This document shows, one piece after another, positions 1 through 64,000 of a stretch of DNA of 64,000 bases; position 1 is the first letter of the stretch; each line of letters starts with the position of its first letter. The notes under the pieces are model-generated. The model did no database searches. It had not been told where the DNA came from and was given only the letters and a program-made list of their open reading frames with translations. The position numbers and the translations under genes are program-made. Source of the stretch: Malacoplasma iowae (lineage in GTDB: Bacteria; Bacillota_I; Bacilli_A; Mycoplasmatales; Mycoplasmoidaceae); NCBI RefSeq assembly GCF_900660615.1, contig NZ_LR215023.1, positions 1,116,001 through 1,180,000 on the forward strand, read 5' to 3'.

Positions 1-356
1 TATACTTTTTCATTCATTTGTGTGGTTGAAATACAAATAGATGATTCGATAACATTGTTTTCATTTACTATAATTCCACCTTCTTCAAAAACTTCTCTAA
101 TTGCTGTTTTTATTGGTTTTTCATTTTCTTCAATAGAACCAGTTATTGGACAAGGATATAAATCAGATCATAATTTTTTTTCTAAAATTTCAGGCATTGG
201 TTGATATCTTATTAAAAAGTAATATTTATCATTAATAATTTTAAACACCAAGCAAGCAACACTATTTATAGATCTTCTTTGAGCATATACAAACCCTTTT
301 TCTGTTTGATATAAACTTAGATGATATGTTGAATAAAGTAATTTATTATTTTTCAT
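1..356 (-). CDS. Nudix hydrolase (3' part outside window)
   Basis: Hydrolyses a nucleoside diphosphate linked to another moiety; the substrate cannot be read from the sequence. A complete Nudix box lies at about residues 73-95: G73, E79, then REVFEEGGI, matching GX5EX7REUXEEXGU. One TGA is read as Trp at residue 63. About 118 residues are inside the window and the C-terminus is cut off by the left edge. The start codon overlaps the last 11 bases of the upstream Sir2 gene, so the two are almost certainly cotranscribed and translationally coupled. With an NAD-consuming Sir2 protein next door, an ADP-ribose or NAD-related substrate is a reasonable inference, but no specificity motif is visible. 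Confidence 0.85.
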
Positions 357-1101
357 TTATTTTATCTTCCAATATCTTCTTTATTTCTTTAAACACTTTA
401 TTCATATCATCATTAATCACTATATCTGAATATTTATCATAACTTGTTTGCTGTTTATTAACAATAATAAGTTTTTCACCTTCAAAGTAATTAATATAAA
501 AAGACGCTGGGTATACAACCAAAGAACTTCCACAAATTATCAAAACATCTGCATTTGATATAGCATTTATTGCTTTACCTACTGTCTTTTCATCTAATGC
601 TTCTTGATACAAAGTAACATCAGGTCTAATTATTCCAGTGCATGAACATAAAGGAACGCTTGGTTTGAATTTTAATATATCTTTTAAACTATATTTTTTA
701 AAACATTTCATACAATGATAAGAAGAAGTTGTACCATGTATTTGAATAACATTTGATGAACCACCATGTTGGTGAAGATCATCAATGTTTTGGGTTACAA
801 CAATTACATTTTTATATTTTTCTAATCAAGCTATAAACTTATGAGTAAAATTAGGTTTTGCATTTGGGTAAACTAAATTATTAAAATAAAATTCATAAAA
901 TAGCTCAGTTTCATGTAAAAGAAAATCATGACTAACAATTGTTTCAGGACTTATTCCTTTGAATTTTTTGTCAAATAAACCATTACTACTTCTAAAATCT
1001 GGTATACCACTTGCTGTGGAAACACCAGCACCACCAAAGAAAACTATATTTTTGTTTTCATAAATTGCATTAGCAATTTTTTGTACTTTTAAATTACTCA
1101 C
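346..1101 (-). CDS. Sir2-family NAD-dependent protein deacylase
   Basis: Removes acyl groups from lysines using NAD+, giving nicotinamide and O-acyl-ADP-ribose. The 251-residue protein has the NAD-binding GAGVSTASGIPDFRS segment (residues 25-38), TQNID (103-107), the catalytic His122 in QIHGT, and a zinc site with Cys130, Cys133, Cys152 and Cys154. IIRPDVTLYQEAL follows in the usual place. The length is normal for a bacterial sirtuin. TGA encodes Trp at position 92. The ATG is preceded by GAGGAG at good spacing. It is the first gene of a two-gene unit with the overlapping Nudix gene. Deacetylase versus other deacylase activity cannot be decided. Confidence 0.92.
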
Positions 1102-1157
1102 AATTACTCCTCATAAAAAACTATTTTATATAAGTAAAAACAATAATTTTAAATTAC

Positions 1158-1185
1158 TTTACATTTTGAATTATATAAATATAAT
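1158..1185 (+). promoter_or_regulatory. Sigma-A type promoter for a small plus-strand RNA
   Basis: A TTTACA -35 box at 1158-1163 and a perfect TATAAT -10 box at 1180-1185 are separated by 16 bases. They point toward the plus strand, where no gene starts. The next element downstream is a terminator hairpin at 1245-1269, so the promoter appears to serve a short RNA. Confidence 0.5.
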
Positions 1186-1191
1186 AATAGT

Positions 1192-1272
1192 GCTCCCAAT
1201 TTATTTTTGTTTTATTTCTTTATTCCGTTCAATTTATGGGGGCTAAAAAGAGGGTTTTACCCTCTTTTTATT
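1192..1272 (+). ncRNA. Candidate small RNA of about 80 nt, class unknown
   Basis: Between the promoter at 1158-1185 and a strong terminator lies a transcript with no reading frame. Its 5' GCUCCC can pair with GGGGGC just before the terminator (one G-U pair), closing a large AU-rich loop that contains UUCCGUUCAAUUUAUGG. A similar segment occurs at 11209-11230. It lacks the conserved SRP helix 8 and is neither tmRNA nor RNase P. Because the flanking genes are on the minus strand, it may instead be a 5' leader of the Sir2 gene read in the opposite sense. Confidence 0.4.
1245..1269. terminator. Bidirectional intrinsic terminator
   Basis: A 10-bp perfect stem (AAAAAGAGGG and CCCTCTTTTT) with a 5-base loop carries T-runs in both directions. 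On the minus strand it ends the tpx/YhcH transcript; on the plus strand it would end the candidate small RNA. Confidence 0.85.
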
Positions 1273-1288
1273 TTCCATAAATTGAAAT

Positions 1289-1753
1289 CTAATAACTTAT
1301 TTTAAAGGTAAGTTTTGTGACTTCATTATCATCATATTTTAAATCAGTTAGATGAATTTCATCTTCCATAAAAATAGCAATATCATTTTTTGATAACAAA
1401 AAGTATTTAGCATAATCTGCAACACCTGTATACTCACAAGAATTAGTTTCTATCAATTCTGTTTTATTAGAATATGGTACATCGTTGTTATATGGATAAA
1501 AACCAATTGTTTCATTCCCTTCCAAAACAACATATAAAGTAATAGTCTTATTAAAACTTTTAAAAGTAAGATTCTCTATGTCTTGTCCAACAGATGTAGT
1601 TCTTTTAACATAAATATCTTTATTTTGACCAATTTGAGTTTCAGGTCTGTTAAATTCTGAAAACCCAACACTTGTCAATAAATTAATTAAGTAATCCAAT
1701 AAACTATTTATTCCTTTATATTGTTTTAAATTTGCTATAGTTGTTAAAATCAT
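1289..1753 (-). CDS. YhcH/YjgK/YiaL-family protein (probable)
   Basis: A 154-residue cytosolic protein. The C-terminal half, with NDIAIFMEDEIHLTDL followed by a VTKLTFKI ending, resembles the small cupin-like YhcH/YjgK/YiaL (EbgC) family, where a similar acidic/His segment precedes a final beta strand ending in Lys. That family is linked to sugar or sialic-acid metabolism but its chemistry is poorly defined. I chose the ATG at 1753, which has GGTGGA 4-5 bases upstream; a TTG at 1765 is an alternative start that would overlap tpx. It begins 1 base after the tpx stop, so the two genes are coupled. The family assignment comes from pattern memory only and is moderate. Confidence 0.55.
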   Translation of the reverse strand: MILTTIANLKQYKGINSLLDYLINLLTSVGFSEFNRPETQIGQNKDIYVKRTTSVGQDIENLTFKSFNKTITLYVVLEGNETIGFYPYNNDVPYSNKTELIETNSCEYTGVADYAKYFLLSKNDIAIFMEDEIHLTDLKYDDNEVTKLTFKISY

Positions 1754-1754
1754 T

Positions 1755-2252
1755 TTATCCACCAATTTTTTTTATTTCTTTTTTGATTTCTTCAAAATCT
1801 AATGATTCACCAATCTTTTTAGATCTTTGCAAATAAGTAACTTTATTATCTTTATCAACAATAAAAAATGCTCTATATATTAAATTAAAATACTTAATGT
1901 GTAACCCACAATTTTTTGCAAAATTATGAGTTTTATAATCTGATAATAAAAAAACGTTTTCATAGCTTTCATTATTGCATCATCTTTTAAATGCAAAAGG
2001 CAAATCCATACTTACATTTATTAATACAACATTATCTAATTTAGAAACCATTTTCATTAATTCTTTTGTTTGTAAGTCACAAACACCTGTATCAATTGAC
2101 GGGAAAGTGGAAAACAATTTAATCTTGCCTTCAAAATCACTTAAAGATAAATCATTAAGAGTAAAATCACTCAAAGAAAAATCTTTTAATGTATCGCCCT
2201 CTTTTAATAAAACATTTTCAAACTCAAGAATTTCTTTTTTTATATCTCTCAT
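1755..2252 (-). CDS. tpx: Thiol peroxidase, Tpx type (atypical 2-Cys peroxiredoxin)
   Basis: Reduces H2O2 and organic peroxides in the cytosol using thioredoxin. The 165-residue protein has the peroxidatic Cys58 in FPSIDTGVCDLQT and a second Cys92, 34 residues later, which is the spacing of the Tpx disulfide pair. The N-terminus is unusual: TLKDFSLSDFTLNDLSLSDF is repetitive, with two similar L-S-D-F units. TGA is read as Trp just before Cys92. It is transcribed divergently from ispH across a 180-base AT-rich gap. A peroxidase fits an organism that probably makes H2O2 through GlpO (35.2-36.3 kb). Confidence 0.93.
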
Positions 2253-2431
2253 GTTCCATCCCCCTTTTTTAACTTAATAAGTTGATTATATATTATTTAA
2301 TATATTACTAATATTATTAAAAATTAAATTTTAAGAGATTGAGAAAAATATATTAAATTATTTAAACATCATAATAATATAATCTAATAACTAATATTGA
2401 TTAATAATAAGTTTACAAATAAGGAGTTGAA

Positions 2432-3328
2432 ATGAAATTTACAAAAATTACACCAAGGGGTTTATGTCAAGGTGTTGTTGACGCTTGAGTTGTATGTAAA
2501 AAAATTTCACACCAATTCCCAAACAAAAAAAAGTATTTAATAGGATGACTTGTACACAATGAACATATGATTAATGATCTTTCAAAAATGGGCATAATAA
2601 CTTTAGGAGATAGAAATACAGACAGAAAAAAAATTATAGATCAAATTGATGATTCAGATAACCCAATAGTAATCTTTTCAGCTCATGGAACAGACAAATC
2701 AATAATAGAGTTAGCAAAACAAAAGGGGTTTATAGTTTATGATACTACCTGCTCTTATGTTACAAAAACACACAACATAATTATTGAAAAAATTAATGAA
2801 GGTAAAAAAATTCTTTTTATAGGTGTTAATAAACATCCAGAAACAGTTGCAATATTATCATTAAACCAAAACATATTTTTATTAGAAACTCCAGATGATA
2901 TAAAAAATATTCCTTTTAATAAAAATGATGAAATTTTTGTTACAAACCAAACAACAATATCAATTCTTGATTTTTATGACATAGTTAAAGAACTAAAAAA
3001 TAAATTTACCAATATAGAATTTAAAAATGATATATGTAATGCCACACTTGATAGACAGCAAGCTGTTATTAACATGGATAAAACAATTGATCTATTATTG
3101 GTTGTTGGTGATATTAATTCTAATAATTCAAAAAAACTTGTAACAATTGCAAAGTCAATGGGGGTTGAATCGTATCTAGTATCTGATTTAAAATCAATAA
3201 ATAACAAATGATTTAATTCAAAAAAACATGTAGCAATAACTTCTGGGTGCTCAACACCAACTTGGGTTACAACAGAAATAATAAAACATCTTGATAAATA
3301 CTTTGAAAAGGTAAAAAATAATGAATAA
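2432..3328 (+). CDS. ispH: 4-hydroxy-3-methylbut-2-enyl diphosphate reductase
   Basis: Last step of the MEP isoprenoid pathway: reductive dehydroxylation of HMBPP to IPP and DMAPP by a [4Fe-4S] enzyme. The 298-residue protein keeps the three cluster cysteines (Cys12 in GLCQGV, Cys106 in DTTCSYV, Cys201 in NDICNATLDRQ) and the substrate histidines His41, His84 and His134. The C-terminal SGCSTP segment matches the family's SGxSxP. AAGGAG lies 6 bases before the ATG. It opens the only sizeable plus-strand operon in the window and overlaps lspA by 8 bases. Other MEP genes are not in the window. Many mycoplasmas lack this pathway. Confidence 0.93.
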
Positions 3329-3992
3329 AAAAACTAATCTAAAATTTAAACTAACTATAAATAAATATAGAGATAAGATAGTAAAACAGTTAATATCTAT
3401 TTACAAAACAAAAATATGAATAAGAAAACTTGCAATTTTTTTAGGAATAAGTTTTTTAGTTTTTTTATCATCATTTTTAATAAGAGATGCAATTCTTCAA
3501 AAAACATCTGCTTATGGTAGTTTCATTCCTGGATTTATTGATATAAAAGTAGTCGGAAATAATGGTGTAGCATTCAGCGCTTTTGAAAATGCATCTGTTT
3601 CTTTTGTTTATTTTATTCAAATTTTGCCAATTATAATTTCAATGTTTTTTTTGGTATTTACTAAATCTGCTTGATTTGATGTTGGTTTTTCTATGATTAT
3701 AACTGGCGGAATGTCTAATGTAATAGATAGATCAATTGTTGATGTATATACACATAATATAGTACCAACAGAACAAACCATTAATGCTGTTGTTGATTAT
3801 TTTTCTTTTAGTTTCATAAGTGGTTCAGCAATTTTTAATATGCCTGATGTTTATGTTCTTGCGGGTGTAATAATTGTATTAATTAAATTAATTGTTCAAA
3901 CAATTATAGATTATTTACACTATGATAAAGAAAATAGCGAAAATAAAACATATGAAAACAATAAAGAAAAGATAATAGAAGAAAGAAGATAA
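3321..3992 (+). CDS. lspA: Lipoprotein signal peptidase (signal peptidase II)
   Basis: Membrane aspartyl protease that cleaves prolipoprotein signal peptides before the lipid-modified cysteine. The conserved blocks are NNGVAFS, GGMSNVIDR (catalytic Asp136) and VVDYFSF (catalytic Asp159), followed by a final transmembrane helix. At 223 residues it is longer than the usual 150-170 because of a basic extension of about 30 residues at the N-terminus and a charged C-terminal tail. The ATG lies inside the end of ispH with AAAGG upstream. Trp is encoded by TGA at two sites. Its presence implies that lipoproteins are made, as is usual in mollicutes. Confidence 0.92.
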
Positions 3993-4000
3993 ATTTAATT

Positions 4001-4906
4001 ATGAGACTAGATTTATATTTAAGTCAAACAAATAATATATCAAGAAAAGAATCTCAATCACTAATTAATAGTGGTTGTGTTTTTGTTAATGGAAAACAAA
4101 TAACAAAAAACAACTTTCAAGTTTCAGAGCAAAGCAATGTTATAGTAGATAAAGAAAAGTTTATTGAACTTTCAAACAACAAAAAAGAATACAAAATAAA
4201 AGATGAATTAAAATCTTGGGATTATAAAATAGATGTTGTTTTTGAAGATGAATATTTAATGATTGTTAACAAATCTAGTGGGATAATAGTTCATCCAACA
4301 TCATATGGTGAAGATAATACATTAGCTAATGCAATCAAATTTTATTTTGAAAAAAATAAAATTAAAAATGAGTTTAATGATTTAAGAAATGGTATTGTAC
4401 ACAGACTAGACAAAGATACTTCTGGTCTAATTATTGTTGCAAAAAATAAAAATACAGAATCATTACTTAAAGAAATGTTTGTTACCAATTCAATACATAG
4501 ATATTACTTAGCTTTAATTAATGGACATTTAGATTCGAAAAAAATTGAAGTTCAAGCCCCACTAAAAAGAATAAAAAACACAAATAAAAGAGAAGTGTCA
4601 ACAGATTATGACGCTGAAGATGCAATAACAATTTTTTATAAATTAGAAGATTTTAAAAATATATCTTTGGTTAGATGTGAATTAAAAACAGGAAAAACTC
4701 ACCAAATAAGAGTTCATGCTAAATACATTAAACACAACATTGTTAATGATCCTGTTTATGGAAGTAATAAAAAAACAACAAGTTATGGACAATATCTTGT
4801 TGCTGATCAAATAAACTTTATACATCCTATAACAAAAAAACATATAGAAGTTAAAATAGATATGCCAAAAGAATTCACTGAATATATAAGAAAGTATGGA
4901 AAATAA
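4001..4906 (+). CDS. rluD: RluA/RluD-family 23S rRNA pseudouridine synthase
   Basis: Isomerises specific uridines in 23S rRNA to pseudouridine. An N-terminal S4 RNA-binding domain (about residues 1-60, with RLDLYLSQT and GCVFVNGKQITK) is followed by the catalytic domain with HRLDKDTSG at 134-142 (catalytic Asp137) and the family's KTGKTHQIRVH motif near the C-terminus. The 301-residue length is typical. It lies 8 bases after lspA, the common lspA-rluD pairing in low-GC Gram-positives. RluD is the most likely family member, but RluA-type specificity is hard to separate without an alignment. Confidence 0.9.
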   Translation: MRLDLYLSQTNNISRKESQSLINSGCVFVNGKQITKNNFQVSEQSNVIVDKEKFIELSNNKKEYKIKDELKSWDYKIDVVFEDEYLMIVNKSSGIIVHPTSYGEDNTLANAIKFYFEKNKIKNEFNDLRNGIVHRLDKDTSGLIIVAKNKNTESLLKEMFVTNSIHRYYLALINGHLDSKKIEVQAPLKRIKNTNKREVSTDYDAEDAITIFYKLEDFKNISLVRCELKTGKTHQIRVHAKYIKHNIVNDPVYGSNKKTTSYGQYLVADQINFIHPITKKHIEVKIDMPKEFTEYIRKYGK

Positions 4907-4908
4907 AT

Positions 4909-5475
4909 ATGAAATTATTAATAGATGGCAGTTTAAATTATTTAGAACTTTTGTTAATAGATATTAATAATAAAATTGTTAGTACATTTTTTATTATGCA
5001 AAACAAAAATTTAACAGACATATTAGTTGATTCAGTAGATCAATTTTTGCAAAAAAATATGATTACAAAAAATATGATTAGTGAATTGTTAATAATTAAT
5101 GGTCCTGGTTCTTTTACTTCAATTAAACTTGTGTCCATTTTTGCAAATACTTGGAAACAATTTTTTCCAACTGTTGTATTAAAACAGTTAAATACTTGCT
5201 TATGAAATTCAGCACCTAAAAAAACAATAAATATTTTGGATGCTAAATCTAATTTTTATTACGTGAATATTAATTTTGATTCAACAAACAAAAATAAAAA
5301 ACATATAGTTAATCTTATTTCAAAAGACAAATTAAAATTATCTTTATATTCTGAAAAACTTTTAGTAAATTTTATTAAGGATATACAAAACCCTATTTTT
5401 AAATGAGAATTTAATAAAGATAATTTTATAAATGTTGATAGGATAATTCCAAATTATGTTAAACCTGCTGTGTAA
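4909..5475 (+). CDS. tsaB: tRNA threonylcarbamoyladenosine protein TsaB
   Basis: Scaffold partner of TsaD in making t6A37 of ANN-decoding tRNAs. The 188-residue ASKHA-fold protein keeps the family signature INGPGSFTSIKL (about residues 64-75; usual form GPGSFTGLR). The N-terminal strand MKLLIDGSLNYLEL replaces the usual ILAIDTS, so it is divergent, as mollicute TsaB proteins are. Two bases separate it from rluD, and its last 20 bases overlap rimI. Trp is TGA at two places. Confidence 0.82.
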
Positions 5476-5902
5476 GTGATCAATTGATGTAAATGATAAA
5501 GAATTGAAATTAATTTCAGAAATGGAAAACGATTATTTTAATTTGAATTCTTATTCATATGAAGAACTTTGTTATTTTAAAAATAATGAAAATTATAATT
5601 TAGTTTGTCTTTATCAAAAAAATGAGTTTGTTGGTTATGCAATTTTATTTATTACAGAAAGTGAAATAGAAATATATAAAATAGCAACAAAAAAAGAACA
5701 CAGAAATAAAGGATTTGGTACATATTTGATAAATCAAATAAAATTAAAATATTCAAAATTAAAGATTTTTATTGAAGTTAATCAAAATAATAATGCATAT
5801 TTTTTTTATTTAAAAAATGGTTTTGTTAAATACAAAACGAGGAAAAATTATTATCATGATGGTAGTGATGCTTTTTTAATGTTATTTAATCCAATTCTTT
5901 AA
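5456..5902 (+). CDS. rimI: GNAT acetyltransferase, RimI-like
   Basis: Probable N-alpha-acetyltransferase of the ribosomal-protein-alanine type. The acetyl-CoA loop is HRNKGFGTYLI (residues 82-92), preceded by the IEIYKIATKKEHR strand and followed by the FIEVNQNNNAYFFYLKNGFVKYKTRKNYY block typical of RimI. I chose the ATG at 5456, inside tsaB, because the frame stays open through a TGA (Trp) and AGGA lies 10 bases upstream; this gives 148 residues, the usual RimI size. The gene overlaps the convergent phosphodiesterase gene by 17 bases at its 3' end. The tsaB-rimI order is common in Firmicutes. Confidence 0.82.
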
Positions 5903-6362
5903 TCACACAATCAATTATTTTTTTATTTTCTATTATTAACTCAGCATATGTTTTAGTTCTACTATGATTTCTAGGTAAATAAAGTGATCCTGGATTAATG
6001 CATAAAACATTAGAAATTAATTCACAATATTCAATATGAGTGTGACCACTTATTATGACATCAACATTTTTGTCACTATAGTGGTCAACCATTTTTTTAT
6101 ATCTATTACTATAGTCAAAAAAACTATCAAAATATTCTCCATGAAGCAAAACAAATTTTATTCCATCAATTTCAAAAAATAATTCTTTTTCACCCTCAAA
6201 ATCATTGTTGCCAGCAACAACATAATCAACATATTTTTTAATTTCTGAATAACCAACACAAAAGTCACCAGCATGAATGACATAATCATATTTATTGTTA
6301 TTAATAACTTTAGTTAAATTAGAAATATTACCATGTGTATCTGAAACTATAAGTATTTTCAT
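5886..6362 (-). CDS. YfcE-type metallophosphodiesterase
   Basis: Small metal-dependent phosphoesterase of 158 residues. All calcineurin-like motifs are in order: D8-T-H10 near the N-terminus, GDF, GNNDFE, HGE, and GHTHIE near the C-terminus. Family members such as YfcE and MJ0936 are Mn2+-dependent phosphodiesterases tested on artificial substrates; the natural substrate is unknown. GGGG lies before the ATG. The gene converges on rimI with a 17-base overlap. In many Firmicutes the homologue sits beside rdgB, which is here 5.4 kb away. Confidence 0.88.
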   Translation of the reverse strand: MKILIVSDTHGNISNLTKVINNNKYDYVIHAGDFCVGYSEIKKYVDYVVAGNNDFEGEKELFFEIDGIKFVLLHGEYFDSFFDYSNRYKKMVDHYSDKNVDVIISGHTHIEYCELISNVLCINPGSLYLPRNHSRTKTYAELIIENKKIIDCVIKELD

Positions 6363-6386
6363 AAAACCCCTTATAAAAATAAAAAA

Positions 6387-6407
6387 AATCTATCAATTTG
6401 ATAGATT
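6387..6407 (-). terminator. Intrinsic terminator downstream of the exonuclease-like gene
   Basis: Near-perfect stem AATCTATCAA/TTGATAGATT followed on the minus strand by eight T. It separates the exonuclease-like gene (6429-6962) from the phosphodiesterase gene. Confidence 0.8.
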
Positions 6408-6428
6408 ATATAAAAATAAAAGACTTTA

Positions 6429-6962
6429 TTATATAATAAATGATTTTAGTCTGAATCAAATTTTTTCTAAAACCATAGTTGTGTAAGGAGCGCCTAACAA
6501 TCTTTCTTCGTCGTATTTCACACCTAATTTAGTTGCTAGTTCCTCTAAAGATATGTCGTCATCAAAACCAATGATTTGTTTAGCCAATTTTAATGCATCT
6601 ATTTCTGATAATTCTAAATTGTAACCATGTTGGTTATAAATTTTTTCTAGTAATGGATATGCAAAGTTGTCGCCATTAAAAGTAAATAAAATTGCATCTT
6701 GGAAAATAAAAGCTATATTCTCAAGAGCTGACATTTTGTCAATCCCTTCACTTTCAATTTTTTTATTAGTTATTCTATATTTTCTAATAATTCTTCCATT
6801 TAATTTTTTATCTGTAGCGATGAAAAAATTGTGTTTAGATTCCATTTCATTATTAACATAAACCCTAGCAGCAAAATAAAGAATTTCAGAATCCATTCCC
6901 TCTTCAGTGGTTTTGATATCAAATATCACAACTTTACGGTCTTTAAATAAATCCTTTAACAT
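6429..6962 (-). CDS. Exonuclease-like (DEDD fold) protein, probably catalytically dead
   Basis: A 177-residue protein that reads like a DnaQ/PolC-type 3'-5' exonuclease domain with its active site eroded. VVIFDIKTTEEG (residues 11-22) matches VVFDFETTG, but the metal-binding Glu is Lys17. ILFTFNGDNFAYPLL matches the second Asp motif and DALKLAK the third strand. The final HxxxxD motif is replaced by LLGAPYTTMV. The frame runs through a TGA to end in WFRLKSFII. AGGAGGG before the ATG is strong and the frame is intact, so the protein is probably made and may bind nucleic acid or partners rather than cut. Function unknown. Confidence 0.5.
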
Positions 6963-7249
6963 TTCTGACCCTCCTAATCATCGGTTAGAAATCAATATAT
7001 CTTATATATTTTACAATATTTAATTATAATTTGTAAAAAAATAACCATAAATAGTTATTATATTATAAAAAATTGTTTTGAAAAAGTAAAATTACTATTT
7101 ATTTAGTTATTATATTTTTTCTTTTAATTTATTAAAAGACTTAATTTTTTTTATATTTTATTTTGATATTAATTAACGAATTAAAACAAAATAAATATCA
7201 TTAACAAGAATAAATAACTTTTTTAAAAATTTAAAAAACTTAAAAATAA
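6963..7249. other. AT-rich gap with no gene
   Basis: About 290 bases between the exonuclease-like gene (start 6962) and the uvrC terminator. It must hold the promoter of the exonuclease-like gene, but no convincing -35/-10 pair stands out, and there is no reading frame or hairpin of note. Confidence 0.6.
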
Positions 7250-7278
7250 AAACACAAACTCTTTTACAGTTTGTGTTT
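7250..7278 (-). terminator. Intrinsic terminator of uvrC
   Basis: 11-bp perfect stem AAACACAAACT/AGTTTGTGTTT with a 7-base loop, followed by T-rich sequence on the minus strand, 34 bases beyond the uvrC stop. Confidence 0.85.
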
Positions 7279-7311
7279 AAATAAATTAAAGTTTTTATTA
7301 ATAAACTAGAA

Positions 7312-9099
7312 CTATTTATCTTTTAATTTTTTTATTTCTATCGCAAGATCTCTTGGTACAATTTGAGACAATTCTTCGATGTCAGCATTCAAAATATTAT
7401 CTAAGGTTTGATATTTAGAAATTAATTTATCAATTCTTTTTTTGCCTAATTTTTTTACTGAATAAAGAGAATTTGTAAATAATGATTTGCTTCTTCTATC
7501 CCTATGAAAACTTATGGCGAATCTATGAACTTCATCTTGCATATTTAGAAGAAAGAAATATAAATTACTTTTTTTATCCAAAGGTATTTCTGTAAAATCT
7601 CATTTGACAATTTTGTCAGTTTTATGTTTATCATTTTTTGCAAGTCCAATTACTGGAACTACTTTATCTAAATTAAGTTTACTTAATGATTCAAGAGCTG
7701 CTTTTACTTGAATGTGTCCTCCATCTACAATAATTAAATTTGGAAGTGATTCTTTTTTTTGTAACACACTACTATATCTTCGATAAATAACTTCTTTCAT
7801 ATACTCATAATCTGATGATGCTTCTTTATTTTTGATAATGTATTTACGATATAATTTTTTATTTTTAGCACCGTTTTCATAAACAATCATTGCAGAAACT
7901 TTATCATCATTAAAAAAGTTAGAGTTATCAAAAACTTCTATTAAATAAGAATCATCTATACCAATTAAATCTTCAAGTTCAGACAAAGAATTTCACTCAC
8001 GTTCATAATCAGAAACAACTTTTAAAAATTTATTTTTAATAAGCAACTGTGCATTTTCAACTGCTGTCAAAAGCATTTCTTTTTTAGATCCTTGAATGGG
8101 ATTTATAAAGTTTATATTTAAAGAATCAGAAAGTTTTTTTAATGACATATTAGAAATAGAAATATATACATTTTTAGGTTTTTCTATAACTATATTTTTG
8201 TAATAATCAAAAACTAGTGTTTCAACTATTTCTTCTACTTCTTCATAAAAAACAGTTGTAATATCATATTTACTTAACAAATTTCCATTGACATATTTAA
8301 AAATAACTAAAGATATTATATTTTCTTTTATTGAAAAACCTATGATGTCCTCATTATTATTTTTAGAAAAAACTATATCTTGTTTTTCAGAAAAAGCTTT
8401 TAAATTCTTTCTTAAATCAAGATATTTTTGAGATTCTTCAAACATAAGTTTTGATGCAAAATATTTTTCTTTTTCTTCCAAACTTTTATCTATATCTTTA
8501 TATTTTCCACTAAAAAAATCATTAATTTTTTTTAAGTGTGGTTCATAATCTTCTTTAGTTATTTTATTTATACATGGGCCAAGGCATAACCCTATATCAT
8601 AGTAAATACATTTAGTTTTAGGAAGTGTTTTACATTTCCTTAATGGAAACATTCTATTTATAAAATTATATAACTCATACTTTTTCATAGTAGGAGTAGC
8701 AAAGGGACCATAATATGTACCTTTTATTTTCTTTTTATTGTCATGACTATACAGTATTCTAGGATGTTCTTCTTTGGTTACAACTATATATGGAAAACTA
8801 TTAGATTCTCTAAGCAATATGTTGTATTTAGGTTTGTATTTTGCAATTAAATTATTTTCTAATAACAAAGATTCATTTTCATTATTAACAACAACAAAGT
8901 CAACGTCACATATTTCTTTAACTAACTTTGAAGTTTTTATATCAACTCTATTATTGAAATATTGTTTAGTTCTATTAGATAAATTTTTTGCTTTTCCAAC
9001 ATATATAACTACACCATTTTTATCTTTTCATAAATAACATCCTGGTTTTTTTGGCGCATTAATTAATTTGTTTTTTATGTAGTCATTATTGTATTTCAT
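7312..9099 (-). CDS. uvrC: Excinuclease ABC subunit C
   Basis: Makes both incisions around bulky DNA lesions in nucleotide excision repair, recruited by UvrB. The 595-residue protein has an N-terminal GIY-YIG domain (APKKPGCYLW...GVVIYVGKAKNL...RTKQYF), a cysteine cluster with CKTLPKTKC and CLGPC, a UvrB-binding coiled coil near 200, the RNase H-like endonuclease domain (IVDGGHIQVKAAL, GLAKNDKHK, EVHRFAISFHRDRR), and a C-terminal HhH region (LGKKRIDKLISKY...IVPRDLAIEIKK). TGA-encoded Trp at several sites. No ribosome site precedes the ATG; it starts 4 bases after the upstream gene's stop, so translation is probably coupled. Confidence 0.95.
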
Positions 9100-9103
9100 G
9101 TTA

Positions 9104-9820
9104 TTAATTATACAATTTATTAGCCCTTTCATATGAAATAAAGAATTCATATTTATTTTCAGTTTTTACAAAATATTTATTATTTTTATAATTAAATTCA
9201 AAATATAAAATACCAATTTTATAAGAGTCTATTTCATCATATCTAAAAGAAAAGAAGTTTAAATTATCATGAATTACCATTCTTCTATCAGTTAAGTAAA
9301 TAGAAGTATTATTTACAATATTTTCTTTTTTATTATTGTTTGATAATTTTAAAAAACTACAATTATCAAAGTTATAATAAGCATTTTCTTCATTTAGGAC
9401 ATGAATTTTTTTAAAGATGAAAAATTTTTTTTCAATATCAATATCTCTTTCTAGCGGAAAATCTACTATAAGTTTTTTTAAATTTCTTTTTTTAGCAAAC
9501 ATAATAGATCTAAAGTGAATAATATACTCTTTTTCCAAAGAATTTAAATGTTTATTTAAATGTAATTTTTTTATTATTTTTTCTAAAGTTCTTATGTATT
9601 TATCAGTGTATATTTCGTTTTGATTAATTCATTGTTTTATTAAACTAAATGAATAAGCTAAATAAAAATCAAATTCTCTTATTTGGATAAATTTTTTTGG
9701 ATTAAAATATTTTTTTTCAATTGTTTTAAGATTAAATTTATCTTTTACTTTTTGAACATATTCATTGTATTTGTTAACATTTTTTATATCTCTAACAAAA
9801 GGTTCTGTAAACAAAGTCAT
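9104..9820 (-). CDS. Unknown 238-residue protein upstream of uvrC
   Basis: I do not recognise this protein. It is Lys- and aromatic-rich with no signal peptide or membrane helix. The last 70 residues (IYLTDRRMVIHDNLNFFSFRYDEIDSY..) resemble bacterial PH-like domains, in which LTDKRL is followed by beta strands; that is a weak pattern match. The frame is intact through one TGA codon and AAGGA precedes the ATG. Only 4 bases separate it from uvrC, so the two are cotranscribed. Directly upstream lies the terminator of a structured RNA (9857-10142), so this operon may be controlled by attenuation at that hairpin. Confidence 0.7.
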
Positions 9821-9856
9821 ATTATCTTATATCCTTGATTAAATAATACACAAAAA

Positions 9857-9883
9857 TAAAAAAAGTTAACCATTTAGGTTAAC
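9857..9883 (-). terminator. Intrinsic terminator of the structured RNA
   Basis: Stem AGTTAAC/GTTAACT, extended inward by CT/AG pairs, followed by seven T on the minus strand. It lies 37 bases upstream of the next start codon at 9820. Confidence 0.8.
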
Positions 9884-10142
9884 TACCACTCACCATGTCA
9901 TTTTTATAGTTTTGTCTTAATAAACTTACAGACTCATAAAACTCTCTTATGCTAATCAGCTAAATGATAAACTTTTGTCTTAATAATCTGTTGCATTGTG
10001 TATATGGCACAACCCTTTTACTCGACCACAATATAAGGGCTTTTATGCTGTAATTAGGATACATTCAAATTATAAACCTTACCTAAAACTTAACACAAGT
10101 TCCATCATATTTAAATAAAAGCAAGATTATTTTAATTATCTT
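9857..10142 (-). ncRNA. Unidentified structured RNA, about 285 nt
   Basis: This gene-free stretch is clearly not random. A plausible promoter (TTGTGA at 10178-10173, TTATAA at 10154-10149, 18-base spacer) leads into a transcript with several hairpins: AAGAT/ATCTT at the 5' end, AACTT/AAGTT, AAGCCCTT/AAGGGTT, TTGTG/CACAA, and a CATAA/TTATG hairpin. It ends in a classic terminator. Two TTATTAAGACAAAA units occur near the 3' end. It lacks the marks of tmRNA (alanyl-tRNA-like ends), SRP RNA and RNase P. It could be an independent small RNA or a long riboswitch-like leader of the 9104-9820/uvrC operon. Confidence 0.5.
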
Positions 10143-10250
10143 TATTGCTTATAACACTCGAAAATAAAAATGTCACAATATAATTATCTAACAAATCGAC
10201 AAAAAAAGCAACATAATAATAAATATAAAATTTAGTAAAAAATTATAATT

Positions 10251-11091
10251 TTATGTTACAGCATATATAGCTCCTCAAATACAAGGAAAAATAATTGTAA
10301 TTGGATATGATAACAACACATTAATTATTATTGTTTTTCTTTTTTCATGTTTAAAAAACAAAATGTTTGACAAATGCGAACAAGATGAATAAACTAAATT
10401 TCCATTATAGAAACCAAATCTTTGAGTGCAAAATAAAGTAAGAAATACAACAAACATAACCATTAAAATTGCTGTAAATGGAGTTATAAATTTACTTTCA
10501 TAAACAGCAAGATAACCAATAAAAGGAGCTGTAGCTCCAAATATAAATCACACTACCAAATCTTTTATAACAGAAACTTTTGTTTTTATAGGTTCATAAT
10601 AAAAAGTTAATTTAAAACTAGTCATTGGTTCAGATTTATTGTTTTTATCAAATAAATGTAATATTAAAACACCTAAACCAAACCCCAATAAATTACCTAA
10701 AATATTTGTTCCTATAAGATAAAAAAGCCCCTTAAACAAAACCTCATTATTGTAAACACTTTCATAAACAAATCTTCCAAAAAAGGATGCTATAGACAAG
10801 ACAAAATATGATATGCTTCCCTCATCAACTGTACCTCTCCTTGTAAAAGTTTGTACTAATCATGCAACAACTATTGCTGTTAATAAACACATTACCAAAG
10901 ATATAGGTTTTATAAAAGGAGATTTACTTGTAACATCAGAATAATATTTTTTTAAGACAAAAGACGAAATTAATATAGAAAAAGCTAATACAAAACTTGC
11001 AAATAAAACAACACATAGCAATAGATGTATCTCAATAAGATGACAATATTTTATATGTTGAAGACTTTACTATATTTAGTTCGTTAACCAT
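10251..11091 (-). pseudogene. Six-helix membrane protein with a frameshift near the N-terminus
   Basis: A multi-pass protein of about 280 residues, function unknown. Translation from the ATG at 11091 (MVNELNIVKSSTYKILSSY) loses frame around 11035-11045; the rest of the protein (from EIHLLLCVVLFASFVLAF to GAIYAVT) continues in the next frame and is fully open. The start-to-stop span is 841 bases, one more than a multiple of three. There are six hydrophobic segments in a 3+3 layout. GTNILGNLLGFGLGVL in helix 3 faintly recalls aquaporin half-repeats, but there is no NPA motif. The other frame has no good start of its own. It could be a true pseudogene, a programmed shift or a base error. Confidence 0.6.
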
Positions 11092-11290
11092 AAAAATAAC
11101 TCCTAATCAAAATTGTACTCCTATTCTTAAAAAGAAACAAAAAAATAGTGGAAACCACTATTTTTTGATAAAGAATACTAAAATACTATTTCTTCTTTTT
11201 TCCGTTCATTTAATGGGAACCATCAGGAACCAATTTTTTTACTAGTATTCAATAAACCCTTAACAATTAGAATTATATTATATCTTAAAT
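11092..11290 (-). promoter_or_regulatory. 5' leader with conserved box and terminator (possible riboswitch)
   Basis: Upstream of the six-helix gene, minus strand: a TATAAT box near 11275, then a leader containing GGTTCCTGATGGTTCCC and CATTAAATGAACGGAA (11207-11235), then a terminator hairpin (11141-11166) 50 bases before the start codon. Promoter, conserved segment, terminator, membrane protein is the layout of a transcriptional riboswitch. I could not match it to a known class. The central segment resembles one at 1223-1242. Confidence 0.45.
11141..11166 (-). terminator. Leader terminator hairpin before the six-helix gene
   Basis: AAAAATAGTGG/CCACTATTTTT stem with a 3-4 base loop, followed by T on the minus strand. 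It stands between the promoter and the coding start, so it would work as an attenuator. Confidence 0.75.
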
Positions 11291-11354
11291 GCAGATCATT
11301 AAAAATGTGTTAACTATGATTTTTGCATTATTTTTATTTTTATAAAATAAAAAA

Positions 11355-11368
11355 GCCCAATAATGGGC
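11355..11368 (-). terminator. rnpB terminator
   Basis: GCCCA/TGGGC stem followed by six T on the minus strand, immediately beyond the RNase P RNA. Confidence 0.8.
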
Positions 11369-11370
11369 AT

Positions 11371-11735
11371 CGAGTTAATAAAATAAGCCATGTTCTGTAC
11401 TCATAGGAGCGTTGATCATTTATCTATGTTTTTCAACATCCTTTTAATAATTCATTTCTTATTAAAAAGTTCCCTTACCAAAATTTAGGTTTCTAGCTTG
11501 AGGAGTTTACCGCGTTTCACATTGTAACTTTCATTACAACTCGTCTCTGTGGCACTTTAGATTCACAAACCTTATCAAAAGACTTAGGTTTATAAAATGT
11601 CGTTACATACTTAAAGTATGTACCAGGTTTTATTTTTTATATACCTGCACAAACATTATTATCATCTCAGATAATGCTAGCATGGACTTTCCTCTACATA
11701 TAGTGATATGCAGCGATCAACTATTATTAACTAAA
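11371..11735 (-). ncRNA. rnpB: RNase P RNA, Bacillus-like (type B)
   Basis: Catalytic RNA that removes 5' leaders from pre-tRNAs. The minus strand shows the universal 5' core AGAGGAAAGTCCATGC at about 11685-11700 and the 3' core AGTACAGAACATGGCTTAT at about 11384-11402. The ends pair as helix P1 (AGTTAATAA with TTATTAACT), which sets the limits used here. The conserved GATCGCTGC near the 5' end pairs with GATCAACGC near the 3' end in the usual P2 region. Its length of about 365 nt fits mollicute RNase P RNAs. It lies downstream of rdgB and ends in its own terminator. Confidence 0.94.
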
Positions 11736-11777
11736 TTAATATTATCAAAAAAATAACTAAATTAAATAGTTTAATTT

Positions 11778-12386
11778 TTAGTAAATAGAATTTTTATCTT
11801 TAAAATAATCCACCAGTAATTTCAGCGCTTTCCCTCTATGTGAATATTTATTTTTCTCTTCTATACTTAAATCACTAAAAAATTTATTCACTTCATCACT
11901 AAAAAATATTGGATCAAAACCAAATCCGTTTTTTGAAGGCGAAATATTTCTTCTAAGTCTTCCATTACAATGGCTTTCAAAATTATGAATTCTTCCATTT
12001 TTATCAACTAAAACTAAACTGCAAATAAATTTAGCAGCATTATCTTTATTTCTAACTGCGTTTAATAAATAATCATTTTTAATTTCATAATCAAACCTAC
12101 CATCAACAGAAAATCTTGCAGAATTAATTCCTGGAAAATTATTTAATGACATAACACACAAACCAGAATCATCTGCTAATACATATTCTGAATAATTAAT
12201 TTTTTCAGCTAGAAATAAAGCTTTAATTTTTGCATTTTCATAAAAAGAGTCACCATTCTCAACTATTCCAGAAATATCAACTGGAGACTTAAAAATTTGA
12301 AAATCCAATTTATGATTTTCAAAAAATGAATTTATTTCATTAATCTTATTTTGGTTAGTTGAACAAATATAAATAATCTTTTTCAC
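11778..12386 (-). CDS. rdgB: XTP/dITP diphosphatase (RdgB/HAM1)
   Basis: House-cleaning pyrophosphatase that hydrolyses dITP, XTP and related deaminated purine nucleotides to monophosphates, keeping them out of DNA and RNA. The 202-residue protein has the N-terminal STNQNKINEI motif (residues 9-18), DDSGLCV, FPGINSARF, the FGFDPIFF block and the terminal SHRGKAL. All are classic Ham1 positions. The length is normal. No strong ribosome site is seen; AATTATCGTG precedes the ATG. Confidence 0.93.
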   Translation of the reverse strand: MKKIIYICSTNQNKINEINSFFENHKLDFQIFKSPVDISGIVENGDSFYENAKIKALFLAEKINYSEYVLADDSGLCVMSLNNFPGINSARFSVDGRFDYEIKNDYLLNAVRNKDNAAKFICSLVLVDKNGRIHNFESHCNGRLRRNISPSKNGFGFDPIFFSDEVNKFFSDLSIEEKNKYSHRGKALKLLVDYFKDKNSIY

Positions 12387-12483
12387 GATAATTATTATAT
12401 TAAATAATAACTAATATAAAATGCATTTATTTTAAAAAATAAAGATTGTTAATACTATATTGGTTTTATTTAGTATTAAAAAA

Positions 12484-12503
12484 ACAGGATTTTTATAAAT
12501 CCT
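12484..12503 (-). terminator. Intrinsic terminator after the 12.5-13.5 kb membrane gene
   Basis: AGGATTT/AAATCCT stem followed on the minus strand by GTTTTTTT; it ends the 12537-14790 transcription unit. Confidence 0.75.
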
Positions 12504-12536
12504 ATAAATCATATTAAAAATATAAATTAAACAATT

Positions 12537-13505
12537 CTAAGAAAAATATAATACCCCAGCAGTTACTGAAATTATTATAGTTGATAATAATGTTAAAAAA
12601 AATGAGAAATTTTCTTTGGTAAACCAATACAAAAAGACCATAGAAATTGACTGAGACTTTCATTTTACTTTATTTGTATTTATTAATTTTTTAAGTTTCT
12701 TTAAATCTTTTAGGTTCATTAATTTCATTTCATTTATTAACTTTGTTTCTTTCATATTTTCAACTCATTTTTTATCTTTAAATTCAGTAAATTCTAAAAA
12801 TAATCGTCAGCAAAGGCTCTCATAAAAAAGATAAATACGTTCGTATAAATAACTATACTTAATATCATTTAATTTATACAAAATAAAAATGTATTTATTT
12901 TTTTTAAAAAAATTTATGAAAAGTCAAAATGTTATATTACTCAAACAATTTCCTCTTCAAGTTCTTGATAAATAGGGTATTGCTTTATATTTTTTCTCAG
13001 GTATGGATTTTAATCTTAGTTTTAACTTTCATATATATAAAAAAAACATTAAATAATAAAATATTGTTACTACAGTATAAACAAAAGTTAATTCTTTTTC
13101 CCTTATGTTTGTAAAATGATCAAGAACATACAAAAAGTAATATAAAAAAGCAATAGATGATGCTCAAAAAAATACAGTAAATATTATATAAAACAAACAA
13201 CTAAGAATAAAAATGATAATGTTTTTGGGTTCTCTATAAAACCTATGGGAAAACTTTAGGAATTCAATAAAGAAACCCTTTGGATCAAAGGGTGAATTTA
13301 AAATATTTTCAAACCTTTCAAAATCAAAATTATAAAAGAAAATATTTATGAATTTATTTTTTTTAGATCAGTTTTTATAATCATTAAAATCTATAGGGCC
13401 ATTTAGCATTTTCTTATCGGATTCATATTCTTTTTTAGCTCTATTAATCATTTCCTCTATTTTTAGTTGTCTGGCAATATTTTTTTCTTTAAAAAAATTT
13501 ATCAT
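12537..13505 (-). CDS. Unknown membrane protein with four hydrophobic segments
   Basis: A 322-residue protein I do not recognise. It is broken into short pieces under the standard code because it has nine TGA codons, all read as Trp. A basic, charged N-terminus of about 95 residues with coiled-coil character (ARQLKIEEMINRAKKEYESDKK) is followed by a helix pair near residues 98-150 (IIIFILSCLFYIIFTVFFWASSI; FVYTVVTIFYYLMFFLYI), a soluble stretch, and a final pair near 285-320. The start overlaps the stop of the upstream secreted-protein gene by 7 bases (ATGATAA), so the two are coupled and probably work together. No homology-based function can be given. Confidence 0.75.
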
Positions 13506-14790
13506 TTTTCAATCTCACTCGGATTAAATATTCCAATATCAGCTCCGAAACTACAAATATTTAAAACAATATCTAATGCTGTTAGTACATGAGACGCCGG
13601 AGATGCTCAAGAAACTGCTTTCATAGCTGTTTTTTTCACAATAGTTTCACTTGCAAATTTAGCAACTCTAGAGTTCATTTGTTTTAAAATCATCTTAAAT
13701 GATATGGAGTTGAATTTCTTAATTATATTATTAAATGAATCAACTATTATATTAAACAATTTTTGAAGCCCTATATTAACTAATTTTAGCACTAGCCTAG
13801 AAATATTTGTAAAACTTAATAAAAACTTTGAAAAACTTATAGCAGAATCGCTTAACTTACTTTTTGAAATTTCAATAAGTTTAGAGCTTACTATTTTCAA
13901 ATCCTTGAATTCACTATCATCAATTATACTTTTAAAATTTTTAACATCGTCTACTGCCTTATAATATTCTTTAAAATATTCTACAGATGTCCAAGTAGAT
14001 AGACCAGCTTGTACAGTCGCTGCAACAGCAAAAGGTATATTTGTACCAAACATTCATCATGCAGATCAGTAAAATGCAGCTATAGCTCAAGAAGCGGCAG
14101 TTAAAACTGATGAAGCTATTGCTACACCATAAGTTTTATCTCTGTACATTTCTAATCTAGATAAAAATTTTTCTATCTTAGTAAATAATGCTAATTGATC
14201 ATAGGTTATAGTGTATTCTACTCCATTGTCATCAACTAAAACTACGTCATTAATTTTGTCTTGGTTAGTATATGAGTAGTTGTTAATTTTAAAATTAGGA
14301 GTTTCAAAATTATCATTGTAACGCTCTACATTTACTGATGAATTAATATCTTTAATAATGGCATCATAATTTGATTCATTATGCTGCTTGTAATTTTCCA
14401 AATTATTGTTTATTTCTTCAATAGAAATTTCTCCACTTATTATTCCCTCTACTATATTTTTAAAATGTTCCTTGTTTTTATTAATTTCATCATATACATT
14501 TTTGTTTTCAAAATTTGAATCATTTATAGAATTAACTGTAGCATACATTAGACTTCTTTCATTAGTAAATTGTTCCATAACATCATCCACAGAAACGTTT
14601 TTAAACATTTCCATTTGCTCTTCTTTTGATACAGGAACATTTATTATTTTATCTACACCTTTTTCAACAGATTCAGAACCATTAATTTCTTTAATAACAT
14701 TATAAGATGAATAACTATTTATTATGGAGTTGCTATTCCAATTGTTGTAGCAAACAACCCACTTAAAATTATTACTTTTGTTTTTTTCAT
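13499..14790 (-). pseudogene. Large secreted or membrane protein, frameshifted just after its signal peptide
   Basis: The ATG at 14790 has an excellent ribosome site (AAAGGGGAG) and starts a typical signal peptide, MKKTKVIILSGLFATTIGIATP, which then meets two TAA stops near 14725. One base further, the next frame is open for about 410 codons (IINSYSSYNVIKEINGSE.. to ..NPSEIEKW). The span of 1292 bases is one short of a multiple of three, so a single-base deletion explains it. The protein has an acidic helical N-terminal half, a hydrophobic Trp-rich centre (AIAAFYWSAWWMFGTNIPFAVAATVQAGLSTW), and long amphipathic helices after it. Function unknown; the helix-hydrophobic-helix layout is only loosely toxin-like. 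Its stop overlaps the next gene. Confidence 0.65.
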
Positions 14791-14983
14791 TTTTTTCTCC
14801 CCTTTTTATAAACATTATAAATCGTGACAATTTATATTATTTATTAATTTTCAATATTTAATTAACTAACATTGATAAAAAACAATATTGGCAATTAATA
14901 AAAACACAAAAAGTAAAATTATAGATCAACAATAATTAGAATGTTCTTTATTATTAGAAGTGAAAAAATGATATTTATAACAA
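14791..14983. other. AT-rich gap upstream of the secreted-protein gene
   Basis: No reading frame or hairpin recognised. It should hold the promoter of the 12.5-14.8 kb unit. The decayed IS sequence begins at its far end. Confidence 0.5.
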
Positions 14984-15280
14984 CAAAACAAATCAACTTT
15001 AAATTTTGCTATTGCCAATCCCTTATTAATCATTTCAAAGTTAAACTAACAAAAAGATAAATGGATTAATTAGGAAATGATATAAAAAAGAACTGACTTT
15101 AGTTTAGTGAGTGAAGATAAATAAAAAACATATAATGAAAAAAATAACATGTTAAAAATATTTGGTTATGAAATAAATTATCAAATTGTATTAGAAAAAT
15201 ATTCAAAATAAAAAACTCTCAACTTATATTTCAAAGTTAAGAGTTTAAGCATGATTGAAGCATTGCGCTTCACATCTTAA
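14984..15280 (+). mobile_element. Decayed 3' remnant of an IS30/IS1630-like element
   Basis: This stretch aligns by eye with the last 300 bases of the three intact copies: CTATTGCCAATCCCTTATTAATCATTTCAAAG-like text corresponds to the YCQPYSSFQR codons, GATATAAAAAAGAACTGACTTTAGTTTAGTGAGTGAAGATAAA to WYKKGTDFSLVSEDK, followed by the gene terminator and an eroded right end (GAAGCATTGCGCTTCACAT). Many substitutions and small deletions break the frame, and the 5' two thirds of the element is gone. It is therefore an old insertion in the same orientation as copies 2 and 3. Confidence 0.85.
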
Positions 15281-15305
15281 TAAAACATTATTTATCTTAT
15301 ACTTC

Positions 15306-16067
15306 TTAAATAATTTTTAACATGCTAAGTATAGTTAAAAACATAGAAACGACAATTAAAATTGATAAAAAGTCATAAGTTCAATTGAAGACATTTAATA
15401 GTTTCATTACTTTATCATATTTAGAAACATAATTTGTTTCATTAATTTTGTTGCTTATTTTTTTATTATTATTTTCAAAATCACTTTCTTGTTTTTCATG
15501 AAGTTTATAATAAATAGAATTGTAATTTTGTTTAATTTGTTCTATTCTTTCTTGGGAAGGTTTTATATTATTAATAGCTTCAAATTTACTTTTTAAATAT
15601 TCACCAAAAAAATAAAATACTGGCATTATCTTTTTGCTTGATTCCACCAATGATGATTGACCTAGATATCATCCTCTATAGTCATGAAAAATTCCTAAAA
15701 AAATAAAGAATAGAATCACTAAACAAGATGCGCCAACGCTAAAGAAAGCAACATTATTAAACTCTTTATTAATAGCAAAAGGTATATTTACAATTACTGA
15801 AACAATACCTATTACTGATAATATAAATTGAATAATTGTTGAAACTACAATTGTTTTATATTTTTTATAATTTCTTTTGTTGTTAAAAACTGCTTTACTA
15901 TAGTTTAATCACTCATTGGAATTATTAAGTATATCTACATCTTTTTTTGCTATGTTAATTTTTCCTAATGGAGACATACATTGTTGTTTTTCTTTAAAAT
16001 AACTTCCAATGTTATTATTTTGATCAACGTCCTCAATTAAATCATTATCTTTTTGAGCTTCATTCAT
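15306..16067 (-). CDS. Unknown membrane protein, three hydrophobic helices
   Basis: A 253-residue protein, unrecognised. The acidic N-terminus (NEAQKDNDLIEDVDQNNN) and a basic NNKRNYKKYK segment lead into two helices at about residues 75-100 and 108-130 (TIIQFILSVIGIVSVIVNI; FFSVGASCLVILFFIFLGIF). A charged coiled-coil-like region follows, then a C-terminal helix (FLSILIVVSMFLTILSML). AAAAGGAG precedes the ATG. Two TGA codons are Trp. It is a stand-alone unit between an IS remnant and pyk. Its hydrophobic/coiled-coil style resembles the two preceding genes, so all three may belong to one accessory module. Confidence 0.75.
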
Positions 16068-16412
16068 AAATTCTCCTTTTGTTAGTAAGAATAAAAGATT
16101 GTTTCAATAAAATACAACCAAATTAAAAATAGGAGCTTTAACAAACCATTACTGTAATCTTATTTATCAGGTTATAAAATTAGATTCTTAATAAACTAGT
16201 TTGATATTTTGTTTTATTTTGACTTCCTTTATACTCACTTATAAACATTATAAGTCATATATAATTTTACAATTCAAAAAACCATAAATTACAAATAGCA
16301 TAGTTAATTGCAAAACGAATTAGAATATAAATATTTGGTATTGAATTTAAATTATTAAACTATTTAGTTTGTAATAATAAAGAAGTAATCATTTAAAGTC
16401 ATGAATAAAAAA
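16068..16412. other. Gene-free AT-rich stretch
   Basis: About 340 bases between the three-helix membrane gene and the pyk terminator. I see no reading frame, RNA or clear IS similarity; it must contain the promoter of the minus-strand gene starting at 16067. Confidence 0.6.
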
Positions 16413-16432
16413 CCACAATCAGATGATTGTGG
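16413..16432 (-). terminator. pyk terminator
   Basis: CCACAATC/GATTGTGG stem with a 4-base loop followed by six T on the minus strand. Confidence 0.85.
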
Positions 16433-16462
16433 AATAAAGTAATAAATTTTGTTAAGTGTTTT

Positions 16463-17965
16463 TTATTGTCTAATAATTTTATTATTAATAACAACTATAA
16501 CTTTGTTGCTTTCTTCTGGTAATCCTTTTTTAATTTCACCAATTAAGCTTGTGTGATTCATTAATATTTCATTGTAGTTTTCTACATAATTTACAAAAAC
16601 ACCATAGTTTATTGAAAAAGATCTTTTAAATGATTGTTCATTTGTATAAACATAAATTGGAGCAGCTGGTCTAATATTTGATAAAGCTTCAATTGTGTTT
16701 TTATCATTACCAATATAAATGATTGCACCATATTCAAATACTCCGTTTGCAATTTCTCTAGTTGGAGTTACATATTTTGCAACTTTTGTAGCAATTTTAC
16801 CAGCTTTTGTTTTTATAAAAGGTGTGTGTTTAAAGTAAACCTTATAAGCACGTTCATAATCAAATAAATTTTCAGAAGATTTATCAATTGTTGCCATAAC
16901 TTCTACCGCATTTACAGGATATAAACCATTAGCAGTTTCTCCAGATAACATAGTAGAATCAGCTCCACGTTCTACTGCAAAGAAAACATCAGTTACTTCA
17001 GCTCTTGTTGCTTGCATTTTTGTTTCTAATGAATCAAGCATTTGAGTTGCAACAATTACTGTTTTACCTTTATGTCTACATGCTTTAATTATGTATTTTT
17101 CATAATATGGAACATCATAGTACGGAATTTCTAATCCTAAATCACCTCTTGCTACCATAATAGAATCTGATGCATCAATAATTTCATCAATTAAGTTAAT
17201 TGCATTCATAGTTTCTATTTTTGAAATAATCTTTATGTGGCTACCACCATTTTCATCTAGTAATTTTCTAACTTCATTAACATTTGATGCACTATTTACA
17301 AATGATGCTGCAATAAAATCAAAATTGTTTTCAATAGCAAATTTTATATCATTAGCATCTTTCTCAGACATGAATGGAATAGAATAATTTGCATTTGGCA
17401 AATTAATTCTTTTGTTATCCTTTATAGCATGTGTATTTTTAGCTGTTGTTACAATGATGCCTTTATTTACATCAACTTTTGTTGCTATTAATTTTAATTT
17501 ACCATCATCAACAAAAATTGTGTCTCCCTCTTTAACATCATTAGCCATATTATATGTCCCTGAAGAATCATATACAGAAAACTCTTTAGAAGTACCTTCA
17601 ACTTTTTTTGTTGTATGAATTGTTACTTCTGAATCTTTTTTTATTTCAGCTTGACCTTTAGTCATTTTATGAACCCTAATTTCAGGTCCTTTTGTATCTA
17701 AAATGAAACCAATATTTAGGTTCATTTCTTCTGCAACTTCTCTTGCTAATCTTAACTTAATTAATTGCTCTTCATATGTACCATGCGAAAAATTAAACCT
17801 CACAGCATTAACACCTGCTTCATAAATACTTTTCAGTGTTAATTTGGCATTTTCAATTTCTTTTTTATTTTTTGGATCTTTATATTCTTTTTCAGTAAAT
17901 ATTTTTCCAGTTACAGATGGACCTAGCGTCGCAATTATTTTAGTTTTTTTAATTTTATTTAACAT
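16463..17965 (-). CDS. pyk: Pyruvate kinase
   Basis: Last ATP-forming step of glycolysis: phosphoenolpyruvate plus ADP to pyruvate plus ATP. The 500-residue protein has the N-terminal KTKIIATLGPS, VRFNFSHGTYEEQ, the LDTKGPEIR segment, the B-domain around 85-185, the active-site ISKIET lysine, ARGDLGLEIP, TQMLDSL and the TRAEVTDVFFAVERGADSTMLSGETANGLYP block. A C-terminal regulatory-type domain follows. No TGA codon interrupts it. It is a single-gene unit with its own terminator. Confidence 0.97.
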   Translation of the reverse strand: MLNKIKKTKIIATLGPSVTGKIFTEKEYKDPKNKKEIENAKLTLKSIYEAGVNAVRFNFSHGTYEEQLIKLRLAREVAEEMNLNIGFILDTKGPEIRVHKMTKGQAEIKKDSEVTIHTTKKVEGTSKEFSVYDSSGTYNMANDVKEGDTIFVDDGKLKLIATKVDVNKGIIVTTAKNTHAIKDNKRINLPNANYSIPFMSEKDANDIKFAIENNFDFIAASFVNSASNVNEVRKLLDENGGSHIKIISKIETMNAINLIDEIIDASDSIMVARGDLGLEIPYYDVPYYEKYIIKACRHKGKTVIVATQMLDSLETKMQATRAEVTDVFFAVERGADSTMLSGETANGLYPVNAVEVMATIDKSSENLFDYERAYKVYFKHTPFIKTKAGKIATKVAKYVTPTREIANGVFEYGAIIYIGNDKNTIEALSNIRPAAPIYVYTNEQSFKRSFSINYGVFVNYVENYNEILMNHTSLIGEIKKGLPEESNKVIVVINNKIIRQ

Positions 17966-18024
17966 TTAAAACTCCATATAAATTGTTATTTTAAGGTACA
18001 AAAAAATTATACTATAAACAAAAA

Positions 18025-18066
18025 ATGACTAGTTATAAAAGTTTTAATATCTTTTATAGTAGTCAT
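18025..18066 (-). terminator. Terminator of the obg-nadE operon
   Basis: Long stem (ATGACTA/TAGTCAT, plus an inner TAAAAG/CTTTTA stem) followed by six T on the minus strand, just past nadE. Confidence 0.8.
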
Positions 18067-18072
18067 TAATAA

Positions 18073-18798
18073 TTAAAGTAATTTGTCTTTTGGTAGTGGG
18101 GATGGGGGAAATTTTCTTTTGTGTTCAGAAATTGATTTTAAATATTCAATTCTTTCTTTGTCTTTATGATCTATTTTTTCACCCTCAAGATATGAATCAA
18201 TAACATTATATGAGACTTTTAAATCCTCTTCATCACTTTGGTTTTCAAATAGACCAGCTGTAGGTTTTTTTAAAATTATTTGGTTTGGAACATTTAATAA
18301 TTTAGCACACTCATATATTGATTTCTTGGTTAGATTTACAAGCGGCATAATATCAGACCCACTATCTCCATACTTTGTAAAATATCCTGTTATAAATTCA
18401 TCAGCATTAGATGTTCCTACAACTAAATAATCATATTTAACAGCATAACTATATAAAACATTCATTCTAATTCTTGCTTTTAAATTCCCTAATCCCTTTT
18501 CAATGTTAGGAACAACTTTACAAAATTCTTTATAGACATTATCTAGATTAACATCTACATGGTTTAAATCAAAATGATTAATAACTAATTTTCCATCTTC
18601 AATATCTTTTAAGGAATTATTTATATTCATTGTTAATGCAAGATGATTATTTTTAAAATATTTGCTTGCTATGGCTCCAATAAGAGCAGAATCTATTCCA
18701 CCAGAAATTCCAAAAACAATTCCTTTTGCTTTTGCCTCTAGCAAATACTTTTTAATAAAATCAACTATGATTTCTATTTTTTTTTCATAATTTTTCAT
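18073..18798 (-). CDS. nadE: NH3-dependent NAD synthetase
   Basis: Amidates deamido-NAD to NAD+ with ATP and ammonia. The 241-residue protein is the short, synthetase-only form with no glutaminase domain. It has the PP-loop GISGGIDSALIGAIASK (residues 34-50), VVGTSNADEFITGYFTKYGDSGSDIMPL, the KKSIYECAKLLNVP segment and KPTAGLFENQSDE. ATG at 18798 lies 1 base after the obg stop; no ribosome site is visible, so coupled translation is likely. In-frame GTG or ATG starts inside obg (to 18825) are possible but less likely. Confidence 0.94.
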   Translation of the reverse strand: MKNYEKKIEIIVDFIKKYLLEAKAKGIVFGISGGIDSALIGAIASKYFKNNHLALTMNINNSLKDIEDGKLVINHFDLNHVDVNLDNVYKEFCKVVPNIEKGLGNLKARIRMNVLYSYAVKYDYLVVGTSNADEFITGYFTKYGDSGSDIMPLVNLTKKSIYECAKLLNVPNQIILKKPTAGLFENQSDEEDLKVSYNVIDSYLEGEKIDHKDKERIEYLKSISEHKRKFPPSPLPKDKLL

Positions 18799-18799
18799 A

Positions 18800-20080
18800 T
18801 TAGTCGATAACATACTCAACACCACATATTATAAAAGTGTCTCCTATTTTAGCTCCTTTTTCTATTAATTGATTTTGAATTTCTTCAATTTTTATTTTTT
18901 GGTTAAATCTAATTAAGTTGTCTTCAGTAGTTTGTGGTATTTTATCAAATCAATATTGAATTCTTTTTGACTCGACATTTCAGACTCCAACATCAATTTG
19001 TGTTATTGAAATCACATCATTTGGTTCTTTTATAACTTTAACAAGTTTATATGAATCAATTTCATCTTGAAGTTCTTTTTTTCATGCTTCTTGATATTTT
19101 TTATACTCTTCAAAAATGTCACTTACAACATCATCAATGCCTTTGTTATTGATAGCTGAAATAAAATAAACATTGTTACCCAATTTTTTCTTCATTTTTT
19201 CAATATTTTTTTTACTATTACTAGAGTCTATTTTATTAGCAACTATATATATTCTTTTGTTAAGTAATTCTTTTTTATATTTTTGCAATTCATTATTTAT
19301 AATTTCAAAAGACTTATAAGCATCATCATTATCAATTTCATCCATCGATATTAAATGAATTAAAAAATGACATCTTTCTATATGCTTCAAAAATTCAAAC
19401 CCCAAACCTACACCCTCACTCGCACCTTCAATAATTCCTGGGATGTCAGCAAAAACAAGTTCTGCACTATCTTTTTTAACAACTCCCAAAACAGGAGTTA
19501 ATGTGGTAAATCTATAATTAGCAACTTTAGGTTTAGCATTTGATATTTTACTAATAAATGTTGATTTTCCAGCATTTGGAAATCCAACCATACCAACATC
19601 AGCAATATATTTTAATTCTAATTTAGCTTTAATATATTCACCTTTGTCACCGTTTTCAAAAAGTTTTGGAGCTTTATTATAACTTGATTTGAAAAAAGCA
19701 TTTCCGTGTCCGCCCTTTCCGCCTTTACAAAGAACATATGTTTGTTTTTCTTGTAATATATCAACTATAACTTCATTAGTTTCTTCATTTTTTATAACTG
19801 TTCCTATTGGGACTTTGACATAAACGTTTTCGCCGTTGGCCCCATGGCAAAGTTTACTTCCTCCATTTTCACCATTTTTTGCTGTTATTTTTTTGTTGTA
19901 TCTTAAGTGAAACAACGAGTTCTGATTGTGATCACCAACAATAATTATGTCACCACCATCACCACCATCACCACCTCAAGGACCACCTTCTGGGTAGTGT
20001 GCTTCTTTTCTTCAACTTACTATACCATTACCACCATCACCAGCTTTAAATTCAATAATGCATTTATCTACAAATTGCAT
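18800..20080 (-). CDS. obg: GTPase Obg
   Basis: Essential GTPase of late 50S ribosome assembly and stress control. The 426-residue protein has the glycine-rich Obg fold ([33 protein letters not shown] at the start, with TGA as Trp twice), the G domain with G1 GFPNAGKST, switch NYRFTTLTPVLGVV, DIPGIIEGASEGVGLG, NKID and SAINNKG. The C-terminal OCT domain of about 95 residues ends in TFIICGVEYVID. GAGGAG lies 3 bases before the ATG and overlaps the stop codon of the upstream membrane gene. Confidence 0.95.
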
Positions 20081-20081
20081 A

Positions 20082-20675
20082 CTACTCCTCATTTTCAATT
20101 TCTATATAATCTTTTTCTTTTTTATTACCTACTATTTTTTTAAATTTTTTTCTTTCAATTGCTTCCTCTATAAGTTCTTTTTTATATTCGTTAAACAAAA
20201 CAAATGAATGATTAGATTTAAGTAACAAAATATTTGTGAATTTGTTTGAAACAAAAAACACTATTAGTGTTATTACAATAGTTAGTAAAAATCTAGCAAC
20301 AATGATAAAAACATGATTTGACTGATTGTATGGAATCATACCAGATAGTATTGCACAAAAACACATTGCATTAACCATAAGAATAAAAGGTAAAGCATCA
20401 TAATTTATTTTTTTAAATAAGAAAATTACTAAATACATTAATAAACTAAAAAACAAAACCCCAAATAATACAGCAATAATTAATGGATTAAATAATGGTA
20501 AATTTTTTCCATTATATGGAATAACTCAATTCAATTTAGATTGATTAAATTCACCTAAAAAAACTCAAATAAAAATGTTTGGCAATACCACAACAAAAAA
20601 ACAAAAACACAAAATTAAAAAATTTGGTGTTTTAATTGTTTGTTGAATATTTGCACTACTAAATTTATTTTCCAT
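20082..20675 (-). CDS. Unknown membrane protein upstream of obg
   Basis: A 197-residue protein with four predicted helices: FLILCFCFFVVVLPNIFIWVFL, PLIIAVLFGVLFFSLLMYLVIFLF, LPFILMVNAMCFCAILSGMI and IIVARFLLTIVITLIVFFV. A charged C-terminal tail of about 55 residues (KKELIEEAIERKKFKKIVGNKKEKDYIEIENEE) follows. Not recognised. Two TGA codons read as Trp. Its stop (TAG) lies 1 base from the obg start, and its 3' end supplies the obg ribosome site, so it heads the obg-nadE operon. Confidence 0.8.
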
Positions 20676-20764
20676 AACTTAAAACAATAAAATTATAAAA
20701 CAAATTTTAATATAGTTTTTAGTATTTCAATAATTGATTTTAAATAATTAAACTACAAATAAAA

Positions 20765-20827
20765 ATATCTAGTTTTAACACTCTTAGGCAAAACATTTTA
20801 ATTGCCTTTAAATATTTAACTAGATAT
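20765..20827 (-). terminator. Terminator of the hisS-aspS operon
   Basis: ATATCTAGTT/AACTAGATAT outer stem enclosing an inner GGCAA/TTGCC stem, followed by TTTTTATTT on the minus strand; 42 bases past the aspS stop. Confidence 0.7.
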
Positions 20828-20868
20828 AAAAGTATATTATTTACTATTAAGTTGTTGTGTGATAAGTT

Positions 20869-22605
20869 TTATTTTTTTAATAAAATACCAAGTTCACTAA
20901 GCGATTTGCTATCAACATCACTTGGTGTGTTCATCATAGTATCAATTCCTTTTGAATTTTTAGGAAACGCTATTACATCTCTAATGCTATCAGAATTTGT
21001 CATTATCATTACAAGTCTATCTATACCTAAAGCAATACCTCCGTGTGGTGGAACACCGTATTCAAAAGCATTTAATAAAAAACCAAATTTATCATTTATT
21101 TCTTCAGTCGATAATCCTAATGATTTAAAAACCCTTTCCTGAATTTTTCTATCATAAATTCTAATTGATCCTCCACCAATTTCATAACCATTTAAAACAA
21201 TATCATAAGCTTGTGCTTTGGCATTTTCTTTGTCTATATCAAAATTTTCTAATGTATCGATTGATGGTGATGTAAAAGGGTGGTGAGCTGATACAAATCT
21301 ATCTTCTTCTGCACTATATTCATAAAGAGGTCAATTTAATATTCAAGCAAAAGCAAATTCTTTATCCAATTTAATATCAGCCACTTTAGGAAGTTCTTTT
21401 CTAATAGCACCAAGTGATTTTAATGATGTATCAAAATTATCTGCGACAAAAACTATTGTTCCATTGTTAAACTTAAAATCTTTTATAATTTCGTCAATTA
21501 TATCTTTCTCAATAACCTTAGCTATTGATCCATTTGAAACTTCTTTGTTTTTTATAGTTAATCAAGCAAGACCTTTAGCACCATTATCTAATGCTATTTT
21601 TTCTAAAGTTTTTATTTCACTTTTACTTAACTCTTTTGTATCAATTAAAATACCTTTAACAAAACCTTTATTAGATAATATATTTTTAAAAATCATGAAA
21701 CTTGTTTTATTGAAATATTTATTAAAATCTAATATTTTATAGTCAAATCTTAAGTCTGGTTTATCAGAACCATAATTTTCCATTGCATATTTATAATCCA
21801 TTCTTTGGAAAGGAATTTTAACATCAACATCTAATGCTTTTTTAAAAACAAATTTAAAAGCATTTTCTAAAATATCAATAATGTTGTCTTGATTAACAAA
21901 AGACATTTCAATATCCAATTGTGTAAATTCAGGTTGTCTGTCAGCTCTTAAATCTTCGTCTCTAAAACATCTTGCCACTTGAAAGTATCTCATCATACCA
22001 GAAACCATAAGTAACTGTTTATATATTTGTGGTGATTGAGGCAAAGCATAAAAAGTTTGATTTCTTGTTGGTACTAAATAATCACGAGCACCTTCTGGGG
22101 TTTGCTTAGATAAATATGGGGTTTCAATTTCAACAAAATCATTATCTACAAAAAAAGATCTAAATGAATTTATTATCTTACTTCTTAAAATAATATTTTT
22201 TTGAACATTTGGTCTTCTTAAATCCAAATATCTATATTTTAATCTTATGTCTTCTAATCCATCAGTTTCTTCTTGAATTAAAAATGGTGGAGTTTTAGCT
22301 TTTGAAAAAACTTTAAGTTCTTCAAGTAAAATTTCATAATTTCCTGTTGGTAAATCTTTATTTGGATTAGATCTTTTTACAACCTTTCCAACTACATTAA
22401 TGACAGATTCTTTAGTTATGTTTTGGCATTGAGAAAAAAACTTATTTTTTTCATCAACAACAATCTGAACAATACCACTTCTATCATATAAATCTATAAA
22501 AATTAAATTACCAAGCTTTCTATTTTTTTTAACTCATCCATTTATTGAAACTATTTTATTTAAATATTTATTGGAAATATCATTACAAAAAATATAATTA
22601 AACAT
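20869..22605 (-). CDS. aspS: Aspartyl-tRNA synthetase
   Basis: Charges tRNA-Asp. The 578-residue protein has an OB-fold anticodon domain ([31 protein letters not shown]), class II motif 1, motif 2 ([29 protein letters not shown]), the bacterial GAD insertion, and motif 3 ([14 protein letters not shown]). [14 protein letters not shown] is the Asp-binding segment. Several Trp are TGA. The ribosome site GGAGG overlaps the hisS stop codon, so hisS and aspS form one operon. Whether it is discriminating or not (Asp/Asn) cannot be read with confidence here. Confidence 0.96.
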
Positions 22606-22614
22606 TTTTACCTC

Positions 22615-23883
22615 CTATTTGTTTTTTATTTTTTCTACAAATTCTAATAAATTTATTGTTTCTTCTTTTTTTGATGTTTGATCTTTTAGAATAACTATAT
22701 TTTTTTCAAGTTCTTTTTTACCCAATATAGCAATAAATCTTGGTGATAATTTTTCAGCATATTTAAAGTGTTTATCAAGTTTTGAAAGATCATTATTGCA
22801 AGAACTAACTAAACCATTTAGTCTGGCTAAATTGTTTAATATAAAGCAAACATCTTTTACTTTTTGATCATCACCTATCGAAGCAATATATAAATCTATT
22901 TTTGTTGTAAGTTTTTCTTGATTTTCGTTTTTATATGCAATTATAATTCTATCAATACCAAGACCAAAACCTACACAATCAAGATTTGGACCACCTATTT
23001 CTTCAACAAGTTTTGAATATTTTCCACCACCTATTAAAGTAGATTGTCCAATCAAAATATTGGATGTACTTATAAATTCAAAAACTAATCCACAATAATA
23101 ATCTAAACCTCTTACCATTGTTCTATCAAATTCAAATTCTATATCTAATGATTTTAATAATCTTATAATTTCATTTACTTCTTCTTTTTCTTTATTTGTA
23201 AGGTATTTATCAATTTTAGGAGCATCTTTTACAAATTGTTTTTCACCATCTATTTTATCATCCAATATTCTTAATGGATTTTTATCAATTCTATTAATTG
23301 AATCTTGAGTTAGATTATCTTTAAATTTAGAAAAATATTTTTTCAATTCATTAATTCATTTTTCTCTTGTTTCTATATCGCCAATAAAATTTATTTTTAA
23401 TTTATATTGTTTAATGTTTAAGGTTTTTAATATTGTATTAGAAAGTAAAATAGCTTCTATTTGGTCATAAACATTTTTTATGCCAATTTTTTCAATACCA
23501 AATTGGTAAAATTGTCTATATCTTCCATTTTGAGGACGTTCGTATCTAAACATTGGACCAATATAGAAAAAATTTAATGGTAAAGGGTTGCTCAAAGCTA
23601 ATTTGTTTTCAACAACAGCTCTTATAACACCAACAGTATTTTCAGGTCTCAAAACTAAATCTCTATCCCCTTTATCTTTGAAATCATAAAATTCTTTTGT
23701 GACAATATCGGTTGTTGCGCCAATATTTCTAACAAAAAGATCTTTAGATTCAAAAATTGGAGTTAATATTTCAGAATAATTAAAAATCTTTGACACCTGT
23801 TTTAAAACATCAACAACTTTATTAAAATATAAACTATCTTCAAAATATATATCTTGTGTGCCTCTTGGCTTGCTAAAACTCAT
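22615..23883 (-). CDS. hisS: Histidyl-tRNA synthetase
   Basis: Charges tRNA-His. The 422-residue protein has the N-terminal KPRGTQDI, class II motif 2 (FYIGPMFRYERPQNGRYRQFYQFGIE), the HisA motif VRGLDYYCGLVFEF, the HisB-type segment LIGGGKYSKLVEEIGG, motif 3 (GFGLGIDRIIIA), and a C-terminal anticodon domain. I use the ATG at 23883 because AGGAG stands 5 bases before it; a second ATG two codons upstream lies too close to that site. One TGA is Trp. It is the first gene of the hisS-aspS operon. Confidence 0.96.
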
Positions 23884-24029
23884 AAACACTCCTAAACAAA
23901 CATATTAATTATAAATAAACTATTTAATTAATTTTTTATAAGTTCTAATTAATTCAAAATAAATAATTTTTATTTTTAAACATTAATTATTAAATTGATT
24001 AAAACTTTTATTTGATATTAAATTATATA

Positions 24030-24069
24030 AAAAACTTGCAACTATTTTAAATTAGTTGCAAGTTAATTT
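24030..24069. repeat. Left 40-bp target duplication of IS copy 1 (lon terminator hairpin)
   Basis: Identical to 25231-25270. It contains the palindrome ACTTGCAACTA/TAGTTGCAAGT, an intrinsic terminator that originally ended lon. Both flanks of the element now carry it. Confidence 0.93.
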
Positions 24070-25230
24070 CCCTAACTGACATGTGAAGTGCAACACTTCA
24101 ATATTACATTAAACTCTCGACTTTGAAATATAAGTTGAGAGTTTTTTGTTTTAAATATTTTCTTGATACATTTGGTAAGCTGTTTTATAACCAAACATTT
24201 TTCTTGGGATGTTGTTTACTTTTCATTCAAGAGTTTTTATTTTATCTTCACTTACTAAACTGAAGTCAGTTCCTTTTTTATATCATCTTCTAACTATCCC
24301 ATTTATGTTCTCGTTGGACCCTCTTTGGAATGAAGAATAAGGTTGGCAATAATAAACTTTAAAGTTGAATTGTTTTGCAGTTATTCCCATCATTTGAAAC
24401 TCTAACCCATTATCAACAGTGATGCTTTTTATTGGGAGTTTTTCATCTCGAATAATGGTATACATTTTAGCCATCATTGATCTAGCGTTTTTCCCTTTTA
24501 TTTTTCTAATAATTGCCAACCTTGTTTTTCTTTCTACTAATGTTAATAAGTGGTAATAACCACTTTGCCTTTTACTAACTATTAGATCAGCTTCTCAATG
24601 TCCAAATTCTTTTCTATTGTTTATCTTTTCTGGTCTTAGACTATAAGGAATGCAGTATTTTCCATAAATTTTAGAAAATATACCTATTTTTCTTCTTTTT
24701 TCTTTAACATATTTTCTTCTTAAACAATCTCTTCTTTGTATCTTTCAAATCTTGCTATTGATTCATCTAAATACTTGCCTAGCACTTGGAACTTTAACTA
24801 ATGGATAGTTTTCTTTTATTCAAAAAATTGTAGCTTCTACACCATGAGATTTAGGATTAAATTTTTGAATAAAAAGATCTGTGAAGTTTTTGTACTTCAA
24901 CATAAAAAACATATGACAATTTGATTTTCTTCTAATGTATTTTTTGTGAGCAGATGATGAATAATAAATTCCTGCTGAAGATGTGTTTCTCTTCAACTCT
25001 CTTGATATTGTTGATTTGTTTTTATTTAAGATTTTTGCAATCTTATTCATAGAATATTTTTCTTTATTTCAAAGAAAATAAATTAAGCATCTTTCTTCTT
25101 TTGTTAAATGTTTATAAGTTTTCATAAGCACTCCTAATATTCATTATCTTTTTATTAGTGAACACTTACAAACAAAACAAATGAAGTGCACACTCTTTTT
25201 CGAGTGTTGCACTTCACATGTCAGTCGAGC
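24070..25230 (-). mobile_element. IS30-family element, IS1630-like, copy 1 (1161 bp)
   Basis: Complete insertion sequence on the minus strand, with ends CCCTAACTGACATGTG and the complement of GCTCGACTGACATGTG. The matching inverted terminal repeat is about 22 bp (CTGACATGTGAAGTGCAACACT). One transposase gene fills it. Nearly identical to copies 2 and 3, so movement was recent. Inserted between lon and hisS in the lon terminator. Confidence 0.95.
24151..25125 (-). CDS. IS30-family transposase, copy 1
   Basis: DDE transposase of 324 residues, frame intact when TGA is read as Trp. An N-terminal helix-turn-helix (KIAKILNKNKSTISRELKRN, residues 28-47) recognises the ends. The catalytic core has GHWEADLI (first Asp), TVDNGLEF (second Asp) and YYCQPYSSFQRGSNENINGIVRRWYKKGTDFS (Glu in the NEN segment), the arrangement of the IS30 family. 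GGAG precedes the ATG. Small differences from the other copies are seen, such as Ala for Thr after the TSS segment. A hairpin (ACTCTC..GAGAGT) after the stop serves as terminator. Confidence 0.94.
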
Positions 25231-25270
25231 AAAAACTTGCAACTATTTTAAATTAGTTGCAAGTTAATTT
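25231..25270. repeat. Right 40-bp target duplication of IS copy 1
   Basis: Exact repeat of 24030-24069, lying 12 bases past the lon stop; it still serves as the lon terminator hairpin. Confidence 0.93.
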
Positions 25271-25281
25271 ATTTTAATAAA

Positions 25282-27591
25282 TTATTTAAACAATCTATTG
25301 TATACATCATCATATGTATCAACAAGTGTAACTTTAATTTTTGATAACACTTCTTTTGGAACATCATCCAAATATCTTTCGTCTTCTTTAGGCATAAAGA
25401 TATCATTTGCTCCACCTCTGAATGCTGAGATAGTTTTTTCTTTAACTCCACCAATAATTAAAACTCTTCCTCTTAATGTGATTTCTCCTGTCATGGCAAC
25501 ATTTGATGGAATTTTCACGTTCTTTAACGATGAAAGAATTGCTGTTGTTAAAGCTATACCAGCACTTGGACCATCTTTTGGAATTCCCCCACTTGGAACA
25601 TGAATATGTAAATCAATTTTTTCAAACAATTCTGGATCTAATTCAAATTTCTTTGCATTAGCTTTTACATAACCTAAAGCAACTGAAACAGACTCTTTCA
25701 TTGTTTCTTTTAAATTACCAGTGATAACAATTTTTCCTTTACCTTTTGAATATGTAGCTTCAATTGGCAATAAATCACCACCAACAGTTGTGTATGCCAT
25801 ACCATTAACAACTCCTGGAATTGATTCTTTGTCTTTTGATGTATAATCATAGATTTCTTTTTTAAGATAATCTTTTACTTCATTAACACCAATCTCTTGG
25901 GTTTTGATTTTATTTTTTTGTTGTTTAACAATGAATTTTCTAGTAATTTGTCTTATCAATCTTTCAAGTTCTCTTACACCAGCTTCTCTTGTATATCTTT
26001 TTATAATGTAATCAATTGCTTCATCTTTAAACTTTAATTCATCTTTTTTGATACCAGATTCATTAATAACTTTTTTTATTAAATGATTTTTAGCAATAGC
26101 TTTTTTCTCATTTTCAGTGTATGAACTTAATCTAATAATTTCTAATCTATCAGCTAAAGGACCAGGAATGTTTTCTTCATAATTTGCAGTTGCAATAAAC
26201 AACACATTTGATAGGTCATAATCTTCTTCAATGTAGTTGTCACTAAATTTACTATTTTGTTCTGGGTCCAAAATATCAAGTAATGCAGATGCTGGATCAC
26301 CTCTATGGTCACTTGCTAGTTTATCAATTTCATCAAGTAAGAAAACAGGGTTGTTTACTCCTGCTTTGTGCATGCTTTTAATAATTCTTCCCGGCATTGC
26401 ACCAATATATGTTTTTCTATGACCTTTTAATTCAGATTCATCTTTCATACCACCTAATGAAACCTTAACAAATTTTTTATTAAGTGATTCTGCAATAGAT
26501 TGAGCTAATGATGTTTTACCAACACCTGGTGGACCAACTAAACAAATAATAGAACCTTTTGCTTTCTCTGATTTCATTCTTACAGCAAGATATTCAATTA
26601 TTCTTTCTTTTACTTTTTCCAATCCATAATGGTTGTTATTTAAAACATCTTCAACTTTATCAAGTTCTTTAACATCATTTGTTTTTTGTCAGTAAGGTAA
26701 ATCTAATAATCAATCAACATAAGATTTTGAAATAGAATATTCATTAGAATTACTTGATGATTCCATTTTGTTTAATTCACTTAAAATTCTTTTTCTAATG
26801 TTTTCAGGATATGGGTTATTTTTAACTTTTTCTCTAATAGATTCTGAATCATCTTCTCTTGTTGTGATATCACCAAGTTCTTCTTTCATAGCACGAATTC
26901 TTTCTCTTAAGTAAAATTCTTTTTGTTGTTTTGAAAGATTAGCATTAATTTTTTTAGAAATAACATTATCAATTTTTCTAGCTTCATCTTCATCAATAAT
27001 GGCAGACATCATTTTTTGGAATAATCTATTTTCATCAGTTTGTTCTAGATATTCTTGTTTTTCTGAAAGACTTAATTTTACACAATATAAATAATAATAA
27101 AGTCCTTGAACTAAAGAATCATTATTAAGAATTCATTTTTTTATTAAATTATCATTTACAAATTCTAAACTTAATAGTTTATTTTCACCATCTTTAATCA
27201 ACTCAATAGCAGTTTCATAATTGTTTGGTGATAATTTTTGTGTTGTTGGTAAGGGTTTAAATTCAGATAATACAATCTTTGGATTATTATCATTTATTTT
27301 AGTTAGTGAAACTCTTTGCAAACCATCAACTCTTATAATTAATGATCCATCTTCCAATTTATCTTGAATTGAAATTTTGCAAAGAGTACCAACTTTATAA
27401 ATATCATTTTTTTTAGGACTATCTATTGATGGGTTTTTTTGAGAAACCACAATAATATTAGTTTTATTTTTAATGTGATCTTCAATTGCATTTATAGATA
27501 TGTCTCTTCCTACGTCAATAAGTTCACTAGTATCTGGATAAATAACAATCCCCCTAGTGATTAATAAATTTGCCATGTTCTGTTTTTTCAT
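25282..27591 (-). CDS. lon: ATP-dependent protease Lon
   Basis: AAA+ serine protease that degrades misfolded and regulatory proteins in the cytosol. The 769-residue protein has the N-terminal LON substrate domain (about 1-200), coiled coil, Walker A GPPGVGKT (353-360), Walker B VFLLDEID, sensor regions, and the protease domain with the Ser676-Lys717 dyad (KDGPSAGI and GGVKEK). TGA codons interrupt it at several Trp. GGGGGG lies 6 bases before the ATG. A CIRCE-like operator (27659-27685) sits upstream, so HrcA heat-shock repression is likely, as in several mycoplasmas. Confidence 0.97.
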
Positions 27592-27658
27592 TTTTTCCCC
27601 CCTATTCAGATATAACAAAACAAATCACAAATAATGTAATTCGTAATATAAACAAATT

Positions 27659-27685
27659 TTAGCACATTAATAAGTCAAGTGATAA
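27659..27685 (-). promoter_or_regulatory. CIRCE-like HrcA operator upstream of lon
   Basis: TTAGCACAT-N9-AAGTGATAA has the exact 9-9-9 layout of CIRCE (TTAGCACTC-N9-GAGTGCTAA), with 7 of 9 matches in each half. It overlaps TTGACT and TGCTAAAAT promoter-like segments on the minus strand and lies 68 bases before the lon start. Confidence 0.75.
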
Positions 27686-27715
27686 TTTTTATACAAATTT
27701 AAATTAATATAAAAA

Positions 27716-27736
27716 AGAAAATCAGTAAGATTTTTA
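27716..27736 (-). terminator. Weak terminator after the two-helix protein
   Basis: AAAATC/GATTTT stem with a 5-base loop followed by CTTTTTTATA on the minus strand, overlapping the gene's end. Confidence 0.5.
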
Positions 27737-28705
27737 TTTCTTGTTTTGATTTTCTTTTTTGTATTTATCAAAATCTATTTTTATTGTGTTTGTTGAATTT
27801 CTTGCATCAACTCTTGGATTTTTATTTTCTATATTAGTGTTTTGTCTTTGACTTTCTGAAAATTGTATTGGTCTTGTTCTTGATAAATCTATTGGTTTTG
27901 TTTTTGGTAATTCTATTGGTTTGGTTTTTTGATTAAAATTATTGTTTTTGCTCACTTTTGTTGATTGACCAAATAATGTAAAAGATTTATCATCATCTTC
28001 AAATTTATCTAAATTACTAGAAAATTTATTTTCATTATTAACTAATTTATTAACATATGATGGTTGTTGTCTTGTTGGCGTTTTGTTTGCTTTAGTAAAA
28101 TCATAATCAAAATTAGTATTTCTATGATTTTTATAACTATATTCATTACTATTTTTCTTAGTCTTTCTAAAAAATAATCCTTCTTTATCAACCTCTTTAT
28201 CAAAACTCAATCTATGGTTAGAAGAAAAATAGAATCCAACTAAACCTATTAATGCAAGTACACCTATACCACAAACAGTGGCACCAACAATAAACCCTGT
28301 TTTGTTTGCATTAACATATGAGATGTTGATAACAGAATCTAAAAATTTTTTACTATCGGGAAAATTTAAAGAATAATTTGGAATTTTAGTTCTTATTTCA
28401 TTTGATCAATTTGTAAAATCTGTAACAGTTACAACATTATTTAATTTAACTTTATAACCCAAAGCTTCAGATAAATCCAAACCTGTATATGTTTTAAATT
28501 TTGCTTTCTTATCATTTGAAATATTGTAGTTATGTAAAAAATCATCAAAAGATATACCCTTTACACCAGAATAACTATTAATATTTTGGAAATTATAAAC
28601 ATTGGATAAATTTTGATATTCAGTAAATGAATTTATTGTACCAAATATAGTTGCTGCCCCAGAAATTGTTGTTAAAAAAGCACCACCAATAAAATAAAAA
28701 ATCAT
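27734..28705 (-). CDS. Unknown two-helix membrane protein with TKPI repeats in its tail
   Basis: A 323-residue protein, not recognised. An N-terminal signal-anchor helix (MIFYFIGGAFLTTISGAATIFGTI) is followed by an extracellular-looking domain of about 115 residues, a second helix near residues 143-163 (GFIVGATVCGIGVLALIGLVGFYF) and a hydrophilic Asn/Lys-rich tail of about 155 residues. The tail has three similar short repeats: TKPIELPK, TKPIDLSR, TRPIQFSE. AGAGGA precedes the ATG. Both termini would face the cytosol. One TGA is Trp. It lies between tig and lon with its own signals; the tail may be a protein-binding region. Confidence 0.75.
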
Positions 28706-28775
28706 AAGTCCTCTTCTCAATTCAAAATTATATATAAATATATTTAACGATTCAAGAAATTAAGTACAAACGAAA

Positions 28776-28801
28776 AAATAACACAACTTGTGCGTTATTT
28801 T
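28776..28801 (-). terminator. tig terminator
   Basis: AATAACGCACAA/TTGTGTTATT stem (one G-T pair), followed by six T on the minus strand. Confidence 0.8.
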
Positions 28802-28815
28802 AACATTCTTTATTA

Positions 28816-30114
28816 TTATTTATTTTTTTTAAGAATTAAATTAATAACTTTATCTTCTGTTAACATTGATTCTACAAAACTTGTATCATTGTTAATTCTT
28901 TTCATTAATTCTTCTTTTGTAATGCCATAAGTCTTAGAAACTTTTTCTATTTCAGCATCTATCTCTTTTTCAGTTGGTTCAATTTTTTCAATTTCAGCAA
29001 TTTTTAACATACCAAAAGAGATATGACAATTTAGTTTTGCTTGTTCAGCATGTTTTTTATCAAAATCTTCTTTGCTCATTCCCAACATGCTTATGTATTG
29101 ATCAATACTCATTCCATACATTTGAATTTGTTGTTGTAATGCATTTGTTATTTTTGTTTTTTCTTGTTCAATTAGTTCTTTAGGCAAATTTGAAACTTTT
29201 GTTAATTTTCCAATTTCATTTAAGATTTCTAATTTTGCATCATATTCATATCTTTGTTTATATGTTTTTTCAAGATTTTCTTTTAAATATTTTTTAAATG
29301 AATCAACAGTTGCAACATCTTTAATATTTAAAGATTTAATATATTCATCATTTAATTCAGCTTTTTCAATTTCACTTACAGAATGAATAGTAATTTCAAA
29401 TTCAGCATCTTTATTAGCCAATGATTTTTCATGGTAATCTTTTGGGAATTTTACAGATATAGTTTTTTCATCTTTTTCTTTTAAACCAATCATTTGATCT
29501 TCAAATCCAGGAATAAATTGTCCAGAACCAATTTTTAGTTCATAATTTTTAGCTTCTCCACCTTGGAAAGGTTTTTTATCTACAAATCCTTTAAAGTCAA
29601 AAGTTACTATATCACCTTTTGCAATTGGACCATTTTTTGGAACAGTCATTGCATTTTTTTCAAGGTATCCATCTATTTCTTTCTTTAAAATTTCATCTGT
29701 AACTTTTTCAAGTTTTGCTTTTACTTTAATGTCTTTATATCCATCAACTTTTACATCTGGATATAAAGTATAAGTGAATTTAAGTTCAAGATTATCTTTT
29801 TCCACTTTTGAAACTTCAACTTTTGGAGAAATGTCTAATAAATCATCTTCTACTTTTTTGAATTCTTTTGAATCAACTAAAGCAACAGCTGTTGGACTTA
29901 TAATTTTGTTTAATGCTCTATCAAATACATCCATAGGATTAATTCTTTTAATTGCTTCAGTTTTTGGAACTTTACCTTTTCTAAATCCATCAATTTTTAC
30001 ATTTTTAGATAAAGCATTTAAAGCTTTTAATTGTTCTGCTTCTCATGCATTTTTGTCTACTTGAACAACAAAGTCATAAGTGTCTTTGTTTTTCTTACTT
30101 TCTAATATTTTCAT
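28816..30114 (-). CDS. tig: Trigger factor
   Basis: Ribosome-bound chaperone and peptidyl-prolyl isomerase acting on nascent chains. The 432-residue protein has the ribosome-docking signature GFRKGKVP (residues 43-50), the FKBP-type domain around 155-240 (GDIVTFDFKGFVDKKPFQGGEAKNYELKIGSGQFIPGFEDQMIGLK) and the long helical arms. The ATG at 30114 is fixed by the family alignment; one TGA (Trp24) lies early. Neighbour of the unknown two-helix gene and lon. Confidence 0.96.
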
Positions 30115-30973
30115 AAAAACTCCAAAAATAATAACTTTAATATTATAAATTAATAATTGCTAAATAATTAAATTATTAAATTTACTTAGTTTATCATAAA
30201 TAATTTCTTTTTATGATATTAAATAATTTAAAAATTAATAATACAAAATATCATCAAGATAATTTAAAAATATTTTTCTAATGAATCTATTATACACATC
30301 ATTATCATTTAGTTCTTTTTTAAAAAGCTTAAGTTGTTTTTTTATTTCTTTTATAAAAGAAGAAACTTTTTTTCTATCAGATTTAATTAAAAATTGTTTT
30401 ATGGTAAATATGCTACCAGAAACATTAGATGAAATAATATCTATTGCAATTTTGCTTATTGGAAAGTTAAATAAATCTTTTTTTAATGAATATCTTTTAT
30501 TATTTTTTTCATCGATTATTTTAATTATTGTCTTGTTATGAGCTATAGCATTTCTTAAAATATTTAAATACTTTATACAGTTAACAAAAACACTCAATTC
30601 CATTCTGAAATGGTTTGCTAGTTTTTGTAAAAGAGAATTATCAAAATAAATTATAAAATTTACAAACTCACCAAACATTAAAGAAAAAATTAACTGATCT
30701 ATTTTAATAATGTTGTTTTCTTTTACTAAGTCATTAACTCTTTTTGAGATTGCTTCTTTTTTCTGTTTATCTCTTCTTTTAGAATATATTTCTTTATCCA
30801 ATACAAATTTAATTTCATCGCTTTGGTATCTATCTTTATAAAAGTATATAAAAGCTGATTTAAATTGTCTTTCTAATTTTAAAACTCATGGAAAGCAAAC
30901 ATTTTTTAAATTGTTATCAAGTCAGTAAAGAGAATAAAGTTCATTGGAATTATAATGATTAGAAAGTAATCAA

Positions 30974-31012
30974 TTTAAATCATTACGTATTCTTCATGTA
31001 TTATGATTTAAA
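30974..31012. repeat. Left 39-bp target duplication of IS copy 2
   Basis: Identical to 32174-32212. The ends form a palindrome (TTTAAATCAT/ATGATTTAAA) inside the Abi coding region; here it codes for the DLNHNTWRIRNDLN part of the protein. Confidence 0.93.
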
Positions 31013-31117
31013 GCTCGACTGACATGTGAAGTGCAACACTCGAAAAAGAGTGTGCACTTCATTTGTTTTGTTTGTAAGTGTTCACTAATAAAAAGATAAT
31101 GAATATTAGGAGTGCTT

Positions 31118-32092
31118 ATGAAAACTTATAAACATTTAACAAAAGAAGAAAGATGCTTAATTTATTTTCTTTGAAATAAAGAAAAATATTCTATGAATAA
31201 GATTGCAAAAATCTTAAATAAAAACAAATCAACAATATCAAGAGAATTAAAAAGAAACACATCTTCAACAGGAATTTATTATTCATCAAATGCTCACAAA
31301 AAATACATTAGAAGAAAATCAAATTGTCATATGTTTTTTATGTTGAAGTACAAAAACTTCACAGATCTTTTTATTCAAAAATTTAATCCTAAATCTCATG
31401 GTGTAGAAGCTACAATTTTTTGAATAAAAGAAAACTATCCATTAGTTAAAGTTCCAAGTGCTAGGCAAGTATTTAGATGAATCAATAGCAAGATTTGAAA
31501 GATACAAAGAAGAGATTGTTTAAGAAGAAAATATGTTAAAGGAAAAAGAAGAAAAATAGGTATATTTTCTAAAATTGATGGAAAATACTGCATTCCTTAT
31601 AGTCTAAGACCAGAAAAGATAAACAAAAGAAAAGAATTTGGACATTGAGAAGCTGATCTAATAGTTAGTAAAAGGCAAAGTGGTTATTACCACTTATTAA
31701 CATTAGTAGAAAGAAAAACAAGGTTGGCAATTATTAGAAAAATAAAAGGTAAAAACGCTAGATCAATGATGGCTAAAATGTATACCATTATTCGAGATGA
31801 AAAACTCCCAATAAAAAGCATCACTGTTGATAATGGGTTAGAGTTTCAAATGATGGGAATAACTGCAAAACAATTCAACTTTAAAGTTTATTATTGCCAA
31901 CCTTATTCTTCATTCCAAAGAGGGTCCAACGAGAACATAAATGGGATAGTTAGAAGATGATATAAAAAAGGAACTGACTTCAGTTTAGTAAGTGAAGATA
32001 AAATAAAAACTCTTGAATGAAAAGTAAACAACATCCCAAGAAAAATGTTTGGTTATAAAACAGCTTACCAAATGTATCAAGAAAATATTTAA
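31118..32092 (+). CDS. IS30-family transposase, copy 2
   Basis: Intact 324-residue DDE transposase, almost identical to copies 1 and 3. It differs at a few residues: Thr-Gly after TSS, SSNAHKK rather than SSSAHKK, and NKRKEF where copy 3 has NNRKEF. The helix-turn-helix and all three catalytic acidic residues are kept. Nine TGA codons encode Trp, so it would be made only in a host with this code. GGAG precedes the ATG; the start lies 105 bases inside the element. Confidence 0.94.
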
Positions 32093-32097
32093 AACAA

Positions 32098-32134
32098 AAA
32101 ACTCTCAACTTATATTTCAAAGTCGAGAGTTTAA
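32098..32134 (+). terminator. Transposase terminator inside IS copy 2
   Basis: AACTCTC/GAGAGTT stem just after the transposase stop. The same hairpin is present in copies 1 and 3 and, eroded, in the 15 kb remnant. Confidence 0.6.
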
Positions 32135-32173
32135 TGTAACATTGAAGTGTTGCACTTCACATGTCAGTTAGGG

Positions 32174-32212
32174 TTTAAATCATTACGTATTCTTCATGTA
32201 TTATGATTTAAA
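32174..32212. repeat. Right 39-bp target duplication of IS copy 2
   Basis: Exact repeat of 30974-31012; it continues in frame from the Abi start codon at 32262. Confidence 0.93.
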
Positions 32213-32291
32213 TCAATTCTATCTTCATTATATTTGTATTTTTTTATTTTAAAAATTCTCATATTTACTCTCTCTCAATACAATAAAAAAC

Positions 32292-32322
32292 CCCCAGGAT
32301 TATTTTTCAATAATGGGCTGGG
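32292..32322 (-). terminator. rplM-rpsI terminator
   Basis: CCCAGCCCATTATT/AATAATCCTGGG-type stem followed by six T on the minus strand, before the Abi gene start. Confidence 0.8.
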
Positions 32323-32405
32323 AACTACATATATATACTAACACATTTATGACAAATATATTTTATATGTAAATAAAAAATGTGCATAACAATGCACATA
32401 CAAAA

Positions 32406-32795
32406 TTAACGTTTTGTAAATTGTGGGCTTCTTCTTGCACCATATAATCCATATTTTTTTCTTTCTTTAACTCTTGAATCTCTTGTAAGAAGTTTTTGAG
32501 ATTTTAAAGTTTTTCTAAAATCTGGATTAGCAATTAATAAAGCTCTAGCTATTCCTAATCTAATAGCACCAGCTTGACCTGTAAATCCACCACCTTCAAC
32601 TTTAACAAACACATCATAACTTTTTTTAGTATCAGTTAAAACAAGAGGTTGTTCCATATCTTGAATAACTAATGAGTTTGGAAAATAAGTTTCAGGTTTT
32701 TTTCCATTAATTGAGATTTTTCCAGTACCTGGAATTAATTTAACTTTAGCTACAGAAGATTTTCTTCTTCCTAATCCTTTGTATTCTACTGCCAT
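32406..32795 (-). CDS. rpsI: Ribosomal protein S9
   Basis: Small-subunit protein whose C-terminal tail reaches the P-site tRNA. The 129-residue protein shows [26 protein letters not shown] at the start, [24 protein letters not shown], and the basic end [16 protein letters not shown]. Length is normal. It lies 14 bases after rplM with AGG-type ribosome site, the standard rplM-rpsI operon. Confidence 0.97.
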
Positions 32796-32809
32796 TTTTA
32801 TTTCCTACC

Positions 32810-33268
32810 TTATTTTCCTACTACTTTATGTTTTAATGTATAAGTTTCAGCTTTTTGAGCTTCATGTGGATGTTTATCATTTTTATAAACATGTAATTTT
32901 TTTATTAATTGGTTAGATAATCTGTTTTTTGGTAACATACCTTTTACAGCCCCAACAACTAATTCATCAGAGTATTTAGAAAGCATTACTTTACCAGGTC
33001 TTGCTCTTAATCCACCAATATATCCTGAGTGAGAATATCATATTTCTTTTTCAGCTTTATCGCTACTTAATTTAACCTTATCAGAGTTAATGATTATAAC
33101 ATTATCACCACTATCAACATTTGGAGTAAAACTTGGTTTGTTTTTACCACGAAGTATGTTTGCAACTTCAACAGCTAACCTACCCAATATTTGATCTGTT
33201 GCATCAATAATGTATCATTTCTTATTATTTAATACTTGTTCTTTTTTTAGAAAAGTTGTTTTTTGCAT
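32810..33268 (-). CDS. rplM: Ribosomal protein L13
   Basis: Early-assembling large-subunit protein. The 152-residue protein has [48 protein letters not shown] and the later [37 protein letters not shown] block. Two TGA codons are Trp, so it is missed in part by a standard-code scan. AGGAG stands 7 bases before the ATG. Its leader (33269-33420) contains a hairpin and an attenuator, consistent with autoregulation as described for Firmicute L13 leaders. Confidence 0.97.
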
Positions 33269-33319
33269 TGTGATCTCCTAGATAAACACAAATAATATTA
33301 TATATTAAAAACAAAAAAA

Positions 33320-33395
33320 ATATCTATATGTATAGATATAATAATTACATTTCAACAAGAGACAATTTGAAAAGCCATTTTCAAATCCTCTTACA
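33320..33395 (-). promoter_or_regulatory. L13-type leader with attenuator hairpin
   Basis: On the minus strand, a TATAAT box near 33425 is followed by a GATTTGAAAA/TTTTCAAAT hairpin (about 33350-33395), then ATATCTATA/TATAGATAT and eight T (33313-33339). That is an intrinsic terminator between promoter and rplM, so readthrough must be controlled. Probably the Firmicute L13 autoregulatory leader. Confidence 0.65.
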
Positions 33396-33429
33396 ATACA
33401 CACAAATATTATACATTATATTTAAAAAA

Positions 33430-33512
33430 TAAACTATTAATTATACATTTAAATTGCAATGCAATCTCATAGACGAAATGGTAAATTTATAGTTTTAATT
33501 ACAATTAAAAAT
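33430..33512. other. AT-rich gap between the glp operon and rplM
   Basis: No reading frame or RNA recognised. It holds upstream sequence of the rplM promoter. Confidence 0.5.
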
Positions 33513-33545
33513 ACGTATTAAATAGATTTAAACTATTCAATACGT
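33513..33545 (-). terminator. Terminator of the glpFOK operon
   Basis: Two nested perfect stems, ACGTATT/AATACGT and ATAG/CTAT, followed by ATTTTTAATT on the minus strand, 80 bases beyond glpK. Confidence 0.75.
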
Positions 33546-33624
33546 AATATAAATAAAAATAATAAATTATCTATCTATAAATAAATGATGTGGTTAATTT
33601 AATTATGTATAAGTGAAATTAATA

Positions 33625-35154
33625 TTATTCAATAGCTTTTGTTCAGTTCATTGTTCTTTTAATTGCTTCTTTTCAAATTTTTGTTTTTTTATCAACGATT
33701 TTTTTATCAAGATTTGGAACAAATGTTTTATCAACTTTTGTGATTTTTTTAATTTCATCTAAAGTTTTTCAAAAGCCAACATATAATCCAGCAAAATAAC
33801 ATGCTCCCATTGCTGTTGTTTCTATATTTTTAGGACGTTCAACTTTTATGTTGCTTATCGAAGATTGAAATTGCATTAAGTAATCTGAATTAGATGCTCC
33901 TCCATCAACTTTTAAAACAGTGATTTGTTTTCCAAGATCTTTTTCCATTGAATTAATTAAATCATTTGACTGAAAAGCAATTGATTCAACTGTTGCTTTT
34001 ACAATATGTTCTCTTTGTGTTCCTCTTTCTAATCCAAATATTGCTCCTCTAGAATATGAATCTCAATATGGAGCACCAAGACCTGTAAATGATGGAACAA
34101 TGCAAACATCTTGATCATTTTTAGCTGCTAAATTACAATAGAAATCACATTCTTGAGCATTATATATTATTTTTATTGAATCTCTTAATCATTTAATAGC
34201 TGAACCTGCAATAAAAACAGAACCTTCCAAAGCATAAATTGGTTTTTCATTTTTTATTTTTCATGCAATCGTTGTTAATAATTTATTTTTAGATTCTATT
34301 ATTTTATTACCAGTATTTATTAATGTGAAACATCCTGTTCCATATGTATTTTTAACCATACCAACATCAATACATAATTGTCCAAATAAAGCTGATTGTT
34401 GATCTCCTGCAACTCCTGTTATCGGAACTTTATGTGTTGCTCTGTGTGACATTAGTTTTGGTTCTACATCTCCATAATAATCAGAAGAAGATTTAACTTG
34501 TGGCAATATTTCTCTTGGAATTTCTAATATATCTAATAATTCTTGATCTCATTCTAATGTATGTATATTAAATAATAATGTTCTTGAAGCATTAGTAACA
34601 TCTGTAGCATGAACAGCGCCATTGGTTAATTTTCAAATTAATCAACAGTCAATTGTTCCAGCTAAAAGTTTTTTAGATTCCAATTTTTGTTTCGCTTCTT
34701 CAACGTTTTTTAAAATTCATCTAATCTTTGTTCCTGAGAAATATGGATTAATAATTAATCCGGTCTTTTTTTGAAATTTCTCTCCCAAACCTTTTGCAAT
34801 TAATTCATCACAATAATCACTTGTTCTTCTATCTTGTCAAACTATTGCATTATAAACTGGTAGACCAGTTGTTTTATCTCACAAAACAATTGTTTCACGT
34901 TGATTTGTAATACCAAGCGCAGCAAATTCATCGGTTCTAATTCCTGCTTTTGCTTTAGCACTTTGAAGTGTACCAATTTGAGTATTTCAAATTTCTAGTG
35001 CATCATGTTCAACTCATCCTGATTTTGGAAAAAATTCGGTAAACTCACTTTGTGATGAACTTACTATGTTTCCTTTTTTATCAACAATAATTGTCCTACA
35101 TGATGTAGTTCCTTCATCTAAAGCTATAATATATTTTTGTTCAATTTTTTTCAT
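33625..35154 (-). CDS. glpK: Glycerol kinase
   Basis: Phosphorylates glycerol to glycerol-3-phosphate with ATP. The 509-residue FGGY-family protein has [18 protein letters not shown] (residues 10-27), [13 protein letters not shown], the active-site [10 protein letters not shown] region, [13 protein letters not shown] and [13 protein letters not shown], and the late [15 protein letters not shown] block. About 15 Trp are encoded by TGA, which splits it badly under the standard code. AAGGG precedes the ATG, 9 bases after the glpO stop. Last gene of glpF-glpO-glpK. Confidence 0.97.
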
Positions 35155-35163
35155 ATATTTCCC

Positions 35164-36324
35164 TTAATCAAATAATTCGTATTCTTCTTTAAAATCTGGT
35201 TTTTTAATTAACAAAGTACCATTATTATTTAGCAATTTTGAGATTTCTATAGCAATAGCTGGGGCTGCTGCAATTGCTGGAGATTGCATTCCTGCGGCAT
35301 TTATAAAATTTTTATTTTTATTAGCATAACGAATCACAAAATCATTTGTTTCAATATCAATTGGTCTTGAACCAGCTAATGTCATAATTGTTTTGCTCAT
35401 ATCAAGACTAGGAATAATTTTTTTACCAATATCACCAATATAGTTATATTTTTCTCTTGTTACTAATCTTGTGTCTTCTTTACTTACTCCATCTTCTGCT
35501 GTTGGACCAACCAATATGTGCCCATCTAACATTGGTGAAACAATGACACCTTTTCCATGAATTGTTGGCACCATAAAACAAATAGAATTTACAATTCCTT
35601 TTAAACTTCTATCAAGAATTCTATATTCACCTCTTCTTGTTGTTTGTTTGAAATCCCCATAACCTGCCAGTTCAGCGACTTTATCTGCATAATGACCAGC
35701 TGCATTAATAATGTTTTTGCTATATATATGATCATTATTATTTATTTCTATATCAAAGATATTATCCACTCCATAATTTATTGATGTAACTTCACTATTT
35801 TTAGCAAGTTCAACACCATTATTTTTAGCAACTGCCAAAAATGCTAATGATGCTTTTACAGTATCTATTGCCCAAGACGAAGTACACAATAATGCTCCAT
35901 AAACATTTGGGTTTATATTTGGTTCTTTTTTTAGCACTTCTTCTCTATTTAGTATTTCCATATCAGACGCTAATACCCCATTTTGAAGCCCTCTATCATA
36001 AAGCATTTTTACATGTTTCATTTCTTCGTCGCTAAAAGCTAATATAAGAGAGTCAATTTTAGCTCTTGGAAATTTAATTTTTTCAAATATATGTTCTCTT
36101 CATAATTTATTACCCAAAACATTTAATTTAGCTTCAATTTTGTGTGGTTCTGGATCAAAACCACCATGTATTGGTCCAGAATTTCCCCTAGATGTTTCAT
36201 CAGCAAATACTGGATTTTTTTCTAATAATTTAATTTTCAAATTATATTGTGATAATTCATAAGCTATTATGCTTCCAATGATTCCACCTCCAATTATCAC
36301 AACATCATATATTTTTTTATCCAT
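35164..36324 (-). CDS. glpO: Glycerol-3-phosphate oxidase (GlpO, FAD)
   Basis: Oxidises glycerol-3-phosphate to dihydroxyacetone phosphate with O2, giving H2O2, a known virulence product in several mycoplasmas. The 386-residue protein has the FAD motif VVIIGGGIIGS (residues 8-18), the RGNSGPIHGGFDPEPHK segment, TTRRGEYRILDR, and the C-terminal FINAAGMQSPAIAAAPAIA that closes the FAD site. The short length without a C-terminal extension matches mollicute GlpO rather than the longer dehydrogenase GlpD. AGGAGG precedes the ATG. It lies between glpF and glpK in the usual operon. Confidence 0.92.
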
Positions 36325-36343
36325 TTTAATTACCTCCTTTATT

Positions 36344-37255
36344 TTAAATTGTTGTTGGAAACAACATTGGTTGTATAGCTGATGGAATTAGCGCAAATAA
36401 TCCAACTAATGCCCCAGCAATTAATGGTGCTACAATTGGCACTCAAGAATAACTTCAGTTGTATAAAGACTTATTTCATTCTTCTTTTCTAAAGATGGAC
36501 ATATATATTCCATAAATAACTCTTGGACCAAAATCTCTAACTGGGTTAATTGCATAACCTGTAACACTACCTAATGACAACCCAATAGACATAACAACAA
36601 ATGCTACTGGAATAGTGCTTAAAGCACCAATATTTTGTGTTTTAAAACTTGTTCCTCCTAAACCTAAAATAAAACCAACAAGTATCATTGTTCCAATTAA
36701 TTCATATGAAAAGTTTTGAATTAAACTTTTATCTTGTTTGTTACTATATACTGGAGTTGTACAATATGCACCCCCTATAGTTAAAAGATCATTCTCTTTA
36801 TTTTTAATAAACTTTATATTGATAAAATTTAATATTGTTTGTCCAAACATTGCTCCTGTAACTTGAAAAATCAAGAACATGAAAAATGTTAAAGCAATTG
36901 ATTCAGACAAAGTAATAGAATAACCCACCATTGCATAGTAATAAACAGAATTGTTTAAAACTGTAGTGATATTGTTTGTACCAACATAATATGATGTTTT
37001 AATAGCATCCATGATCGTAACTGCAGGATTTAAATGCCCCACGCCACCCATCATGCTAGATATTAAAGCTGCAACAAAAACACCAAAACCTCATCCAAAA
37101 ATTATTGCAACTCATTTCCCAGATTGATTTGCAAACATTTTTTTGAATGATGTTGAAGCACAAACTCCGTTCCCAAGAATTATTAAGACTGATGTTCCTA
37201 TAAATTCAGAAAAACAAGCAAGTCAAAATAATTCAATTATTTTTGCTGTACTCAT
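36344..37255 (-). CDS. glpF: Glycerol facilitator (aquaglyceroporin)
   Basis: MIP-family channel that lets glycerol in by diffusion. The 303-residue protein has six helices in two half-repeats. The first pore motif is LNPAVT (residues 75-80); the second is INPVRDFGPR (236-245), with NPV in place of NPA but the glycerol-channel Asp kept. It is longer than E. coli GlpF because of loop insertions around residues 85-110 and 145-180. AAAGGA precedes the ATG. It heads glpF-glpO-glpK. Confidence 0.93.
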
Positions 37256-37476
37256 ACCGTTCAATTTTCCTTTTTCTTTTATCCAACTTTATTATATAGT
37301 TATATATACAACTTTATAAAAATAGTGGATTTTGAGTTTTTTTGTTTTATCTAATAAATAAGAATTAAATATCAAAAAAAAAAAAAAAAAACGTTCTCTA
37401 TTTTTTACTATATTAATTTGTTGATGTTTTGTTTTTGTTGTATCTATGTCTATAAAAATTTAAAGAAAATAAAAAA
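37256..37476 (-). promoter_or_regulatory. glpF upstream region with an A18 tract
   Basis: Contains a TATAAT box near 37295 on the minus strand and an uninterrupted run of 18 A (plus strand, 37374-37391), about 75 bases upstream of that box. No other element was found. Long homopolymers of this kind can change length by slippage. Confidence 0.5.
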
Positions 37477-37498
37477 GTGTAGTGCAAAAGCACTACAC
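37477..37498 (-). terminator. rpoBC terminator
   Basis: GTGTAGTGC/GCACTACAC perfect stem with a 4-base loop followed by six T on the minus strand, just past rpoC. Confidence 0.9.
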
Positions 37499-37503
37499 AA
37501 GAA

Positions 37504-41346
<3,843 letters not shown>

Positions 41347-41366
41347 ATATTAAATATTCTCCTTAA

Positions 41367-45485
<4,119 letters not shown>

Positions 45486-45575
45486 GTCACAGACTCCACA
45501 TTATATTAATAAGACCAAAAACAGTCCATATAGAATATAATTATATAATAAAAATTACGATTTTGTAAAAAAAGC

Positions 45576-45606
45576 ATTATACAATAAAATTAAAATTTTT
45601 CTACAA
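45576..45606 (-). promoter_or_regulatory. Probable rpoB promoter
   Basis: TATAAT (45581-45576), preceded by TTGTAG (45606-45601) with a 19-base spacer on the minus strand, about 90 bases upstream of rpoB. The spacer is long, so the -35 box is doubtful; the -10 box is strong. Confidence 0.5.
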
Positions 45607-45685
45607 AAATTTAACTAAAAGTAAAATAAAATTTTTTGACCTTTTTGCTAGGTATAGGATATTAATAATATGCTGAAAATAAAAT

Positions 45686-45714
45686 AAAAACCAAAGATTT
45701 TGTCTTTGGTTTTT
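45686..45714. repeat. Left 29-bp target duplication of IS copy 3 (proS terminator)
   Basis: Perfect palindrome AAAAACCAAAGA-TTTTG-TCTTTGGTTTTT, identical to 46877-46905; originally the proS terminator. Confidence 0.94.
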
Positions 45715-46876
45715 GCTCGATTGACATGTGAAGTGCAACACTCAAAAAAGAGTGTGCACTTCATTTGTTTTGTTTGTAAGTGTTCACTAATAAAAAGATA
45801 ATGAATATTAGGAGTGCTTATGAAAACTTATAAACATTTAACAAAAGAAGAAAGATGCTTAATTTATTTTCTTTGAAATAAAGAAAAATATTCTATGAAT
45901 AAGATTGCAAAAATCTTAAATAAAAACAAATCAACAATATCAAGAGAATTAAAAAGAAACACATCTTCAACAGGGATTTATTATTCATCAACTGCTCACA
46001 AAAAATACATTAGAAGAAAATCAAATTGTCATATGTTTTTTATGTTGAAGTACAAAAACTTCACAGATCTTTTTATTCAAAAATTTAATCCTAAATCTCA
46101 TGGTGTAGAAGCTACAATTTTTTGAATAAAAGAAAACTATCCGTTAGTTAAAGTTCCAAGTGCTAGGCAAGTATTTAGATGAATCAATAGCAAGATTTGA
46201 AAGATACAAAGAAGAGATTGTTTAAGAAGAAAATATGTTAAAGGAAAAAGAAGAAAAATAGGTATATTTTCTAAAATTGATGGAAAATACTGCATTCCTT
46301 ATAGTCTAAGACCAGAAAAGATAAACAATAGAAAAGAATTTGGACATTGAGAAGCTGATCTAATAGTTAGTAAAAGGCAAAGTGGTTATTACCACTTATT
46401 GACATTAGTGGAAAGAAAAACAAGGTTGGCAATTATTAGAAAAATAAAAGGGAAGAACGCTAGATCAATGATGGCTAAAATGTATACCATTATTCGAGAT
46501 GAAAAACTCCCAATAAAAAGCATCACTGTTGATAATGGGTTAGAGTTTCAAATGATGGGAATAACTGCAAAACAATTCAACTTTAAAGTTTATTATTGCC
46601 AACCTTATTCTTCATTCCAAAGAGGGTCCAACGAGAACATAAATGGGATAGTTAGAAGATGATATAAAAAAGGAACTGACTTCAGTTTAGTAAGTGAAGA
46701 TAAAATAAAAACTCTTGAATGAAAAGTAAACAACATCCCAAGAAAAATGTTTGGTTATAAAACAGCTTACCAAATGTATCAAGAAAATATTTAAAACAAA
46801 AAAACTCTCAACTTATATTTCAAAGTCGAGAGTTTAATGTAACATTGAAGTGTTGCACTTCACATGTCAGTTAGGG
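45715..46876 (+). mobile_element. IS30-family element, IS1630-like, copy 3 (1162 bp)
   Basis: Complete plus-strand copy between rpoB and proS. It has the same ends as copy 2 except GCTCGATTGACATG at the left (one C to T). It is one base longer because the A-run after the transposase stop has one more A. Bounded by 29-bp duplicates of the proS terminator palindrome. Confidence 0.95.
45820..46794 (+). CDS. IS30-family transposase, copy 3
   Basis: Intact 324-residue DDE transposase, third copy. Differences from copy 2 include STAHKK for SNAHKK and NNRKEF for NKRKEF; catalytic residues and the N-terminal helix-turn-helix are unchanged. All nine Trp TGA codons are retained. The three copies being near identical and intact suggests recent or ongoing transposition. 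Confidence 0.94.
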
Positions 46877-46905
46877 AAAAACCAAAGATTTTGTCTTTGG
46901 TTTTT
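46877..46905 (-). terminator. proS terminator and right 29-bp duplication of IS copy 3
   Basis: The palindrome ends the minus-strand coaB-coaC-yebC-proS unit. It is the right-hand copy of the element's target duplication and begins directly downstream of the proS stop at 46908. Confidence 0.9.
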
Positions 46906-46907
46906 TA

Positions 46908-48317
46908 TTAATATGATCTTGCAAAATATACTAATTTAGCATCGGGTTTGTTTGTGAAAAAGCACTTTTTATTTTCTAATGATTTTTTAGATCAACATAT
47001 ACATCTTGTTGTTGCTTGAGTTAATTCTTTTAATTTTTTTTCATCTTCTTGAGAACCACTTCAATATGCTAATACCATTTTTTTATCATTAATAGCTTTT
47101 TTAAATTCTTCAATATTATCAACTTCTACAATAGAATTGTTTAAAAAATTTAAAGCATTATTATAAAGTGTTTTATCTAAATCTGATAGGGATGAAGTAA
47201 TAAATTCTTTATCCAATTGTTCTAATTTAATATTTTTCTTTTCTTTTGTAACTCTGTTATATATAGTAACTGATTTGTCTTCAATTTCTTTTCTACCAAT
47301 AATAAATTGCAAAGGAACTCCCATCACTTCATACTTGGCAATTCTAATACCTAACGATTTATTTGATGTGTCAACTTTATAATCAAGATCTTGTATTGAA
47401 TCTAATGTTGGTTTTATTTGACTATTAAAATAGTTTACATCATCAGTAATAACTACAACTTGGTATGGAGCAATTTTTGATGGCAATACTAAACCATTAT
47501 CATCTGAATGTGTCATTATTAAAGCACCAATCAAACGTGTTGATACTCCATGTGATGTTTGATAAACATAGTCAAAACTATTATCTTTAGTTTGATATTT
47601 AATATCAAAATTTTTTGAAAAATTTTGATCTAAGAAATGTGAAGTACCAGATTGAAGTGCTTGACCATCTTTCATTAAAGCTTCTATTGTATAAGTATTA
47701 CTTGCTCCAGCAAATCTTTCATATTCTGTTTTTTCACCAACTATTACTGGAATGCATAAAGCTTCTTTTAAAAATTTTTCATAAACGTGAATAAAGTCTA
47801 TCGCAAATTGTTGTGCTTCTTTTTTTGTTTCAAATATTGCATGTGTTTCTTGTCAAAAAAATTCTGATGTTCTTAAAAATGGTCTTGTGTTTTTTTCAAC
47901 TCTGAAAACATTACATCATTGATTTAATTTTATTGGTAAATCATTGTAGCTTTTACTGTTTAAAGAAAAATATTTACAAAAAGAAATTTCACTAGTTGGT
48001 CTAACCACTAGATCATCTGATAGCTCTTTATCACCAATTTTTGTTATTCTGAAAAGTTCTGGTGCAAAACCTTCAACATGTTTAGCTTCTTTTTTAAATT
48101 CACTATATGGAATCATTAAAGGAAAACAACAATTTTCAACACCTAATTTTTTTAATTCTTTATCAAGTTCTTTTTGAATATTAGTTCATATTTTTCAAGC
48201 ATATGGCTTAAATACAATAGTACCTTTAACCAAACCATAATCCACAAGGTCAGCTTCTGTTAATATTGATGTATATCATTTAGAAAAATCTTTTTTACTG
48301 CTAATAATTTTTGACAT
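46908..48317 (-). CDS. proS: Prolyl-tRNA synthetase (short, eukaryote/archaea-like type)
   Basis: Charges tRNA-Pro. The 469-residue class II enzyme lacks the bacterial editing insertion. It shows FPLMIPYSEFKKEAKHVEGFAPELFRIT, VVRPTSEISFCKYF (motif 1 side), [25 protein letters not shown] (motif 2), SGTSHFLDQNFSKNFDIKY, VYQTSHGVSTRLIGALIMTHSDDNGLVLPSKIAP (motif 3), and a C-terminal domain with Cys residues near the end. Many Trp use TGA. ATG is 1 base past the yebC stop, so it is coupled. Confidence 0.96.
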
Positions 48318-48318
48318 A

Positions 48319-49029
48319 TTATTCAACTTCTCCAAAATTGGTTACAACCCATTGTATATCATCATCTTCTTCACATGAAGATAAAAACTTTTCTAATTTT
48401 TCAAAATTTTCATTGTCTAAATTAACATAGTCATTAGGAATATATTTAATTTCAGATTCTATAATATTTATGTTTCTTTTAGATATTTCATCCCTAACAT
48501 TATAAAAATCTTTTGCATTTGTTAGTATTTCAAAACAATCATCATTTTCAATTAATTCATTGATTGGTAAGTCTAATGTTTGTTCCATTAATGAGTCTTC
48601 AGTAAGCATGTTTTTATCAATTATTATTTGTCCACAATAATTGAAATTATTTTTAACACTATTTGGTTTACCAATTTCTGCTTTTAATTTTGAAAGATAC
48701 CCTTTTAAAGAACTTAACAAACGATTTTGATTATCAGTTAATCCTTGAACAATTATTGCCAAACCTTTAGGACCATAAATTTCATATAAATAATCTGTTA
48801 ATGAATCCTTATCTTTTTCAGCACCATTAATGTTCTTTTGAATTGATTCTCTAGACAAATTGTTTTGTAATGCTTTGTCTATTGCAGCTTTCAATCTTGG
48901 ATTTGCATCAGGATTTGGACCACCAACTTTAGCAGCTGCTTTAATTTCTTTTGCTAATTTGTTTCACACTTTAGCTTGGGATTGTTGTTTTTTGTTAATT
49001 CCAGAAGCAATTAAATGTTTTCTTGGCAT
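48319..49029 (-). CDS. yebC: YebC/PmpR-family protein
   Basis: Member of the YebC/TACO1 family, known either as DNA-binding regulators or, more recently, as translation factors helping ribosomes through proline-rich sequences. The 236-residue protein has the N-terminal basic KWxxI-type start adapted as [76 protein letters not shown], and an acidic C-terminal end. The ribosome site GAGGTG lies 6 bases before the ATG. Its pairing with proS, 1 base downstream, fits a translation role; that link is my inference. Confidence 0.92.
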
Positions 49030-49100
49030 ATCACACCTCTCAATATTCACAATAAATATTATATATAGATATTATTAATTGAATTAATCAATAAAATTTA

Positions 49101-49637
49101 CTAATTGAATTTATTTATAAATTCGATTATGTCTTCAAGTTTAGCTAATCCACCAATACCATAATCTCCACAAGCTAACAAAGTTTTGCAAGGTGGAATT
49201 TCAATATATCCAATTTTTTTTAATTTATTAATGTTTTCTTGAATGACAATATTATTGTACATATTAGTGTTCATAGATGGAGCAAAAAATTTTTTTGTAT
49301 TTTCTTTAAGAGAAATTGCTAATGTAGATATTATATTATCAGATATCCCACAACTAATTTTTGAAATTGTATTAGCTGTTGCAGGAGCAACCAAAAAACA
49401 ATCAATGTTATTTATTATGTTTATATGTTCAACACTATTTGATTCAAATCAAGATTTATCTGTTAATACTTTATTACCAGTCAAAATTTCAAATGTTAAC
49501 TTATTCACAAATTTTAAAGAAGTCTCAGACATTGCAACAAAACAGTTGAAACCTTTTTCTTTAAGTTCTCAAACTAAATCACATATTTTATAACAAGATA
49601 TACTTCCTGTAATTCCTATTAAAATATTTTTATTCAT
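49101..49637 (-). CDS. coaC: Phosphopantothenoylcysteine decarboxylase
   Basis: FMN-dependent decarboxylation of 4'-phosphopantothenoylcysteine to 4'-phosphopantetheine in CoA synthesis. The 178-residue flavoprotein has ILIGITGSISCYK at the start, the VAPATANTISKISCGISDNIIST segment, the substrate-binding APSMNTNMY, and the C-terminal ACGDYGIGGLAKLEDI clamp carrying the catalytic Cys. Starts 4 bases after the coaB stop. CoaC and CoaB are separate genes here, not the fused CoaBC of most bacteria. Confidence 0.94.
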
Positions 49638-49641
49638 AATG

Positions 49642-50352
49642 TTAATTCTTTCTTTCCAATGTTTTTATCAACCCATCAGCAATTTCTTTTTTTGTTTTGT
49701 AAACTGATATATAGTTTTCAAGATCATCTTTAAAGTAAAGGTGAGCAATATGTTTTGTATCTGTTATATTTTTTAAATCATTAAAAACAATATAATCAAC
49801 ATTAGAATCATTTTTTTGTTTTGTTATTGCCGCTTTAATTTCACTATCAGTTGCATTAACCAACAACTTAAAACCAACAACTTTTGTTTCAGGATTTCAT
49901 TTTTTGAACATAGACAAAATTTTTGGTGTTTTAGTCATACTAATTAAAATGTCATTATTTGATGAAATTTTATTTGGGTTTTGTTTTATTAATTTTTTAA
50001 AATCATTATTATTTTTGATTTCATATATATCATCTTTATTTATAAAACCACTAACCACAAAATCAGAGATTGCCATTGTTTGTATAACTGCATCTATTTT
50101 ATTTAAAGTAAAAAGTTTTTGTAGACAATCATATGTGCTTTTAAAATCTGTTACAAGTAATTGTTTAAAATTTTTATTTTCAACTATTTCTTTATCTGTA
50201 ATTAAACTTGAAGCAACAAAGATAACCTCATGGTTTTTCTTAAGTGCGCTTGAAACAAGTTTTTGGCCCAATTCAATTGATGGGATTGTTGTTATAGATC
50301 TTACCCCATCAATCTTTTCTTTTGTACAGCCAGCTGTAATTAATATTTTCAT
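49642..50352 (-). CDS. coaB: Phosphopantothenate-cysteine ligase
   Basis: Joins cysteine to 4'-phosphopantothenate before the CoaC step. The 236-residue protein opens with MKILITAGCTKEKIDGVRSI, the CoaB signature for nucleotide and phosphopantothenate binding. VIQTMAISDF matches the AMAVSDY region, and KVVGFKLL and DYIVFNDL match later blocks. One TGA is Trp. It heads the coaB-coaC-yebC-proS chain. GGGG stands 9 bases before the ATG, and a TATAAT box lies near 50390. The nucleotide used (CTP or ATP) is not clear. Confidence 0.9.
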
Positions 50353-50412
50353 ATTTTTTAACCCCAATAGTGCTAATAACAATTATACAAACATAATATA
50401 AAACATAATAAA

Positions 50413-50436
50413 AAAGACATGCCTTAGCATGTCTTT
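50413..50436 (-). terminator. Terminator of the pepC-pepC operon
   Basis: AAAGACATGC/GCATGTCTTT stem with a 4-base loop and six T on the minus strand, overlapping the stop of the small HNH-like gene. Confidence 0.85.
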
Positions 50437-50797
50437 AAACAGTTCAATATCACAAACCGTCTTCTTTTTTTATTTTCATTTTTCCTATTGGTTTATTTTC
50501 ATTATCTAAATGACTTTTTACAACTGCAAAATTAATTCCATTAATTTTACCTGTTAATAAACAATCCTTTTTAGCTGATGATTTATATGAAAGTGGTTGG
50601 ATATTTTCAATTGAAATAGATCCATTTTCATAGTTTGGTCTATTTGGTTTTAAAGGTCAAATATAATCTAATTTTCATCCATATTTTTCTTTTAAACCAA
50701 AACTATCAAATCTTATTTCAACACCAAAAGCATCATATCCGCTTTTAGTTCCTTTCCCAAAATATTTTTCTCAAATTATTTGTTCAATACCTTGCAT
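50435..50797 (-). CDS. Small HNH-like protein lacking catalytic residues
   Basis: A 120-residue protein, invisible to a standard-code scan because of five TGA Trp codons. YGWKLDYIWPLKPNRPNYENGSISIENIQPLSYKSSAKKDC matches the pattern GWEIDHIxPxSxGGxxxxxNLQPLxxxxNxxK of some HNH domains, but the key His is Tyr and the late Asn is Ser, so cleavage is unlikely. AAAGGAGG precedes the ATG 14 bases after the first pepC stop, so it is cotranscribed with two peptidase genes. Function unknown; the HNH reading is from pattern only. Confidence 0.5.
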
Positions 50798-50811
50798 AAG
50801 AAAATACCTCC

Positions 50812-52272
50812 TTATTTAGCAAGAGTTCCTATAGGATCTCATGGTTCTAAAATAATTGGTTTTGTTTCTAAAACATCTGACATTTTTAGTTTATTAAAAA
50901 TTTCTATTAAATGATCTTTTTTTATCACTGCTTGATAAACAAATTTATCAAATCAAGAATCACTACATACAAAATAACCTTTATTTCCTATTTGTTCTCC
51001 TCAACTATTTTCTATTTTTCATTTTCTAGTATCAAGGTTTACAACTTTAGAATTAAATTCATGTAGTGAAACATTTTCACTATTGTTTAAGAATTCATTT
51101 AAATCATTTAGTTTATTTAAATCACAATCAACACCAGTTAATAACATAGCATGAGTCATAGCACTAATTCTATAAGTTAACATATCTCCCTTGTTAACTT
51201 CAAAATTAATATTGAATATATCAAGATCAAAAGAAGAGTCATCTCAATAACCATTAGGCATATTACCATATCATCCAACGTCTGATCCAAATCAAACAGG
51301 AACATTAGTATTCAAACTATTGATAACTAAATATTTAAATAAATTTAAATCTAAATTGTAATGAAGAATTGGTTTGCCACCAATTACATTGTTTAAGTAT
51401 TCAAATGTATATGATTGATTAAATGGTTTAGATGATTGAGGTGCATGTATAATACTTACAAAATCACTTAATTTTTCATCAACATATTTTTCATAAAATG
51501 ATAATGGTGTTAGGTTTTTATCAACAACTTTATTTAACTTTTGATTTATTGGTAAATTATAGTTAGTATCATCAATACTTTCATATTTTTTTATTGTGTA
51601 TTCAAAATCAAAAGTTTTTGGAATGGGGCCATATACTCTAGTTAATATTTTATAAATTTCTTTAAGCATATCTTCTTTAAGATTATGTAATCCATCATTT
51701 GACAAACCGCAAGTTCTGATTTTTTTAGCATATTCTCTAAGCTTTCAATTAATTATGTTATTAATTGAGTTTGTGTTTGCAGCATTATAACTATCTGGCA
51801 TAACACTTTTAGGAACAATACCATATTTTTCTATGACATTTACAACCATGTCTCATTGTCCGCCATCTTGGATTCCTGTTTGCAATATGAATTGTAAATG
51901 TCTATCATCTGTTGGTTTGTCTATTAATGAAATTATTGATTCTAAAAAGAAGTTGCATCTTTCAAATTTATCTCAAAAAGCCAAATAACTTTGAGACAAT
52001 TCAAAATTATCTAAATGTAAATTTTTTGCAATGTTTTCTCTTATTAAGTTTGTAGCAGCATATATTCAACATCTACCTGACATCTTTTGATCAACAGCTG
52101 GTAAAGTATTTATATCTATTGAGAAATTAAATGTATTTTTTATTTGATTATTTGGTGATAAAGCAACACTATAAATAGAATTTTTAACTAATGCATTTCT
52201 AACAAGTTTATTGTTTTCATGGTTAGAAGATATTTTATCTATTAATTTTTCATTTATACTTTTAATTCTCAT
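50812..52272 (-). CDS. pepC: Aminopeptidase C / bleomycin-hydrolase family peptidase, copy A
   Basis: Cytosolic papain-fold cysteine aminopeptidase (family C1B) that trims peptides. The 486-residue protein has the catalytic QKMSGRCWIY (Cys68), MTHAMLLTGVD (catalytic His) and KIENSWGEQIGNKGYF (catalytic Asn). Family members form hexameric barrels with the C-terminus in the active site. It is somewhat longer than Lactococcus PepC. Numerous Trp TGA codons. ATG lies 2 bases after the stop of copy B. The two are distant paralogues, not a recent duplication. Confidence 0.9.
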
Positions 52273-52274
52273 AA

Positions 52275-53807
52275 CTATTTATTAACCTCATTAAAAAATA
52301 CTGATCAATGCTCAACTTTTATAGGTTTAGTTTTTAAACCTTTTCCAAATAATTCTTCATAAATTATTTCTTCTTTTTTATTTTTTGTAGATGCATTTTT
52401 AAATTTGAATTTTGCAAAAGATTTATTATCAATAGCTTTATGCTCTTTGATGAACTTTTTCAAAAGTTCTTTACTTACAACAACTTCTGTTAAATATTTT
52501 TTTCTTCATTCTTCAGTGATTATAAAATGTCCTTTTGATCCATATTTTGAACCTCAACTATTTTCAATTTTTAAAGCTTTTATTTTATTATCACTTCATA
52601 ATTCTTTTAATAAATTTAAGTCATACTTCTTAGTTTTTGAAAGTTTTGATTTTACAAATTGTTTATATTCTTTTTCATCACTATGGCAACCAACTAATGT
52701 CATTGCATGATTTGGAGAAAAATGTTTATATTCTAAAAGATCTGAAATATCATGATTAAAATTAACATCAAACAAACTTTCATAATCAAACATATTGATG
52801 TCTCATATTCCGTTTTCTAAATCAAAATAATGACCAACATCACATGCGAATCAAATAGGTTGTTTATATTCAATCATAGCATTTATTGCTAAATCTAATG
52901 TTTGTCTATCTACATTTAAAAAACGCATATTTCCTTTTTCATATATATGAGCTGAATGTTCTAATTCATACATTTGATTATATTTATATTGTTTTAATGG
53001 AACATGAATTAAAGTTATAAAATCATCCAAATTAACTTTTGTTTTTTTATACATTTCCAAAGGAGTAACATTTTTTATTACATTTAAAACTTTAGCTTTT
53101 TTGTTATTTTTTCCAAAAAATTCTAAATTGAATTTTTTTGGCGGTTCACCATAAATTAAAGTTAATAAATAAAATACATTGCTAAGTGTTTCGGTTTTAA
53201 TTTTGTTAATGTCTTCTTCATCATAAGTTTTTCTTAATTGAATAGCACCCTTTTTTAAAACTATATTAATTAATTTGTTTAAAACATATGAATTTGAAAC
53301 ATTAAAATTGTCTGGCATTACATAACTTGGAACAACTCCATATTTTTTTATAACATTAACAGACATTTCAAAATAACCACCATCACTAAAACCATTTTCC
53401 AATAAATCAACAAGCTCTCTTGAATCAAGTTCTTGTTGTGATGTTGATATAATTTTTTCTAAAAATGCATTTGCTCTTTCAAACTTTTCTCAAAATACAC
53501 AATATGATTGAGAGAATTCAAAATTATCAATACCATTAATTTTCATAAAATTATGTCTTAACATATTTAAAGTTGCAAACATTCAACATCTACCAGATTG
53601 TTTTTGATCAGTTATTACACTTGTTGGAATTTGATAATCATTTGAAAATTGAGATATTTTATTTTTTCTTGAATCACCGACAACTGCTACACTATTTATT
53701 TTGTTTAAATATAAAGCATTTGTTGCTACCTTTTGATTTTTATCATTTTGCAATTCAATATCTCATTCATTAATTTTCAATAAATCTATTGGTTTAGCAT
53801 TTTTCAT
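52275..53807 (-). CDS. Aminopeptidase C / bleomycin-hydrolase family peptidase, copy B
   Basis: Second C1B peptidase of 510 residues. Catalytic positions are QKQSGRCWMF (Cys74), SPNHAMTLVGC (His) and KIENSWGSKYGSKGHF (Asn), so it looks active. It carries an insertion and a Lys-rich C-terminal extension, ending in KTKPIKVEHWSVFFNEVNK instead of the short family C-terminus. That tail normally lies in the active site and sets aminopeptidase specificity, so specificity may differ. AGGGGGT precedes the ATG, a strong site. First gene of a three-gene operon. Confidence 0.88.
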
Positions 53808-54258
53808 ATTACCCCCTTAGTGCTTTCATAAGTTAAATATAACACACCAAATAATTTCTAATATATACAAAATTATTTATATATAATAAGCAAAAATTTA
53901 CATTTGTAAGTTAATAGAAACAACAAAAATTAAAAAATAAATTTGTTAATCTAATTTATAAATTAACAATAATAATGACATTGATGCACAAGTAAATACA
54001 TCATTATATTTTTTATTTTAATATATATAATTTAATAATTGTTATCAATATAAGAAAATACTATATTAATTATTAAAATTAAAAAAGTATTCTCACAATA
54101 AAATAAGTTTTTAATTTCGTTTTAATCAATAGTCAAAACAAATAATATAATAAATTTTTAATTTATATTAAACATAAAAAAACATTTATAATTAGATACA
54201 ATCTTTTCTTTACTGATCTATAAGAATTTAAATAAATTGTTTATAGTTAAAATAAAAA
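53808..54258. other. Gene-free AT-rich stretch upstream of the peptidase operon
   Basis: About 450 bases with no reading frame or structured RNA that I can support. The minus-strand promoter of the peptidase operon must lie in the first 60-100 bases (TTATATT-like boxes are present). Nothing else stands out. Confidence 0.6.
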
Positions 54259-54284
54259 AATAACCTAAGTTTTATTAAGGTTAT
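54259..54284 (-). terminator. PTS-gnd terminator
   Basis: AATAACCT/AGGTTATT stem with a 10-base loop and seven T on both sides; ends the minus-strand PTS-gnd unit. Confidence 0.8.
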
Positions 54285-54322
54285 TTTTTTATGAATTATT
54301 GTCTTTAAGTTAAAAATTTATT

Positions 54323-55240
54323 TTATTTTTTCTTAACTGTGTCATGACCACCAAATTTATTTCTTAAAGAAGCAAGTAATTTATTGGCATAAAGATCTGG
54401 TTGTTTTAAAGATGTTTGTCTAGCGAATAATGATGAAGCAATTGATGGAACAGGCGTTCCTTGTTCTAATGCTGTTTTAACAGTTCACAATCCCTCTCCA
54501 CTTGCATTGACAACCCCAGATATAGATTCAAGTTCTTCTTTGTTGTTAAAAACTTCAATCATTAATTCCATAAGCCATGATCTTATGACACTACCATTGT
54601 TGTATAGTTTTGCAACCTTTTGTAGATCATAATTATATGGACTATCGTGCATAACTTGAAATCCCTCAGCAATTGATTGCATAATTCCATATTCGATTCC
54701 ATTATGAACCATTTTACAAAAATGCCCACTTCCAGGTTTTCCAGTATGTAAATATCCTTTAGATACACATAGTTTTTCAAGAATTGGTTCAACAATTTCA
54801 ATAGCTTCACTTTCTCCACCAACCATCATACAAGCTCCATTTAATGCACCATTAGGACCACCACTTGTTCCACAATCAACAAAATAAATTCCTTTTTCTT
54901 TTGCTTTTTTATACAAAATAAGACTATCTTTAAAATATGAATTACCTGTATCAACAATAATTGAACCCATTGGTAAAATACTAATTAATCTTTCAACAGT
55001 ATCACTTGTTGGTTTTCCGCATGGAACTGAAACCAAAATAATATTAATAAAATTATTATTGTATTCAATCATTTTTTCAATCGAATCAACAAGTTGATAG
55101 CCATCATTTCTTAAGCTTTCATATTTTGATTTATTTAAATCATAACCAATTACTTTGAAATTATTTCTATAAAGGTTTTTCAATAAACCTTCACCCATTT
55201 TTCCAAGTCCTATTAATCCTATTTTTAATTCTTTATTCAT
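54323..55240 (-). CDS. gnd: 6-phosphogluconate dehydrogenase, short YqeC-like type
   Basis: Oxidative decarboxylation of 6-phosphogluconate to ribulose-5-phosphate with NAD(P)+. The 305-residue protein has IGLIGLGKMGEGLLKNL (residues 7-23, Rossmann GxGxxG), SGGPNGALNGACMMVGG, the KMVHNGIEYGIMQ segment with catalytic Lys, and the C-terminal SIASSLFARQTS...NKFGGHD stretch. It lacks the long C-terminal domain of the 470-residue enzyme. Its ATG overlaps the PTS permease stop by 8 bases (ATGAATAA), so it is tightly coupled to sugar uptake. Confidence 0.9.
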
Positions 55241-57692
55241 TGTTATCTCCTATAGCATTGTTGTTATTTTCTTGATTCATTCATATATTTACAAATTTAT
55301 TAATTTTATTTTTATATAAAATAATTGTAATCACAAAAGATAAATAAGAGGCAATAGTCAAACTAATAAATATATAAAAGTATGTTGTTGTTGCCATATC
55401 TAAATACATACCCAATAATAATAGGGCAAGAGATAATCCAAATGATAAAACAATTAATAAGATCATAATTGATATAAACATTATGTTTATTTTTTTATCT
55501 ATCACACCTTGTTTTACTAATGGATTATTAAACAATTTAGCAATTAATCAAATTCCAAACCCTATCATTGCAACAATAAATATTGTTACAGCAATTTGTG
55601 AAAATAAATAATTTGCAAAGTTTGCCATTTGCGTTGTTGTTGTAACAGATGTAATTGAATTAGAACCCATATTATTCATTGGTGGTACATTACCATTACT
55701 TGGACTATAAGTAATAGTTGTTTTATAAAGCAATGTATTAGCATCAAACAATATTGCGTCAGCTAGTAACATTACAGATCCACAAACTATCAATATCAAT
55801 ATTCATACTTCAGTTTTTAATAAAGTGTTAATGTGATTTACTCATTTTAAAGATTTATTATCTAGTTCTTTTTTATTAACTTGTAAATTAACTTGTTGAG
55901 AATTGTTATTTAGAATTTCAATTTTATCAATTGGTTTTTCTAATAAGTTTTTATATAGATTATCATAAGCACCTTTGTCCAAAAATTTTTCTACTGAATA
56001 AACAAAAGCGTTTGGAACTTTATCTTTAGCAAACTTTTCAAATACATTAGTTGTTACAATAACATCAGCATCACTTGGTAAATCTTTTAGAGCACAATTT
56101 GAAACGCTCACATCAACATTATTATTTTTTACTCATTTTTTAATGATACCAGCTGCCATTGCTGAACTACCCATGCCAGCATCACAAGCAACAATAAGTT
56201 TTTTAACTTCACTTCATTTAAATTCTTTAGTTTGAACAACTTCTACTGATGTATTTTTTGAATTAAAAGTCATTCCTTCATCACTAAAAGTAATTTCTTG
56301 TTCATTTATAGAACTGTTAAGGTTTTTCTTTTTTTGAATTAATTGAATTATTGTTGCAACTGCAAATGTAACAATAACTCCAGTAATAACACCAGCAATA
56401 TTTATTCCAATTAATTCACCAGTTGGTGATGTAGAAACTACAGAAATTATAGATCCAGGTGAGACAATTGTGGATGTACCCCCACCTGCAAAACTAAATA
56501 CTGTCATACTAGCTGCAGCACCTAGAATTGTACTTATTATGTATATTGGTTTTTGAACAACATAAACATAATAAACTTCATGGATACCACCAACAAATTC
56601 TACAAGTGATGCACCAGCAGCATTGGCACGTTCTGAACCTTTTTTTCATACAACAAAAGATAAAAGTAATCCAAGTCCTGGACCAGCATTTCCAGCATAT
56701 AAATAATAAATTGAATGTGGGTTAGCAATATTATTAATTTGTTGTTGTGAAATATCATTTAAACCAAGAGGTGCCATAACTCCATAGTTTAATGCATTGT
56801 TTAAAAATATTGTTCTTAATGGTTCTGTAAATATTGTTAATATTGGATAAATATATTTATTTTGACCCATGCTTTGAATAATTAAAGTAATAACAATAGT
56901 AATACCATACATGATTCATGGTCATACATAAAACATTATTAGTCCCATTAATATTGCAATAATTGCTAATGAGAAATTTCTTATTAACATTTCAAAACCA
57001 GGTTTTACTGTATCAATATAATTTTCTTCAATAGTTTTGAAAATTTTTGTACCTATAGGACCAACAACCATAGCACCAATAATTTGATTTGGATCACGAC
57101 CAGCAAATCCATTAAAAACGTTTCTACCTATCACTTCATTATAAGTTGTTGTACCCATAACACGATAACCATCACTTGAAACAATAAAATATTGATTACT
57201 ATCAGTGCCTGTTATTAATTCTTGCCCTGTATAAAATTGATAATTTTCTGGTATATATTTATAAACTGTTTCACCTGCACCATATTGGTCTCATATCGTT
57301 GTGGTACCAACAATAATAACAATTGTTAAAAACGCTGATAAGGTGGCTCCCCTTATACCATATATCATTTTTCCAGCATTAATCGCTATTAATAAAGGTA
57401 ATAATCATTTAATTCCTATGGGAACAAGTTTTCCAAGTTCTGGAGTCACAAATCAACCATGACTTGTAGGGTTATTATAAATAAATGCTGAAGCTCACAA
57501 ACCTCAAGCAATAAAAACTCCAATTGTAGGCATAATCATCCCACCCATAAATGAACCAAATTTTTGAATTTTTTGCCTCATTCCAGAGTCTGCATTCTTT
57601 TTGAAAACACGTTGGGAATTATCTTCTGGTTTTTTATATATTCAACCATGTGTTTTCAAATAATCCATGATTCTATACTTTATTTTTTCCAT
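55233..57692 (-). CDS. Mannitol-type PTS permease IICB with an added C-terminal membrane domain
   Basis: Imports and phosphorylates a sugar or polyol using PEP through HPr and a separate IIA. The 819-residue protein has EIIC of the mannitol/fructose superfamily at 1-470 (KFGSFMGGMIMPTIGVFIAWGL; GAMVVGPIGTKIF; AGNAGPGLGLLLSF; GGIHEVYYVYV). EIIB covers about 495-605 with phosphorylated Cys504 in VACDAGMGSSAM. Residues 618-819 add four helices and a short loop domain not part of MtlA. The frame is continuous, with TGA as Trp at many sites. No IIA domain is present. The overlap with gnd suggests that the product enters the pentose phosphate pathway. Substrate not certain. Confidence 0.85.
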
Positions 57693-57768
57693 AATTCACC
57701 AACACAAAAAATAACTTATATATACAAATTAATTATATATTGTATAGATATCTATAGAGGAAAAATAA

Positions 57769-57799
57769 AAAAGATAACAGCAAAAAAGTTATCTTTTTT
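57769..57799. terminator. Bidirectional terminator between galU and the PTS gene
   Basis: AAAAAGATAAC/GTTATCTTTTT stem with T-runs on both sides, downstream of galU on the minus strand. Confidence 0.85.
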
Positions 57800-57891
57800 A
57801 TTTTTTCAGTGAATTGTAGTATTAAAAATTAATATTAATTCTAAGTTTTTAATATTTAGCAAAATGAAAATTTGAAATAATTATTCATATG

Positions 57892-58740
57892 TTATTTATC
57901 ATTTTTTATTTTATTTATGTGTTCTTTTAATTCTTTAGAAATTTCTTCATCATTTAAGCCAACATCAAGAAGTGATTTTATTAATCCTATTTTTGATCCA
58001 ATATCATATCTGTTTCCAAAAATTATCTTTGCAAAAAGTTTATTAGAGTTAATGCTGTCTTGAATTGCGCTTGTTAACTCAAGTTCATTATTTAGATTTG
58101 GTTGTGATTTATTAATAAAATAAAAAATGTTTGGCATGAAAATATACCTACCAACAATTGCTAATTGTGATGGAGAGTTTTCAATATTTGGTTTTTCAAT
58201 TACACTTCTAACATCAATAATATTTTCGTCTATTTTTCTTACATCAATTATTCCATATTTGTTAACATCTTTTCAGTCAACATTTTGAACTCCAATAACA
58301 TTTGTTTGCTTTTTATAAAAAATATCAATTAGTTGTTTTATAGCTGGTTGTTGATCTTTTTTCACAAAAATAACATCATCAGGTAACAAAACTGCAAATG
58401 GTTCATTGTTAATAAATTTTTCACATATTTTAATTGCATGACCAAGCCCAAGTGCTTCTTTTTGTTCTATAAAAGATATTGATAAACCATTATATAAAAA
58501 TTTGGAATTAAACCCATTTAAATCTGATTTATTGTTACAAAAAAAATCAATAATTGATTTTTTATTAGATGATAAAACAATAATTACCTCTTCTATTTGT
58601 GAATTAATACACTCATCAATAATAAATTGTATTGATGGTTTATTGATAATAGGGAACATCTCTTTAGGGATAGATTTAGTTATTGGCAAAAATCTTGTTC
58701 CCAATCCTGCTGCAGGAATAATTGCTTTTTTTACTTTCAT
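57892..58740 (-). CDS. galU: UTP-glucose-1-phosphate uridylyltransferase
   Basis: Makes UDP-glucose from glucose-1-phosphate and UTP for glycolipids or capsule. The 282-residue protein has KAIIPAAGLGTRFLPITKSIPKEMFPIINKPSIQFIIDE (residues 4-42), the nucleotide-binding signature, GLGHAI, VLLPDDV, and EKPNIENSPSQLAIVGRYIF. Length is normal. The ATG at 58740 lies 14 bases from AGGAG; the in-frame ATT/ATA codons nearer to it are unlikely starts. Several Trp are TGA. Its partner gene galE is not in the window. Confidence 0.93.
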
Positions 58741-58930
58741 AATTATTTTTGTTTCTCCTTGAAACAATTGATTCTTATAAACTGTTAGTCCATTAATTTA
58801 ATTTATATTAATAAAATAATTTCATTAATATAATTATAATTGATTTGAACTTTTTAAAGTGTTTGATATTTTCTGTAAATTTTAAAATAATGTAAAAATG
58901 TATTTCCAATTATAAATCTTGGTTAAAATA

Positions 58931-58972
58931 AAAAACAACATCTTCATTGTCTTTTATAAAGATATTGTTTTT
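58931..58972 (-). terminator. Terminator of the GH63-lacZ operon
   Basis: Imperfect AAAACAATATCTT/AAGATGTTGTTTT stem followed by six T on the minus strand, just past lacZ. Confidence 0.65.
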
Positions 58973-58978
58973 TATTTT

Positions 58979-62110
<3,132 letters not shown>

Positions 62111-62119
62111 AAATTCTCC

Positions 62120-64000
62120 TTATTTAATTTCTTTTATTAAAGATATTAAAAGTGATGAAGTTCAAGAGAAATTTGTTGTTGATAATCCTTTTTTATTTAT
62201 AGGATGATAATTTTCTCTCAATGGTTTATTCAAATGTTCTTTTGAACTAAGCGTATTTATAATGCTGTTTTTTATCTTTAAAGCCTTAGTTTTGTCATAG
62301 TTATAAATACCCTTTAAAGCAAAGTATAAAAATGAGATTCAAACAGGACCTCTTCAATAATCAACAGGATCAAATCTTTGATTATCAAAAGAAACTGTTG
62401 GAAATGGAAACGGCGTTAAAAAATTAGTTTTATTTAATGACTTAATTATCTTTGATGCATTATTGTTAGGAGTGATTTTTATATACAATGGTAAAAATTG
62501 TTCTACTGATTTACCATATTCAGTTAGTGGTAAAAGTTTATCAAACTTAATATCATAGTAAAAGTTCTCTTCGTTAGATCACATATATTGATTGATATTA
62601 TTTTTTAATTGCAAAGAAAGATTAGCTTTTTTTGTAAAATCATTCAAGTTTAAATATTTTTCAATTTTTAATAATGAAATTAATTCTAAGTAATAAAAAC
62701 TATTTAAACATATTGAGTTTTGGTCACAAACATAAGCTATAGGTAAATTTTCTTTATAGTTTGTAAATGTTGTCATTCTATCCCAATCAAATCTTGGTGC
62801 ATTATCCATACCAGATTCTCATGATATTGCTTCAATAATAGTTTTTTTATCATTAACAGAATTTCTTTTGTCTAGTGTTGCACCATATGAAAGAAAAAAT
62901 GGCTGAGATTGAGATTTTCTATTATGCATTCATCATTGTTGAAAATCTATTAGTTTGGGATAAATTTTTTTCAATCACTCAATATCTTTATCTTTTTCAA
63001 AAACTTTTAAAACAGATCATGATGCAAGCGGGGGTTTTGTGTTTCTTTCGTTTCAATTAAAACCACAACCACCTCTATCAGATGAATAATTGTAAAATAT
63101 ACAATCAGGTATCATTCCATAGTCTCATGGTCTTAATAAATCATTCTTCTTTATTTGATAATCAAACATTGAGTTAATACAAGCTTTTGCAAGCTCAGTG
63201 TTAAAGTAAGATAAACCATAGCTTATTTTAAAAACATCTCAAGCATAAGCTCCAATAAAATCAGTATAAGTTATCGAAGGAACAACAGTGTCATGTTTAA
63301 ATTTTCCATTTGGAGCCAGTCAATTTCCAATTAATGTGTATATAGATTTGTATGCTATTAATTTACTTTTTTCATCTAAATTTTTAAAAGGTTTTTTATA
63401 ATCTTGTCATCTTTTATTTAATAATAAAAAGTTGCTAGTAATTTCATTATCATCAAAATTAATCTTAAACTTTTTTCTATTGAAATAAAAACTATGAAAT
63501 CAATTAATTTTTGTATTTGTTTTATGCTCTAAATTTAATTGTTCAAAACTATAATCAATTGTTTTGATGTTATCTTTTTCTGATTCATTTAATAAAATAA
63601 TTTTATTTGAATGATTTATTTCAAATGTTTCTTTTTCTTGTTTATTTATTAAAGGATCAAATTTTATAACAAGTTTTTTATTTTCTATTTTGTATGAGTC
63701 ATAATAATTAACTCAATCATTTTCATCATTTAAACCATTACTAGATTTGTATTTAACTTTTTTATAAAGTTCTATTTTATTACATACTTTTATTTCTAAT
63801 TTTTCTTTGCTATTTGATTTTAAATCTAATTCAATTAAAGCATCTTCATGATTTATAAAATATATTTTTTTAGTTATATCAATCTTATATTTTTTATTTT
63901 TGATTGAAGCATATATTTGCAAATAGCCATTCTTTTCTTCAACTCTATAATCAGTAAAAGTTTTAATAACTTTATTGTTAATAACAAAATAAATATTAGA
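62120..64000 (-). CDS. GH63/MGH1-like glycoside hydrolase (5' end outside window)
   Basis: Catalytic alpha/alpha-toroid glycosidase of the GH63 type, related to mannosyl-glucosidases and the bacterial YgjK/MGH1 group. The last 626 residues are present, the N-terminus being cut by the window edge. Motifs are FKHDTVVPSITYTDFIGAYAWDVFKISYGL, SWESGMDNAPRFDWDRM, DYWRGPVWISFLYFALKGIYNY and NFSWTSSLLISLIKEIK. The WESGMDN and WRGPVW motifs are family hallmarks. Exact substrate unknown. It overlaps no gene but lies 9 bases before lacZ, so the two form one glycan-trimming operon. Confidence 0.85.

What the first reader, a model, noticed from the sequence alone, without database searches (positions are those of the whole stretch)
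9857..10142. Unidentified structured RNA with its own promoter and terminator ahead of the uvrC operon
A gene-free 285-base segment has a promoter (TTGTGA/TTATAA), multiple hairpins, a repeated TTATTAAGACAAAA unit and a strong terminator. It is not tmRNA, SRP RNA or RNase P RNA. It sits 37 bases before a gene, so it could be either a free RNA or a leader regulating an unknown protein and uvrC.
Basis: seen in the sequence. Interest (0 to 1): 0.6.

Follow-up and report, generated by a model that had tools for sequence, protein, structure and literature searches.

The report
Orphan structured RNA in Malacoplasma
Next to a DNA-repair gene, this wall-less bacterium and one close relative keep an unannotated ~285-base stretch that looks like a real small RNA gene: it has its own start and stop signals and a long folded shape that selection preserves, but its job is unknown and nothing similar was found in any other genome searched.

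Summary
On the minus strand, 10142→9857 is gene-free and flanked by a promoter (GTGACA-17-TGT-TATAAG, 10176-10148) and a strong intrinsic terminator (9884-9864; expected 0.0 by chance). It matches no Rfam family, even at E ≤ 10. tmRNA, SRP RNA and RNase P RNA lie elsewhere in the genome; no 6S RNA is found in the genus. One relative, an uncultured Mycoplasma bin, has it at the same place. There the promoter is 100% identical and the RNA 91%, while third codon positions of flanking genes are ~62% and neighbouring spacer ~70%, which indicates purifying selection. Of 24 substitutions, 16 fall in unpaired positions of the predicted 220-nt rod-like fold; all 8 in paired positions keep the pair (0.4% of simulated mutants do as well), though no pair changed on both sides. 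No homolog was found in 318 other genomes of the order or in 84,980 GTDB species (exact 20-mer). Tests for a leader switch, a tracrRNA and a peptide gene were negative or at chance level. Best reading: a lineage-restricted, free-standing small RNA. A transcription-attenuating leader of the 238-aa gene and uvrC is the main rival. Transcription and function are not shown.

The parts
10148..10176 (-). Promoter: GTGACA, 17 nt, TGT-TATAAG (extended -10)
   Evidence: 10143-10180 100% identical in G007; Mollicute promoters have a strong -10 box and a partly conserved TGN extension (PMC7745072)
9857..10142 (-). Noncoding RNA, about 285 nt, transcribed 10142 to 9857 (ends inferred from promoter and terminator)
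   Evidence: no Rfam match
9929..10141 (-). Long irregular rod-like fold (RNAalifold consensus, alignment columns 7-220), closing stem plus inner rod
   Evidence: 0.4% of simulated mutants do as well; 8 of 8 paired substitutions keep the pair
9978..10079 (-). Inner rod (best supported part; model R1)
   Evidence: alifold -19.6 vs -11.6 +/- 2.8 in simulated mutants, 0.5% as low
9885..9918 (-). Mostly unpaired tail, identical in both genomes; candidate interaction surface
   Evidence: no substitution between 9918 and 9860; function inferred
9864..9884 (-). Intrinsic terminator AGTTAACC-TAAAT-GGTTAACT followed by a T run
   Evidence: P(hairpin) 0.92 and 0.998 in the two full-length RNAs
9973..9986 (-). 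First copy of TTATTAAGACAAAA (not conserved as a repeat)
9910..9923 (-). Second copy of TTATTAAGACAAAA
9104..9820 (-). Downstream 238-aa gene of unknown function; predicted C-terminal PH-like fold, helical N-terminus
   Evidence: no Pfam; model of only moderate confidence
7312..9150 (-). uvrC, overlaps the end of the 238-aa gene

Best explanation
A free-standing, lineage-restricted small RNA gene. Shown: it has an extended -10 promoter and an intrinsic terminator by sequence, it is under purifying selection along its length, and substitutions avoid or preserve its predicted rod. Inferred: RNA polymerase starts near 10142 and stops at the U-tract near 9857, releasing a ~285-nt RNA. The first ~220 nt fold into a long irregular rod that protects and presents an invariant, mostly single-stranded 3' tail (9918-9885) ahead of the terminator hairpin. 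The RNA then acts in trans, by base pairing of that tail with mRNAs or by binding a protein. The terminator separates it from the 238-aa/uvrC operon, which would be transcribed from its own start or by leak-through.
For: Identity to G007: promoter 100%, RNA 91%, against 60-64% at third codon positions of the diverged neighbours and 70-76% in neighbouring spacer; conservation rises at the promoter and falls after the terminator and gene start. Structure-consistent changes: 24 substitutions, 8 in paired columns all keep the pair, indels all unpaired, although 56% of columns are paired; alifold energy of the 5' 222 columns is reached by 0.4% of simulated mutants. The terminator is the predicted ground state in both species. 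It is not coding. Orthologs of the downstream gene in relatives lack the element, so the gene does not require it. It is a single copy.
Against: Transcription is not shown. Only two sequences exist, with no double-sided compensatory change. Folding energy alone is weak (z about -1.7). The close, co-directional spacing to the 238-aa gene in both genomes is what a leader would look like. No target or partner was identified.
Confidence: 0.55

Rival explanations
1. A cis-acting 5' leader: the transcript is the untranslated leader of the 238-aa gene and uvrC, and an unknown signal decides between the terminator (off) and an antiterminator (on).
For: Promoter, structured region, terminator, Shine-Dalgarno-like AAGGA and start codon follow one another within ~360 nt in both genomes. 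Two conserved upstream stretches, 10094-10082 and 9974-9959, are complementary to CCUAAAUGGUUAACU of the terminator, with duplexes of -11 to -13 kcal/mol against -8.8 for the hairpin. A transcript beginning at 10075 folds best without the terminator in the window sequence.
Against: The complementarity is not beyond chance (9.4% and 8.2% of shuffles do as well). In the full-length RNA the no-terminator state is no closer than in shuffles (21% and 64%), and in G007 the terminator has probability 0.998. Orthologs of the gene elsewhere in the genus have no such leader. No known riboswitch or T-box model matches.
Confidence: 0.3
2. A 6S-like RNA: the long rod mimics an open promoter and binds RNA polymerase.
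For: The consensus is one long rod with internal loops; no 6S RNA is found in any of the ten genomes of the genus, so the role would be vacant.
Against: No 6S family matches even at E 10. The largest internal loop is lopsided (18 against 4 nt) rather than a central bubble. It is absent from all other Mollicutes searched, unlike a housekeeping RNA.
Confidence: 0.07
3. A remnant of a gene or mobile element, or sequence conserved only because the two lineages exchanged it recently.
For: A recombination-like boundary exists nearby: identity jumps to 97% from rnpB (11380) rightwards. The element is absent from all other relatives searched.
Against: Genes on both sides of the element are at the old divergence (third positions ~60%), and its conservation edges coincide with promoter and terminator. 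Substitutions follow the fold. No match in phages, plasmids or viral contigs; single copy.
Confidence: 0.05
4. The tracrRNA of the genome's type II CRISPR system.
For: The genome has a Cas9-like gene and an array of at least 73 repeats.
Against: The RNA pairs with the repeat no better than shuffles (38% and 77% do as well). No Cas9 was found in G007, which conserves the RNA. The locus is over 400 kb from cas9.
Confidence: 0.01

Closest known systems
Species- or genus-restricted trans-encoded sRNAs of mycoplasmas (M. hyopneumoniae, M. pneumoniae; PMC5088518)
   Same: Intergenic, unannotated, narrow distribution; PMC5088518 reports that mycoplasma sRNAs are often species-specific
   Different: Longer (285 against 85-167 nt reported there), with a conserved rod and a clear promoter and terminator; no expression evidence here
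Terminator-containing 5' leaders of Firmicutes (riboswitches, T-boxes, protein-dependent attenuators)
   Same: Promoter - structured RNA - intrinsic terminator - Shine-Dalgarno - gene order and spacing
   Different: No known family model matches; no antiterminator better than chance; gene orthologs lack it
6S RNA (RF00013 and its relatives)
   Same: Long rod-like fold; 6S otherwise not found in the genus
   Different: No sequence or structure model match; no central bubble; narrow distribution; ~100 nt longer

Membership tests
Bacterial trans-acting small RNA (general kind) | Own promoter and intrinsic terminator bounding a gene-free segment | tested here: met
Bacterial trans-acting small RNA (general kind) | Sequence and structure conserved above the surroundings | tested here: met
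   (two genomes only)
Bacterial trans-acting small RNA (general kind) | Discrete transcript accumulates | not testable with these tools
   needs RNA-seq or northern
Bacterial trans-acting small RNA (general kind) | Acts on a target in trans | not testable with these tools
   no target search could be decisive here
Transcription-attenuating leader / riboswitch | Mutually exclusive terminator and antiterminator, better than chance and conserved | tested here: not met
   8-9% of shuffles do as well; 21% and 64% of shuffles
Transcription-attenuating leader / riboswitch | Match to a known leader family | tested here: not met
Transcription-attenuating leader / riboswitch | Association with the same gene in several lineages | tested here: inconclusive
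   same gene in both genomes that have it, but orthologs in two others lack it and a third contig ends too early
6S RNA | Match to the 6S covariance models | tested here: not met
6S RNA | Rod with a large central bubble | tested here: not met
   rod, but lopsided 18/4 loop
6S RNA | Binds RNA polymerase | not testable with these tools
   needs co-purification
tracrRNA (type II CRISPR) | Anti-repeat complementary to the CRISPR repeat | tested here: not met
tmRNA, RNase P RNA, SRP RNA | Match to the family model at this locus | tested here: not met
   the real ones are at other places

The most novel reading that the evidence does not exclude
The RNA is a rod-shaped RNA that took over a global role, for example a polymerase-binding role like that of 6S RNA, in a bacterial lineage where 6S RNA is not found; or it is the first example of a new riboswitch class controlling a PH-like protein and uvrC.
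Probability: 0.08. Interest if true: 0.65.

Novelty: new member of a known kind. Interest (0 to 1): 0.36.

Why it matters
Wall-less bacteria with reduced genomes have few recognised regulators, and the published annotation of a related strain lists only three noncoding RNAs. A long, conserved, orphan RNA with clear signals gives a concrete target for asking how such bacteria regulate genes. It also illustrates how quickly RNA genes arise or diverge beyond recognition: it was found in only two of the ten genomes of its own genus that could be searched. If it is a leader instead, it would be an unusual control element in front of a DNA-repair operon.

Tried and rejected
Rfam at gathering and at E <= 10: nothing relevant. 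BLAST hits in G025, G045 and G058: short chance matches, not homologs. First alignment to G007 used the wrong strand, redone. Covariance model of the inner rod over 95 genomes of the family: only G000 and G007. Larger model over 34 relatives: a weak match in G004 (E 0.19) lies inside a glpF-like channel gene, so chance. Same-locus search beside rnpB, the membrane gene and the 238-aa gene in other Malacoplasma: no homolog. Antiterminator: at chance level. tracrRNA: rejected. Coding: the 34-aa frame is kept in G007 (37 aa), but changes fall on codon positions 1 > 3, the reverse of coding. An 11-aa frame ATG ACA TGG TGA ... (M-T-W-W under code 4, 9901-9866) overlaps the terminator; identical in both genomes but without a Shine-Dalgarno, so taken as chance. 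Internal promoter-like TTGTGT-18-TATAAT near 10100-10070: its -10 is TGTAAT in G007, not kept.

Full report
WHERE. The window lies in a single-contig genome of 1,278,574 bases read with genetic code 4. A genus-mate has a contig of exactly 1,358,633 bases, which from memory is the size of M. penetrans HF-2, so the genus is probably Malacoplasma; the species may be near M. iowae (published type strain: 1,315,476 bases, 24.6% GC, 2 CRISPR arrays, 3 annotated ncRNAs, PMC9872633), but this is an inference. Gene order on the minus strand: Ham1-like gene (12386-11778), rnpB (11728-11380), a membrane protein (11021-10251), the RNA (10142-9857), a 238-aa protein (9820-9104), uvrC (9150-7312).

OBSERVATION. 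The gene-free segment, terminator, two-copy repeat and distance to the gene are as described. The terminator is clearly beyond chance. The promoter is best read as GTGACA-17-TATAAG with a TGT extension. Mollicute promoters are known to have a strong -10 box and a partly conserved TGN element with a degenerate -35 box (PMC7745072). Stability alone is not striking.

CONSERVATION. Of 320 genomes of the order, only one other, G007, has the element. An exact 20-mer search over 84,980 GTDB species finds only a 64,605-base contig titled as an uncultured Mycoplasma sp. bin, the same length as the G007 contig; the window's own record may have been left out of that collection. In G007 the gene neighbourhood is the same. 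Position by position, identity is 100% over 10143-10180, 91% over the RNA and 92% over the 36-nt spacer to the gene. It is 76% and 70% in other spacers, and 64%, 62% and 60% at third codon positions of uvrC, the 238-aa gene and the membrane gene. The element is therefore under purifying selection, with edges near promoter and gene start.

STRUCTURE. RNAalifold on the two sequences gives a rod from column 7 to 220, a conserved mostly open tail, and the terminator. 166 of 295 columns are paired, yet only 8 of 24 substitutions lie in them, and all 8 keep a standard pair; all indels are unpaired. Because the structure was chosen on these sequences, I compared with simulated mutants carrying the same substitutions at random places: the full length does as well in 3.3%, the 5' 222 columns in 0.4%, the inner rod in 0.5%, and the 3' part in 30%. 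So the rod is supported and the 3' part is not. No pair has changed on both sides, so strict covariation is absent.

WHAT IT IS NOT. Not a known Rfam family. tmRNA, RNase P RNA and SRP RNA are present elsewhere. 6S is not found in the genus and this is not a match to it. Not a tracrRNA. Not coding. Not seen in plasmids, phages or viral contigs.

FREE RNA OR LEADER. Position favours a leader: 37 nt before a start codon, same strand. I looked for a switch. Two upstream stretches can pair with the terminator, but no better than 8-9% of shuffles. The energy gap between the terminator and no-terminator folds is ordinary (21% and 64% of shuffles). In both full-length RNAs the terminator dominates (0.92, 0.998). 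Orthologs of the 238-aa gene in G006 and G001 have no such leader in the DNA read: in G001 the gene starts one base after its neighbour's stop, and in G006 it follows a phoU-like gene by under 100 bases. In G005 the contig ends just upstream, so that case is uninformative. I therefore put a free RNA at 0.55 and a leader at 0.30.

MECHANISM (inferred). A ~285-nt RNA with a protective rod and an invariant, mostly single-stranded tail (9918-9885) before the terminator, acting in trans by pairing or protein binding. No target is proposed.

NOVELTY. Narrowly distributed small RNAs are common in bacteria, mycoplasmas included (PMC5088518), so this is a new member of a known kind, unusual mainly for its length and clear signals.

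Noticed in passing
window ~11380 (rnpB) rightwards to at least 13200: Identity to G007 jumps from about 62% at third codon positions (left of 11380) to 96-97% overall and 91% at Ham1 third positions (right of it): a sharp boundary suggesting recent exchange or recombination between the two lineages.
   Followed up: partly
window 10980-11090 (minus strand): The membrane protein gene appears frameshifted near its N-terminus: the start MVNELNIVKSSTYKILSSYWDTSIAMCC is in one frame and the rest in another, whereas G007 reads through in one frame. Sequencing error or real mutation.
   Followed up: partly
L042 (G000:C1:692000-711000): Type II CRISPR: a 1167-aa frame that starts like Cas9 and at least 73 repeats GTTTTAGTTCACATGGATATGGTATCAAAACAAAAC, with what looks like an IS30-type transposase gene inserted within the array.
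   Followed up: no
window 9922-9909 and L042: The 3' end of the CRISPR repeat (TATCAAAACAAAAC) resembles the RNA's second repeated unit (TATTAAGACAAAAC; 13 of 14 in G007, TATCAAGACAAAAC). Probably chance; G007 has no detected Cas9.
   Followed up: partly
window 9104-9820: The uncharacterised 238-aa protein next to uvrC has a predicted C-terminal PH-like domain and a helical N-terminus; model confidence is only moderate (pLDDT 67).
   Followed up: partly
L029 2275-2531 (G001): In G001 (probably M. penetrans) the membrane gene is followed by a ~257-nt spacer before a run of three ~100-aa frames that looks like an rplU-rpmA operon; it may hold an L21-type leader, but no Rfam match at gathering score.
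   Followed up: no
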